A program made the translations under genes and the position numbers. This document shows positions 1-33,732 of a stretch of DNA of 33,732 nucleotides, piece after piece. This DNA is from a virus. The notes under the pieces were generated by a model. The model ran no database searches. It saw nothing but the letters and a program-made list of their open reading frames with translations, and was not told the DNA's origin. The first letter of the stretch is position 1. The number at the start of each line of letters is the position of its first letter. The stretch covers positions 1-33,732 of IMG/VR virus record IMGVR_UViG_3300047325_000009. The stretch is one strand, 5' to 3'.

Positions 1-172
1 ACATCCCGAATTGGTCGATATACCGCATGAGCTGCTTTACCGCGCCTGGAATGCGCCGGTAACCGTCTTCCCATTTGCGATAGGAAACAACAGGGTGCCC
101 AACGACCCGCGCCGCTTCAACTTCACTAAGGCCGAGGGCTTTGCGCCATGCAGTGAGATCGCGCCCGGTCAT
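1..172 (-). CDS. XRE-type HTH regulator, partial at left edge
   Basis: Reading leftward from an ATG at 172-170, 57 codons run without a stop to the window edge. The product starts MTGRDLTAWRKALGLS and continues through GHPVVSYRKWEDGYRRIP, which is the typical helix-turn-helix layout of a Cro/C1-type regulator (helix 2 LSEVEAARVVG, recognition helix SYRKWEDG). It would bind operator DNA near its own gene. It is transcribed away from all other genes in the window, so the interval between it and position 279 is a divergent control region; a TACAAT-like -10 box on the minus strand lies at 239-244. The C-terminus is outside the window. HTH identity is fairly sure; whether it controls lysogeny or another switch is inference. 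Confidence 0.7.
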   Translation of the reverse strand, partial: MTGRDLTAWRKALGLSEVEAARVVGHPVVSYRKWEDGYRRIPGAVKQLMRYIDQFGM

Positions 173-278
173 GGCGCGTCACGAAAAAAAGCGTGCAAGA
201 AAGGAACTCCTGAACATACTTCGCGTTCATTACATCCCATTGTATCATTGGAGGCAAGCGAATTTAGGGCGCCTGATC

Positions 279-434
279 ATGCGCTACACCCGCGTCGGCG
301 GCATCCGCTTCGTTCGCATCGGCAGGCTGCAATTCTCGTTCTGCGTCTGCCGCCGCTCCATCTTGCCCGCGTTCGATGACGAGGCGTTCGTCACCTACGC
401 TATCTGCGCGGTGCTGGCCTTCGCGGCGGCTTGA
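279..434 (+). CDS. small membrane protein
   Basis: A 51-residue protein beginning MRYTRVGGIRFVRIGRLQ, with a basic N-terminal half, a CVCRRS motif, and a hydrophobic C-terminal segment (about residues 36-51, FVTYAICAVLAFAAA) that should cross the membrane once. The reading frame stays open upstream as far as 141, but the added residues look like non-coding translation and would overlap the divergent regulator, so the ATG at 279 is chosen. No good ribosome binding site is visible. Proteins starting with this MRYTRVGG-like sequence seem familiar from alphaproteobacterial prophages, but I cannot name a function. Confidence 0.5.
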   Translation: MRYTRVGGIRFVRIGRLQFSFCVCRRSILPAFDDEAFVTYAICAVLAFAAA

Positions 435-464
435 CACCCGGCCCACTCTCTGCCAGCCTCTACC

Positions 465-503
465 CAACGCCCCTCCCGGTCCCGTCCGGTCGCAGGGGCG
501 TTG
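465..503 (+). terminator. strong stem-loop after the small membrane gene
   Basis: A perfect 10-bp inverted repeat, CAACGCCCCT at 465-474 and AGGGGCGTTG at 494-503, with a 19-nt loop. It lies 30 nt after the stop of the upstream gene and before the AAGACAG repeat array. No U-run follows, so it may be a Rho-independent-like terminator of weak type, an RNA-stabilising hairpin or a protein site. Confidence 0.4.
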
Positions 504-517
504 CCACGTCTAGGCAT

Positions 518-796
518 TGTCTTACGCCGCGCCATCAAGACAGCAGCAAGACAGCTTACAAGACGCTTTTAGCCAACGATATCAACGTTGTCTCACGCCA
601 CCGGCTTGTCTTGTGGATTCTACGCGTATGCGTGTGCATACCCACATCCTATTATATATATATTTCTTATAAGACAGATGAGAGAGAAGAAGGAGCATTC
701 CGTTGTTTTTAAAGGAAAATTTCTGTCTTTTGATCACAAGACAGACCAAGACAAACGCGACAAGCCATTGATAAAAAAGATATTTTTGTAAGACAG
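518..796. repeat. AAGACAG iteron-like array upstream of terminase
   Basis: Positions 435-898 hold no credible gene. Within them the motif (C/T)AAGACAG or a one-base variant occurs about eleven times. Direct copies lie at 536, 547, 559 (CAAGACG), 670, 737, 747 and 789; inverted copies lie at about 518 (TGTCTTA), 588 (TTGTCTC), 606 (TTGTCTTG) and 723 (CTGTCTTT). Neighbouring copies are 10-12 bp apart (536/547/559 and 737/747), so they face one side of the helix. The segment 640-790 is very AT-rich, including a TATATATATA run, in a GC-rich genome. Known analogues are terminase-binding arrays (cos/pac sites), plasmid-type replication iterons and operator arrays. The position just before terS favours a packaging site, but this is inference. 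Confidence 0.7.
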
Positions 797-898
797 GGTG
801 CGAGACGGACAGCCTCCGCTTTCGTCTCAAACACCCACCTAGACGAACCGAGGCACAGCGGGTATCATCGGCGCCATCGAATTTTTCAGGAGGGTGAT

Positions 899-1315
899 GT
901 GGCGAAAGCTGGCCGAAAGGTTCAATTCGAGCCGGTCGATTTCGTCGCGACGATCTGTGCTCGGATTGCATCAGGGGAAAGCCTTCGCCGCGTTTGTGAG
1001 ACTTCCGGATTTCCCAGCGTCGGAGTGTTTCTTGAGTGGTGTGCGACTGACGCTCACATTGCCGAGCAATACGCTCGCGCCAGAGATACGCAGGCCGATC
1101 ACTACGCGGACGATCTGATCGAGATCGCGGACACCGAGGAAGATCCCCAGCGCGCCAAGGTGCGGATCGATGCGCGCAAGTGGGTTGCATCGAAGCTCAA
1201 GCCCAAGCGCTACGGCGACAAGCTCGACCTCGCGGTGTCGGGTGAGTTGAAAACCGTTCCCGACGATCAGCTAGACGAACGCCTGACCAAGCTGCTGGCG
1301 AAGAATGCCGGCTGA
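899..1315 (+). CDS. terS: terminase small subunit
   Basis: 138 residues starting at GTG 899, four bases after a strong AGGAGGG ribosome binding site (888-894). The small subunit recognises the packaging site on phage DNA and hands it to the large subunit. The N-terminal half (FVATICARIASGESLRRVCETSGFP) has the helix-turn-helix of the Rhizobiales-type phage terminase small subunits. It is followed by FLEWCATDAHIAEQYARARD, an oligomerising helical segment, and a basic stretch with RKWVASKLKPKRYGDK near residue 95, typical of this family. The 3' end overlaps the large subunit gene by 11 nt, which indicates translational coupling. The repeat array immediately upstream is a possible target of this protein. 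Confidence 0.85.
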   Translation: MAKAGRKVQFEPVDFVATICARIASGESLRRVCETSGFPSVGVFLEWCATDAHIAEQYARARDTQADHYADDLIEIADTEEDPQRAKVRIDARKWVASKLKPKRYGDKLDLAVSGELKTVPDDQLDERLTKLLAKNAG

Positions 1316-2051
1316 TCTGTCGGCGCTATCCGTGGCCGAGAAGCGCGAGCTGTTGGCGCTGCTGGAGGAAAAGGAACGGCGCCGTTCGATGCGTCGAATC
1401 GAGACGTACTATCCCGACGAAGGGCCGTTGCGGCGCGAATTATACCCGAAGCATATCGCTTTCTTTGCTGCCGGCGCAGAACATCGAGAGCGACTTATGT
1501 TGGCTGCCAATCGTGTTGGGAAGACCGAGGGAATTGGCGGTTACGAAACCTCTGTGCATCTGACGGGACTGTATCCAAAATGGTGGACGGGCCGAAGGTT
1601 CAACGGTCCAATCCAGGCTTGGGCGGCGGGTGCGTCCAACGAGACGACGCGCGACATCGTGCAGGCCAAGCTGCTTGGCGGCGTTTCATGGGACGGATCG
1701 AGAAAAGGAGTCAAGGGCACTGGATTGATCCCCGGCGAGACCATCGGAACCATTGCGTGGAAGCAAGGCGTTAACGATCTGGTCGATACGGTACAGGTGC
1801 GTCACGTCAGCGGCGGATGGTCTGTGCTGGGGATCAAATCTTACCAGCAGGGGCGCAAATCGTTTGAGGGCACCGAAAAGGATCTCGTGTGGCTGGACGA
1901 AGAGCCGCCAATCGATGTCTACTCGGAATGCCTAGTTCGGACCATGACCACAAACGGGCTCGTACTCCTGACGTTTACGCCACTGGAAGGTATGAGCCAG
2001 GTGGTTATGTCGTTCCTGGAGAATGGCAAGCTGCCGGATAGCATGTCATGA
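1305..2051 (+). CDS. terL: terminase large subunit, ATPase part
   Basis: 248 residues holding the N-terminal ATPase domain of the packaging motor. A Walker A-like motif AANRVGKTEG lies near residues 68-77, the Walker B motif DLVWLDEE at 193-200, and the coupling motif TFTPLEG at 223-229. The protein then stops at a TGA (2049-2051) in the middle of the usual linker to the nuclease domain. The rest of terL resumes in another frame at 2189. In a normal terL, NGKLPDSMS would run straight into RYVGTCTWDDVPHL, so almost nothing of the protein is missing: the gene is interrupted rather than decayed. Either two polypeptides act as a split motor, or the RNA or ribosome bridges the gap. Confidence 0.85.
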   Translation: MPADLSALSVAEKRELLALLEEKERRRSMRRIETYYPDEGPLRRELYPKHIAFFAAGAEHRERLMLAANRVGKTEGIGGYETSVHLTGLYPKWWTGRRFNGPIQAWAAGASNETTRDIVQAKLLGGVSWDGSRKGVKGTGLIPGETIGTIAWKQGVNDLVDTVQVRHVSGGWSVLGIKSYQQGRKSFEGTEKDLVWLDEEPPIDVYSECLVRTMTTNGLVLLTFTPLEGMSQVVMSFLENGKLPDSMS

Positions 2052-2188
2052 GAGCGGCATGGCGCTCTGCCGCTCTCATTGGGCGGATCTAATTTGGCAA
2101 AAAACATCCAGCTACTTTGCGCCACCTGCAACCTCTCAAAAAAGGCTAAGCACCCTCTTGTTTGGGCGCAATCTCTCGGATTTTTGCT
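2046..2188 (+). other. about 146-nt insertion splitting terL, with perfect hairpin
   Basis: Aligning the two terL parts by protein logic places an insertion between ATG (2043-2045) and ATG (2189-2191); joining at these two identical codons gives DSM-SRYV with no loss. The insertion begins with a stop codon. It contains a perfect 11-bp stem, ATGAGAGCGGC (2048-2058) paired with 2069-2079 around a 10-nt loop, and a second 7-bp stem TTGCGCC (2117-2123) with GGCGCAA (2165-2171). A TAATTTGGCA 10-mer at 2090-2099 recurs in gene 26001-30974. Length is not a multiple of three. It is too short for a usual group I intron. A remnant intron, a translational bypass element and a simple split of the gene are all possible; I cannot decide. 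Confidence 0.6.
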
Positions 2189-3952
2189 ATGAGCCGGTAC
2201 GTGGGCACCTGCACGTGGGATGATGTTCCGCACCTATCCCAGCAGGCCAAGGATGAGCTTTGGGCTTCAATTCCGCCATTCCAGCGTGACGCGCGATCTA
2301 AAGGCGTTCCCCAGCTCGGTAGCGGCAGCATCTACCCTGTCGGCGAGTCCGATATCACCTGCGTGCCTTTCGACATCCCCGCTCACTGGAAGCATGTTTA
2401 CGCGATGGATGTAGGATGGAATCGCACGGCAGTCCTTTGGGGTGCGCTGGATAGTGAGGCTGACGTGCTGTACCTCTACAGCGAGCATTATCGAGGTCAG
2501 GCAGAACCCGCTATCCATGCACAGTCCATTAGAGCGCGAGGGGCATGGATACCCGGCGTGATTGATCCTGCCGCCCGAGGCCGCGCTCAAACAGATGGGC
2601 AACAGCTTTTGGTGGTTTATCAGGAATTGGGCCTTAACCTGACAATCGCAAATAACGCAGTGGATGCGGGAATATATCAAGTTTGGACAAGACTATCCAC
2701 TGGTCGCTTGAAAGTGTTTTCGACACTTCAAAGTTTCTTTGGGGAGTATCGACTTTACCGGCGAGACGAAAAAGGGAAAATCGTCAAGGAGTCAGACCAT
2801 TTGATGGATTGCTGCTTCGCCCCGGAGACAATGGTCTGGACCGATAAAGGTCTCCGTCCTATCTCTGCATTGGATGGCACGAGCGGGAATGTGTATTCGA
2901 TCGATGGAGAAATCCTGCCTTATATCGCGTGTCGAATGACTGGGAAAAATCGTCGTCTTTTGACCGTTTCATTTTCCGATGGGACCGAAATTCGGTGCAC
3001 TCCCGATCATAGATTCCTCACGCCAAATGGGTGGGTGCCGGCAATTGATCTTATGGGCGCCGAATGTTATACCTCTGTATCTAATGGAAACAGAGGCGCA
3101 TCGTGGACCCAACAATTATCAACCAAAGATGCCAGGAGTTTCGCGGGACAAGGTATTATCTTTGCGGAAAATATTTTACCCGAAACGGGGATTTGCTCCA
3201 TCGAGCGGTATGGGCTTTCAACAACAGCTGGGCCGGAATACCAAAAGGTTTCCATGTCCATCACAAGGACCATGATCGAGCAAACAACCGCGCAGATAAT
3301 CTCGAATTGGTCGAAGCCTCTGCGCATTTGTCGCGCCACCATACGGGCCACAGTCGAGCTATTACGCTCAAAGCTCTGCAAAAAGCTGCAGGGTGGCACG
3401 GAAGCGATGAAGGCAAGATATGGCACAGGGGGCATTACGCGAAGAACGCGGATCTTCTCCACGTCATCGGAGAATTCCAATGCGTTGAATGCGGCGCTCC
3501 TTACAACGCTCAAATCAATGGGCGCAACAAATTTTGCTCAAACAATTGCAAGACACGTTATCGGCGCAGATCAAAAGTGGACGATGCGCCTCGAAATTGT
3601 GTCGTATGCGGTGTCGAGTTTATTAGCAACAAGTACAGCAAAACCAAAACATGCGGCTCAATCTGCCACGGTGTTCTGTCTGGACGTTCTAGACGAGGGG
3701 CATCGAAGCGAGGTTTATTGCCTGACGGTCCCAAAAAATGAGGCCTTTGCCGTTGGGACTGGCGGCATTATCGCGCATAACTGCCGCTACATGTGCATGA
3801 GCGGGATTGACCTTGCATCGTTCCGCCCAATGGAAGACTTCAAGCAGCGGTTCGGCATCAAGCCCCAACATACCGTGGAATACGATCCGTTCTCCCGCGA
3901 CCGTGTAACCGGCGGCCAGCAGCAACCGGGATCGCGCCACGTCGTCGGCTGA
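2189..3952 (+). CDS. terL: terminase large subunit, nuclease part, with intein
   Basis: 587 codons: 208 extein codons, a 323-codon intein (2813-3781) and 56 extein codons. The spliced product carries the RNase H-like nuclease that cuts concatemers. WDDVPHL, QRDARSKGVPQLGSG and IYPV match terL linker sequences; acidic nuclease residues are visible in YAMDVGW, GVIDPA and SDHLMD. The intein sits right behind the last of these, a typical highly conserved intein site. ATG 2189 is chosen because MSRYVG continues the broken ATPase part; the frame is also open from a TTG at 2162. The ribosome binding site is weak (CGGA about 8 nt upstream). Codons near the intein are unlike the GC-ending codons of the virion genes. 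Confidence 0.85.
   Translation: MSRYVGTCTWDDVPHLSQQAKDELWASIPPFQRDARSKGVPQLGSGSIYPVGESDITCVPFDIPAHWKHVYAMDVGWNRTAVLWGALDSEADVLYLYSEHYRGQAEPAIHAQSIRARGAWIPGVIDPAARGRAQTDGQQLLVVYQELGLNLTIANNAVDAGIYQVWTRLSTGRLKVFSTLQSFFGEYRLYRRDEKGKIVKESDHLMDCCFAPETMVWTDKGLRPISALDGTSGNVYSIDGEILPYIACRMTGKNRRLLTVSFSDGTEIRCTPDHRFLTPNGWVPAIDLMGAECYTSVSNGNRGASWTQQLSTKDARSFAGQGIIFAENILPETGICSIERYGLSTTAGPEYQKVSMSITRTMIEQTTAQIISNWSKPLRICRATIRATVELLRSKLCKKLQGGTEAMKARYGTGGITRRTRIFSTSSENSNALNAALLTTLKSMGATNFAQTIARHVIGADQKWTMRLEIVSYAVSSLLATSTAKPKHAAQSATVFCLDVLDEGHRSEVYCLTVPKNEAFAVGTGGIIAHNCRYMCMSGIDLASFRPMEDFKQRFGIKPQHTVEYDPFSRDRVTGGQQQPGSRHVVG
2813..3781 (+). other. intein within terL
   Basis: The sequence starts with Cys1 in CFAPETMVWTDKGLRPI (block A). 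It continues with TVSFSDGTEIRCTPDHRFLT (block B, with the TxxH motif) and ends with EVYCLTVPKNEAF (block F) and GGIIAHN followed by Cys (block G, penultimate His and terminal Asn, +1 Cys). All residues needed for splicing are present. Removal joins HLMDC to CRYMCMSG. At 323 residues it is longer than a mini-intein, but the middle (about 3100-3660) does not look like an endonuclease in this frame. In that region the HNH endonuclease is encoded in a different frame, so the intein-frame residues there are an overprinted linker kept free of stops. Confidence 0.88.
3103..3741 (+). CDS. HNH homing endonuclease nested out of frame in intein
   Basis: 212 residues from GTG 3103, preceded by AGAGG six bases upstream, in a different frame from the surrounding intein. 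The HNH_3-type core is clear: LLHRAVWAF, then IPKGFHVHHKDHDRANNRAD (about residues 46-65) and NLELV, giving the His-His-Asn catalytic set. Two Cys4 zinc ribbons follow: CVECG with FCSNNC (127-149), and CVVCG with TCGSIC (166-188), probably for DNA binding. The gene ends at 3741 inside intein block F/G coding sequence. It likely cuts intein-less terL alleles and drives spread of the element. Usually an intein endonuclease is fused in frame; here it must be translated independently. Confidence 0.85.
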   Translation: MDPTIINQRCQEFRGTRYYLCGKYFTRNGDLLHRAVWAFNNSWAGIPKGFHVHHKDHDRANNRADNLELVEASAHLSRHHTGHSRAITLKALQKAAGWHGSDEGKIWHRGHYAKNADLLHVIGEFQCVECGAPYNAQINGRNKFCSNNCKTRYRRRSKVDDAPRNCVVCGVEFISNKYSKTKTCGSICHGVLSGRSRRGASKRGLLPDGPKK

Positions 3953-3959
3953 CGTAAAA

Positions 3960-3988
3960 CGGGCCATCCAGTCTCCCAGATCGGCCCG
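3960..3988 (+). terminator. stem-loop after terL
   Basis: CGGGCCATC at 3960-3968 pairs with GATCGGCCCG at 3979-3988 with one bulged base, 7 nt after the terL stop codon. No U-run follows. It may end or stabilise the terminase mRNA before the accessory island. Confidence 0.35.
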
Positions 3989-4000
3989 AGTGTCCGTTGC

Positions 4001-4312
4001 ATGATTGGCGAGGCTTACTTTCGGACCGCTCCTGCGCTTTACCCATGCGCGCCCGTTACTAGGATACCGGGGCCGTGCGCGTTAGAGATCGATGCCTGTG
4101 ACGCGCCTGGACGGCGGCGCGGCGTAAGATGCGGGCTCCCCAATTTTGGCGATTATGCACTTGACCCAGAAATAGCGGCGCGTTCAATCGGCAACGAACT
4201 GCGGCGATTTAAGGGGATTAAATACCGGCAAGAAGGTCGCAATTGGTTTCTTATCTCTAGGCCAGAAACAGAAACGGCGGAGGGTGCCCTGGAAAGCGCC
4301 TCCGCCGCGTAG
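4001..4312 (+). CDS. hypothetical protein, possibly a 5'-damaged gene
   Basis: An open frame of 103 codons. Only the C-terminal half looks like real protein: NFGDYALDPEIAARSIG, NELRRFKGIKYRQEGRNWFLI, resembling a small winged-helix-like or nucleic-acid-binding end. The first 45 residues are rich in Pro, Cys and Arg and look like translated non-coding DNA; there is no ribosome binding site at ATG 4001 and no other start codon before the good part. The gene may have lost its own 5' end through a rearrangement next to terL. A 9-bp inverted repeat (4275-4283 with 4299-4307) falls within its last codons. Function unknown. Confidence 0.3.
   Translation: MIGEAYFRTAPALYPCAPVTRIPGPCALEIDACDAPGRRRGVRCGLPNFGDYALDPEIAARSIGNELRRFKGIKYRQEGRNWFLISRPETETAEGALESASAA
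4275..4307 (+). terminator. 9-bp GC-rich stem-loop
   Basis: CGGCGGAGG at 4275-4283 and CCTCCGCCG at 4299-4307 form a perfect stem with a 15-nt loop at the very end of the preceding open frame. No U-run follows, so termination is only one possible role. Confidence 0.35.
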
Positions 4313-4340
4313 CTGCATCAATCGTAGAAAGGAGGCCGCT

Positions 4341-4490
4341 ATGCAACCACCGTAACCTATACCAACCGAGGCCCGGACTTACTGGACGCTTGAAGCGATC
4401 CACTCGTTCCGCAACTCCGTAGGGAGAGAACCTATCCCCAGCCTGCCGATAAAATCGCGCGGGCTGGACCCAATTCCATTACTGGAATGA
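4341..4490 (+). pseudogene. small gene broken by two indels
   Basis: A near-perfect ribosome binding site (AAAGGAGG, 4328-4335) sits 5 nt before ATG 4341, yet that frame stops after four codons (MQPP). One other frame continues as ATTVTYTNRGPD, and the starting frame then carries YWTLEAIHSFRNSVGREPIP followed by SLPIKSRGLDPIPLLE and a stop at 4488-4490. Adding one base after the ATG and removing one T near 4380 would restore a single protein of about 49 residues starting MATTVTYTNRGPDYWTLEAI. I infer a recently damaged gene or sequencing errors; the function is unknown. Confidence 0.4.
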
Positions 4491-4529
4491 GGGAAATCCT
4501 ACACCTTTTTGAGGATTCTGGGAAGAGAT

Positions 4530-4673
4530 ATGGCCGAAGATACCGAAGAACAGTTCAGCCCTGAGGATGCGGCGCGTCGCCGCGACGAAATCATCCGTAG
4601 GATGATCGCCACGCCTCCTAAGCCTCACAAAGATTCGACGCCTAAGCCCAAGCGCATCAAGTCCGACACGTAA
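4530..4673 (+). CDS. 47-residue charged hypothetical protein
   Basis: MAEDTEEQFSPEDAARRRDE begins a short, highly charged, helical protein with a Lys/Pro-rich tail (TPKPKRIKSDT). A GGAAG purine stretch lies a few bases before the ATG. Small proteins with the pattern SPEDAARRRDEIIRRMI and a basic Pro-containing tail occur in alphaproteobacterial prophages; the role is unknown. About 150 nt between this gene and 4826 contain no credible gene. Confidence 0.6.
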   Translation: MAEDTEEQFSPEDAARRRDEIIRRMIATPPKPHKDSTPKPKRIKSDT

Positions 4674-4790
4674 GAGGCATTGACCATCAATACGTGGGCC
4701 GGATTAGACCGGCGCGCCTAAGTTCCCGCATCTGAGAACGCGTTAGCTTCGTTTTATGCTGCGCGCTCGGACGCTACAGGTCAACGGGTA

Positions 4791-4817
4791 TTGCACACGA
4801 GGCGGCGTTCGTATACT
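4791..4817 (+). promoter_or_regulatory. possible promoter of a leaderless transcript
   Basis: TTGCAC (4791-4796) and TATACT (4812-4817) are good -35 and -10 matches, although the spacer is only 15 nt. The start codon of the next gene lies at 4826, about where transcription would begin, and no ribosome binding site is present. A leaderless message is therefore plausible. This is a consensus match only. Confidence 0.35.
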
Positions 4818-4825
4818 GTGCACGG

Positions 4826-4972
4826 ATGGCTAAGCAAAATATCGTGCCGTTTCGGCTGAAGGATGACGAATTGGCGGCTGTCAAGCAGGCTGCTGCTGAC
4901 GAGGATCGCGCCGTGAGCGCGTGGGTTCGCATGGTCGTGCTGACACGGTTGCGGTCGGAGGGGCGGCTATGA
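4826..4972 (+). CDS. 48-residue ribbon-helix-helix-like protein
   Basis: MAKQNIVPFRLKDDELAAVK starts with a short strand (NIVPFRL) followed by two helices (KDDELAAVKQAAADEDRAV and SAWVRMVVLTRLRSEG). This is the layout of Arc/CopG-type ribbon-helix-helix DNA-binding proteins, which work as dimers with the strand in the DNA major groove. The length fits. It is the first gene of a chain of overlapping small genes (its TGA overlaps the next ATG), so it may regulate the chain. Family assignment rests on pattern alone. Confidence 0.6.
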   Translation: MAKQNIVPFRLKDDELAAVKQAAADEDRAVSAWVRMVVLTRLRSEGRL

Positions 4973-5280
4973 GGGAGTTCCGAAAGCGCTTGGTCGAGGC
5001 TGCCTATGCGCAGATCGATTCCGAGTGCTCGTATGTCGGACCCTTGGATGACGGCCAGCATGTCACGTTAGACGGGGACATCAATCTCCATGCCTTGGTC
5101 GAGGCGATCCTCACGGCGATGCGCGAGCCGCCCGGGGCGATGGCAATTTCTGGAGGCGATGTTACGGATGAGGATGGAGATTATTGTGTGGGGAATATTG
5201 TGTCGAAAAATGTTTGGCAAGCCATGATCGACGAGGCCCTGAAACGACCCGCGCCGCCCTATTCCTGTTCCTGGCCGTGA
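4969..5280 (+). CDS. 103-residue acidic hypothetical protein
   Basis: The start ATG overlaps the previous stop (ATGA). The product runs MREFRKRLVEAAYAQIDSE, then LHALVEAILTAMREPPGAMA and VSKNVWQAMIDEALKRP. It is soluble, acidic and has a pattern of helices around a short acidic strand segment (DVTDEDGDYCVGN). I do not recognise a family with certainty; small proteins with the phrase VWQAMIDEAL occur among prophage accessory genes. Its last codons overlap a possible micro-gene ending at 5342. Confidence 0.6.
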   Translation: MREFRKRLVEAAYAQIDSECSYVGPLDDGQHVTLDGDINLHALVEAILTAMREPPGAMAISGGDVTDEDGDYCVGNIVSKNVWQAMIDEALKRPAPPYSCSWP

Positions 5281-5342
5281 TGGCGAACGCGCCGCACGAC
5301 ATGGTGAGCGCCGCGCAGGTGGCGATGTGGATGAGTCGATGA
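5280..5342 (+). CDS. possible 20-residue micro-protein
   Basis: ATG 5280 overlaps the previous stop and gives MANAPHDMVSAAQVAMWMSR, ending at a TGA that overlaps the next ATG. The same frame is open further upstream to a TTG at 5214, which would add a hydrophobic stretch ALFLFLAVMANAP and make a 42-residue membrane peptide overlapping the upstream gene. Overlaps at both ends suggest translation, but the evidence is thin. Confidence 0.3.
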   Translation: MANAPHDMVSAAQVAMWMSR

Positions 5343-5416
5343 CCATCCACATAGCCCCGATCCTGATCGTGTGCGCCGTGCTGGCTGTGGGCGTGTGCGT
5401 GAGGTGGATGCGATGA
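5339..5416 (+). CDS. 25-residue single-pass membrane peptide
   Basis: MTIHIAPILIVCAVLAVGVC then VRWMR: almost entirely one hydrophobic helix with a basic tail, so it should sit in the inner membrane with the C-terminus inside. The ATG overlaps the stop of the micro-ORF ending at 5342, and its own stop overlaps the ATG of the next gene (ATGA at 5413). This arrangement supports translation by coupling. The function is unknown; it is far too short for a classical holin. Confidence 0.45.
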   Translation: MTIHIAPILIVCAVLAVGVCVRWMR

Positions 5417-5700
5417 CCCTTCCCCGCTATCAACAGTCCCGCGTCATCACCGCCGCGCGCATCCTGAGCGTGAACGCCAAGTTCAAGTCAATCACGGTCG
5501 AGGACGCGTATGGACAGCCCCAGACGTTGCAGGCTGCGGAGTGGGCGCGCGAGGGTGATCCGAGCGTTGGGGATTACTTCGTTGAGATGGAGGACGGTTC
5601 GCGTAGCTGGATCGAGGCCGATGCGATCCAAGCATGGAAGCGCATGCCGGACGAGGAGATCCCCACGCGGGACTTCAACAAGATGCTGGGTGGGAATTGA
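5413..5700 (+). CDS. 95-residue hypothetical phage protein
   Basis: The product starts MTLPRYQQSRVITAARILSV, continues with FKSITVEDAYGQPQTL and WAREGDPSVGDYFVEMEDGS, and ends with TRDFNKMLGGN. It appears to be a small beta-rich protein with a helical tail. The start overlaps the upstream stop and the stop overlaps the next ATG at 5700, so it is a middle member of the coupled accessory chain. Similar RVITAAKI...W...P..GDYFV proteins seem to occur in related prophages, but no function is known to me. Confidence 0.6.
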   Translation: MTLPRYQQSRVITAARILSVNAKFKSITVEDAYGQPQTLQAAEWAREGDPSVGDYFVEMEDGSRSWIEADAIQAWKRMPDEEIPTRDFNKMLGGN

Positions 5701-5879
5701 TGGCCGACACTCCCGAACCCGTCGCCGTCTCGATCATGCTGGGCGAGGGCGCGTCCCCGTGTGAGATCGCGTTCTCGGACGGTACGAGCGTCACCGTGAC
5801 ATCGGCCCAGGCTCAGGCTATTATTGCCTCCGTCACGGCCGGCGAGCCGTGTTTGAAATCCTCAGTAGCGAGTACCTGA
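5700..5879 (+). CDS. 59-residue hypothetical protein
   Basis: MADTPEPVAVSIMLGEGASP, then EIAFSDGTSVTVTSAQAQAI and IASVTAGEP. A short beta-hairpin-like protein with a helical end (SAQAQAIIASV). The ATG overlaps the upstream TGA. Nothing in it points to an enzyme; it might be a small virion or accessory protein. Confidence 0.55.
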   Translation: MADTPEPVAVSIMLGEGASPCEIAFSDGTSVTVTSAQAQAIIASVTAGEPCLKSSVAST

Positions 5880-5881
5880 CC

Positions 5882-6136
5882 ATGGGCTTCGGCGGCGCAC
5901 CAACCCCTGCACCGGCACCGGCTGCACCTCCTGCGGCTCACCCGGCCACGATTGCCGATCCGGCCGTGGCGTCAAGCGCAGCCAACGCACGCGCACGGGC
6001 TGCCGCAGCGGCTGGAGCGTCCGGTTTCGCGGGCACGGTCGGCGCTGGCGGAGCAGGTGGTCTCGTGGCGCCCCAGACTGCAAGTGCGACGCTGTTGGGC
6101 GGCGGCACGGCTAATCCGGGGACGGGTTCCACCTGA
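5882..6136 (+). CDS. 84-residue Pro/Ala/Gly-rich phage protein
   Basis: From ATG 5882: MGFGGAPTPAPAPAAPPAAH, then a helical Ala-rich stretch (VASSAANARARAAAAAGASG) and a Gly-rich end with SATLLGG. Phage proteins that open with MGFGG and a proline tract and end with a TLLGG-like motif are common near head genes of alphaproteobacterial phages. They are thought to be minor structural proteins, but the role is not established. The composition (Ala, Gly, Pro) is extreme, and the length fits that group. Confidence 0.6.
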   Translation: MGFGGAPTPAPAPAAPPAAHPATIADPAVASSAANARARAAAAAGASGFAGTVGAGGAGGLVAPQTASATLLGGGTANPGTGST

Positions 6137-6167
6137 CACTCATCACGCTAGGCGACAGGAGCACATG

Positions 6168-6566
6168 ATGGACGAGAAGCACTTCGATCGACCGTTGGTT
6201 CACTACGGCTTCATGCTGCCGGGCGCGGACCATCAGCTTGGTGGAGAGCCGCTGGAGATGTACCGCGACGACGGCAACGTGTCGCTGGTCGGGACCGAGA
6301 CGGGCTTGCATGTCGCGCACAAGCCTGGCGCCCCAAGATGGATGTCAACCCACGAAGAGTTCGAGCGCGCCTTTGCTGTGATCCGCGAGCAGTCCGAGCA
6401 GATCGCGTCCATGTCCGACCAGATCGGCAACCTAATCGGCGAGCGCGACAAGCTGCTGGAAGAGTTGGACGCGCTTCGGCCTAAGTCTCCACCCGTCGCG
6501 CCCTCGAACCCGTGGGGCAAGCGGCACGATGGACGGGCGCCGGACTGGCATGAGGAGGGTAAGTGA
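6168..6566 (+). CDS. 132-residue protein with coiled coil
   Basis: CAGGAG at 6156-6161 lies best placed for ATG 6168, though an ATG at 6165 directly precedes it. The N-terminal half is compact (FDRPLVHYGFMLPGADHQLG, GGEPLEMYRDDGNVSLVGTE). The second half is a clear coiled coil, FERAFAVIREQSEQIASMSD then QIGNLIGERDKLLEELDALR, and the end is Pro- and charge-rich (APSNPWGKRHDGRAPDWHEE). It may bind a partner through the coil. No enzyme motif is visible and I do not know a family. Confidence 0.55.
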   Translation: MDEKHFDRPLVHYGFMLPGADHQLGGEPLEMYRDDGNVSLVGTETGLHVAHKPGAPRWMSTHEEFERAFAVIREQSEQIASMSDQIGNLIGERDKLLEELDALRPKSPPVAPSNPWGKRHDGRAPDWHEEGK

Positions 6567-6793
6567 TGGTAGCCCCCGCACCCACCCTAGACGGCGTCAC
6601 GTATCGACAGCAGTGCGAGGCGCCGACTGAGCCGGGTTGGTATTATCGCGAGGTGGGCCAAGAGTGTGAGCCGACACGCGTTGTGCGCGATCGTGACGGG
6701 CATTTGGTTTGTGGCTACCACGGAGACGGTTTGCCGCATTATCTCGGCTATCATCGCTGGTTCGGCCCCGTCATGACGTGCAGGGAGGGCTAA
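6566..6793 (+). CDS. 75-residue hypothetical protein
   Basis: The ATG overlaps the previous stop, and GAGGAGGG lies just upstream. It reads MVAPAPTLDGVTYRQQCEAP, then EPGWYYREVGQECEPTRVVR and HYLGYHRWFGPVMTC. It is rich in Tyr, Trp and Cys, suggesting a small beta-rich fold. The phrase EPGWYYREV with a closing RWFGPV is reminiscent of short phage proteins that wrap around a W-Y-Y core. Function unknown. Confidence 0.55.
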   Translation: MVAPAPTLDGVTYRQQCEAPTEPGWYYREVGQECEPTRVVRDRDGHLVCGYHGDGLPHYLGYHRWFGPVMTCREG

Positions 6794-6795
6794 CC

Positions 6796-6948
6796 ATGGC
6801 CTGGGTGCTGATCATCATCACGCTGTCCGGCAGCGTTGATCATGTGCAGTTTCAAAGCGAGGCAACGTGCCAGGCGGCTGCGACAACGCTGCCGGACCAG
6901 TTGCGTATGTCGGCAAGCGTGAAGTTCGCAAAGTGTTTCCCGCTGTGA
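6796..6948 (+). CDS. 50-residue possibly exported Cys-containing protein
   Basis: MAWVLIIITLSGSVDHVQFQ opens with a short hydrophobic segment. Then comes FQSEATCQAAATTLPDQLRM and a final Cys (VKFAKCFPL). The two cysteines and the leader-like start suggest a tiny periplasmic protein with a disulfide. Similar short proteins with an N-terminal strand and a C-AAA-L helix are common in phage accessory regions. The last bases overlap the next start. Confidence 0.5.
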   Translation: MAWVLIIITLSGSVDHVQFQSEATCQAAATTLPDQLRMSASVKFAKCFPL

Positions 6949-7175
6949 GCGTTGTGGATTTAGAAGCGTTCAAGCGCACCAAAGGCGGTGATGACGCTCA
7001 ATGGGTTTGCTGCCCCGTTTGCGATGGATCGGAATTTGCCGTCGTCGCTCGGTTCGCTGGAGACAAACCGTTTGTTGCCTATATCGTTTGTCCAAGCGAA
7101 GCATGCGCTGGAAACGAAGGCATCCCAATTGTCGGCGGTTTTCTCGGCGTGATCGGGGTGGGGGGCGTGATATGA
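6945..7175 (+). CDS. 76-residue zinc-ribbon-like protein
   Basis: Starting from GTG 6945 (overlapping the preceding stop), the product is MSVVDLEAFKRTKGGDDAQW, then VCCPVCDGSEFAVVARF, then AYIVCPSEACAGNEGIPIVG. CPVC and CPSEAC with about 30 residues between them form a two-part cysteine set typical of a zinc ribbon. It may bind DNA, RNA or protein. Its stop overlaps the next ATG, so it is translated within the same coupled chain. Confidence 0.55.
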   Translation: MSVVDLEAFKRTKGGDDAQWVCCPVCDGSEFAVVARFAGDKPFVAYIVCPSEACAGNEGIPIVGGFLGVIGVGGVI

Positions 7176-7468
7176 GCGCGCCTCCCATTTCAGCGGACGC
7201 CCTGGCGATCATCGTTCTCCGAGCCGTGGAGATGAGCGACCCGGACGCTTACATCGCTTCAGGCGATGACGACATCGTCTCGATCGACGGGAAGTTCGAT
7301 TTGGTTTTTGTAGCGGCAGTCATGGTCCGTAGCAGCATAAATGTTTACAGGCTCAAAAGCCTCCCAGACTGCGCAGGTAATTTCTTGCGGTCGAACTGTT
7401 CCGTCAGTGGCTCGTCGGCGACATGTCGGTCACTGAGATCGCGGCCTGCCACCATGAGCCGGTCGTGA
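7172..7468 (+). CDS. hypothetical protein with a recombined C-terminus
   Basis: The first 55 residues look native: MSAPPISADALAIIVLRAVE, DDDIVSIDGKFDLVFVAAVM. After about position 7330 the sequence turns into Ser/Arg/Cys-rich residues (SNCSVSGSSATCRSLRSRPA) that look like out-of-frame translation. In another frame this later DNA encodes the end of a DUF4326-type protein. I therefore infer a deletion that joined the 5' part of this gene to the 3' part of another. The original gene probably ended soon after FVAAVMVRS. Confidence 0.4.
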   Translation: MSAPPISADALAIIVLRAVEMSDPDAYIASGDDDIVSIDGKFDLVFVAAVMVRSSINVYRLKSLPDCAGNFLRSNCSVSGSSATCRSLRSRPATMSRS

Positions 7469-7608
7469 GCATGCACGATCAACGCTCGGCCATTCTCGCC
7501 GGCATCCCCGGCCTTCGTGGCAAGGATCTTGGCTGCTGGTGCAGACCGGGCGATCCCTGCCACGCCGATGTCCTTCTCGAACTCGCCAACACTGAAAGGG
7601 AACCTCAG
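7379..7608 (+). pseudogene. 3' remnant of a DUF4326 gene
   Basis: In this frame a stop codon is followed by FLAVELFRQWLVGDMSVTEI and later LAGIPGLRGKDLGCWCRPGD and PCHADVLLELAN. The last motif, GKDLGCWC...PCHADVLLELAN, is the hallmark C-terminus of DUF4326 proteins. The N-terminal half of the family is absent, replaced by the end of the gene at 7172. No stop separates the remnant from the next gene, so a start at ATG 7423 would give an accidental fusion. Most likely non-functional. Confidence 0.6.
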
Positions 7609-8484
7609 ATGAAAGCCTCCAACGCGGCCAGGGCTGCGGTTTTGGTCGACGCATATCACGGCCTGTCGCGGATGCAGACCATCAGCCTGCGCGATGCCGG
7701 CGCACCCGGCGTTTCCGACATCGCACTCGATCCCGCAACGCGCGCCAAGCTGCTGCCGACGGTTCAGCGCTTGATCGAAGGTGAGTTGAAGCAAATCGGC
7801 GTCGTGCTGGACATCGGCACTGCCGAAACCGCCGCCAACGAGATGACCCCCGGCGCACCGTATGCCGGCGGCTTCTATGCGGGCCAGATCGTCGTCGATG
7901 GCTTCACCTATGCCCTGGTGGTGGCCCCGAAGCATGTCGGCGAAATCGACTGGGTCGTCTGGAAGACAGATTGGACCAAGGCCACGCCCGGCACGCAGTC
8001 GGTCTGCGACGGCTACGCGAACACCGAGGCGATGATCGCGGCTGGCGGCCATCCGATCGCCGACTGGATTCTCAAGGTCCGCAACGACTGGCACGATGAC
8101 GCCCACATCCCCTCGCGTGATGAGCTTGAGGTGATCTATCGGAACCTCAAGCCGACGGCGTCGAGCAATTACACCTACGCCAGCCGGGCCGCCCGCTGGG
8201 GCGTCGATCCGGGCAAGTACAACTGCTGCGACGGAAACGGCAACGGTCACAATGCCTCTTCAGCCCCAGCTGGCGATGCCTATACCGGATCGAGCCCGGC
8301 CCAGACCGACGCCGCGGCGTTTCGCGAGGGGGGAGACGAGGCTATGTCGCGCGCCTGGTACTGGACCAGCACCGAGTTCGGTCCGGGCGGCGCGTGGCTC
8401 CACGACTTCGGCGACGGCGGCCAGAACCTCGTCGGCAAGCTCCTCGATCTCCGCGCCCGGGCCGTCCGCAAAGTCCTCATTTAG
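7609..8484 (+). CDS. DUF1566/lectin-like phage protein
   Basis: 291 residues from ATG 7609, with AAAGGGA 8-14 nt upstream. The N-terminal part (MKASNAARAAVLVDAYHGLS) leads into a region with DWVVWKTDWTKATPGTQSVC and NDWHDDAHIPSRDELEVIYR. The end, RAWYWTSTEFGPGGAWLHDF then LLDLRARAVRKVLI, has the W-TSTE ... AW ... RAVR pattern of DUF1566 domains, which take a C-type-lectin-like fold and usually bind surface ligands. The frame is open further upstream into a DUF4326 remnant, which I treat as a separate broken gene. It could be a host-range or moron protein; no reverse transcriptase or template repeat of a diversity-generating system is seen in this window. Confidence 0.7.
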   Translation: MKASNAARAAVLVDAYHGLSRMQTISLRDAGAPGVSDIALDPATRAKLLPTVQRLIEGELKQIGVVLDIGTAETAANEMTPGAPYAGGFYAGQIVVDGFTYALVVAPKHVGEIDWVVWKTDWTKATPGTQSVCDGYANTEAMIAAGGHPIADWILKVRNDWHDDAHIPSRDELEVIYRNLKPTASSNYTYASRAARWGVDPGKYNCCDGNGNGHNASSAPAGDAYTGSSPAQTDAAAFREGGDEAMSRAWYWTSTEFGPGGAWLHDFGDGGQNLVGKLLDLRARAVRKVLI

Positions 8485-8496
8485 CCTTCGTCATTT

Positions 8497-8517
8497 CCGG
8501 GCCGTTTAGCGGCCCGG
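8497..8517 (+). terminator. 8-bp stem-loop between accessory genes
   Basis: CCGGGCCG (8497-8504) and CGGCCCGG (8510-8517) form a perfect stem with a 5-nt loop, 12 nt after the stop of the DUF1566 gene. The following sequence CTTCTCC is only weakly U-rich. Confidence 0.45.
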
Positions 8518-8537
8518 CTTCTCCAATGGAGATGCAG

Positions 8538-8810
8538 ATGTCCAGAAACTTCGGTCATCCGGCCCCGCAACGCGATGCGACCAACGTCATCGACATGTCG
8601 GCCCGGCACTACGTCCCGGGCCCGCTCGACCTCTACGAGCGCGAGGAAGCCGCCCGCATCATTGGTGCCCATGACGGCGACCACCGGGCGCTGACGCTGG
8701 CGCAGACCGCCCAGATCACCCGCGAGGAAAAGGCTTTCCTGATCAAGGCGAGCGTGCTGCTGGCCATTGTCGTCGCGGCGATCGCCGGCGCGTGCACGGT
8801 GTGGGGCTGA
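8538..8810 (+). CDS. 90-residue tail-anchored membrane protein
   Basis: GGAG at 8528-8531 is best placed for ATG 8538, although an in-frame ATG at 8526 exists. The product is MSRNFGHPAPQRDATNVIDM, then YEREEAARIIGAHDGDHRAL, and a C-terminal hydrophobic helix (about residues 67-90, FLIKASVLLAIVVAAIAGAC). It should be anchored by its C-terminus in the inner membrane, with the charged part in the cytoplasm. No known family. Confidence 0.5.
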   Translation: MSRNFGHPAPQRDATNVIDMSARHYVPGPLDLYEREEAARIIGAHDGDHRALTLAQTAQITREEKAFLIKASVLLAIVVAAIAGACTVWG

Positions 8811-8812
8811 TC

Positions 8813-8923
8813 ATGGCCGCCGTGTCACCAAACTCCATCGCCCGTCTCCGCGTCCGCAAGGGCTGGACCCAGGTGCGTCTGGCCAAGGCGGCGCGCATCG
8901 GCGTCCTGCAACTGAAGGATTGA
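8813..8923 (+). pseudogene. truncated XRE-type HTH fragment
   Basis: MAAVSPNSIARLRVRKGWTQ followed by VRLAKAARIGVLQLKD: the first two helices of a Cro/C1 HTH (LRVRKGWTQVRLAKAARIG) are plain, but the recognition helix and the rest are missing, and the 36-residue frame ends abruptly. It is probably the 5' stump of a regulator gene. Confidence 0.45.
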
Positions 8924-8926
8924 ATA

Positions 8927-9187
8927 ATGTCCACGATCCCCTGGAACACCGTCTTCAATGCTGACGGACTATCTGACCGAGGCCCAAGAATGACCGACCT
9001 AACCCGCCTCCGCTCGATCCTGTCCGCACAGTACGCCAGAAACGGCGGCCTCAAACGCATCTCGCACGAGTCAGGCGTGAACCCAGCGACGCTATCCGCG
9101 ATCATGGACGGGCGCGTGATCCCGCAGGCTCGGACTGTCGAGACGGTGCTGGCCGCGTTTGACCGCCTGACACAGCGCGCCGACTAG
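8927..9187 (+). CDS. small HTH DNA-binding protein
   Basis: 86 residues from ATG 8927 (AAGGA about ten bases upstream), or 65 from ATG 8990. The shared part is MTDLTRLRSILSAQYARNGG, then LKRISHESGVNPATLSAIMD, GRVIPQARTVETVLAAFDRL. The segment ISHESGVNPATLSAIMDGR is a regular helix-turn-helix with the recognition helix NPATLSAIM, like lambda-repressor-type proteins. It stands last before the portal gene, and a promoter-like sequence overlaps its 3' end, so it may regulate the late genes or its own chain. This last point is inference. Confidence 0.6.
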   Translation: MSTIPWNTVFNADGLSDRGPRMTDLTRLRSILSAQYARNGGLKRISHESGVNPATLSAIMDGRVIPQARTVETVLAAFDRLTQRAD

Positions 9188-9195
9188 TCTACACT
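9167..9195 (+). promoter_or_regulatory. possible sigma70-type promoter before portal
   Basis: CTGACA at 9167-9172, a 17-nt spacer and TACACT at 9190-9195 match the -35/-10 layout. A start near 9202 would place the conserved 30-nt late element in the 5' leader of the portal message. Consensus match only. Confidence 0.4.
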
Positions 9196-9209
9196 GCCCC
9201 CGTTCGCCC

Positions 9210-9240
9210 CGTCGTGATGACGCGGTTGTCCCTGAGATGG
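9210..9240 (+). promoter_or_regulatory. late element, copy 1 (portal)
   Basis: CGTCGTGATGACGC followed by GGTTGTCCCTGAGATGG, directly upstream of the portal start. It aligns with copies at 12603 and 31297 (consensus CGTCG-GATGACGCNG, then YGTCCCT and AGATGG or a variant). All three stand just before the ribosome binding site of a new unit and could be a promoter, operator, RNA hairpin or processing site. Confidence 0.55.
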
Positions 9241-9247
9241 AAATGCG

Positions 9248-11122
9248 ATGTCCGTAGCTGCCCAGAAGCCGCCCGCGAAGTCACCGCCGCCCGGCAAGTC
9301 TGGCCCGTCGTCCAGCGCGGCATATACGCAAGCGTCCCCTGGTCTGCTGGCAGAACAACCATCCGAGGCGCAGATCCGCGAGGTTGACGCGGCCGAGCAA
9401 GCCAACTGGAACACGTTGCGTGGGCATCTGGAGGCGCGGCTTGTAGCGCTGCGCAACTGGCGCCAATCCTGGTGGCAACAGAACTGGTCCGACCTTGCCG
9501 AGTTCATCCTGCCGCGTCGCTCGATCTGGCTGACGCAGTCCACAGGCGGCAACCCGAGCCCGAACAATATGACGCGCGGTCGGCCGATCAATTCGGCGAT
9601 CACGGACCCGACGCAAACCTATGCTGTCCGCGTGTGCTCGTCAGGCCTCATGTCTGGTCTCGCCAGCCCTAGCCGCCCGTGGTTCAAGGTCAAGCCGGCG
9701 ATCAAGAAATTCGAACTGGATTCCGAGGGCCGCGCTTATCTCGATGACATTGAGGAGCGCATGTACACGGTGCTGGCCGGATCGAATTTCTACAACTCGT
9801 TCGCGCAGGAATGCGAAGATCTGGTTGTGTTCGGCACCGGGCCGTCGATCATGTACGAGGACGAGGAAGACTTGATCCGCCTCTACAACCCGGCAATCGG
9901 CGAATATTTCCTGGCATCCAGTGCCACATTGCGCATCAACGGCCTGTATCGCCTGTTCGTGATGACGGTCGCGCAGATCGTGGATTTCTTCAAGCTGGAG
10001 AACTGCCCGGCCGAGATCCAGAAGGCATGGGAATCCAAAGGCGGCGAGCTAGAGCAAGAGCGCATCATCGCGCACTCGATCGAGCCCAATTTCGGCATCG
10101 GCAAATCGAACGCTGGCATCGTTCCGGGCAATTACACTTGGCGCGAAGTGTTCTGGGTCTATGGCTCTGGTTCGCCCTATCCGTTGTCAATGGAAGGTTT
10201 CGTTGATCAGCCGTTTACCGCCGCGCGATGGGCCACACAGTCGAACGACGCTTATGGCCGTTCGCCGGGCATGGACGTGCTGCCGGACGTGATGCAGTTG
10301 CAGGTCATGACGCGGCGCATGGCCGAGGCGATCGAGAAGCAGGTTCGGCCGCCGCTGATCGGCGATATGAGCCTGAAGAACCAGCCGTCGAGCACGCTGC
10401 CGGGACATCTGACCTACGTCAACAATCTCGGGCCTGGCACTGGCATCCGGTCGATTTACGACGTGAACCCGGATATTGCGGCAATGTCGCAGAACATCCT
10501 GGCGATCGAAAACCGCATCAAGGTCGGACTGTTCAACGATCTGTTCCTCATGCTGGAGCAGGCGCCAAACGCCAAGATGACGGCTTACGAGGTCGCGCAG
10601 AAGGTTCAGGAAAAGCTTCAAGTCGTCGGACCCGTGATCGAAGGGCTATTGACCGAAAGCCTCAAGCCGAAACTCAAGCGCCTGTTCGGCATTATGCAGC
10701 GTCAAGGCATGATCGATCCGCCGCCGAAATCGCTCCAAGGTGTGCCCCTGGCAATCGATTTCGTCTCCATGCTGGCCCTGGCGCAGAAGGCGGCGGCGAC
10801 GGGTGGCATCGAGCGCCTGGTCGCGATCATCGGCAACATGGAGCCGCTGTTCCCGGACGTGAAGGACAACATCAACTCGGACGAGATGATCCGCGAAATG
10901 AACGATCTCTTGGGAAACCCCGAGAAGATCCTGAATGGCCCCGAGCAGGTTCAGGCGATCCGAGCGGCCAACCAACAGGCAGCAGCGGCGCAACAGAAGA
11001 TGGCAGCGATTTCTCAGATGGCCGAAGCGGCAGGAAAGGCAGCCCCAGCCGGCGCGGTTCTGGCATCGCTCGGGCAGGGCGCACATGGGGCCGGTTTGGG
11101 TTCGCCGGAAGTCACGCCGTGA
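9248..11122 (+). CDS. portal (head-tail connector) protein
   Basis: 624 residues, the usual size for podoviral portals. The product forms the dodecameric ring at one capsid vertex through which DNA is packaged and ejected, and it docks terminase and the tail adaptor. After a Pro-rich N-terminus, the family pattern is clear: NWSDLAEFILPRRSIW (near 90), SSGLMSGLASPSRPWFKVKP (near 140), EDLVVFGTGPSIMYEDEE, NPAIGEYFLA, and MTAYEVAQKVQEKLQVVGPV (near 450). The C-terminal tail is Ala/Gln-rich (QQAAAAQQKMAAISQMAEAA), a likely helical barrel region. It opens the head operon after the conserved late element. Confidence 0.93.
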   Translation: MSVAAQKPPAKSPPPGKSGPSSSAAYTQASPGLLAEQPSEAQIREVDAAEQANWNTLRGHLEARLVALRNWRQSWWQQNWSDLAEFILPRRSIWLTQSTGGNPSPNNMTRGRPINSAITDPTQTYAVRVCSSGLMSGLASPSRPWFKVKPAIKKFELDSEGRAYLDDIEERMYTVLAGSNFYNSFAQECEDLVVFGTGPSIMYEDEEDLIRLYNPAIGEYFLASSATLRINGLYRLFVMTVAQIVDFFKLENCPAEIQKAWESKGGELEQERIIAHSIEPNFGIGKSNAGIVPGNYTWREVFWVYGSGSPYPLSMEGFVDQPFTAARWATQSNDAYGRSPGMDVLPDVMQLQVMTRRMAEAIEKQVRPPLIGDMSLKNQPSSTLPGHLTYVNNLGPGTGIRSIYDVNPDIAAMSQNILAIENRIKVGLFNDLFLMLEQAPNAKMTAYEVAQKVQEKLQVVGPVIEGLLTESLKPKLKRLFGIMQRQGMIDPPPKSLQGVPLAIDFVSMLALAQKAAATGGIERLVAIIGNMEPLFPDVKDNINSDEMIREMNDLLGNPEKILNGPEQVQAIRAANQQAAAAQQKMAAISQMAEAAGKAAPAGAVLASLGQGAHGAGLGSPEVTP

Positions 11123-11192
11123 CGGCAATCACACATCTTGTTGTCAAGCGGAAATTCATGCTACATATTGTGCGGGATGGGGTGAGGGCCGA

Positions 11193-11429
11193 ATGAGCGC
11201 AGACATCAATGAGCCGGAAGCGCTGATGCGTTTTATGGAAGGATTGAAGCAGGCCGCAGGGTCCGCTCACATCCTCGCCCATGCGCAGCAGAATCCAGGC
11301 TGGCTCAAGATCCGCGATCTTCTGGAAGCGACCCGTGCGCAGGGGACCAAGATGGCAGTCCGCACGCCGCTATCCCGACAAGCCGCCCGTGAATCCATTG
11401 ATGCTTACGCCCGGCATCACGCATCGTGA
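11193..11429 (+). CDS. 78-residue head-region hypothetical protein
   Basis: MSADINEPEALMRFMEGLKQ, then NPGWLKIRDLLEATRAQGTK and SRQAARESIDAYARHHAS. It is a small, mostly helical protein sitting between portal and the Bbp19-like gene, where related podophages also have one or two small genes of unknown role. Its TGA overlaps the GTG start of the next gene. Confidence 0.6.
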   Translation: MSADINEPEALMRFMEGLKQAAGSAHILAHAQQNPGWLKIRDLLEATRAQGTKMAVRTPLSRQAARESIDAYARHHAS

Positions 11430-11773
11430 GCGAAACCGTTCCCTACGAGACCGACGATACCGGCGTGGTCGATACCAGCGATCCGAAGTCGGTCAATAAC
11501 GCTCGGAAGAAAGAGGCGCGTCTCGCCGCTGATCGGGCGAAGGTCGTGACCGCGATTATGGACATCACGGCCGGGCGTCTCTGGCTCTATGAGTTGCTGG
11601 CGTTTTGCAAAATGTACACGCCCGCGTTCAGTCCGGTGAACCCCGATCCATGCGTGACGGCGTTTGCCTGCGGAATGCAGAACGTGGGCCTCCGCGTGCT
11701 GGCCGAGATCCAGGCCGCCGCACCGAAGCAATACCTGACTATGATCGCTGAAGCGAAAGCGGAGGGCCTGTAA
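11426..11773 (+). CDS. Bbp19-like protein
   Basis: 115 residues beginning at GTG 11426. The core VVTAIMDITAGRLWLYELLA, then FACGMQNVGLRVLAEIQAAA and PKQYLTMIAEAKAE, follows the pattern of Bbp19 family proteins of the BPP-1 group (GR-WL--LL ... EG-R-VG--LL--I ... P--Y--M--E). These lie between portal and scaffold genes and are probably involved in head assembly; the exact role is not known to me. The start overlaps the upstream stop and the last base overlaps the next ATG. Confidence 0.75.
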   Translation: MSETVPYETDDTGVVDTSDPKSVNNARKKEARLAADRAKVVTAIMDITAGRLWLYELLAFCKMYTPAFSPVNPDPCVTAFACGMQNVGLRVLAEIQAAAPKQYLTMIAEAKAEGL

Positions 11774-12558
11774 TGTCTGTCTCCGATATCGCCCCGGCCG
11801 CTCCCGTCGAGGCCACCCCGATTGCGCCCGTTGTCGCTGATGTGGCGCCGGCTGCCGCCGCACCTTCCGTTGAAGCCGCTCCGGTCGTCGCGCCCGTCGT
11901 AGAGGCAGCGCCTGTTGCCCCCGTTGCGCCGCCAGCGCCGACGCTGCTTGGTGAGCCTACGCCCGAACCTGTGGCGCCTGTCGCGGAGCCGACCGCAGAC
12001 TCGCCCATCGAGAATGCCGAGGGACAGTCCGATGAACCGGCTCCTCTCCCGACATATGAGCCGTTTACCTATCCCACGGGACTCGTCCCTGCGGAGGGTC
12101 GGCTCGCCGAGTTCACGGAATTGCTGGGCGGATTCGAAGCGAAATCGAAAGCCGGTCACGAGTTCGTGCAGGAGTTCGGCCAATCGTTGATCGACTACCA
12201 TGTCGCGGAAGTTCAGAAGACCGTCGAGCGCATCGAACAGGCCCGTCAAGCCGAAGCCGCTGCGCAAGCTCATGCCGACCTGGAAGCATTCCGGGCCGAT
12301 CCTGAGATTGGCGGCAATCGAGCCGATACGACCGTGGCGGCTGTCAACAAGCTCATTCGCACGCATTTCGGGACGGAAGCGGAACAGGCGGAATTTCGCG
12401 CGGTCTTGGTGAAAGCCAACCTTGCGAACAATCCCGTCGTGATCCGCGCTTTGGCTCGTGTGGCCGCAGCGAAGGGCGAAGGCCGACAGCTTGCAGCAGT
12501 AGCACCGCCGCCAGCGCCAAAGTCCAAGACCCAGGCGATGTACGGTAAACGCGCATAG
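11773..12558 (+). CDS. scaffold / capsid assembly protein
   Basis: 261 residues placed directly before the major capsid gene, the standard position for a scaffold. The first 85 residues are a disordered Pro/Ala/Val-rich tract (many APVVA and APVAP repeats). They are followed by a helical domain: FTELLGGFEAKSKAGHEFVQ, a long coiled coil VAEVQKTVERIEQARQAEAA, and ADTTVAAVNKLIRTHFGTEA with LVKANLANNPVVIRALARVA. A basic tail ends PKSKTQAMYGKRA. The NPVVIRALARVA helix and basic end are typical of podoviral scaffolds, which bind coat protein through the C-terminus and leave the shell during maturation. Confidence 0.75.
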   Translation: MSVSDIAPAAPVEATPIAPVVADVAPAAAAPSVEAAPVVAPVVEAAPVAPVAPPAPTLLGEPTPEPVAPVAEPTADSPIENAEGQSDEPAPLPTYEPFTYPTGLVPAEGRLAEFTELLGGFEAKSKAGHEFVQEFGQSLIDYHVAEVQKTVERIEQARQAEAAAQAHADLEAFRADPEIGGNRADTTVAAVNKLIRTHFGTEAEQAEFRAVLVKANLANNPVVIRALARVAAAKGEGRQLAAVAPPPAPKSKTQAMYGKRA

Positions 12559-12602
12559 ACTACCGCCTTTTTATGTGAGCCCTCGGCAAGCTCATTAAGC
12601 AG

Positions 12603-12631
12603 CGTCGGATGACGCCGCGTCCCTTAGATGG
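12603..12631 (+). promoter_or_regulatory. late element, copy 2 (major capsid)
   Basis: CGTCGGATGACGCCGCGTCC followed by CTTAGATGG, 10 nt before the major capsid start. It is nearly identical over the core to copy 3 (GTCGGATGACGCYGCGTCCC) and resembles copy 1. The core can fold as GGATG/CGTCC with a 6-nt loop, and the only core difference (C/T) falls in that loop. Confidence 0.6.
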
Positions 12632-12640
12632 AGCCTCGTA

Positions 12641-13687
12641 ATGAGCACCAACGTTCTGCCCTCATGGGTCGATTGGGCCCGCCGCGCAGACCCGGATGGC
12701 GCTATCGCCGTTATCGCTGAGATGCTGTCTCAGTGCAACGAGATCATGAAGGACATGATCTATCAGGAGGGCAACCTCCCGCTCGGCCACAAGACCACCG
12801 TTCGCGTCGGGCTGCCGCAGGGTGTGTGGCGCGCGGCCAACCAGGGCGTTCCGTCGTCCAAGTCGATCACCGCTCAGTTCACCGACAGCATCGGCGAGCT
12901 GGTCGATTATTCGATCGTGGACAAGTCCCTGGCCGAACTGAACGGCAACGTCGAGAAGTACCGATACAGCGAGGATATGTCCCACGTCGAAGGTCTGTCG
13001 CAGCAGATCTCGTCGGGCCTGTTCTACCTGAACGAAGCGACGACGCCGACGACCTTCACCGGTTTGGCGCCACGCTATAACACGGTCAACCCGGCAAATG
13101 CCAAGTCGGCCGCGAACGTGCTGGATGCCGGCGGTACGGGATCGGCCAATCTGTCGATCTGGCTCGTGGGCTGGGGCGATCACACCACGTTCGGCATCTT
13201 CCCGAAGGGCTCGCAGGCCGGCTTGGTCTACGAGGACAAGGGCGATGTCGTGCCGGCGTATGACTCCAACGGAAACCGTTTCGAGGCGTACACCTCGTAT
13301 TTCCGGTTCAAGCTCGGCCTGTGCGTCAAGGACTGGCGCTACAATGTCCGCATCGCCAATGTGGACACCACGACGGCCGGTCTCGCTGGCCTGACGCCGC
13401 CCGACCTGTTCTCGCTGATGTCGCAGGCTGTCATCAAGCTGCCGACCGCATCGCGCCGCACCTCGGGCATCACCGAGAGCGACGCGCCGGGCGATCCGGT
13501 TCCGGGCATCATGCCGGCGTGGTACGTCAACCGCACCGGCCGAGTCTGGATGGATATTCAGGCGATCCGCGACAAGAACGTCCTGATCTCGTCCAAGGAT
13601 TACGCGGGCGATCCGGTGCTACTTTTCCGAGACATTCCGATCAGGGTAGTAGATTCACTTACCAATTCTGAAGCGCGAGTGGTCTAA
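12641..13687 (+). CDS. major capsid protein
   Basis: 348 residues. It builds the icosahedral shell. The order portal-scaffold-this gene, the length, and the sequences LPLGHKTTVRVGLPQGVWRA, DSIGELVDYSIVDKSLAELN, and NRTGRVWMDIQAIRDKNVLI near the end match the podoviral coat proteins of the BPP-1-like group. The last 22 sense codons (13619-13684) are written in rare-looking codons (CTA, CTT, CGA, AGG, GTA, TCA, TCT), unlike the CTG/CGC/GTC/TCG preference of the rest, although the protein end IPIRVVDSLTNSEARVV looks normal. This recoded stretch directly abuts the inserted HNH gene. Confidence 0.9.
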   Translation: MSTNVLPSWVDWARRADPDGAIAVIAEMLSQCNEIMKDMIYQEGNLPLGHKTTVRVGLPQGVWRAANQGVPSSKSITAQFTDSIGELVDYSIVDKSLAELNGNVEKYRYSEDMSHVEGLSQQISSGLFYLNEATTPTTFTGLAPRYNTVNPANAKSAANVLDAGGTGSANLSIWLVGWGDHTTFGIFPKGSQAGLVYEDKGDVVPAYDSNGNRFEAYTSYFRFKLGLCVKDWRYNVRIANVDTTTAGLAGLTPPDLFSLMSQAVIKLPTASRRTSGITESDAPGDPVPGIMPAWYVNRTGRVWMDIQAIRDKNVLISSKDYAGDPVLLFRDIPIRVVDSLTNSEARVV

Positions 13688-13690
13688 AAA

Positions 13691-14431
13691 ATGCCCAAAA
13701 CCCCCGAGCAATTGGCTAGGTATGCTGCGACTCAGCGTGAGCGGCTACATGCTATCGCCATTGCGGAGGGGCGCGACCCTACGTTGATCGGTCGGCCACC
13801 GAAGGTCACTCCGGAAGAAAAGCGCGAGAAACGTCGGTTGAAGGCTCTCCGCGCAAACGCAAAGCGACGAGAGAAGAAAATCGCAGCCGGCTGGGTCCCC
13901 TCTAAAGCCGGTGCCAAGCGGCGCCTAACCGACGAAGAGCGTCAAGCCAATCGTATCGAAACCTATAAGCGCTTCCGTGCAAATCATCTGGAAGAACGGC
14001 GGGTTTATGAGAAAGAATGGATGAGGCGCAAGACGATCCAGAACGCAATCGCCGAAGGCCGTTATCCTGGTGCGAAAGGCTATTTGGCCCGCAAGAGCAA
14101 GGAAGATGTTGAAGCGTATCTCGCCGCATGGCGATGCGATGAAGGCAAATTCTATAAGGCGGTAAAGGCGCAGAACTCTCGCTGCAAGAAGTTAGGCGTT
14201 CCCGGCATCCTGAAGCTTCAGGATGTTATGACCGCCTTCGCTGAACAGGGCGGTTGTTGTGCATTTTGCGGGGCCGAGTTCACGGAAGAAAAGCCGGAGA
14301 TTGACCATTGGGTGCCGATATCTAAAGGCGGGTCGAATGAGGGAGCCAACATTCGCCTGATGCACAGCGAGTGCAATAAGACGAAAGGCTCGAAGACCCC
14401 GGAAGAACTCGCCGTGCGATATGCGGCCTAA
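13691..14431 (+). CDS. free-standing HNH homing endonuclease
   Basis: 246 residues. A basic, helical N-terminal half (EEKREKRRLKALRANAKRRE, EERRVYEKEWMRRK) likely contacts DNA. The HNH domain is at the C-terminus: CCAFCGAEF (189-197), EIDHWVPISKGGSNEGANIR (203-222) and HSECNKTKG, with the CxxC pair, catalytic DH, and Asn. It stands alone three bases after the major capsid gene and before the cement protein, where related phages have no gene; it is therefore a mobile insertion. Codon use is less GC-biased than in the virion genes. It probably cleaves the capsid gene 3' end of phages lacking it. Confidence 0.88.
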   Translation: MPKTPEQLARYAATQRERLHAIAIAEGRDPTLIGRPPKVTPEEKREKRRLKALRANAKRREKKIAAGWVPSKAGAKRRLTDEERQANRIETYKRFRANHLEERRVYEKEWMRRKTIQNAIAEGRYPGAKGYLARKSKEDVEAYLAAWRCDEGKFYKAVKAQNSRCKKLGVPGILKLQDVMTAFAEQGGCCAFCGAEFTEEKPEIDHWVPISKGGSNEGANIRLMHSECNKTKGSKTPEELAVRYAA

Positions 14432-14442
14432 GGAGATTTAGA

Positions 14443-14967
14443 ATGTTTGTCGATAATTCACTCAGCTTCAACGGTGGTTGGACCACGCCGCAGGCCATCA
14501 CGGCGACGGCCAACGGCTCCAGCATCATCGATATCACGGGCGCCGGCTCGGGCAACGCGCCCGCGATGATCGGTGGCTTCCCGGCGACCAAGAACGCAAT
14601 CGGCAATGACTACGGTCTGGCCGATGGCGAGGCTGTTCCGTATCTGTATCTGACGGTCACGACCGCAGGTACGGGCGCCGGCACGCTGACGGTGTCGATC
14701 CAGGAAGCGCCGGACAACGGCTCTTACTCGCCGGGCACGTACACGACGGTCTATACGTCCACGACGTTCGTGGGCACGACGCTGACGCTGGGCACGGTGC
14801 TGCTTGTGCCGCTGCCCCCGCGCATTCCGGGCACGCTGCCGCCGCGTTTCTATCAAGTCGTCTATACGGTTGCATCCACGCTGACGGCTTCGGTTCTCGC
14901 CGGCCTCGTGATCAACCCGCCGTCGTCGCTGACCGGTCAGGCTTACCCGCGCAACTTCGTGGGCTAA
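14443..14967 (+). CDS. Bbp16-like capsid cement protein
   Basis: 174 residues from ATG 14443 with a good ribosome binding site (AAGGAGAT). The product starts MFVDNSLSFNGGWTTPQAIT, contains SSIIDITGAGSGNAPA and YLYLTVTTAGTGAGTLTVSI, and ends FYQVVYTVASTLTASVLAGL. It is a beta-sandwich-like protein of the Bbp16 capsid cement family of BPP-1-like phages, which bind the outer shell at the symmetry axes and stabilise it. The usual position is directly after the coat gene; here the HNH gene separates them. Confidence 0.8.
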   Translation: MFVDNSLSFNGGWTTPQAITATANGSSIIDITGAGSGNAPAMIGGFPATKNAIGNDYGLADGEAVPYLYLTVTTAGTGAGTLTVSIQEAPDNGSYSPGTYTTVYTSTTFVGTTLTLGTVLLVPLPPRIPGTLPPRFYQVVYTVASTLTASVLAGLVINPPSSLTGQAYPRNFVG

Positions 14968-14969
14968 TG

Positions 14970-15003
14970 GGATGGGCGGTCTTAGGGCCGCCCTATCCTT
15001 TCT
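14970..15003 (+). terminator. terminator-like hairpin after cement gene
   Basis: GGATGGGCGG (14970-14979) pairs with CCGCCCTATCC (14988-14998) with one bulge, followed by TTTCTC. It lies right after the stop of the cement gene and could give partial termination, lowering downstream expression relative to coat and cement proteins. Confidence 0.6.
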
Positions 15004-15021
15004 CATTTGCAAGAGGTTCAA

Positions 15022-15444
15022 ATGAATATCCCGCAGGATCGTCCGGCCTACCGCATCCTTGAAGGTTCGTTCTTCGGCCCCGACGATCATCTCTACAAGG
15101 AAGGCGAGTGCATCGTTTTCGATGATGAGCCGAATGAGCAGATGGAGCCGTTGAACGATCTCGCGCGTGAGGCGATGAACACGTACCTGACGAAGCTGGA
15201 CAAGCTAGCCCAGGCCGTTGCCGAGAAGAACGGTCGCTCGTTCGCCTCGCGTCGTCCGACGCTGGAAGAATCGATGGCGAACGCGCACCAGGAAGCGCGC
15301 CGCGTCGAACTGATTTCGGGCGACGGCGGCGTGCCGCTGATGGGCGCCAAGCGTGGCCGTGGTCGCCCGCGCATCGAGAAGCTGGGCGGCGAGGAAGTTC
15401 CGGAGACGCGCGGCAAGTCCGGCAATCTGCGCATTAGCGCGTGA
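15022..15444 (+). CDS. 140-residue head protein with AT-hook-like motif
   Basis: MNIPQDRPAYRILEGSFFGP opens a small beta domain (DDHLYKEGECIVFDDEPNEQ) followed by a helix (LAREAMNTYLTKLDKLAQAV). The C-terminal third contains KRGRGRPRIEK, with the GRPR core of an AT-hook, near residue 112. In known proteins this motif inserts into the minor groove of AT-rich DNA. Phages of this group have a similar-sized protein after the cement gene, sometimes with a basic tail. A role in holding DNA inside the capsid is possible but is inference. Confidence 0.6.
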   Translation: MNIPQDRPAYRILEGSFFGPDDHLYKEGECIVFDDEPNEQMEPLNDLAREAMNTYLTKLDKLAQAVAEKNGRSFASRRPTLEESMANAHQEARRVELISGDGGVPLMGAKRGRGRPRIEKLGGEEVPETRGKSGNLRISA

Positions 15445-15710
15445 TGGCGTCGCCGTCACTGATAGATGCGGGGAAGATGATGGGCACTCGTTGGATCAAG
15501 GCGGCGACGCAGAATAAGGGCGGCCTGCACCGCAGCCTTGGGATTCCCGAAGGCGAAAAGATTCCCAAAGCGCGCATTGAAGCAGCGACGCACTCCGACA
15601 ACCCGAAGACTGCCGCGCAAGCCCGGCTGGCGGAAACGCTGGAAGGCATGCACCACAAGAAGCGATCCGCCAAGGAAATCCGAGGCAAGCTTTACGGTTC
15701 GAAGGAATAG
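15444..15710 (+). CDS. 88-residue head-region basic protein
   Basis: ATG 15444 overlaps the upstream stop. The product is MASPSLIDAGKMMGTRWIKA, then KGGLHRSLGIPEGEKIPKAR and AAQARLAETLEGMH, ending with a Lys-rich tail. The phrase WI-KA----GGLHRSLGIPEGEKIP ... ARLAETL is recurrent in small phage proteins encoded beside capsid genes (often written with GALHKSLGVPEGEKIP). Their role is unknown; the fold looks helical and basic, so DNA or head binding is possible. Confidence 0.65.
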   Translation: MASPSLIDAGKMMGTRWIKAATQNKGGLHRSLGIPEGEKIPKARIEAATHSDNPKTAAQARLAETLEGMHHKKRSAKEIRGKLYGSKE

Positions 15711-15713
15711 AAC

Positions 15714-16100
15714 ATGGCCAGCAAGTCGTCACGTCTCTACAAGGATTCGCCGACCACGGAGCGGGACGACGCGACGGGCAAGGTTGGTGTTGTCAAGCCC
15801 AAGGCGGCCGATACCGAGGACATGGGCACGACCAACGCCGAAGGGCAGGGCATGCCTGTCGTGACCCATCAGGTCGAGCGCCGCGAGATGGCCCATCGCC
15901 ATGTCGGCGAGCGCTTGGCGATGCACGCACGCCATGAAGGCGAGCACGGCGGCAAGCCGGACGAAGCCATGAATACCAGGCATGAGGAAGAACTGCACGC
16001 CATGCATGGGCGCCACATGTCCGAGATGAAGAAGATGAACACTCGCCATGAGAAGGGCGAAATGCCCGCTCCGGCTGACAAGATCGAGGCGAAGGAATAA
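15714..16100 (+). CDS. His/Met-rich repeat protein
   Basis: 128 residues: MASKSSRLYKDSPTTERDDA, a short Pro/Thr linker, and then a helical region packed with His and Met: REMAHRHVGERLAMHARHEG, MNTRHEEELHAMHGRHMSEM, KKMNTRHEKGEM. The unit M--RHE-EL--MH-RH recurs about every 11-12 residues, placing His on one face of a helix. Such spacing could bind metal ions or a nucleic acid, or be a coiled coil with polar core. It lies between two head proteins, suggesting a minor virion protein. I know no family name. Confidence 0.6.
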   Translation: MASKSSRLYKDSPTTERDDATGKVGVVKPKAADTEDMGTTNAEGQGMPVVTHQVERREMAHRHVGERLAMHARHEGEHGGKPDEAMNTRHEEELHAMHGRHMSEMKKMNTRHEKGEMPAPADKIEAKE

Positions 16101-16102
16101 TC

Positions 16103-17275
16103 ATGGCGCTCACCGGAACTGAAGTTCTGTTCGTCCTGCCCGTTGCCGCAAATGGACAGCCGGCCGCAACGACCGAACAAACGACGACGGCGGCTATCGC
16201 GTCTCTCGCAGGCGCTGGCACCAGCCCCACATTTACCAACATCACGCTGACGGGGCTTCTATACGAATCCGCGTCGAACAACCTGACGGCAACCGGAACG
16301 ACGCAGGGAACCGCCCTTGCGCTGACGACGGAAGTCAACCGGCTGACGACTGTGGCGTCTGGGTCCGGCGTCACGCTCCCCGTGTCGGCTGGCGGCCTGA
16401 CGATTCTGGTCGTCAACAACGGCGCCAATTCGCTTCAGGTTTACGGTGCCGGAACCGACACGATCGATAGCGTCGCCAGCTCGACCGGCGTTACGCAAAT
16501 GATCGGGTCCGCAGTCCTCTATATCTGTCCGGCGGCGGGCGTTTGGTACTCGGAGGGGCTTGCCACCGGTTACGCGGGCTCACTGCAAACGTTCAGCTTC
16601 ATCAATGCCATTACCGCGCATGCGGGCGGCGGCCAAGGCTCGGCAACACCTTTGACGACGATGGTCAACCGCGTGACGACCGTTGCGACGGCTGGCGATT
16701 CTGTGGTTTTGCCGACCGCCGCGCCTGGCATGAATGTGACCGTCATCAATTCGGGCGCCAATTCTCTCGCCGTGTTCCCTGCCGGCACGGATGCGATCAA
16801 CGCGCAGACTGCATCGACATCGTTTATCATGCAGCCCAACAGCGTGACGGAGTTCTTTACGACGGTTGTCGGCTTCTGGCACACGGTCTATTCGGCCAAT
16901 GTGCCGCAGCCCGTCGTGTACAACACCAATACGGCCACCGCGTCTACCACGCTGACGGCTGCAAATCTGGCGGGCGCCACGGTCGAAGTCGATCTCGGCT
17001 TGACTGGGACGCTGGCTGGCGCAGCCAACGCGACGTTGCCGACCGTTGCAGCTCTCGTTGCGGCGGTTCCTAACGCCATAGCCGGACAGACTTATAAGCT
17101 CCGTATCATCAACGCTTCGTCCGGCGCGTTCACATGGACGGTTCTGACGAACACCGGCTGGACGCTGACCGGCACGATGACGATCGCGCAGAACACGTGG
17201 CGTGATTTCATCGTCACGTTCACGAGTTTGTCGGCGGCCACGCTTCAGTCGGTCGGCACCGGCACTTACTCGTAA
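16103..17275 (+). CDS. head fibre or decoration protein with duplicated domain
   Basis: 390 residues, Thr/Ala/Gly-rich and all-beta. Two tandem copies of one domain are visible: TEVNRLTTVASGSGVTLPVS with LVVNNGANSLQVYGAGTDTI (about 75-115), and TMVNRVTTVATAGDSVVLPT with TVINSGANSLAVFPAGTDAI (about 187-232). Each ends with an aromatic strand (VWYSEG, FWHTVYS). A different third part follows (LAGATVEVDLGLTGTLAGAA) with AGQTYKLRIINASSGAFTWT. Duplicated small beta domains with the NN-GANSL-V-GAGTD phrase are common in phage surface-exposed head or tail proteins; receptor contact or capsid decoration is likely. Confidence 0.65.
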   Translation: MALTGTEVLFVLPVAANGQPAATTEQTTTAAIASLAGAGTSPTFTNITLTGLLYESASNNLTATGTTQGTALALTTEVNRLTTVASGSGVTLPVSAGGLTILVVNNGANSLQVYGAGTDTIDSVASSTGVTQMIGSAVLYICPAAGVWYSEGLATGYAGSLQTFSFINAITAHAGGGQGSATPLTTMVNRVTTVATAGDSVVLPTAAPGMNVTVINSGANSLAVFPAGTDAINAQTASTSFIMQPNSVTEFFTTVVGFWHTVYSANVPQPVVYNTNTATASTTLTAANLAGATVEVDLGLTGTLAGAANATLPTVAALVAAVPNAIAGQTYKLRIINASSGAFTWTVLTNTGWTLTGTMTIAQNTWRDFIVTFTSLSAATLQSVGTGTYS

Positions 17276-17322
17276 TCGGATACGAGCGCTCAGACAAAGG
17301 GCGCCCGTTCGAAAGGCTTATC

Positions 17323-17688
17323 ATGGATATCCTGCCGAAGATGATCGACATGGCGCGCACGCCTGCACAAATCGCGGACGATGGCGACACGGGTCCGAGC
17401 GCGCCGATTTACCCATATGGCTTGTGCATTTGCCTGTGCGACGAAGAGTTGGCAAAACTCGGGCTTTCGACCGATGACGTGGAAATCGGCGACATGCTGC
17501 ATATCCACGGGCTGGCCAAGGTCACGTCGGTTTCCACGAACGACACCGAGAACGGCAGCAGCACGCGAATTGAATTGACGCTGGCTTATCTATCGGCGCC
17601 GGTCGAGAACGAGGACGAAGAGAACGCAGAAAACGAGCGCGCGACGGCGCCGCAGGATCGCCGGGCTCGTCTGTACAAGAAGGGCTAG
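17323..17688 (+). CDS. capsid staple-like protein
   Basis: 121 residues. The central part, PYGLCICLCDEELAKLGL then VEIGDMLHIHGLAKVTSVST and RIELTLAYLS, matches the conserved core of small proteins annotated as capsid staple proteins in BPP-1-like and related phages. These clasp neighbouring coat subunits. The N-terminus (MDILPKMIDMARTPAQ) is helical and the tail is acidic then basic (DEENAENERATAPQDRRARL). It follows a 47-nt gap after the decoration gene and precedes the tail adaptor, as expected. Confidence 0.75.
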   Translation: MDILPKMIDMARTPAQIADDGDTGPSAPIYPYGLCICLCDEELAKLGLSTDDVEIGDMLHIHGLAKVTSVSTNDTENGSSTRIELTLAYLSAPVENEDEENAENERATAPQDRRARLYKKG

Positions 17689-17694
17689 CGCGTC

Positions 17695-18489
17695 GTGGGC
17701 ACGAACGTCGTCGCGATCGTCAACCGAGCTTTGCTCCAAATGGGCGCCCGAGCCCAGGTGAGCAGCATTGACCCTAGCGACGGCAGCGTTGAAGCCGACG
17801 CGGCGTCGGTTCTGTTTACGCCCACTTTCGAATCCCTCGCCCGCACGGCGCATTGGAACTGCTTGCGCAATCAAGCCACGCTGTCGCTTCTCGCGGCGGC
17901 CATCGGCACACCCGAAAACCCGAACGGCACGACGTTGCCGCTGCCGCCGTCGCCATGGCTTTATGCCTATGAGTTGCCGTCCGACTGTCTGGCGATGCGG
18001 TTTCTTGTGCCGTCACTGCCGAGCACGGGCGTAGGCGTTCCGTTCACGACGATCAACAACGCTGCCGCGACCAACCTGCCGAACGGCGGCCAGATCCCGT
18101 ATCAGGTGTCCTACGCGACCGACGACAACAACAATCCGATCCAGATCATTCTGACAAACCAGTCGCAGGCGCAAGCGGTCTATACCGTCAACCAGCCCAA
18201 TCCGGTCATCTGGGACAGCTTGTTTCAACAGGCCATGGTGTCGGCGCTGGCAGCGTTTCTCGTGCCCGCACTGAACATGAACATGCAGTTGATGGCCAGC
18301 AGCATCGCGAGCGCCGAACGGGCTATCGTGGCGGCACGGACGGCCGATGGAAATGAAGGAACTCCTACGCAAGACCATGTCCCCGACTGGATGAGAGCAC
18401 GTCGTGGCGAGGGTTCCGGATACGGTTTCGGTTGGAACCAGGGCGGCTATATGTATGGCGGCTACTGCGATATGGTTTGGGGCGGCTAA
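17695..18489 (+). CDS. tail tubular protein A / adaptor (gp11-like)
   Basis: 264 residues from GTG 17695. It corresponds to the T7 gp11-type adaptor that binds beneath the portal and carries the nozzle and fibres. Characteristic segments are NRALLQMGARAQVSSI, TFESLARTAHWNCLRNQATL, PSPWLYAYELPSDCLAMRFL and DSLFQQAMVSALAAFLVPAL, followed by a helix NMNMQLMASSIASAERAIVA. The end is Gly/Tyr-rich (GYGFGWNQGGYMYGG). It is directly followed by the nozzle gene, stop to start with no gap (TAA then GTG). Confidence 0.88.
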   Translation: MGTNVVAIVNRALLQMGARAQVSSIDPSDGSVEADAASVLFTPTFESLARTAHWNCLRNQATLSLLAAAIGTPENPNGTTLPLPPSPWLYAYELPSDCLAMRFLVPSLPSTGVGVPFTTINNAAATNLPNGGQIPYQVSYATDDNNNPIQIILTNQSQAQAVYTVNQPNPVIWDSLFQQAMVSALAAFLVPALNMNMQLMASSIASAERAIVAARTADGNEGTPTQDHVPDWMRARRGEGSGYGFGWNQGGYMYGGYCDMVWGG

Positions 18490-21400
18490 GTGGCCGGCTC
18501 GACCTCAATCCAGAACTCGTTTGTTGCAGGCGAGCTAAGCCCGTCGATTTTCGGTCGCACGGATCTCAATAAATATCATTCCGGCGCGTCCACGATGCGC
18601 AATCTCTTCGTCAATTATCGCGGCGGCGCGTCTTCTCGCGCGGGCCTCGCTTATGTCGGAACGTGCAAGCAATCCGGCACAGGATTGCCCCCGCGCGACA
18701 TCCCGTTTCAGTTTTCCGTCACGCAGGGCTATGTGTTGGAGTTCGGCGATCAGTATATGCGCGTGAAGTCGAACGGCGCGTATGTGATTGAGGCGACCGA
18801 GGCCATCACGAGCGCCACGCAAGCCAACCCGGCCGTGATCGGCATTGCAGCGCACGGCTATTCCGCAGGCGACTGGATTTTCATCACCGGCATGCTCGGG
18901 ATGACGAATTTCAACGGACTGACCTGGATCGTCAATACGGTGCCCGATGCCAACCATGTGACGCTGACAGACCTGTTCGGCAACGTGGTGTCGTCGGGTC
19001 TGTTCAATGCCTACACCTCGGGCGGCACGGCGGCGCGGATCTATACCGTGGTCTCGCCCTATGCTGCCGTGGATATACCCTATCTCAAATATACGCAATC
19101 GGCCGATACGATGACGCTGTGCTGCGTCAATCAGGCGACGCGGTTTGAGTATCCGTCCTATGAGCTTGTGCGCAACGGCAACACGGCATGGGTATTCACG
19201 GCCGATACGTTCCAGTCGGTTATCGCGGCGCCGACGATCACAAGCGTAGTCGCCAACCATTCCACGACGCTCAGCACCTATTACGCTTATGGCGTGACGG
19301 CGATCGACAAGACGACAGGCGAAGAAAGCGTCGTGTCGAACACGGTCTCGGTGCAGAACAACGATATCTCGATCAACGCCGGTTCGAATGTCATCACCTG
19401 GACGCCGGTACCGAACGCGGTCAGTTACAACATTTATGGGTCAACGCCGTCTTACTCGGTCGATATCCCGGTTGGTGCCGATTTCGGTTATCTGGGATCG
19501 GCTGTCGGCCTGAGTTTTACAGACACCAATATCGTTGCCGATTTCACGACCGTTCCGCCACTGCATCAGAACCCGTTCGCGCGCAATCAGGTACTGACTG
19601 TGCCCGTACTGGTCGGAGGCACGGGCATCACGGGCACGATCACGTTCTCGTTCTCTAGCGCGACCGGTAGCGGGTTTATTGCGGAAGCTGTCGTCATCGG
19701 CGGCGTGCTTGAAGCAGTCATCGTCGTGAATGGCGGCCAGAACTACGTGCTCGGTACCGACACGCTGACATTGACGGGCACATGGACGACGGCGCCAAGC
19801 GTGACCTACACGACCGGTCCGGCGAGCGGCACCTATCCTGCGGTCGCGGCGTACTATCAGGAGCGGCGCGTTTATGCGAGCACGCTCAACAATCCCGATA
19901 CGTATTTCATGAGCCAGCCGGGCGCGTTCGCGAATTTCGATAGCGCCACCCCGACCGTGGATAACGACGCGATCACCGGAACGCCATGGGCGCAGCAGGT
20001 GAATGGTATCCAGTTTATGGTGCCGATGCCTGGCGGCCTCGTGGTGCTGACAGGCAAAGGGGCGTGGCAGGTCAATGGCGGCAACTCGGCCGCGATCACG
20101 CCGGCCGATCAGGATGCCAATCCGCAAGCGTACAACGGCTGTAACAACATCGTGCCACCGATCACGATCAATTACGACATTCTTTATGTGCAGTCGAAGG
20201 GCTCCATCGTCCGCGATCTGGCCTATAATTTCTTCGTCAACATCTACACCGGCACCGATTTAACTGTACTGTCGAACCATCTGTTTACCGACCATACGAT
20301 CGTGCAATGGGCCTTTTCGGAGGAGCCTTATAAGATCGTGTGGGCCGTTCGCGACGACGGCATCCTGTTGAGCCTGACCTACCTCAAAGAACAGGATGTT
20401 TATGCGTGGGCACGGCACGACACGAACGGGCTCGTTGTAGGCGTTACCGTTGTGACGGAACCGCCTGTCGATGCAGTTTACGTTATTGTCAAGCGCTATA
20501 TTCAGGGCGGTTGGAGGTATTATTCCGAGCGCATGGACAATCGGTCATGGACAACGGCCGAAACCTGCGTTTGCTCGGACGCGTGTTTGCAATTGCCAAT
20601 GAACACCCCGAATGCAGCGCTGACGCCGAGCGCCATCGGCAACACGAACAACATTACTGGCGTCAATATCGTTTATGGCGGTTCTGGCTACACGAGCCCG
20701 ACCGTGATCGTGCTGGACCCAACAGATAGCGGGACTGGTGCCACGTTCTCGGCAACCGTCGTCGGCGGGGTGATAACGGCGATCACTCCAGTAACGAGCG
20801 GACAGAACTACGCGCCCGGCTCGGCAATCGTGATTTCCGATCCGACAGGTTCGGGCGCAATTGCTCAAGCGCTCGTGACGAACTACGTGACGTTCACCGC
20901 CAGCACGTCCGTGTTCACGAGCGCGAACATCGGCGACGTGATCCGGGTCGATGGGGGTAACGCGACTGTAACCAGTTATGTGAGCGGGACGCAGGTGGTC
21001 GGCAATGTCACGATCCCGTTGACGGAGACATTGCAGAACAATCCGAACAATCAACCGGTTCCTGCTGCCGCTGGAAACTGGACGATCACGACGCCGGCAT
21101 CTCAAGTGAGCGGCCTCAACCACCTAGAGGGCCAGACGGTTTGCATCTTGGCTGACGGCAGCGTGGTCGATAATCAGACCGTCGTGAATGGGACGGTGAC
21201 TCTCCCGCGCGCCTATTCGGCCGTGACGGTCGGCTTGCCCTATACCTGCCAGTTGCAGACGATGTATTTTGATCCACCGGGGCAGCCTTCGACGCTTTCG
21301 ACGCGCCGCAAACTGATCAATTCCGTTGGCATTATCATGGAGGCCACGCGCGGCATTCAGACTGGGTCAAACCAGCCCGACGCCAGCACGCAGCCCAATG

Positions 21401-21612
21401 GCACCGACGTGCCATGGACGAATATGGTCGAGATAAAGCAACGCGGTGCCACCGTAGACGCAGGCATGGCAATCCCGCTTTACACGGGTCCGTTTTATTC
21501 AAACCTCGGCGGCGGCTGGCAGATGCAGGGGCAAATTGCAATCCAGCAGACATACCCGTTGCCGATGAATATTCTTAGTCTGACCGCTTATTGGGTGGCA
21601 GGGGATACCTAA
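18490..21612 (+). CDS. tail tubular protein B / nozzle (gp12-like)
   Basis: 1040 residues from GTG 18490. The N-terminus SIQNSFVAGELSPSIFGRTD then LNKYHSGASTMRNLFVNYRG with GGASSRAGLAYVGT is diagnostic of the podoviral nozzle that forms the tail tube tip. The size is larger than T7 gp12, due partly to inserted beta domains. Two GSG repeats stand out: FIAEAVVIGGVLEAVIVVNG near 395 and TFSATVVGGVITAITPVTSG near 755, both followed by a QNYxxG turn. The core parts RRVYASTLNNPDTYFMSQPG and LVVLTGKGAWQVNGGNSAAI are typical. The stop overlaps the next ATG. Confidence 0.9.
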   Translation: MAGSTSIQNSFVAGELSPSIFGRTDLNKYHSGASTMRNLFVNYRGGASSRAGLAYVGTCKQSGTGLPPRDIPFQFSVTQGYVLEFGDQYMRVKSNGAYVIEATEAITSATQANPAVIGIAAHGYSAGDWIFITGMLGMTNFNGLTWIVNTVPDANHVTLTDLFGNVVSSGLFNAYTSGGTAARIYTVVSPYAAVDIPYLKYTQSADTMTLCCVNQATRFEYPSYELVRNGNTAWVFTADTFQSVIAAPTITSVVANHSTTLSTYYAYGVTAIDKTTGEESVVSNTVSVQNNDISINAGSNVITWTPVPNAVSYNIYGSTPSYSVDIPVGADFGYLGSAVGLSFTDTNIVADFTTVPPLHQNPFARNQVLTVPVLVGGTGITGTITFSFSSATGSGFIAEAVVIGGVLEAVIVVNGGQNYVLGTDTLTLTGTWTTAPSVTYTTGPASGTYPAVAAYYQERRVYASTLNNPDTYFMSQPGAFANFDSATPTVDNDAITGTPWAQQVNGIQFMVPMPGGLVVLTGKGAWQVNGGNSAAITPADQDANPQAYNGCNNIVPPITINYDILYVQSKGSIVRDLAYNFFVNIYTGTDLTVLSNHLFTDHTIVQWAFSEEPYKIVWAVRDDGILLSLTYLKEQDVYAWARHDTNGLVVGVTVVTEPPVDAVYVIVKRYIQGGWRYYSERMDNRSWTTAETCVCSDACLQLPMNTPNAALTPSAIGNTNNITGVNIVYGGSGYTSPTVIVLDPTDSGTGATFSATVVGGVITAITPVTSGQNYAPGSAIVISDPTGSGAIAQALVTNYVTFTASTSVFTSANIGDVIRVDGGNATVTSYVSGTQVVGNVTIPLTETLQNNPNNQPVPAAAGNWTITTPASQVSGLNHLEGQTVCILADGSVVDNQTVVNGTVTLPRAYSAVTVGLPYTCQLQTMYFDPPGQPSTLSTRRKLINSVGIIMEATRGIQTGSNQPDASTQPNGTDVPWTNMVEIKQRGATVDAGMAIPLYTGPFYSNLGGGWQMQGQIAIQQTYPLPMNILSLTAYWVAGDT

Positions 21613-22091
21613 TGCCTTGCATCGAAATCATCCCAGCCGTAGCGGATCACGTCCGCGCCTTGGGCATCTCCATGCGTGCGGCGGATCAAGCGGAGATCCG
21701 GGGTTTCGGTCTTGTGCCGCACCGAACGCTATGGGTCTCTTACCGCCATTCTCTTATGCGGCGGACGGCGCTGGTTGATGGCGAAGTGGCGGCGATGTGG
21801 GGTGTCACTGGGGCGCCGCTTGGACGCGCGGGACGTCCGTGGCTGCTGACCGGGCCTGCCTGCGACCGCGTTTCGCCAATCCGGTTTGCGCGGATCTACC
21901 GGGATGAGGCGGTTTCGATGCTGGGGCTATTTCCGGCATTGGAGAACATCGTGGATTCAAGTTACTATGGCGCCGTCCGCATGTTGTGTCTCGCCGGCTT
22001 CACCGTACACGATCCTGTGCCAATGGGCGTAGACGGCAAATGCTACAGCCGGTTTGAGATGCGCGTTAGAGAGGCCGCCGAATGTTTGTGA
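21612..22091 (+). CDS. internal virion protein A-like (gp13-like)
   Basis: 159 residues, start overlapping the nozzle stop (TAATG). MPCIEIIPAVADHVRALGIS, MRAADQAEIRGFG, TLWVSYRHSLMRRTALVDGE and PVPMGVDGKCYSRFEMRV form a GNAT-like fold that is common to the gp13 / internal virion protein A group of podophages, though the catalytic features of acetyltransferases are weak. The position straight after the tail nozzle agrees. It may help assembly of the internal core rather than act as an enzyme. Confidence 0.7.
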   Translation: MPCIEIIPAVADHVRALGISMRAADQAEIRGFGLVPHRTLWVSYRHSLMRRTALVDGEVAAMWGVTGAPLGRAGRPWLLTGPACDRVSPIRFARIYRDEAVSMLGLFPALENIVDSSYYGAVRMLCLAGFTVHDPVPMGVDGKCYSRFEMRVREAAECL

Positions 22092-22618
22092 TTTTCGCTC
22101 TACCGCGCAGCCGCACCGCATGGCTTTCCACGTTCCTGACGCACAAGGGCTGGACATGCCATCACGATCTGGTGGCGAAATGCGCGGACATGATGGAAAT
22201 CGAGACGGCGCTGCGGATGCCGCGCGTCGGTCTGGCCGATACCGGCGCCGCACATGGATGGCGCGTTATCCGTGCGGCATTCCCTGCGGCTCAGTTCATC
22301 ACGGTTCGTCGGCACCTTGATAATGTCAAGGAAAGCCTCGCAGGCCAGGGCATCGATCCGTCATGGGCGGATCTTCATCGGTTGAACCACAAGCTTGACG
22401 AGATTGAGGCGCAGGCGGGCACGATCCGGCTGGAATATGGCAATCTCAGTCGAGAAGATGCCATGCGGACGCTGGTCGAGCGCACGGGCCAGGAATTTGA
22501 CCGCGAGCGATGGCTGATGATGCGGTCTTTGAACATCCAGATCGATATGCCGCAGCGCTTGGCGATACTGGCGATGAATCGCGAACGACTGTCGGCATTG
22601 AAACAGGCAGTCGCATGA
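22082..22618 (+). CDS. sulfotransferase-like P-loop protein
   Basis: 178 residues, overlapping its neighbour by 10 nt upstream and by ATGA downstream. The N-terminus MFVIFALPRSRTAWLSTFLT contains the 5'-phosphosulfate-binding loop typical of PAPS-dependent sulfotransferases (LPRSRTAWLS). A second segment FITVRRHLDNVKESLAGQGI (around 80) fits the 3'-phosphate-binding region. Sulfotransferases move sulfate from PAPS to hydroxyls or amines. It is shorter than most family members and lies among virion genes, so it could modify a host surface sugar or a phage protein. Similar genes exist in the same place in other podophages; their substrate is unknown. Confidence 0.7.
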   Translation: MFVIFALPRSRTAWLSTFLTHKGWTCHHDLVAKCADMMEIETALRMPRVGLADTGAAHGWRVIRAAFPAAQFITVRRHLDNVKESLAGQGIDPSWADLHRLNHKLDEIEAQAGTIRLEYGNLSREDAMRTLVERTGQEFDRERWLMMRSLNIQIDMPQRLAILAMNRERLSALKQAVA

Positions 22619-23076
22619 TCCGCATCGCCCAAGAAAAATGGGACACATTCTATCCTGACTGCATGGGGTGCCTGTCCGAGCACAAGGACGAGGTGGGCGC
22701 CGACGACGGCTATCCGTTTGATCCGGATATCGATCAGGCGGCGGCGATGTCTGACCATAATATTTCGCAGATCGTCACGGCGCGGGCCGGCAACAGCCTT
22801 GTGGGCTATTGCGTGTTCATGATCAGCCCGTCTCTGGTCAGCCGAGATGTCATCTCGGGCGTCATGGGGCCGTGGTACGTGCGAGCTGATTATCGCGGCA
22901 GCACCGTGACGTATCGCCTGTTCGCCGAATCGCTGCGGCTGATGAAGGAGCGGGGCGTTCGGTCGGTTTATCCGCATCACTGGTTCAAGGGCGACAGTCC
23001 GAAAGCGGCGCGGCTATTCGAGCACTTCGGAGCCAAGCCGTGCGAACTGGTTTATCATCTGGACCTGGGAGCATAA
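22615..23076 (+). CDS. GNAT-family acetyltransferase-like protein
   Basis: 153 residues, coupled by ATGA to the sulfotransferase-like gene. IVTARAGNSLVGYCVFMISP and GVMGPWYVRADYRGSTVTYR, then LFAESLRLMKERGVRSVYPH and KAARLFEHFGAKPCELVYHL follow the GNAT layout: central strands, a beta-bulge with an acetyl-CoA loop (ADYRGSTVTYRL, a weak Q/R-x-x-G-x-G/A variant), and a C-terminal F..FGA strand pair. It is found next to sulfotransferase-like genes in related podophages. The substrate is unknown; modification of virion or host envelope targets is conceivable. Confidence 0.7.
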   Translation: MIRIAQEKWDTFYPDCMGCLSEHKDEVGADDGYPFDPDIDQAAAMSDHNISQIVTARAGNSLVGYCVFMISPSLVSRDVISGVMGPWYVRADYRGSTVTYRLFAESLRLMKERGVRSVYPHHWFKGDSPKAARLFEHFGAKPCELVYHLDLGA

Positions 23077-23077
23077 G

Positions 23078-23638
23078 ATGGGGTGTGTTTCGATCCCCGC
23101 ATTGGCAATTTATGCGTCAGCCGCCAGCGCAGCCGTAGGGGCCTATGGCGCAGCCTCCGCAGCCTCTGCCAAGGCGCAGGCCGATGCCTACAATGCCAAG
23201 GTCGCCAAGGCGAACCAGCAGATCGCGTTGAACAACGCCGACAGTGCGGCGCAGTCAGGCGAAGCGCAAGCGGGGGCGGAAGGTGAGAAATCTCGCGCAA
23301 ATGCCGGTACGATCAAAGCCAATGAAGCGGCGTCCGGTGTCGATATCAACTCGGGATCGGCGGTAGACGTGCAGGCGTCGCAGGCGTCGCTCGGCAAGCT
23401 GGATGCATTGACGATCCGAACGAACGCAGCCAAGGCTGCGTATGGCTATCAGGTACAGGCGAGCGGCGAGGGCGATACGGCGCAGTTGGACACGTCGGCA
23501 GCGTCGGACGCGGCTACGGCTGGCGAGATCGGGGCCGGTAGTTCGATCCTGGGCGGTGTGTCGAGCGACGCCAATGCCTACATTAAATATCAGCAGAGCG
23601 GCGCGTTCAATGCTCCTCTAGCGTCTGGTCCTTCGTAA
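23078..23638 (+). CDS. internal virion protein B-like (gp14-like)
   Basis: 186 residues: MGCVSIPALAIYASAASAAV, then a long Ala-rich helix (ASAKAQADAYNAKVAKANQQ), GEKSRANAGTIKANEAASGV, DINSGSAVDVQASQASLGKL and DALTIRTNAAKAAYGYQVQA. These are the regular features of gp14-like internal core proteins, which are ejected into the host envelope at infection and may form part of a channel. The hydrophobic N-terminus would allow membrane insertion. The TAA overlaps the next ATG. Confidence 0.8.
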   Translation: MGCVSIPALAIYASAASAAVGAYGAASAASAKAQADAYNAKVAKANQQIALNNADSAAQSGEAQAGAEGEKSRANAGTIKANEAASGVDINSGSAVDVQASQASLGKLDALTIRTNAAKAAYGYQVQASGEGDTAQLDTSAASDAATAGEIGAGSSILGGVSSDANAYIKYQQSGAFNAPLASGPS

Positions 23639-26001
23639 TGCCAGGCGCTCGTCCCGACGTGGCTTATAATCCCGATCCGACAGTCTCGCCTGAGACTGGC
23701 GCGGGTAACGACATGCTGAACGTCCGCGCCACACCGGATGATTTCGGTGGCGAGACCGCTCAGGCGATCCAGGGTGTCGGACAGACGCTCGGCAAGGTAT
23801 CGGATCAGGTCCAAGACACGGTTCTGCGCCAGCAGGGCATGATCAATGAGACGATGGCGACCAATGGCGAGACGCAATTAGCGTTGCAGCATGGCGCCGT
23901 CATGAATGATCTTCGGCAGAAAGAGGGTCTGGATGCCGCCGCAGCTCTTCCCGGCGCGCTTGAACAAATAACGGCGGCTCGCCAGAACATTGCGGCCACG
24001 ATGCCGAACCCGGCCGCTCGACGAGCTTTCGATATGTTGGCCGCGCGGCGCGAAGCGAACGCGATCACAGACGCTAACTCGTATGCTGCGGGCCAGATCA
24101 AGCAAGCCAATATCAACAGCGCCCATGCGACGGTGCAGAACGCCATTTCGAGCGCGGGTCAGATCGAGGTCGCGCAGGATGATACGCGTTTCAATGACAG
24201 CCTGCATGACATTCAATTCGGCGTAACGCGGCAGCTACAGGCGCGCGGTTACGGCGATTCGTCGGGCATGACGCAAGATCCCGAAACGGGCGCGGTTTCG
24301 TTCGATGAGACACAACCGGCAGGACAGGCGGCATCCCAGGTCTATAAGCAGGCCATGGGCGAGGCGACGTCGGCCGCCTGGGAGAACCGGTTCAAGGTTC
24401 TGGCTGATCAGAACGTGCTGTCTGCATATGGGAAGTATCAGCAAAGCCGCGACCAGATCCCCGGCGATGCACAGGTCAAGCTTGATCAGTTCTTCACGCC
24501 CAAGGTTCGGGATGCGCAAGCATCAAGCACGGCTCAAGGCGTGCTGGGTATCGTGGATCAGGCGCATACCGCGCAGTATGGCGCGGCACCATCCAAGTCG
24601 CTGTTCGATGCGATTTCGGGTCAGGAAAGCGGCGGAAATCCGAACGTCGGAACGTCGGTTGATGGCGCCCATGGTCAGATGCAGATCACGCCAGCCACGT
24701 TTGCTCAGTATGCGCAGCCTGGCGAGAACATCGACAATCCGAAGGACAACGCAGCAGTCGGCCAGCGCATCCTGTCCGACTATTCCGCGCGCTATAACGG
24801 CGACCCGGCGCGTATTGCCGTAGCGTATTTCTCGGGGCCCGGCAACGTCGCGCCGGCCGGAAGCCCGACGCCGTATTTGCAGGATCTGAAAGACGGCAAC
24901 GGTCAGAGCGTGTCGGGATATGTCTCGGGCGTGATGGCGCGGCTTGGGCCGAACGCGGGATATCAGCCCCCGGCGCCCGCCCCAGGAACGCCGCCTCCGC
25001 AATCGCCGCCAATCAGTCAGGCGGATTACTATCGGACGAATTACACCGAGATCGGCGATCTGGCGAGAACGCGCGCCCAAATCGAACATCCAGATGATCC
25101 GGCTTATGCCGAGACTGTAGTTGCTCGCACTTATCAGCAGATTAATACGGTCATTAAGGCGCAAGAGTTGAGAGACCGTGCCGATAGCGATCTGGTGCAT
25201 AACGCGCTTTTGCCAGACCCGACGACGGGGCAGTATCCGACGACGCTGGCGGCACTCACGGCTAACCCTGCGGTCAAGGACGCTTGGGGCCGGATGCAGA
25301 TCAACAACCCGATCGCGGCACAGGGTATCCAGACGCATCTGCTGACGGCGCTTAGTCGTGAAGATCCAACGGCCAAGGAATATGGGCCTGGGTTTGCGGA
25401 TTTGTTGAAGCGCGTCGGTGCGCCGATGACAGACCCCGACCGCGTTTATGATCCGACTCCGCTCATGGATTTGCAGAAATACGGCCTAACGTTCAAGGGT
25501 TATACTGCGCTGCAAGACCAGATCAAACTGCGCGAGACGGATCATCCGTTCACGTTGCAGCAGAACGCGTTTCTTGACGGCGCCAAGCAGCAGATCATGG
25601 GCGGTACTGGCGGCATGGGCGATCCCAAGGGAAAGCAGCAGTATTCCGCGTTCCTGAACGACGTGATGCCTGCCATTGCGGCCGCACAGAAAAACGGCAT
25701 CACGGCGTCTCAGATGTTTGATCCGAAGGACCCTAACTATGTCGGCAAGAATCTGTCGAACTTTGTACGCCCGATGAGCCAGTGGTATGCTGACACGATG
25801 AACGCCGGACCCGCTGCCGCGACGACTGCGCCCACGAGCGCGCCGATTGCCCGAGCCCCACAGCCGCCGCAGGGGGTGCCTGCTGGCGCGATGTACAGCC
25901 CGAGCCGCAATCAGTGGCGCGCTAGCACGGGTGTGATCTATGGGCCGGATGGTAAGCCGGTTTCCGATGCGAGCAAGCCAACCGTACCGATGGCGCAATA
26001 A
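23638..26001 (+). CDS. internal virion protein with lytic transglycosylase domain
   Basis: 787 residues. The N-terminal 300 residues are helical (ETAQAIQGVGQTLGKVSDQV). A soluble lytic transglycosylase domain follows: LFDAISGQESGGNPNVGT with the presumed catalytic Glu330, GAHGQMQITPATFAQYAQ, DYSARYNGDPARIAVAYFSG. It would cleave peptidoglycan glycan strands to let the ejection apparatus through the cell wall. A Pro-rich linker (APAPGTPPPQSPP, near 443) leads to a helical C-terminal half. It corresponds to the gp15/gp16 group of T7-like core proteins, placed between gp14-like and the giant core protein. Confidence 0.85.
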   Translation: MPGARPDVAYNPDPTVSPETGAGNDMLNVRATPDDFGGETAQAIQGVGQTLGKVSDQVQDTVLRQQGMINETMATNGETQLALQHGAVMNDLRQKEGLDAAAALPGALEQITAARQNIAATMPNPAARRAFDMLAARREANAITDANSYAAGQIKQANINSAHATVQNAISSAGQIEVAQDDTRFNDSLHDIQFGVTRQLQARGYGDSSGMTQDPETGAVSFDETQPAGQAASQVYKQAMGEATSAAWENRFKVLADQNVLSAYGKYQQSRDQIPGDAQVKLDQFFTPKVRDAQASSTAQGVLGIVDQAHTAQYGAAPSKSLFDAISGQESGGNPNVGTSVDGAHGQMQITPATFAQYAQPGENIDNPKDNAAVGQRILSDYSARYNGDPARIAVAYFSGPGNVAPAGSPTPYLQDLKDGNGQSVSGYVSGVMARLGPNAGYQPPAPAPGTPPPQSPPISQADYYRTNYTEIGDLARTRAQIEHPDDPAYAETVVARTYQQINTVIKAQELRDRADSDLVHNALLPDPTTGQYPTTLAALTANPAVKDAWGRMQINNPIAAQGIQTHLLTALSREDPTAKEYGPGFADLLKRVGAPMTDPDRVYDPTPLMDLQKYGLTFKGYTALQDQIKLRETDHPFTLQQNAFLDGAKQQIMGGTGGMGDPKGKQQYSAFLNDVMPAIAAAQKNGITASQMFDPKDPNYVGKNLSNFVRPMSQWYADTMNAGPAAATTAPTSAPIARAPQPPQGVPAGAMYSPSRNQWRASTGVIYGPDGKPVSDASKPTVPMAQ

Positions 26002-29000
26002 TGGCGGCCGATCCGACTGACGATTGGCTTTCGCCTGGCGCTCCCATGCCTGCGCCGAGTGTGGACCTGACCGCACCGCAGACCACGGGCACGCCTGCTG
26101 CTGATGCTTCGTTGCCTGCGCCTGATCCTGATGCACCTCCTGCGCCTGATTTCGATGGTGCAGTGTCGGTTCAGCCGACGCCCGCGCCGGTCAAGACGCC
26201 CGCTGCGCCTGCCGACGATTGGATCAACCCCGGCGATCCGATCAAGCCGCAGTCGGGCATTGCGACGTTTTTCCGTGGGCTGACCGCATCCGCTGGGGAG
26301 GCTCAAGCTGCCGAAGCGGGCACAACAGTATCGCCCGAGCAACAGGCGCAGGATCAGCAGGCGTTCACGGACGTTGCGCGTCATACGGTTGTCGGTCGTA
26401 TTTTTACCGCTATGGGAGCGTCTGTCGTTGGCGATTTCAGCTCGGCAAAAATTGGAGCATCGCCAGAATTTGACAACGCAATGCGTCAAATGGGGCTTTA
26501 TAACGATTACGCCAAAGGCGATGCGTCCATTTTAAAGACGTTCTATCAATCTCTGTTCAGTTCGGCGATTGCCTCAGCGGACATTTTTAGCACGGCGTTC
26601 CAAGCGGGAGCTGGTGCAGCGGGTGCAGCCGTAGGCCAGACCGCGCAAGAACTCGGTGTTCCGAACGCTCAAAAACTCGGCCAGGACATTTCCGGCGCGA
26701 TCATGAACGAGGCCATGTCTCCGTCCATGGGACACATGGCGCCGCATCCGGTCACGCTCGATATCGCCGCCCATGACGCAAAAGTGTTCGAGAGCGAGGG
26801 CGCCTACATGGGCACCGAGCCGGGCACGAACGAACCGGCGCGACTGGCTGCGTCTAGCATTGTTCAGTCGAGCAGTGCAGAGCCCCCCGCTGAGGCAGCA
26901 GTTGCGCCGGAACCTACCGCACCCAGCGTGTCGGACATCGCGCGCCAGATCGCGCCCGATACGTTCAAGCAGTACGACAATCTGACGGCCCAGCGCGATC
27001 AGTTGCGCGGCGTGGTCGAAGGTCGCGTGTCGGATGCGCAGGACGAGGTTGCCGACCAGTTCAAGGAACGGCTTGAACCGGCGCAGCAACAGGTGGACGA
27101 TCTCCAGCGTCAATTGGATGGTTTCGAGAAGGCCGGTAACGACAAGAAGGCCGCGCTGTTCCGTGGCAGGCTCGACAAGGCGCAGTCGGTCCTGGACGGC
27201 ATCAATTCGGACTTGAGTGACGCTCAGGATGCGGCGGCGGCGAAGGTGCGCGCGGACGCTGCTGCCGAGTTGCTGGATATCCATCATCGGTTGGCCGATC
27301 TGGCACCAGATCTGTCGGCGGCGACGCGCGCTGCGGATGAACATGCGAACGGCGGGGCGCCGTTGCCATCGGCTGAACAGGTAGAAAATAGCCCGTCAAA
27401 TAATTTGGCAGAAGCTCAGCCAATTAATTTGCCAAATTACGAAAATTCGTCGAAACCCGTTGAAAACGCTAACAATTTAATTGGCAGTGAACCGTCAAAT
27501 AATTTGGCAGGCAAATTGTCAAATTCCGCAGAAACCGTACTCGGCCAGGACACCACGCACACGCCCATCGAGCAGCAGCGCGCCAACATCGTTGCGGACG
27601 TGACCAAGAAGCTAGACGCTATCGGTCGCCCGGCCGACGAGGCGCTGGCAAATGCCGAGATGGTTGCTGCACACTACGAAGCCAAGGCGGCGCTCTATAA
27701 TGGCACCAAGGGTTCGGCTGAGGATCTGTACAAAGCCGAGATGCCGGATATCGCTACGGCAGAGAAAGGCGGTCCGCGCGGCGAAGCGAACGGCAAGATG
27801 GTGTTCCGCAATGCCAGAAACACGCTGACAATGTTCGCCAAGGCCGATGCCAGCACCTTTATGCACGAGATGGCTCATAACTGGCTTGAGCAAATGATGA
27901 AGGACGCCGCTGACGATGCAGCGCCGGAATCGCTCAAGGCCGATGCCGATGCCGTGCGAAAGTGGATCGGCCTCAAAGAAGGTGCCAAAATCACCAAGGC
28001 ACCCCATGAGCGGTTCGCGCGCGGGTTCGAGACCTATCTGATGGAAGGTCGGGCGCCGTCGCAGAAACTTGCTGGCGTCTTTGCTCAATTCAAGAATTGG
28101 CTGACCAAGATATACGGCACTGTCAATAAGATCGGCCGTCCGATTTCTGATGATATCCGGGGAGTTTTTGACAGGCTCCTCGTTCATGCTCCAGAGCGCA
28201 CCGTCATCGCGCCCGAGGGTGAGGTTGGGCGCTCGTTCGCAGATCTGCATGAGACGGATGCCGAGACGACGCCGCCCGAGAAAGCACATGAGGCCGCTAC
28301 AGTCGTTCGCTCCGAGCAGAACGCCATTATCAACCATGCCGCACCGGAGGATTTGAATGCCGTCGTTGAAAGAACTTCAGACGCATCTGGCGGACGCGAA
28401 GCAACGGGTGAAGAATCTGACCGTGATGCAAATGCGGCCGGGACAGGAACCGGAGAAGGTGGCTCTCCTGCGGAACCTGGAACGGTCGGCCCGCGCGGAG
28501 GTGAAGCTGCGCCGGATGGCGGTGGAGCACGAGGAGAAATCGCCACAGCAGAGCGCCCAGCCGAAGCCGTAAGCCCTGCGACCGTCATCAACAACGGCAA
28601 GAAGTTTGAAAACAAGGCAGGAAACATCCGCCTTGACCTGCTGAATACGACAGACGATATCGACGCCGCCATTCATGAAATGTCCGACGAAAACGATGGC
28701 TTTATGTCGGAGCGACGTGGCGTCGTCTCGATTGGGCAAACGATGGATCTAGCCGACGCGGCCGGCGTCGATACGGCCTGGATCAATCGCGAGGAATTGG
28801 GCAAAGCCTACAACGCGCATCAGATCGCGGCCTTGACCAAGATCATGATCCAAACCGCGAAAGACGTGGTCGAAAAAGCACAATCCGGCGTGTTGGCGGA
28901 TTACCTGGAAGCGCGCGAACGGCTCAAGATGATTCAGGCGCGCGTGGCCGGCGCCACGGCAGAAGCGGGCCGAGCGCTGAATATTTTCAACCATTTGCGT

Positions 29001-30974
29001 CGGATTGAGGGCGGCGATGAAGCAACGGTGCTGGGACAGTTCCTCAAGGACGAGGACAAGGGCAGAACCTTATTTCAGGCCGAAGATGAGATGCGCAAGG
29101 TCGCCACGATGCAGACTTCCGGACAGGCTGCGCGGCTGGTCCACCAATCGGCGACGGGCGGTCTCAAAGCCGCCATCCTCGAATACTACATCAATGCCCT
29201 GATTTCCGGCCCGATAACCCATTTCCGCTATTCGGTCGGCAACACGGTCGCGGCCCTGTGGACGCCGCTCGTGCAGATCCCCATTGCTGCCGGCGTCGGC
29301 AAACTGGCCGAGCTCCATGCCGGAGAACCTATCGAGCGTGTGCGTCTAGGCGAGGCTGGCGCGCAACTCTACGCGATGGGCCGGGGTTCGCGGGAGGGCA
29401 TCAAGGCGGCGGTCGAGGCTTGGAAGAACGGCTTCTCCCCAGCGCTGCCAGGTGAACGCGTCTCGGCTCATTTCGCCGACGCTCCGGTGCGCGCGATTCC
29501 CGGCAAGATCGGCGAGGTTCTGAACTACCCGAGCAAATCTGTCTCGGCCATCCATTCGTTTTTCAAATCGCTCCGGTACGCGCAGAATATCGCAGGTGCC
29601 GCTTACCGCATGGCGAGCGAGGAAGGGCTAGAGGGCGATGCGTTTGACCAGCGCGTTGCTGAACTGACGATGAGCCCGACGCCCGAGACGATGGCGGCTC
29701 TGCAAGAGAAAATGCGGCTTGGCGATGACCTGACGCCGCAGGAACAGATGATGCGGAACGCGTCGGCTGAGGCGATGCGCGAGTTGTATATGGCGCCCAC
29801 GGAATACAACAGCCTCGCCGGCATGTACAGCCGATGGGCCAATGGCCCCGGTGTTGCGCCGTTGATCGGTAAAATCCTGGTCCCGTTCATGAAGATCGGT
29901 TCCGAGATTACGCACAACGCATTCATGGAACAGACTCCGCTTGGCCTGCTGAATAAGGGTATCCGAGATAACGCGCTCGGTCGTAACGGCGAAGTGGCCC
30001 GCGATATGCAGCTAGCCAGGGTTGCCGGTGGCGTTGCGCTTATGGGCGTAACCAGCACGCTCGTCCTTGAGGGCATGGCGACCGGCGATGGCCCTTCAGA
30101 TCCAGCGAAACGTGCAGTGTGGTTGCTGTCCCATAAACCAAATTCGATTCAGATCGGTGACATTACGCTGCCATACCAAGGCTTGGGCTCGCTCGGCATG
30201 CTCATGCGGTTCAGCGCAAACACCGTTGAAACCGCGCGAGGATGGGGAGACGAGCACGGCAATAAACTTGCCTCGACGTTCTTTGGTATGAGCAAAGCCA
30301 TTCTTGATGAGAATTTCATGCGCGGTTTGCATGACGCGCTGGATGCGATTTACGCTCCAGACCGGAATCTGGAACGATGGGTGGAAAACTTTGCTACGAA
30401 CTGGCTGCCGTTCTCTGTGGGCATGTCCCAAGTCGCTCGCGCCATCGATCCCGACCAGCGTGTTACTGACGGCATCTTTGAGCAGGCCGCATCCAAAGTC
30501 CCGCTCCTATCCGAAACTCTCCAGCCCCGTCGCGACGTGTTCGGCCAGCCAATCCTGAACGGTTCCAGCGTGGCGCAATACGCCCATGATCCAGTCGTAC
30601 AGCGCATGAATGCGCTCGATATGGGCGTGGGGCGTCTGGAGAAGAAAATCCGTGGCGTGGCGCTGACCGAGGATCAGTATGATGATTTCTCGAACGTCGC
30701 CGGCAAACTGGCGAAGATGCGGCTTGATGCTCTAGTGCAGCCAGGGTTTGAGCAGATTCCAGCGCAGATGCAGATCAACAAGATTGCGGACGTGATCCGG
30801 GATAGCCGCCACCTCGCACGGCAGCAGATGATCGCGAAATATCCAGACATCGCCGCGCAGGCCACGAGCGCCAAGATGCTCAAGAAATACGGGGCCATTG
30901 CTCCCGAGGGTCCGCAGTCCCGCACGGTTGAGGATACGGATGCAACGGGGCAGGATGCGGGTGAGACGGAATAA
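26001..30974 (+). CDS. giant internal virion protein with HExxH motif
   Basis: 1657 residues. N-terminal Pro-rich tract; a coiled coil at about 345-430 (FKERLEPAQQQVDDLQRQLD); an Asn-rich stretch at 465-510; then TFMHEMAHNWLEQMM with HEMAH at 622-626, followed by HERFARGFETYLMEGRAPSQ near 670. This is the arrangement of zinc-metallopeptidase-like domains found in large polyvalent phage proteins. A Gly-rich region at 786-857 overlaps a nested gene. The C-terminal 750 residues are helical with amphipathic membrane-active segments (GKILVPFMKIGSEITHNAF, VAGGVALMGVTSTLVLEGMA). It probably is packaged in the capsid and ejected; the peptidase may act on itself or on host proteins. Confidence 0.8.
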   Translation: MAADPTDDWLSPGAPMPAPSVDLTAPQTTGTPAADASLPAPDPDAPPAPDFDGAVSVQPTPAPVKTPAAPADDWINPGDPIKPQSGIATFFRGLTASAGEAQAAEAGTTVSPEQQAQDQQAFTDVARHTVVGRIFTAMGASVVGDFSSAKIGASPEFDNAMRQMGLYNDYAKGDASILKTFYQSLFSSAIASADIFSTAFQAGAGAAGAAVGQTAQELGVPNAQKLGQDISGAIMNEAMSPSMGHMAPHPVTLDIAAHDAKVFESEGAYMGTEPGTNEPARLAASSIVQSSSAEPPAEAAVAPEPTAPSVSDIARQIAPDTFKQYDNLTAQRDQLRGVVEGRVSDAQDEVADQFKERLEPAQQQVDDLQRQLDGFEKAGNDKKAALFRGRLDKAQSVLDGINSDLSDAQDAAAAKVRADAAAELLDIHHRLADLAPDLSAATRAADEHANGGAPLPSAEQVENSPSNNLAEAQPINLPNYENSSKPVENANNLIGSEPSNNLAGKLSNSAETVLGQDTTHTPIEQQRANIVADVTKKLDAIGRPADEALANAEMVAAHYEAKAALYNGTKGSAEDLYKAEMPDIATAEKGGPRGEANGKMVFRNARNTLTMFAKADASTFMHEMAHNWLEQMMKDAADDAAPESLKADADAVRKWIGLKEGAKITKAPHERFARGFETYLMEGRAPSQKLAGVFAQFKNWLTKIYGTVNKIGRPISDDIRGVFDRLLVHAPERTVIAPEGEVGRSFADLHETDAETTPPEKAHEAATVVRSEQNAIINHAAPEDLNAVVERTSDASGGREATGEESDRDANAAGTGTGEGGSPAEPGTVGPRGGEAAPDGGGARGEIATAERPAEAVSPATVINNGKKFENKAGNIRLDLLNTTDDIDAAIHEMSDENDGFMSERRGVVSIGQTMDLADAAGVDTAWINREELGKAYNAHQIAALTKIMIQTAKDVVEKAQSGVLADYLEARERLKMIQARVAGATAEAGRALNIFNHLRRIEGGDEATVLGQFLKDEDKGRTLFQAEDEMRKVATMQTSGQAARLVHQSATGGLKAAILEYYINALISGPITHFRYSVGNTVAALWTPLVQIPIAAGVGKLAELHAGEPIERVRLGEAGAQLYAMGRGSREGIKAAVEAWKNGFSPALPGERVSAHFADAPVRAIPGKIGEVLNYPSKSVSAIHSFFKSLRYAQNIAGAAYRMASEEGLEGDAFDQRVAELTMSPTPETMAALQEKMRLGDDLTPQEQMMRNASAEAMRELYMAPTEYNSLAGMYSRWANGPGVAPLIGKILVPFMKIGSEITHNAFMEQTPLGLLNKGIRDNALGRNGEVARDMQLARVAGGVALMGVTSTLVLEGMATGDGPSDPAKRAVWLLSHKPNSIQIGDITLPYQGLGSLGMLMRFSANTVETARGWGDEHGNKLASTFFGMSKAILDENFMRGLHDALDAIYAPDRNLERWVENFATNWLPFSVGMSQVARAIDPDQRVTDGIFEQAASKVPLLSETLQPRRDVFGQPILNGSSVAQYAHDPVVQRMNALDMGVGRLEKKIRGVALTEDQYDDFSNVAGKLAKMRLDALVQPGFEQIPAQMQINKIADVIRDSRHLARQQMIAKYPDIAAQATSAKMLKKYGAIAPEGPQSRTVEDTDATGQDAGETE
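27393..27510. repeat. TAATTTGGCA repeats inside the giant core gene
   Basis: CCGTCAAATAATTTGGCAG occurs twice (27393-27411 and 27492-27510). Between them lie an inverted TGCCAAATTA (27430-27439) and a near copy TAATTGGCA. The whole stretch is AT-rich and encodes repeated NNLA/NNLI peptides (residues 465-510). The 10-mer TAATTTGGCA also occurs at 2090-2099 in the terL insertion. It may be only a repeat-expanded linker, or a protein-binding site. Confidence 0.6.
28357..28572 (+). CDS. nested out-of-frame gene, 71 residues
   Basis: Lies wholly within the giant core gene in another frame. A perfect GGAGG (28346-28350) precedes its ATG by six bases. The product, MPSLKELQTHLADAKQRVKN, LTVMQMRPGQEPEKVALLRN, LERSARAEVKLRRMAVEHEE, is a soluble, basic, two-helix protein with a Pro/Gln tail. 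Third codon positions in this frame are strongly G/C, as in the phage's main genes, whereas the frame of the giant gene is here a low-complexity Gly/Glu/Ala string with many A/T-ending codons. I infer that the nested frame is the older coding frame. Function unknown; a chaperone-like or regulatory role for the host protein is guesswork. Confidence 0.65.
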   Translation: MPSLKELQTHLADAKQRVKNLTVMQMRPGQEPEKVALLRNLERSARAEVKLRRMAVEHEEKSPQQSAQPKP

Positions 30975-30976
30975 GT

Positions 30977-31050
30977 TGGAGCGGACGCCCGGACTCGAAC
31001 CGGGATCATTAGTTTGGAAGACTAAGGCCCTACCATTGGACGACGCCAGC
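30977..31050 (-). tRNA. tRNA-Gly (anticodon UCC)
   Basis: The reverse complement folds as a complete 74-nt tRNA with encoded CCA. Acceptor halves GCTGGCG and CGTCCGC pair with one mismatch (3:70) and one G-U. The D arm is GTCC/GGGC with loop AATGGTA; the anticodon arm TTAGT-CTTCCAA-ACTAA gives UCC; the T arm is CCCGG-TTCGAGT-CCGGG; the discriminator is U, as for bacterial tRNA-Gly. It begins two bases after the giant core gene and is opposite in direction. It reads GGA/GGG codons, uncommon in the virion genes but used in the inserted elements. It could alternatively be an attachment-site copy of a host tRNA. Confidence 0.85.
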
Positions 31051-31296
31051 ACTCTGCGTGGGTACGATCAATGATTGTTTAAACCTCCTTCGCGCGGAGG
31101 AGATATCCGCAATCACTGGAAGGGTCACGCCCCCAAAGACTTTTCCCAACTTTTGTTCCGTACCCATGACATTTCGGTGCACCGTAGCGTCGCCTCTCGG
31201 GAACCGCAGAAAATATGGCTTATTTACCGTTGTTTTGCAACCCCCCACCTCTAGCCTAGCCTTCCAGCCAAACATACCATATACTGCGTCCAGTCG

Positions 31297-31329
31297 CGTC
31301 GGATGACGCTGCGTCCCTTTGAAGGATGG
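31297..31329 (+). promoter_or_regulatory. late element, copy 3 (tail-fibre unit)
   Basis: CGTCGGATGACGCTGCGTCC followed by CTTTGAAGGATGG, just before a TTG start at 31334. It is the third copy of the element seen before portal and major capsid genes. A TATACT -10-like box lies at 31280-31285, 11 nt upstream. The 31051-31296 interval before it holds no credible gene, only a CCTCC/GGAGG hairpin at 31083-31099. Confidence 0.6.
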
Positions 31330-31333
31330 TCGA

Positions 31334-31474
31334 TTGGCATCTCAGCCCAATCCCCCTCGCGTCGCCCGCAAACCGGCTCGGAAAAACCCGAAGCCGCACA
31401 CTGCGTTGCCGCGTAAAGTCGATCACACGGCGCCCGAGACGGCCAAGCACTCGCTTCAGGTCGCCAAGTCGTGA
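31334..31474 (+). CDS. 46-residue basic Pro-rich protein
   Basis: Starts with TTG 31334 after AAGGA about eight bases upstream. The product ASQPNPPRVARKPARKNPKP, then LPRKVDHTAPETAKHSLQVA, is very basic and disordered. Its TGA overlaps the GTG of the tail-fibre gene, which suggests a coupled first gene of this unit. It might bind DNA or a tail component; unknown. Confidence 0.5.
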   Translation: MASQPNPPRVARKPARKNPKPHTALPRKVDHTAPETAKHSLQVAKS

Positions 31475-32367
31475 CGATCAGCACCCAACAGTCACAGGTC
31501 ACGCTTTCGGGCAACGGCAGCACGACGGTATTTTCGTTTCCGTTCGTTGCAGGATCGGCGTCGAACCTCGTCATTACGTTGTTGAATACAAGCACTGGCG
31601 TTCTGACAACGCTGCCGGCGTCCACCTACAACGTGTTCCTGAACCCGATCTCGCCCGGCCAGCTTTGGGCTGTCGGCGGTTCAGTGACATATCCGACATC
31701 TGGATCGCCTCTCGCGACCGGCATGCTTTTGACCATCGCGAGAGTATTGCCACTCCAGCAGTTGGTTTCAATCTCCAATCAAGGCGATTTCTATCCGACC
31801 GTCGTAGAGAGCGCACTTGATGTTCTGGAATTGGAAATTCAACAGATCGCCGCCAGATCGGGTTTGTTTCGCGGAATCTGGACGACTGCTACGCAATACA
31901 ATTATGGCGATCTTGTCATTGACGGGGCTAACGGCAATAACACTGGCGGCCTCTATACGTGCTTGATCGGTAATTTGTCGGGCACGTGGAGCACTGACCT
32001 CGCGAACGGCGACTGGCTGCTGGCGATCATCCAGCAGCCTTTGCCACCTACGCCGGTCGGATCAGGCGTCATCGTCAGCGGATCTAGTTACACGGCCGTT
32101 TCGACCATAGAATACATTGACGTAAACCAGAGCGCGGCACCCGCTGCTTTCACCGTCAATCTACCAGCCGTTCCAGCGCTTTGGGAAAAACACACCGTAA
32201 CGGATTTCGGCAACACCGCAGCGGTCTATCCGATCACGATCAACGGCAATGGCAAATTCATCGGGGGCCCGAGCGTCTCTCACGGCGGCATGACCTCGTT
32301 TCCTCTTAATTTCAACGGCCAGTCACAGGGTCTTCACTACAACGGGCAAGGATGGGCCTTGACATGA
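31471..32367 (+). CDS. tail fibre-type protein with T7-tail-like N-terminus
   Basis: 298 residues from GTG 31471. The N-terminal 130 residues have the layout of the phage T7 tail-fibre attachment domain: STTVFSFPFVAGSASNLVIT, TYNVFLNPISPGQLWAVGGS, TYPTSGSPLATGMLLTIARV, LPLQQLVSISNQGDFYPTVV and ESALDVLELEIQQIAARSG. This domain docks the fibre at the adaptor. A short middle (RGIWTTATQYNYGDLVIDG) and a C-terminal beta domain (WEKHTVTDFGNTAAVYPITI) follow. It lacks the long shaft of a full fibre, so it may serve as an adaptor for the tailspike encoded downstream. Confidence 0.8.
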   Translation: MTISTQQSQVTLSGNGSTTVFSFPFVAGSASNLVITLLNTSTGVLTTLPASTYNVFLNPISPGQLWAVGGSVTYPTSGSPLATGMLLTIARVLPLQQLVSISNQGDFYPTVVESALDVLELEIQQIAARSGLFRGIWTTATQYNYGDLVIDGANGNNTGGLYTCLIGNLSGTWSTDLANGDWLLAIIQQPLPPTPVGSGVIVSGSSYTAVSTIEYIDVNQSAAPAAFTVNLPAVPALWEKHTVTDFGNTAAVYPITINGNGKFIGGPSVSHGGMTSFPLNFNGQSQGLHYNGQGWALT

Positions 32368-32831
32368 TGAAAAAGATTGTCGCGGCGCTTTGCGTTGTCG
32401 GACTTGTCGCGGCGTCGCCGGCATGGGCGGTTCCAGACCAAGTCGTCACCGGCTACATGTCGCTTACCGGATGTCCATCGGCCGCGCTTACGCCGTGTTT
32501 CGTGCCGTTTACGGGCAGCACCGGCGGCGGAGGCGCAATCTCGACCGTGCCGGATGCGTCGGTTCCGACCGGGTACCAGCAGATCACCAATCTGACGGCA
32601 TCGACCGTCGTGACTCCAGCCGCTGGTTCGACCTATTGCAACGTCGTCGCCACGGGCGCCGCAGTGATGGAAAGAGACGATGGCGTGGCGCCCACAGCAT
32701 CGGTCGGGTTCCCTCTCGCCATCGGGCAATCGGCCACATTCCGGCTTTCGGCGACGGGTTTTTCCAACTGGCGCTTTATCCAGCAGGCAGCCACCGCGAC
32801 CCTGAACGTTGCCTGCTACAAGGACGCTTGA
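32364..32831 (+). CDS. exported phage protein with beta C-terminal domain
   Basis: 155 residues; ATG 32364 (or 32367) overlaps the upstream stop. MMKKIVAALCVVGLVAASPA then WAVPD is a clear Sec signal peptide with a likely cut after AWA. The mature part has YMSLTGCPSAALTPCFVPF, a Gly-rich linker and a domain QQITNLTASTVVTPAAGSTY, VMERDDGVAPTASVGFPLAI, TFRLSATGFSNWRFIQQAA. Similar domains are known in phage structural and tail proteins. Export of a tail-operon protein is unusual: it might be secreted or attached to the cell surface, or the leader might be an N-terminal membrane anchor. Confidence 0.6.
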   Translation: MMKKIVAALCVVGLVAASPAWAVPDQVVTGYMSLTGCPSAALTPCFVPFTGSTGGGGAISTVPDASVPTGYQQITNLTASTVVTPAAGSTYCNVVATGAAVMERDDGVAPTASVGFPLAIGQSATFRLSATGFSNWRFIQQAATATLNVACYKDA

Positions 32832-32833
32832 TT

Positions 32834-33127
32834 ATGAAGCGGATCATTCTTGGCGCGCTTCTGTGGCTACTGTGTGGCGCTGGCGCGCTGTGCTCGGCTT
32901 CGCTGGAAGAGTTCAAGGATGTCGGGCCGCAGATCTCGCCGGCCGACGCCGGGAAGGACCTGATGGTCGTGCATCCATTCTGGGGGAAGTTTAAGGACGA
33001 ACAAACCGGAATTTCGGATCACCGTATTCAGCCGTTTTTTGGCGCGCATCAAGTAGAGGGCGTCGATTCTCGCCTGTCTGATACGACGATGCTGGCAACC
33101 TACGCAGTGTTCGTTACGCAGCCATGA
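32834..33127 (+). CDS. small exported protein
   Basis: 97 residues: MKRIILGALLWLLCGAGALC SAS is a signal peptide with a possible cut after CSAS or a nearby Ala. The mature part is EEFKDVGPQISPADAGKDLM, VHPFWGKFKDEQTGISDHRI, then LSDTTMLATYAVFVTQP. No lipobox is obvious at the cut site although a Cys lies in the leader. A paired exported gene after the preceding one suggests a periplasmic or envelope function such as exclusion or lysis timing; this is inference. The stop overlaps the next ATG. Confidence 0.5.
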   Translation: MKRIILGALLWLLCGAGALCSASLEEFKDVGPQISPADAGKDLMVVHPFWGKFKDEQTGISDHRIQPFFGAHQVEGVDSRLSDTTMLATYAVFVTQP

Positions 33128-33246
33128 CAACGCTGTTGACTGTGGGCTATCAGGATCACGAAAAGCGAATTAACCAATTGGAAAACCGGGTCAATTCCCT
33201 AGCTTCTTGTAAGCTCGCGGTCTCTGGCCGGTGCTGGTGGAAATAG
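33124..33246 (+). CDS. 40-residue coiled-coil micro-protein
   Basis: ATG overlaps the previous stop. MTTLLTVGYQDHEKRINQLE then NRVNSLASCKLAVSGRCWWK: one amphipathic heptad helix (YQDHEKRINQLENRVNSL) with a Cys/Trp end. It may oligomerise. The end is followed after three bases by the tailspike start. Confidence 0.45.
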   Translation: MTTLLTVGYQDHEKRINQLENRVNSLASCKLAVSGRCWWK

Positions 33247-33249
33247 CGC

Positions 33250-33732
33250 ATGGCATACATCCCACAAGATATCCCATACATCAACTCAATCGCTGCATTG
33301 AAGTTGTTCAACCCGAATTCCGCGACCACGGTAGTCTATGTCGAAGGCTATTACGGCCCTGATCAGGTAAGCGGCGGCTTGTTCCGTTACCTATCGGGAA
33401 TGTCTCCATCGCTAGACGATGCGACTACGATTATTGGAAGCAGCATCCTAACCGGTTGCTGGCTGCGCGATCTCTCGAACCAGGCCCCGACGCCGCTGAT
33501 GGCCGGCGCGTATGGGGACTGCCTGCGAATCACTGCCAGCGTCACGGTCAGCGGCACCGCTTTGACGGTTCCGGGCGCAAATTTCTCATCGTCTGACGCG
33601 GGGAAGAATATTTACATCCCCGGCGCCGGTACATCGGGCGGCGTTTTCCAGACGACGATTTCGGCGGCAAGCGGGACCAGCGTCACCTTGGCTGCTTCGG
33701 TGGTCACCCCCTTGGCGGCATCGTCTCAGACC
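33250..33732 (+). CDS. tailspike protein, partial at right edge
   Basis: 161 codons without a stop up to the window end. The N-terminus MAYIPQDIPYINSIAALKLF and VVYVEGYYGPDQVSGGLFRY with GCWLRDL matches the head of tailspikes with a right-handed beta-helix (WxR end of the first domain, normally followed by FGAxGDG). Here GAYGDCLRITASVTVSGTAL then SSSDAGKNIYIPGAGTSGGV and SAASGTSVTLAASV open the repetitive part. Such spikes bind or cut host surface polysaccharide. The catalytic region would lie beyond the window. Confidence 0.75.
   Translation, partial: MAYIPQDIPYINSIAALKLFNPNSATTVVYVEGYYGPDQVSGGLFRYLSGMSPSLDDATTIIGSSILTGCWLRDLSNQAPTPLMAGAYGDCLRITASVTVSGTALTVPGANFSSSDAGKNIYIPGAGTSGGVFQTTISAASGTSVTLAASVVTPLAASSQT

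Follow-up and report, generated by a model that had tools for sequence, protein, structure and literature searches.

A P22/Sf6-type phage whose large terminase is very probably encoded by two separate genes

Introduction

The large terminase (TerL) normally consists of one chain; in current models ATP hydrolysis moves its lid and thereby the nuclease domain. Interruptions of the terL gene have been described in several phages. Splicing of terL has been shown in phage ICP1 (PMC10448857) and is supported by metatranscriptomes in the Jug phages (PMC12363816). In the autographiviruses Lelliottia phage phD2B and phage K1E, terL is likewise present as two ORFs that jointly give the full protein, and the authors' interpretation was an intron carrying a homing endonuclease gene (PMC4246154). 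The nearest precedent for the principle of an enzyme made from two pieces is the ribonucleotide reductase gene nrdA of Aeromonas phage Aeh1, which is split by mobE (Friedrich et al., 2007, as cited in PMC10448857). Our literature search for a terminase split into two polypeptides returned nothing describing such an arrangement.

Here we analyzed a terL locus in viral DNA of 33,732 nucleotides (the window, i.e., the whole stretch under analysis). A first-pass annotation of this DNA had offered an intron, a ribosome bypass or a real two-gene terminase as explanations for the interrupted frame. The last of these fits the evidence, and the first two do not: this P22/Sf6-type phage very probably encodes its large terminase in two genes with a plain 137-nt spacer between them, and the two proteins, translated separately, would rebuild the motor subunit.

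Results

In the window, the 3' end of the small terminase gene overlaps the start of the first large terminase gene, TerL-A, and the second, TerL-B, follows in a different frame (Table 1). TerL-A contains Walker A (AANRVGKTE), Walker B (DLVWLDEEPP) and LTFTP motifs, matches the 261-position family phrog_31467 (2.7e-88), and is up to 66% identical to the N parts of relatives; comparison of its sequence with solved structures gave no match. The protein ends in LPDSMS, followed by a TGA stop at 2049-2051. As had been annotated, terL thus ends at a TGA and restarts in another frame at an ATG (2189-2191) identical to one just before the stop (2043-2045), and the 146-nt interval was confirmed; from TGA to start ATG there are 137 nt.

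Table 1. Features of the terminase region of the window
Feature	Position	Strand	Evidence and remarks
Small terminase gene TerS (Sf6-type)	899..1315	+	PF20901 Sf6_terminase, E 1.1e-35; GTG start behind AGGAGG
TerL-A, first terminase gene: ASCE ATPase core, 248 aa	1305..2051	+	PF03237, 1.7e-12
Interval of 146 nt; intergenic spacer proper 2052-2188 (137 nt)	2046..2191	+	Non-homologous intervals in relatives
Perfect 12-bp hairpin with 8-nt loop, stop codon in 5' arm	2048..2079	+	Arms 2048-2059 and 2068-2079
GGA, putative weak Shine-Dalgarno-like triplet	2178..2180	+	8 nt before ATG 2189; read from the sequence
TerL-B, second terminase gene: ATPase lid, linker, RNase H-like nuclease; intein inside	2189..3952	+	PF17289, 8.7e-6
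Intein in TerL-B, at DHLMDC^C...HN^CRYM	2813..3781	+	PF14890, 6e-9; TIGR01445 and TIGR01443 intein ends
HNH endonuclease ORF within the intein, other reading frame	3103..3741	+	PF13392, 6.3e-11; phrog_15471, 5.8e-46 over 205 aa

The TerL-B frame is open from TTG 2162, and ATG 2189 is most likely the start codon, giving a protein that begins MSRYVGTCTWDDVPHL; this is the start position in split relatives too, where the second protein begins with MSK or MSR. The best solved relative of TerL-B was the P22 TerL nuclease (4dkw, E 1.5e-22), aligned from residue 43. Since the triplet upstream of this start is a weak one, translation of TerL-B may depend on the surrounding RNA, and the 137 nt between the stop and the TerL-B start are too far for simple reinitiation.

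The intein of TerL-B, the boundaries of which were read from the sequence, adjoins the third catalytic Asp. Its frame is uninterrupted across the HNH ORF, which would make this a nested, apparently dual-coding homing endonuclease. In MW202478, where the host gene is a single long terminase CDS, the first 81 residues of the terminase intein are 51% identical to that of TerL-B. Elsewhere in the window, a 246-aa ORF (13691-14431) flanked by structural-looking genes and ending CAFCGAEFTEEKPEIDHWVPISKGGSNEGANIRLMHSECNKTKGSKTPEE appears by eye to be a second, free-standing HNH endonuclease. In genes fractured by a split intein (Dassa et al., 2009), one half of the intein reportedly closes the first ORF and the other opens the second; this candidate was rejected, as TerL-A gave no intein match and TerL-B has only the full intein.

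To place the locus among its relatives, 164 of these were gathered from two viral-contig scans and one genome scan, 151 of them carrying both halves. The terL gene is interrupted at the same point in 36 of the 151 and is a single ORF in the other 115 (37 and 114 in a first scoring, before L121 was seen to be one ORF); since similarity to the window was the basis on which relatives were selected, the split rate of 24% is no population estimate. With regard to genes in pieces, each half has its own stop and start and its catalytic motifs, and homologues exist as the uninterrupted gene. In the inspected relatives the first ORF typically ends shortly after an F(L/M)P.G-like stretch, and the second opens with the start codon and S(K/R)(Y/F)V...W(D/E/N)D(V/A)PHL, or with a lead that is slightly longer; L103, L108, L111 and L124 deviate, with longer first-ORF ends or fragmentary N matches. 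The N half of L108 (2238-3265) itself seems to contain an in-frame interruption of about 1 kb, which could be an intein in the ATPase. The same arrangement is present in a public Manatee Spring podovirus (MW202785), with two annotated large-terminase CDSs 133 nt apart. Together with the 36 split relatives, these two CDSs strongly support a real two-gene terminase.

The DNA between the halves varies widely. Stop-to-start distances in the split relatives range from –8 to 2041 nt and include 69, 76, 133 and 163 nt. The second ORF overlaps the first in several of them (–8 in L110; –4 in L101, L105, L025, L143 and L155) or shares one base with its stop (–1 in L122, L159 and L137), with the junction forms ATGA and TAATG among these overlaps. 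Such short overlaps are the usual form of translationally coupled genes. Between the close relatives L128 and L129, the N and C halves are 90.2% and 92.2% identical and the intervals, of 163 and 76 nt, are unrelated; likewise for L140 and L144, the halves are 83.9% and 82.8% identical and the intervals, of 251 and 190 nt, are unrelated. Free-standing HNH_3+NUMOD4 endonuclease genes lie between the halves in L089 (3475-4000) and L124 (3496-4000), which would fit an origin of some splits through homing endonucleases; such an ORF is absent from the interval of the window and from most others. Other cargo comprises Cpn10 (L156), a GDSL lipase (L012) and ORFs without assignment. A Tad2-like (Thoeris anti-defence) gene is located between the terminase halves at L133:3234-3982 (PF11195, 1.4e-23), and a tRNA gene is located in the interval at L103:357-427. 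In the window itself, the scanned segment of the interval holds no ORF of at least 45 aa, a promoter scan of the interval found none, blastn of the interval against phages gave chance matches only, and no second copy was found in the same record beyond the interval itself and its own palindrome. Because the same split point recurs in dozens of relatives with wholly different DNA between the halves, the gap is best read as an ordinary intergenic spacer. The first-pass annotation had proposed that homologues lacking the insertion between conserved flanks would confirm an insertion; the flanks are indeed conserved, but the interruption is a gene fission, with intergenic space that turns over freely.

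The same comparison bears on the proposal that two terL exons are separated by an intron of group I (or another self-splicing type), short or decayed. Other phages do have group I introns in terL, i.e., ICP1 (PMC10448857) and the Jug phages (PMC12363816), and the split terL of phD2B and K1E was interpreted as an intron (PMC4246154). Here, removal of 146 nt, or of 140 nt as the first-pass annotation had alternatively suggested, would restore the frame. However, a covariance search with the Rfam intron families at gathering thresholds found no intron in either the window or 28 related loci whose terL is interrupted, and a search around the junction with E up to 10 found none. In addition, the intervals of the relatives are unrelated to each other and sometimes negative, and overlapping ORFs are an impossible product of an intron. 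Known group I cores are larger than the 137-146 nt available, in line with the earlier remark that the interval is shorter than typical group I introns. An intron is thus highly unlikely. An interval replaced wholesale between close relatives argues equally against ribosome bypass, as either should keep its structure and frame.

A programmed bypass like that of T4 gene 60 would take the ribosome from ATG 2043 to ATG 2189 over the hairpin, and the identical ATG at both ends and the stop-containing stem on the take-off side are what would suggest it. The perfect stem noticed earlier at the stop codon is real, and measures 12 bp rather than 11; it forms the longest perfect hairpin of the whole window. 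Because stems of at least 12 bp arose in only 2 of 60 dinucleotide shuffles, the hairpin is probably not due to chance. It has no T tract and was not scored as a terminator; the one weak, chance-level match in a terminator scan of the interval came from part of the 3' arm and not from the 12-bp stem. The 7-bp second stem of the first-pass annotation is present but unremarkable, and the overall folding of the interval is not unusual (z = –1.5). Against a bypass, the hairpin appears peculiar to this phage: none was found when it was sought in viral contigs, and of 17 other interrupted loci none had a hairpin of at least 8 bp at this place and only 3 had a matching codon within their last five codons. 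Furthermore, the stop lies two codons after the take-off ATG instead of directly behind it, the landing ATG is the place of second-gene start codons in relatives, and the second gene overlaps the first in several of them. The T4 gene 60 gap is 50 nt, about a third of the 146 nt here. These results make a bypass highly improbable.

We also considered whether terL is simply broken, either as a pseudogene of a defective prophage or through an error of assembly. The exact junction occurs in one contig only and nothing similar to the interval was found, as a broken gene might predict. Against this, both halves retain their full set of catalytic motifs, long structural-looking ORFs follow downstream in the window, and the same split is present in many independent contigs and is under purifying selection. 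For the N and C halves, dN/dS was 0.006 and 0.013 between L128 and L129 and 0.17 and 0.21 between L140 and L144, figures that come from relatives, as comparisons with the window itself were saturated and C-half dS was not estimable. The low values in both halves of both pairs show that purifying selection maintains both halves in split relatives. A broken terL is accordingly very unlikely.

The tree, built from 93 sequences, places the window in a set of 11 whose members, with L121 as the exception, are split, at intervals of –8 to 2041 nt; support is SH-aLRT alone (98), and in a smaller rebuild no starred set (at most half of the rows) holds the window. The AU test rejected a single clade of split terminases (p 7e-5), and 14 state changes are needed on the tree, 4 of them forced by starred branches alone. 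Since the split terminases are not monophyletic, fission, re-fusion or both (or else recombination) occurred repeatedly, and recombination between halves could add to the apparent number of origins. In L121 (3197-4060), the single-ORF terminase of this mostly split group, a long linker has an internal Met (MVEITPSKATIMAGW) that resembles the second-gene start of its split relatives. L121 is probably a re-fused split gene.

We located the cut in the protein with an AlphaFold model of an intact relative, L100 (mean pLDDT 89). The split falls in a low-confidence loop at about 231-239, which follows the helix 222-227 and precedes the strand 241-246. The best full-length structural match of the model was the D6E terminase, in which the split point maps to about residue 192-195; a profile of 46 intact relatives aligns the second-gene start with about residue 195 of the D6E chain, which may carry a few tag residues. 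In D6E TerL, Y213 and R224 belong to the lid, and residues 230-241 form the linker to the nuclease (PMC5727402). As the split precedes all of these, the cut is predicted to lie inside the ATPase domain, between the ASCE core and the lid, so that the second protein would consist of lid, linker and nuclease. The two parts described by the first-pass annotation are therefore as stated, but the boundary it drew between ATPase and nuclease moves to before the lid subdomain. It had also noted that no residue seemed to be lost at the junction. This is weak evidence: alignment with uninterrupted homologues places the junction in a variable linker, where the residue is other than Met in 23 of 23 aligned intact relatives, and a seemingly loss-free junction follows from the split lying in such a linker.

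Discussion

With a two-gene terminase very probable, we infer that in this phage TerL-A and TerL-B are translated separately, associate and serve in packaging. Transcription would probably give a single message from terS onward, from which the two proteins would be translated separately. Removal of the intein from TerL-B would leave a protein of lid, linker and nuclease, and the two proteins would assemble at the portal into one TerL unit, where the first β-strand and the lid helices of TerL-B would complete the ATPase. As the ATPase is divided between them, TerL-A and TerL-B would have to associate if it is to work. The likely origin is a fission in a tolerant surface loop, which in some lineages may have come about through an inserted free-standing HNH homing endonuclease (genes in pieces), and after the split the interval would have become a slot with freely exchanged content. 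Counting against the two-gene reading are the weak GGA at the second start and the unusual 12-bp hairpin at the stop codon.

With phD2B and K1E the window shares the arrangement of terL in two ORFs. In ICP1 and the Jug phages terL is interrupted too, but there the RNA is spliced, as seen by RT-PCR or in metatranscriptome reads, whereas in the window no intron RNA is detectable and the intervals of relatives are non-homologous. Intron and two-gene forms of terL both exist and must therefore be distinguished case by case. MW202785 resembles the window in its homologous halves, split point, interval length and two CDSs, and differs in that its interval is unrelated in sequence and contains a 46-aa ORF; in the literature on MW202785 we found no discussion of its terminase split. 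As in the Aeh1 nrdA/mobE pair, an essential enzyme gene is present as two ORFs, and two of the relatives, L089 and L124, have a gene for an HNH endonuclease between the halves. Aeh1 nrdA reportedly works as two polypeptides, whereas for the split terminase this is a prediction. Unlike nrdA, it is a packaging motor, it is split in many lineages with a highly variable interval, and the interval of the window holds no endonuclease.

A further idea is that fission and cargo insertion strike repeatedly at the split loop of TerL, where separation of the ASCE core from the lid-nuclease is itself selected. We regard this as unlikely. If it were true, the amount of nuclease could, for example, differ from the amount of motor, or the benefit could lie in the packaging operon serving as a landing slot for accessory genes (Tad2-like genes, homing endonucleases).

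For the annotation of phage genomes, short terL interruptions should not default to 'intron', and one half of a terminase may be overlooked or wrongly labelled by gene callers. For the packaging motor, a natural cut between the ASCE core and the lid would show that the covalent link can be dispensed with, and a split TerL would lend itself, as a two-component system, to tests of how hydrolysis is coupled to DNA movement by the lid.

Follow-up and report, generated by a model that had tools for sequence, protein, structure and literature searches.

The terminase locus and its intein

The window discussed here is the whole stretch of DNA that was analyzed, the 33,732-nucleotide viral record IMGVR_UViG_3300047325_000009, in which the terminase genes are encoded on the plus strand. 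The gene for the terminase small subunit (899–1315; PF20901, 1.1e-35; PHROG 1482, 1.2e-37) is followed by a terL gene that is in two pieces. The ATPase half, TerL-N, is a separate gene (1305–2051; PF03237, 1.7e-12; PHROG 31467, 2.7e-88), and the nuclease half, TerL-C (PF17289, 8.7e-6; PHROG 5653), starts with an N-extein at 2189–2812 that ends in KESDHLMDC. Relatives of this TerL are either contiguous or split at the end of TerL-N. In the window, the space between the halves (2052–2188, plus strand) holds what is left of another HNH gene, unrelated to the one in the intein described below, and encodes the tail of its protein; positions 2052–2186 match PF14279 (HNH_5, 4.9e-7), PF01844 (8.5e-5), and PHROG 1035 (2.7e-6). 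At the same site, a longer HNH gene is found in the relative L139 and another small ORF in the relative L019. A known RNA element was also considered for the 146-nt interruption of terL and was rejected, as there is no Rfam match, the fold z-score is only −1.5, and the interruption contains the HNH remnant. A tRNA gene (30980–31050, minus strand) is located close to the 3′ end of the window.

No stop interrupts the terL frame between 2150 and 3949, such that the N-extein, the intein, and the C-extein share one ORF. The intein spans 323 amino acids on the plus strand (2813–3781), from Cys1 (2813–2815) to a terminal Asn (3779–3781), and its last residues, IIAHN, are followed by Cys+1 at 3782. 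It is recognized by the Pfam profile Intein_splicing (PF14890, 6e-9) and by the NCBIfam profiles TIGR01445 (3.8e-6) and TIGR01443 (1.6e-7), and its features are those of a class-1 intein: Cys1, a block B TxxH motif (T63, H66), the terminal Asn with Cys at +1, and insertion into the conserved host motif DHxxDAxRY, for which an empty allele is found in the intein-less relative L018 (DHLMDASRYLV). Cys1, TxxH, the terminal Asn, and the +1 residue are all conserved in alignments across relatives. A profile of the window intein matches the solved gp41-1 intein (8.8e-18), and solved inteins match this profile only at its two ends (positions ~1–90 and 280–322), indicating that a Hint fold flanks the HNH gene on both sides. 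The Hint-N half (blocks A and B) lies at 2813–3052 and the Hint-C half (blocks F and G, with the Cys at +1) at 3707–3784, where they match the HintN and HintC profiles, respectively; these fold assignments, like that of the HNH protein, are profile matches only. Between the halves the intein frame continues through 3103–3706, a stretch that appears to be overprinted filler, as no constraint beyond the absence of stops is seen in it. The C-extein, beginning CRYMCMSG, occupies 3782–3952.

An HNH gene in a second reading frame

In a canonical homing intein the endonuclease is encoded in the Hint frame. In contrast, the HNH gene of the window (3103–3741, plus strand) occupies frame −1 relative to the intein, with a GTG start at 3103, a stop at 3741, and a Shine-Dalgarno-like AGAGG (3092–3096) six bases before the start. 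Its 3′ end overlaps the start of Hint-C, an overlap present in 84% of loci. The 212-residue product matches PF13392 (HNH_3, 6.3e-11) and, over residues 1–205 and thus nearly its full length, PHROG 15471 (5.8e-46). The HNH catalytic core expected of an HNH homing endonuclease is present (3193–3327, PF13392 match at residues 31–75), with His33, His53, His54, and His75 invariant, and it is followed by two zinc ribbons of the form CxxC...CxxxC (3481–3666), whose cysteines (C127/130/145/149 and C166/169/184/188) vary little or not at all among 39 relatives. The family profile also matches I-HmuI (1u3e) weakly (7e-4) over the HNH core. A preliminary description of this DNA, made from the letters and their open reading frames, had proposed an intein with intact splicing blocks at 2813–3781 in the terL frame and a 212-codon HNH gene with its own GTG and AGAGG in a different frame. 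Both proposals are borne out, with the coordinates as given there.

Related loci and selection on the two frames

Related loci were collected by tblastn and by collection scans using three narrow HNH alignments, yielding 245 distinct loci over which Hint-N, Hint-C, and HNH profiles were run to assign an architecture. In 145 of the 245 loci the HNH gene is overprinted, with both Hint halves in one ORF that runs through it in the +1 frame relative to HNH, and in a further 5 (L166, L182, L198, L201, and L206) the same arrangement uses the +2 frame. The remaining loci comprise 44 with a split-intein layout, in which stops separate Hint-N from Hint-C and the HNH gene lies between the halves, 45 with a free-standing HNH gene and no intein found nearby, and 6 that are partial; these proportions are biased, because the HNH queries were drawn in part from overprinted members. 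The window intein, contained in a single ORF, does not have the split layout. Fusion of HNH in frame to both Hint halves was seen by the profile scan in 0 of the 245 loci, and such a fusion would have surfaced in the same searches despite the bias. The Intein_splicing profile is matched by 59 of 62 members. The overprinted set, which holds 128 members at <75% identity, includes Tetrasphaera phage TJE1, an Acinetobacter phage, and a Rhodobacteraceae phage. Overprinted nesting is consequently not a one-off, as it recurs in considerably more than 100 viral sequences of diverse kinds.

Examples of the split layout in terL, with the HNH gene between the IntN and IntC ORFs, are Vibrio phage 1.238.B (L005), Lactobacillus phage CL2 (L014), and L126. 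An archaeal case was found separately in plasmid pGSL19_54.9 of Halobacterium sp. GSL-19, where a terL intein carries a +1 overprinted HNH gene (L309, 2411–3070). The HNH gene is unannotated in the public records of TJE1, Highwayman, LS06-2018-MD07, and Halobacterium pGSL19, suggesting that such genes are likely being missed.

Taken by itself, the window offers modest evidence, suggestive at most, that its open double frame exceeds chance: the probability of an open intein frame is 0.0026 under synonymous codon shuffling and 0.056 under the codon usage of the genome. For the window alone, an open +1 frame is not very improbable, and the reading that chance or sequencing frameshifts created the arrangement, with HNH really in the intein frame, draws its support from these values of 0.003–0.056. 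It is the homologues that are decisive for a real dual-frame arrangement. The intein frame contains 0 stops across 143 overprinted HNH genes, whereas codon shuffling within each gene gives a mean of 2.4 stops and leaves only ~13 of the 143 open. Free-standing relatives carry 8.2 stops in the +1 frame versus 8.0 after shuffling, and 0 of 42 are open. Codons of the form NTA, which create stops in the +1 frame, occur at 1.7 per 100 in overprinted genes versus 5.0 in free-standing and 4.5 in split ones. The remaining frame carries ~20 stops, and its stop content may explain the dominance of +1. Sequencing frameshifts, which the preliminary description had named as the finding that would undo its dual-frame reading, are excluded by recurrence of the same frame relation in independent records; with 145 such loci and closed controls, the chance or sequencing-error reading is already refuted by the homologues. 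A separate suggestion, that the free-standing members recently escaped from overprinted inteins, was judged unlikely, as they show no depletion of +1 stops.

The two frames differ in the selection that they record. In 38 pairs, dN/dS for the HNH frame is 0.07–0.33 where computable, versus ~1 when the same DNA is read in the intein frame, and the codon-position spectrum of overprinted genes (0.28/0.25/0.47) resembles that of free-standing ones (0.28/0.24/0.48). Hint-N, too, shows constraint in the frame that encodes it, and Hint and HNH divergence are correlated (rho = 0.42; 0 of 500 permutations). These results show purifying selection on the HNH frame and on Hint, and both the splicing halves and the nuclease look to be under selection, with the intein-frame middle apparently needing only to stay open. 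Such a comparison of dN/dS in the two frames had been proposed with the preliminary description, and its outcome agrees with the view expressed there that the middle of the intein is an overprinted linker.

Several features bear on how the HNH protein is made. An ATG start is present in 123 of 142 overprinted HNH genes, and a Shine-Dalgarno match of at least 4 nt precedes 46% of overprinted HNH starts versus 18% of internal ATG/GTG codons; a clear match is absent in about half of the genes. An alternative is that ribosomes shift by −1 out of the intein frame and so make HNH joined to Hint-N, as could be imagined from the −1 position of the HNH frame relative to the intein, to which only five overprinted cases are exceptions. 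Those five +2 cases do not fit −1 frameshifting, and slippery heptamers show no enrichment in the stretch where it could occur (7/128 versus 38/384 controls). Furthermore, the HNH frame opens a median of only 12 nt before its start codon, and the conserved start codons and enriched Shine-Dalgarno matches also speak against a fusion, making frameshifting a very improbable route. Taken together, these features favor internal initiation over a frameshift fusion without proving it, in line with the independent HNH start first noted in the window and now seen across homologues.

Almost all of the inteins interrupt TerL at DH..DA.RY, their exact positions differing by a few codons, in host proteins of both the Terminase_3 and Terminase_6 types. 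An HNH-less mini-intein is found at a neighboring position in the relative L009, and free-standing HNH members adjoin terL in several phages. The HNH tree is weakly resolved, 26 of its 201 inner branches being starred. Free-standing and embedded forms are interspersed in it, with 29 changes, at least 10 of which the starred branches require. Overprinted and split forms tend to group in clusters, and the +2 arrangement arose about twice. The free-standing genes beside terL, the mini-intein of L009, and the at least 10 forced switches make it plausible that a free-standing HNH gene was captured by a mini-intein, as had been suggested for the window, with the direction of the switches not proven.

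Proposed mechanism and relation to known systems

The reading that best accommodates these results, to which a probability of roughly 0.85 is given, is that the window contains a class-1 cis-splicing intein at the TerL DHxxDAxRY motif that houses an independently translated HNH homing endonuclease overprinted in frame −1, with splicing, internal initiation, cutting, and homing all predicted from sequence. Ribosomes on terL would translate the whole intein, with the overprinted stretch serving as an unconstrained linker that joins Hint-N to Hint-C, and the intein would then splice out to leave TerL-C. Ribosomes starting at the internal GTG would produce the free HNH protein, which could cut intein-less terL near the insertion site, and repair would copy intein and nuclease together. 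A free-standing gene would bring its own stop; in frame, that stop would truncate TerL, but out of frame it would be harmless provided that the other frame is free of stops. Where the other frame could not be cleared of stops, the intein may have been kept as two separately encoded halves around HNH, as IntC can have an ORF of its own that begins close to where HNH ends.

Two other accounts of the locus can be weighed against an overprinted homing nuclease. The HNH protein may instead be a cofactor of the terminase in packaging, placed in terL for co-expression. The free-standing members that adjoin terL would fit such a role, as would the functional association of HNH proteins with terminases cited in PMC4422536. 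However, the scattered presence of the gene, with free-standing and embedded forms interspersed on the tree and relatives that lack the intein or the HNH gene, its location within an intein placed precisely at a conserved motif, which is typical of homing, and the resemblance, albeit weak, of the family profile to I-HmuI make a packaging role unlikely. It could also be proposed that terL is a decaying gene, broken at 2051, and that the intein and its overprint are relics. The terL frame is indeed interrupted between 2051 and 2189, yet both halves retain their domains, TerL-C has its own ATG, the same break with both halves intact is seen in L019 and L139, and the splicing residues of the window intein are intact. 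Decay is thus quite improbable.

Components of the overprinted arrangement have counterparts elsewhere. The endonuclease I-HmuI is encoded in a group I intron; it shares with the window HNH family the weak profile similarity over the HNH core, and differs in having an intron rather than an intein as host; the window HNH family has zinc ribbons. Dassa and colleagues in 2009 reportedly described fractured genes in which split inteins surround an endonuclease gene. The 44 relatives with Hint-N and Hint-C in separate ORFs and HNH between them are similar to this, whereas in all 150 overprinted loci, that of the window included, a single ORF spans the intein. In mycobacteriophages, inteins also occur in the terminase large subunit, and splicing and cutting have been shown for some, the active ones having an identifiable endonuclease domain (PMC5050341); those inteins lie in the ATPase domain, in contrast to the nuclease motif and the out-of-frame HNH found here. 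Another parallel by description is brucellaphage terL, for which a single sentence in a 2015 paper reports an intein-encoded HNH gene out of frame in all brucellaphages (PMC4422536); that report covers one phage group. The ShiLan domain likewise is a GTG-started HNH out of frame in a stop-free host frame, but its host is a DNA methylase, it lacks the intein splicing blocks present in the window, and its insert is believed to be retained in the protein (PMC11855218).

An out-of-frame HNH gene, in a terL intein (PMC4422536) or in a methylase gene without an intein (PMC11855218), is consequently not in itself unprecedented. What is new here is the breadth, the conserved frame, the evidence of selection, the split alternative, the archaeal case, and the antisense examples. 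No account of the breadth, the fixed frame relation, the missing in-frame fusion, or the selection was found in the literature searched; an actinobacteriophage-intein preprint may describe related cases. It is about as likely as not that nesting out of frame is a general means for inteins to capture stop-bearing, free-standing nuclease genes. In its favor, this HNH lineage is seen in cis-inteins only through overprinting (+1, rarely +2) or splitting and never in frame, in phages of many hosts and an archaeal element, and another HNH family does likewise in antisense orientation in P-loop terL inteins.

Two proteins that are normally fused are here encoded on top of each other, a widespread way for an essential gene to carry a mobile nuclease that is not joined to the splicing domain. 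The loci also provide many naturally occurring long overlaps between genes on the same strand, where selection acts on one frame and the chief demand on the other is to stay open. Furthermore, the acquisition of endonucleases by inteins becomes testable, as free-standing, empty mini-intein, overprinted, and split forms occur in related loci.

Antisense arrangements are also observed. An HNH gene with a helix-turn-helix lies antisense inside a P-loop terL intein in L019 (1362–2234, minus strand) and L139 (533–1435, minus strand), with the sense intein frame open in both, and L127 has an antisense match (1376–1684, minus strand) with one sense frame open.

Follow-up and report, generated by a model that had tools for sequence, protein, structure and literature searches.

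A probable small gene nested out of frame at the module junction of a giant podoviral internal virion protein gene

The lambda Rz1 gene lies in the +1 frame inside Rz, and Rz is mutationally silent where Rz1 is constrained (PMC5295617). The single-gene lysis genes of RNA phages are small +1 genes embedded in less conserved regions of rep (PMC7693330). In the podovirus T7, the large internal core proteins have a small partner, the helix-containing protein gp6.7 (PMC11784390). In this study, a 71-codon open reading frame (ORF) nested in a giant virion protein gene was compared with these systems. Like Rz1 in Rz, it is a small phage gene wholly within another, in the +1 frame of the same strand, with a tolerant outer stretch; like the RNA-phage lysis genes, it lies in a less conserved region of a large gene. 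Rz1 is a lipoprotein of the outer membrane and belongs to the lysis cassette; the nested protein, by contrast, is charged, apparently soluble, and encoded within a virion-protein gene. Unlike the lysis genes of ssRNA phages, which evolve rapidly de novo, the nested family is kept in many tailed-phage loci with one motif. The lipobox cysteine, signal sequence, and lysis cassette that mark an Rz1 o-spanin were not found for the nested gene. Its features were those of an overprinted same-strand gene: a position wholly inside the outer gene, a different frame, and selection at the protein level. With neither lipobox nor cysteine, and with a virion gene as its site, the nested gene belongs to neither the Rz1 nor the RNA-phage lysis kind; the arrangement is of a known kind, but the protein family is new. 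The unusual feature appears to be a single slot with alternative occupants. Annotation pipelines normally miss out-of-frame nested genes, and here most phages of a whole architecture keep one.

The window, which is the whole stretch of 33,732 nucleotides analysed, is a 33.7-kb linear viral record with a podovirus gene set. It encodes a head-tail adaptor of the portal type, a major head protein, a tail tubular-type protein, two small internal virion proteins, a lysozyme-like protein, and a giant protein. Two overlapping ORFs (22082–22618 and 22510–23076) are located between the internal virion protein genes, with PHROG matches to a hydrolase and an acetyltransferase. The outer giant gene (26001–30974, plus strand) encodes a protein of 1657 amino acids of the ejection/internal virion protein type. 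The N-terminal half was similar to PHROG 9880 and matched proteins of Xanthomonas phage CP2, Pseudomonas phage AF, and Bordetella phage BPP-1; the C-terminal half was similar to the internal virion protein PHROG 6651 and matched internal virion protein D of T7-like phages. A tRNA-Gly(TCC) with an encoded CCA was found on the minus strand at 30977–31050, beginning three bases past the stop of the giant gene, and could be either a working tRNA or an attachment-site remnant.

The outer protein has an HExxH zincin-like peptidase module (27801–28340, plus strand), which ends shortly 5' of the nested gene. The HExxH, here HEMAH at about 27864–27878, is conserved in the peptidase module of the homologues. 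At 28608–29387 on the plus strand lies the opening part (NKAGNIRLD...) of the C module, which resembles internal virion protein D in type. The nested gene is placed at the seam between the two halves, where the outer frame encodes a Gly/Ala/Glu/Arg-rich linker (28356–28571, plus strand) that is neutral at the protein level across the family. The outer protein is giant, multidomain, and HExxH-bearing, as are polyvalent phage proteins, and an LPD3 match was obtained in one homologue only (L080); the likeness concerns only the outer protein, and the word 'overlapping' is absent from the main text of the paper describing polyvalent proteins (PMC5512222). No LPD domain was detected in the giant protein of the window.

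The nested gene is located at 28357–28572 on the plus strand, in the +1 frame relative to the outer gene. A GGAGG Shine-Dalgarno sequence (28346–28350) is followed by a 6-nt spacer, ATTTGA, and then the ATG at 28357; the stop is TAA at 28570–28572. A TGA of the nested frame (28354–28356) abuts the ATG, so long upstream reading in this frame is excluded. The predicted product is basic, with a pI of about 10, has no cysteine, and carries the motif LERSARAEVKLR..A.EH. In the nested phase, the GC content at codon positions 1/2/3 was 0.71/0.38/0.81, as in genuine genes of this phage. For the same bases in the outer phase it was 0.79/0.71/0.38, and for the whole outer gene 0.66/0.47/0.66. The codon log-likelihood per codon was 0.19 in the nested frame and −0.01 in the outer frame, and nowhere else in the outer gene did the +1 frame outscore the outer frame as code. 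The position, ribosome binding site, start, and length given by the initial annotation were reproduced exactly. When synonymous codons were resampled with the outer protein fixed, 57% of the simulated genes had some +1 ORF that began with ATG, reached 71 codons or more, and carried a Shine-Dalgarno-like sequence, and in 19% such an ORF fell at the position of the nested gene. For a single sequence, the length and ribosome site of the nested ORF by themselves are within chance expectation; what is beyond chance is the codon signature and the conservation.

The routes to relatives were the tail tubular gene and alignments; scans with the single proteins P0001 and P0002 returned no viral relatives. 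A scan with the tail tubular protein gave 79 related loci, among which the nested protein was detected with up to 62% identity, at the same place and in the +1 frame every time. A scan with the nested-protein alignment added more relatives, the closest (L087) having 67% identity. The C module and the peptidase module were also used as queries, without the nested sequence, and these scans added 160 loci. Among 81 distinct loci with the peptidase and C modules within one ORF, the nested family (family I) was present in 69, in the +1 frame in all of them, with the motif L.RSARAEVKLR.KAL and products of 60–130 residues. The start of the nested domain lay 166–199 codons past HExxH in 24 of the 24 members measured, and its end lay within about 25 codons of the C-module motif where that motif was located among the measured members. 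In a few loci, 200–300 extra codons separated the nested gene from the C module.

The nested family was found in none of the 35 loci with the peptidase module and a different C-terminal half, and in none of the 7 loci with the C module behind a different long N-terminus. No family I match was seen outside fused ORFs in the fetched loci; these included 12 shorter ORFs for internal virion proteins that carry the C module close to their start, for which the peptidase module was absent from the fetched stretch. The nested family is therefore restricted to the fused peptidase–C-module architecture. The nested gene was absent from the named isolates CP2, AF, BPP-1, Jess A, and two Manatee Spring podoviruses, and tblastn of the nested protein or its consensus against named phages and plasmids gave no match.

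The start signals were compared across family I. An ATG was present 5' of the conserved domain and inside the ORF in 66 of the 69 members. The mean pairing energy with the anti-Shine-Dalgarno tail of 16S rRNA was −6.5 kcal/mol for the nested ATGs, versus −2.95 kcal/mol for a background of 2894 further +1 ATGs in those genes (p about 6e-17). An own start codon and an own ribosome binding site, as expected of a nested phage gene, were thus found.

Selection was estimated from 32 disjoint pairs, with each change classed by its effect in both frames. In the overlap, dN/dS was 0.50 (95% interval 0.41–0.61) for the nested frame and 0.94 (0.80–1.08) for the outer frame, an estimate possibly biased by the recovery of part of the family I members through their own sequence, although the loci of the C-module and peptidase scans were recovered by outer-frame modules. 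In the two flanks, the order was reversed, with 0.22 and 0.30 for the outer frame and 0.90 and 0.93 for the +1 frame. Substitutions in the overlap were mostly at nested third positions, and synonymous change of the outer frame was low there. Codons looked more native in the nested frame than in the outer one for 56 of the 69 members, compared with 14 of 2357 control windows (0.6%). Since the nested frame is constrained, the outer frame approximately neutral, and the flanks reversed, selection in this stretch acts on the nested reading, and the outer one is a passive linker. The low-complexity Gly/Glu character of the outer frame, which the initial annotation had contrasted with the nested product, is best read as a shadow of the nested codons and is accounted for by the neutral outer frame. 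The central proposal of that annotation, a gene nested out of frame, was supported by the constant +1 relation, strong ribosome sites, and purifying selection. Homologues that keep the outer frame and lose the nested one had been suggested as a check, and the reverse was seen in the 69 of 81 loci retaining the nested gene.

The start, ribosome site, frame, conservation, selection, and position at the fused-module junction were observed directly, and the nested ORF is very probably a genuine gene under selection. From these sequence features, we infer that it is translated by internal initiation, its own Shine-Dalgarno on the giant-protein mRNA directing synthesis of the nested protein. The product is a small, charged, and probably mostly helical protein; as judged from its sequence, it may form a helix-turn-helix hairpin. 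The overlap offers a clean test case of an inner frame under selection set against a neutral outer one.

The T7 gp6.7 gene is a separate, non-nested gene. The nested protein is likened to gp6.7 by analogy only; PHROG and PDB sequence searches showed no resemblance to gp6.7 or to other known proteins. As the nested gene lies inside an internal-virion-protein gene and a small core protein has a precedent in gp6.7 (PMC11784390), it is tentatively proposed that the nested protein may partner the giant ejection protein when the core is assembled or during ejection, either as an assembly factor or as a minor core/ejection protein in the manner of gp6.7, and that it would be produced in cis, next to the module on which it acts. 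It is possible, if somewhat unlikely, that the nested protein instead has a role apart from the outer protein, in lysis control, regulation, or counter-defence, and that the tolerant linker is mere genomic space, as for Rz1/Rz and the RNA-phage lysis genes. The neutrality of the outer frame in the overlap resembles that of the Rz stretch holding mature Rz1 (PMC5295617), and nested phage genes known so far are often lysis genes (PMC7693330). However, the nested proteins are charged and without an evident transmembrane segment or lipoprotein signal, and the family is strictly tied to the single fused architecture. The nested protein also gave no match to Pfam, PHROG, NCBIfam, or PDB sequences. 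The locus points to a small product, belonging to no Pfam, PHROG, or NCBIfam family, that many podoviruses encode within their ejection-protein gene.

Fused loci without family I were also inspected. There were 12 such loci, and in 10 of them the slot was occupied by another +1 ORF. Nine belonged to family II (RR.LLD.R.KA...P.LP...A..A.D.ADVALG.QDA), found at 19018–19287 of L078, 14519–14782 of L079, and 19948–20160 of L004, and also in L113, L118, L124, L126, L151, and L153. The tenth, at 4783–4998 of L145, was a third, unrelated-looking +1 ORF (MPRKRAKSSQPVS...) with a ribosome site. A ribosome-site-like sequence preceded a possible start in all 10, and the nested codons were native-looking in 9 of the 10, the exception being L151. 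Families I and II look alike, but an hhalign profile comparison (probability 2.8%, E value 0.016) did not establish their homology, and family II is at most possibly a far relative of family I. Two loci with both modules and a short linker (L065 and L218) had no nested gene, which indicates that it is dispensable for some phages of the fused architecture. A broader and quite doubtful reading is that the seam would be a conserved slot for overprinted genes, holding at least two and perhaps three unrelated +1 proteins, and that it would be maintained because the small protein has to be synthesised in cis, next to the C module as it emerges, for the assembly or protection of the giant ejection protein.

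Small inhibitors paired with an enzyme are common in general. Zincin modules occur in phage polyvalent proteins (PMC5512222), and the family I domain follows HExxH at the narrow distance given above. The nested protein could thus be an inhibitor or pro-segment-like regulator of the adjoining HExxH module that silences the peptidase in the producing cell. This is improbable: the nested family is missing from the 35 loci where the peptidase module is joined to another C-terminal half, and family II loci have about 200 more residues between the peptidase and the nested ORF.

Programmed +1 frameshifting, by which the outer gene would yield a shortened N-half ending in a new tail, would agree with the +1 relation common to all members; it is very unlikely given the own ATG, the strong ribosome site, and the TGA abutting the ATG in the window. 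The weakest readings concern a non-coding origin of the pattern. A chance open frame without a product, left open by the Gly/Ala/Glu/Arg-rich outer sequence, fits the resampling result; it is refuted at the evolutionary level by the dN/dS comparison, and with the start, ribosome site, and residues conserved in 69 loci it is hardly credible. An RNA element or second overlapping signal in place of a protein fits the low outer-frame synonymous change but is disfavoured by codon periodicity, since changes cluster at nested third positions and nested non-synonymous change is the depleted class, which leaves it a negligible chance. Three further candidates were rejected. For a stop-codon-coupled restart of the C module, no conserved in-frame start was noticed at the nested stop among the sequences read. 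A compensatory double frameshift or assembly error was at odds with independent contigs, an own start and stop, and a constant frame relation. A minus-strand gene gave negative codon scores.

Returning to a translated nested gene, its origin was considered. Engulfment of a small gene when two genes fused is slightly favoured over overprinting, because it fits the position at the fusion seam and the native codon usage of the nested frame. A neutral linker would also let a newly overprinted gene gain native codons. No unfused or stand-alone ancestor was found, and no stand-alone copy of the nested gene was seen in any search. The locus offers a route to study the fusion of two virion genes around a small gene.

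The genome scan gave two contigs only, from Paramagnetospirillum kuznetsovii (strain LBB-42, prophage L103) and one MAG, with the gene nested in both. No further copies were found in 385 genomes of the class of P. kuznetsovii or in 297 of its order. The MAG contig (L104), from a MAG labelled Patescibacteria, has a related giant gene with a nested gene and may be a mis-binned phage.
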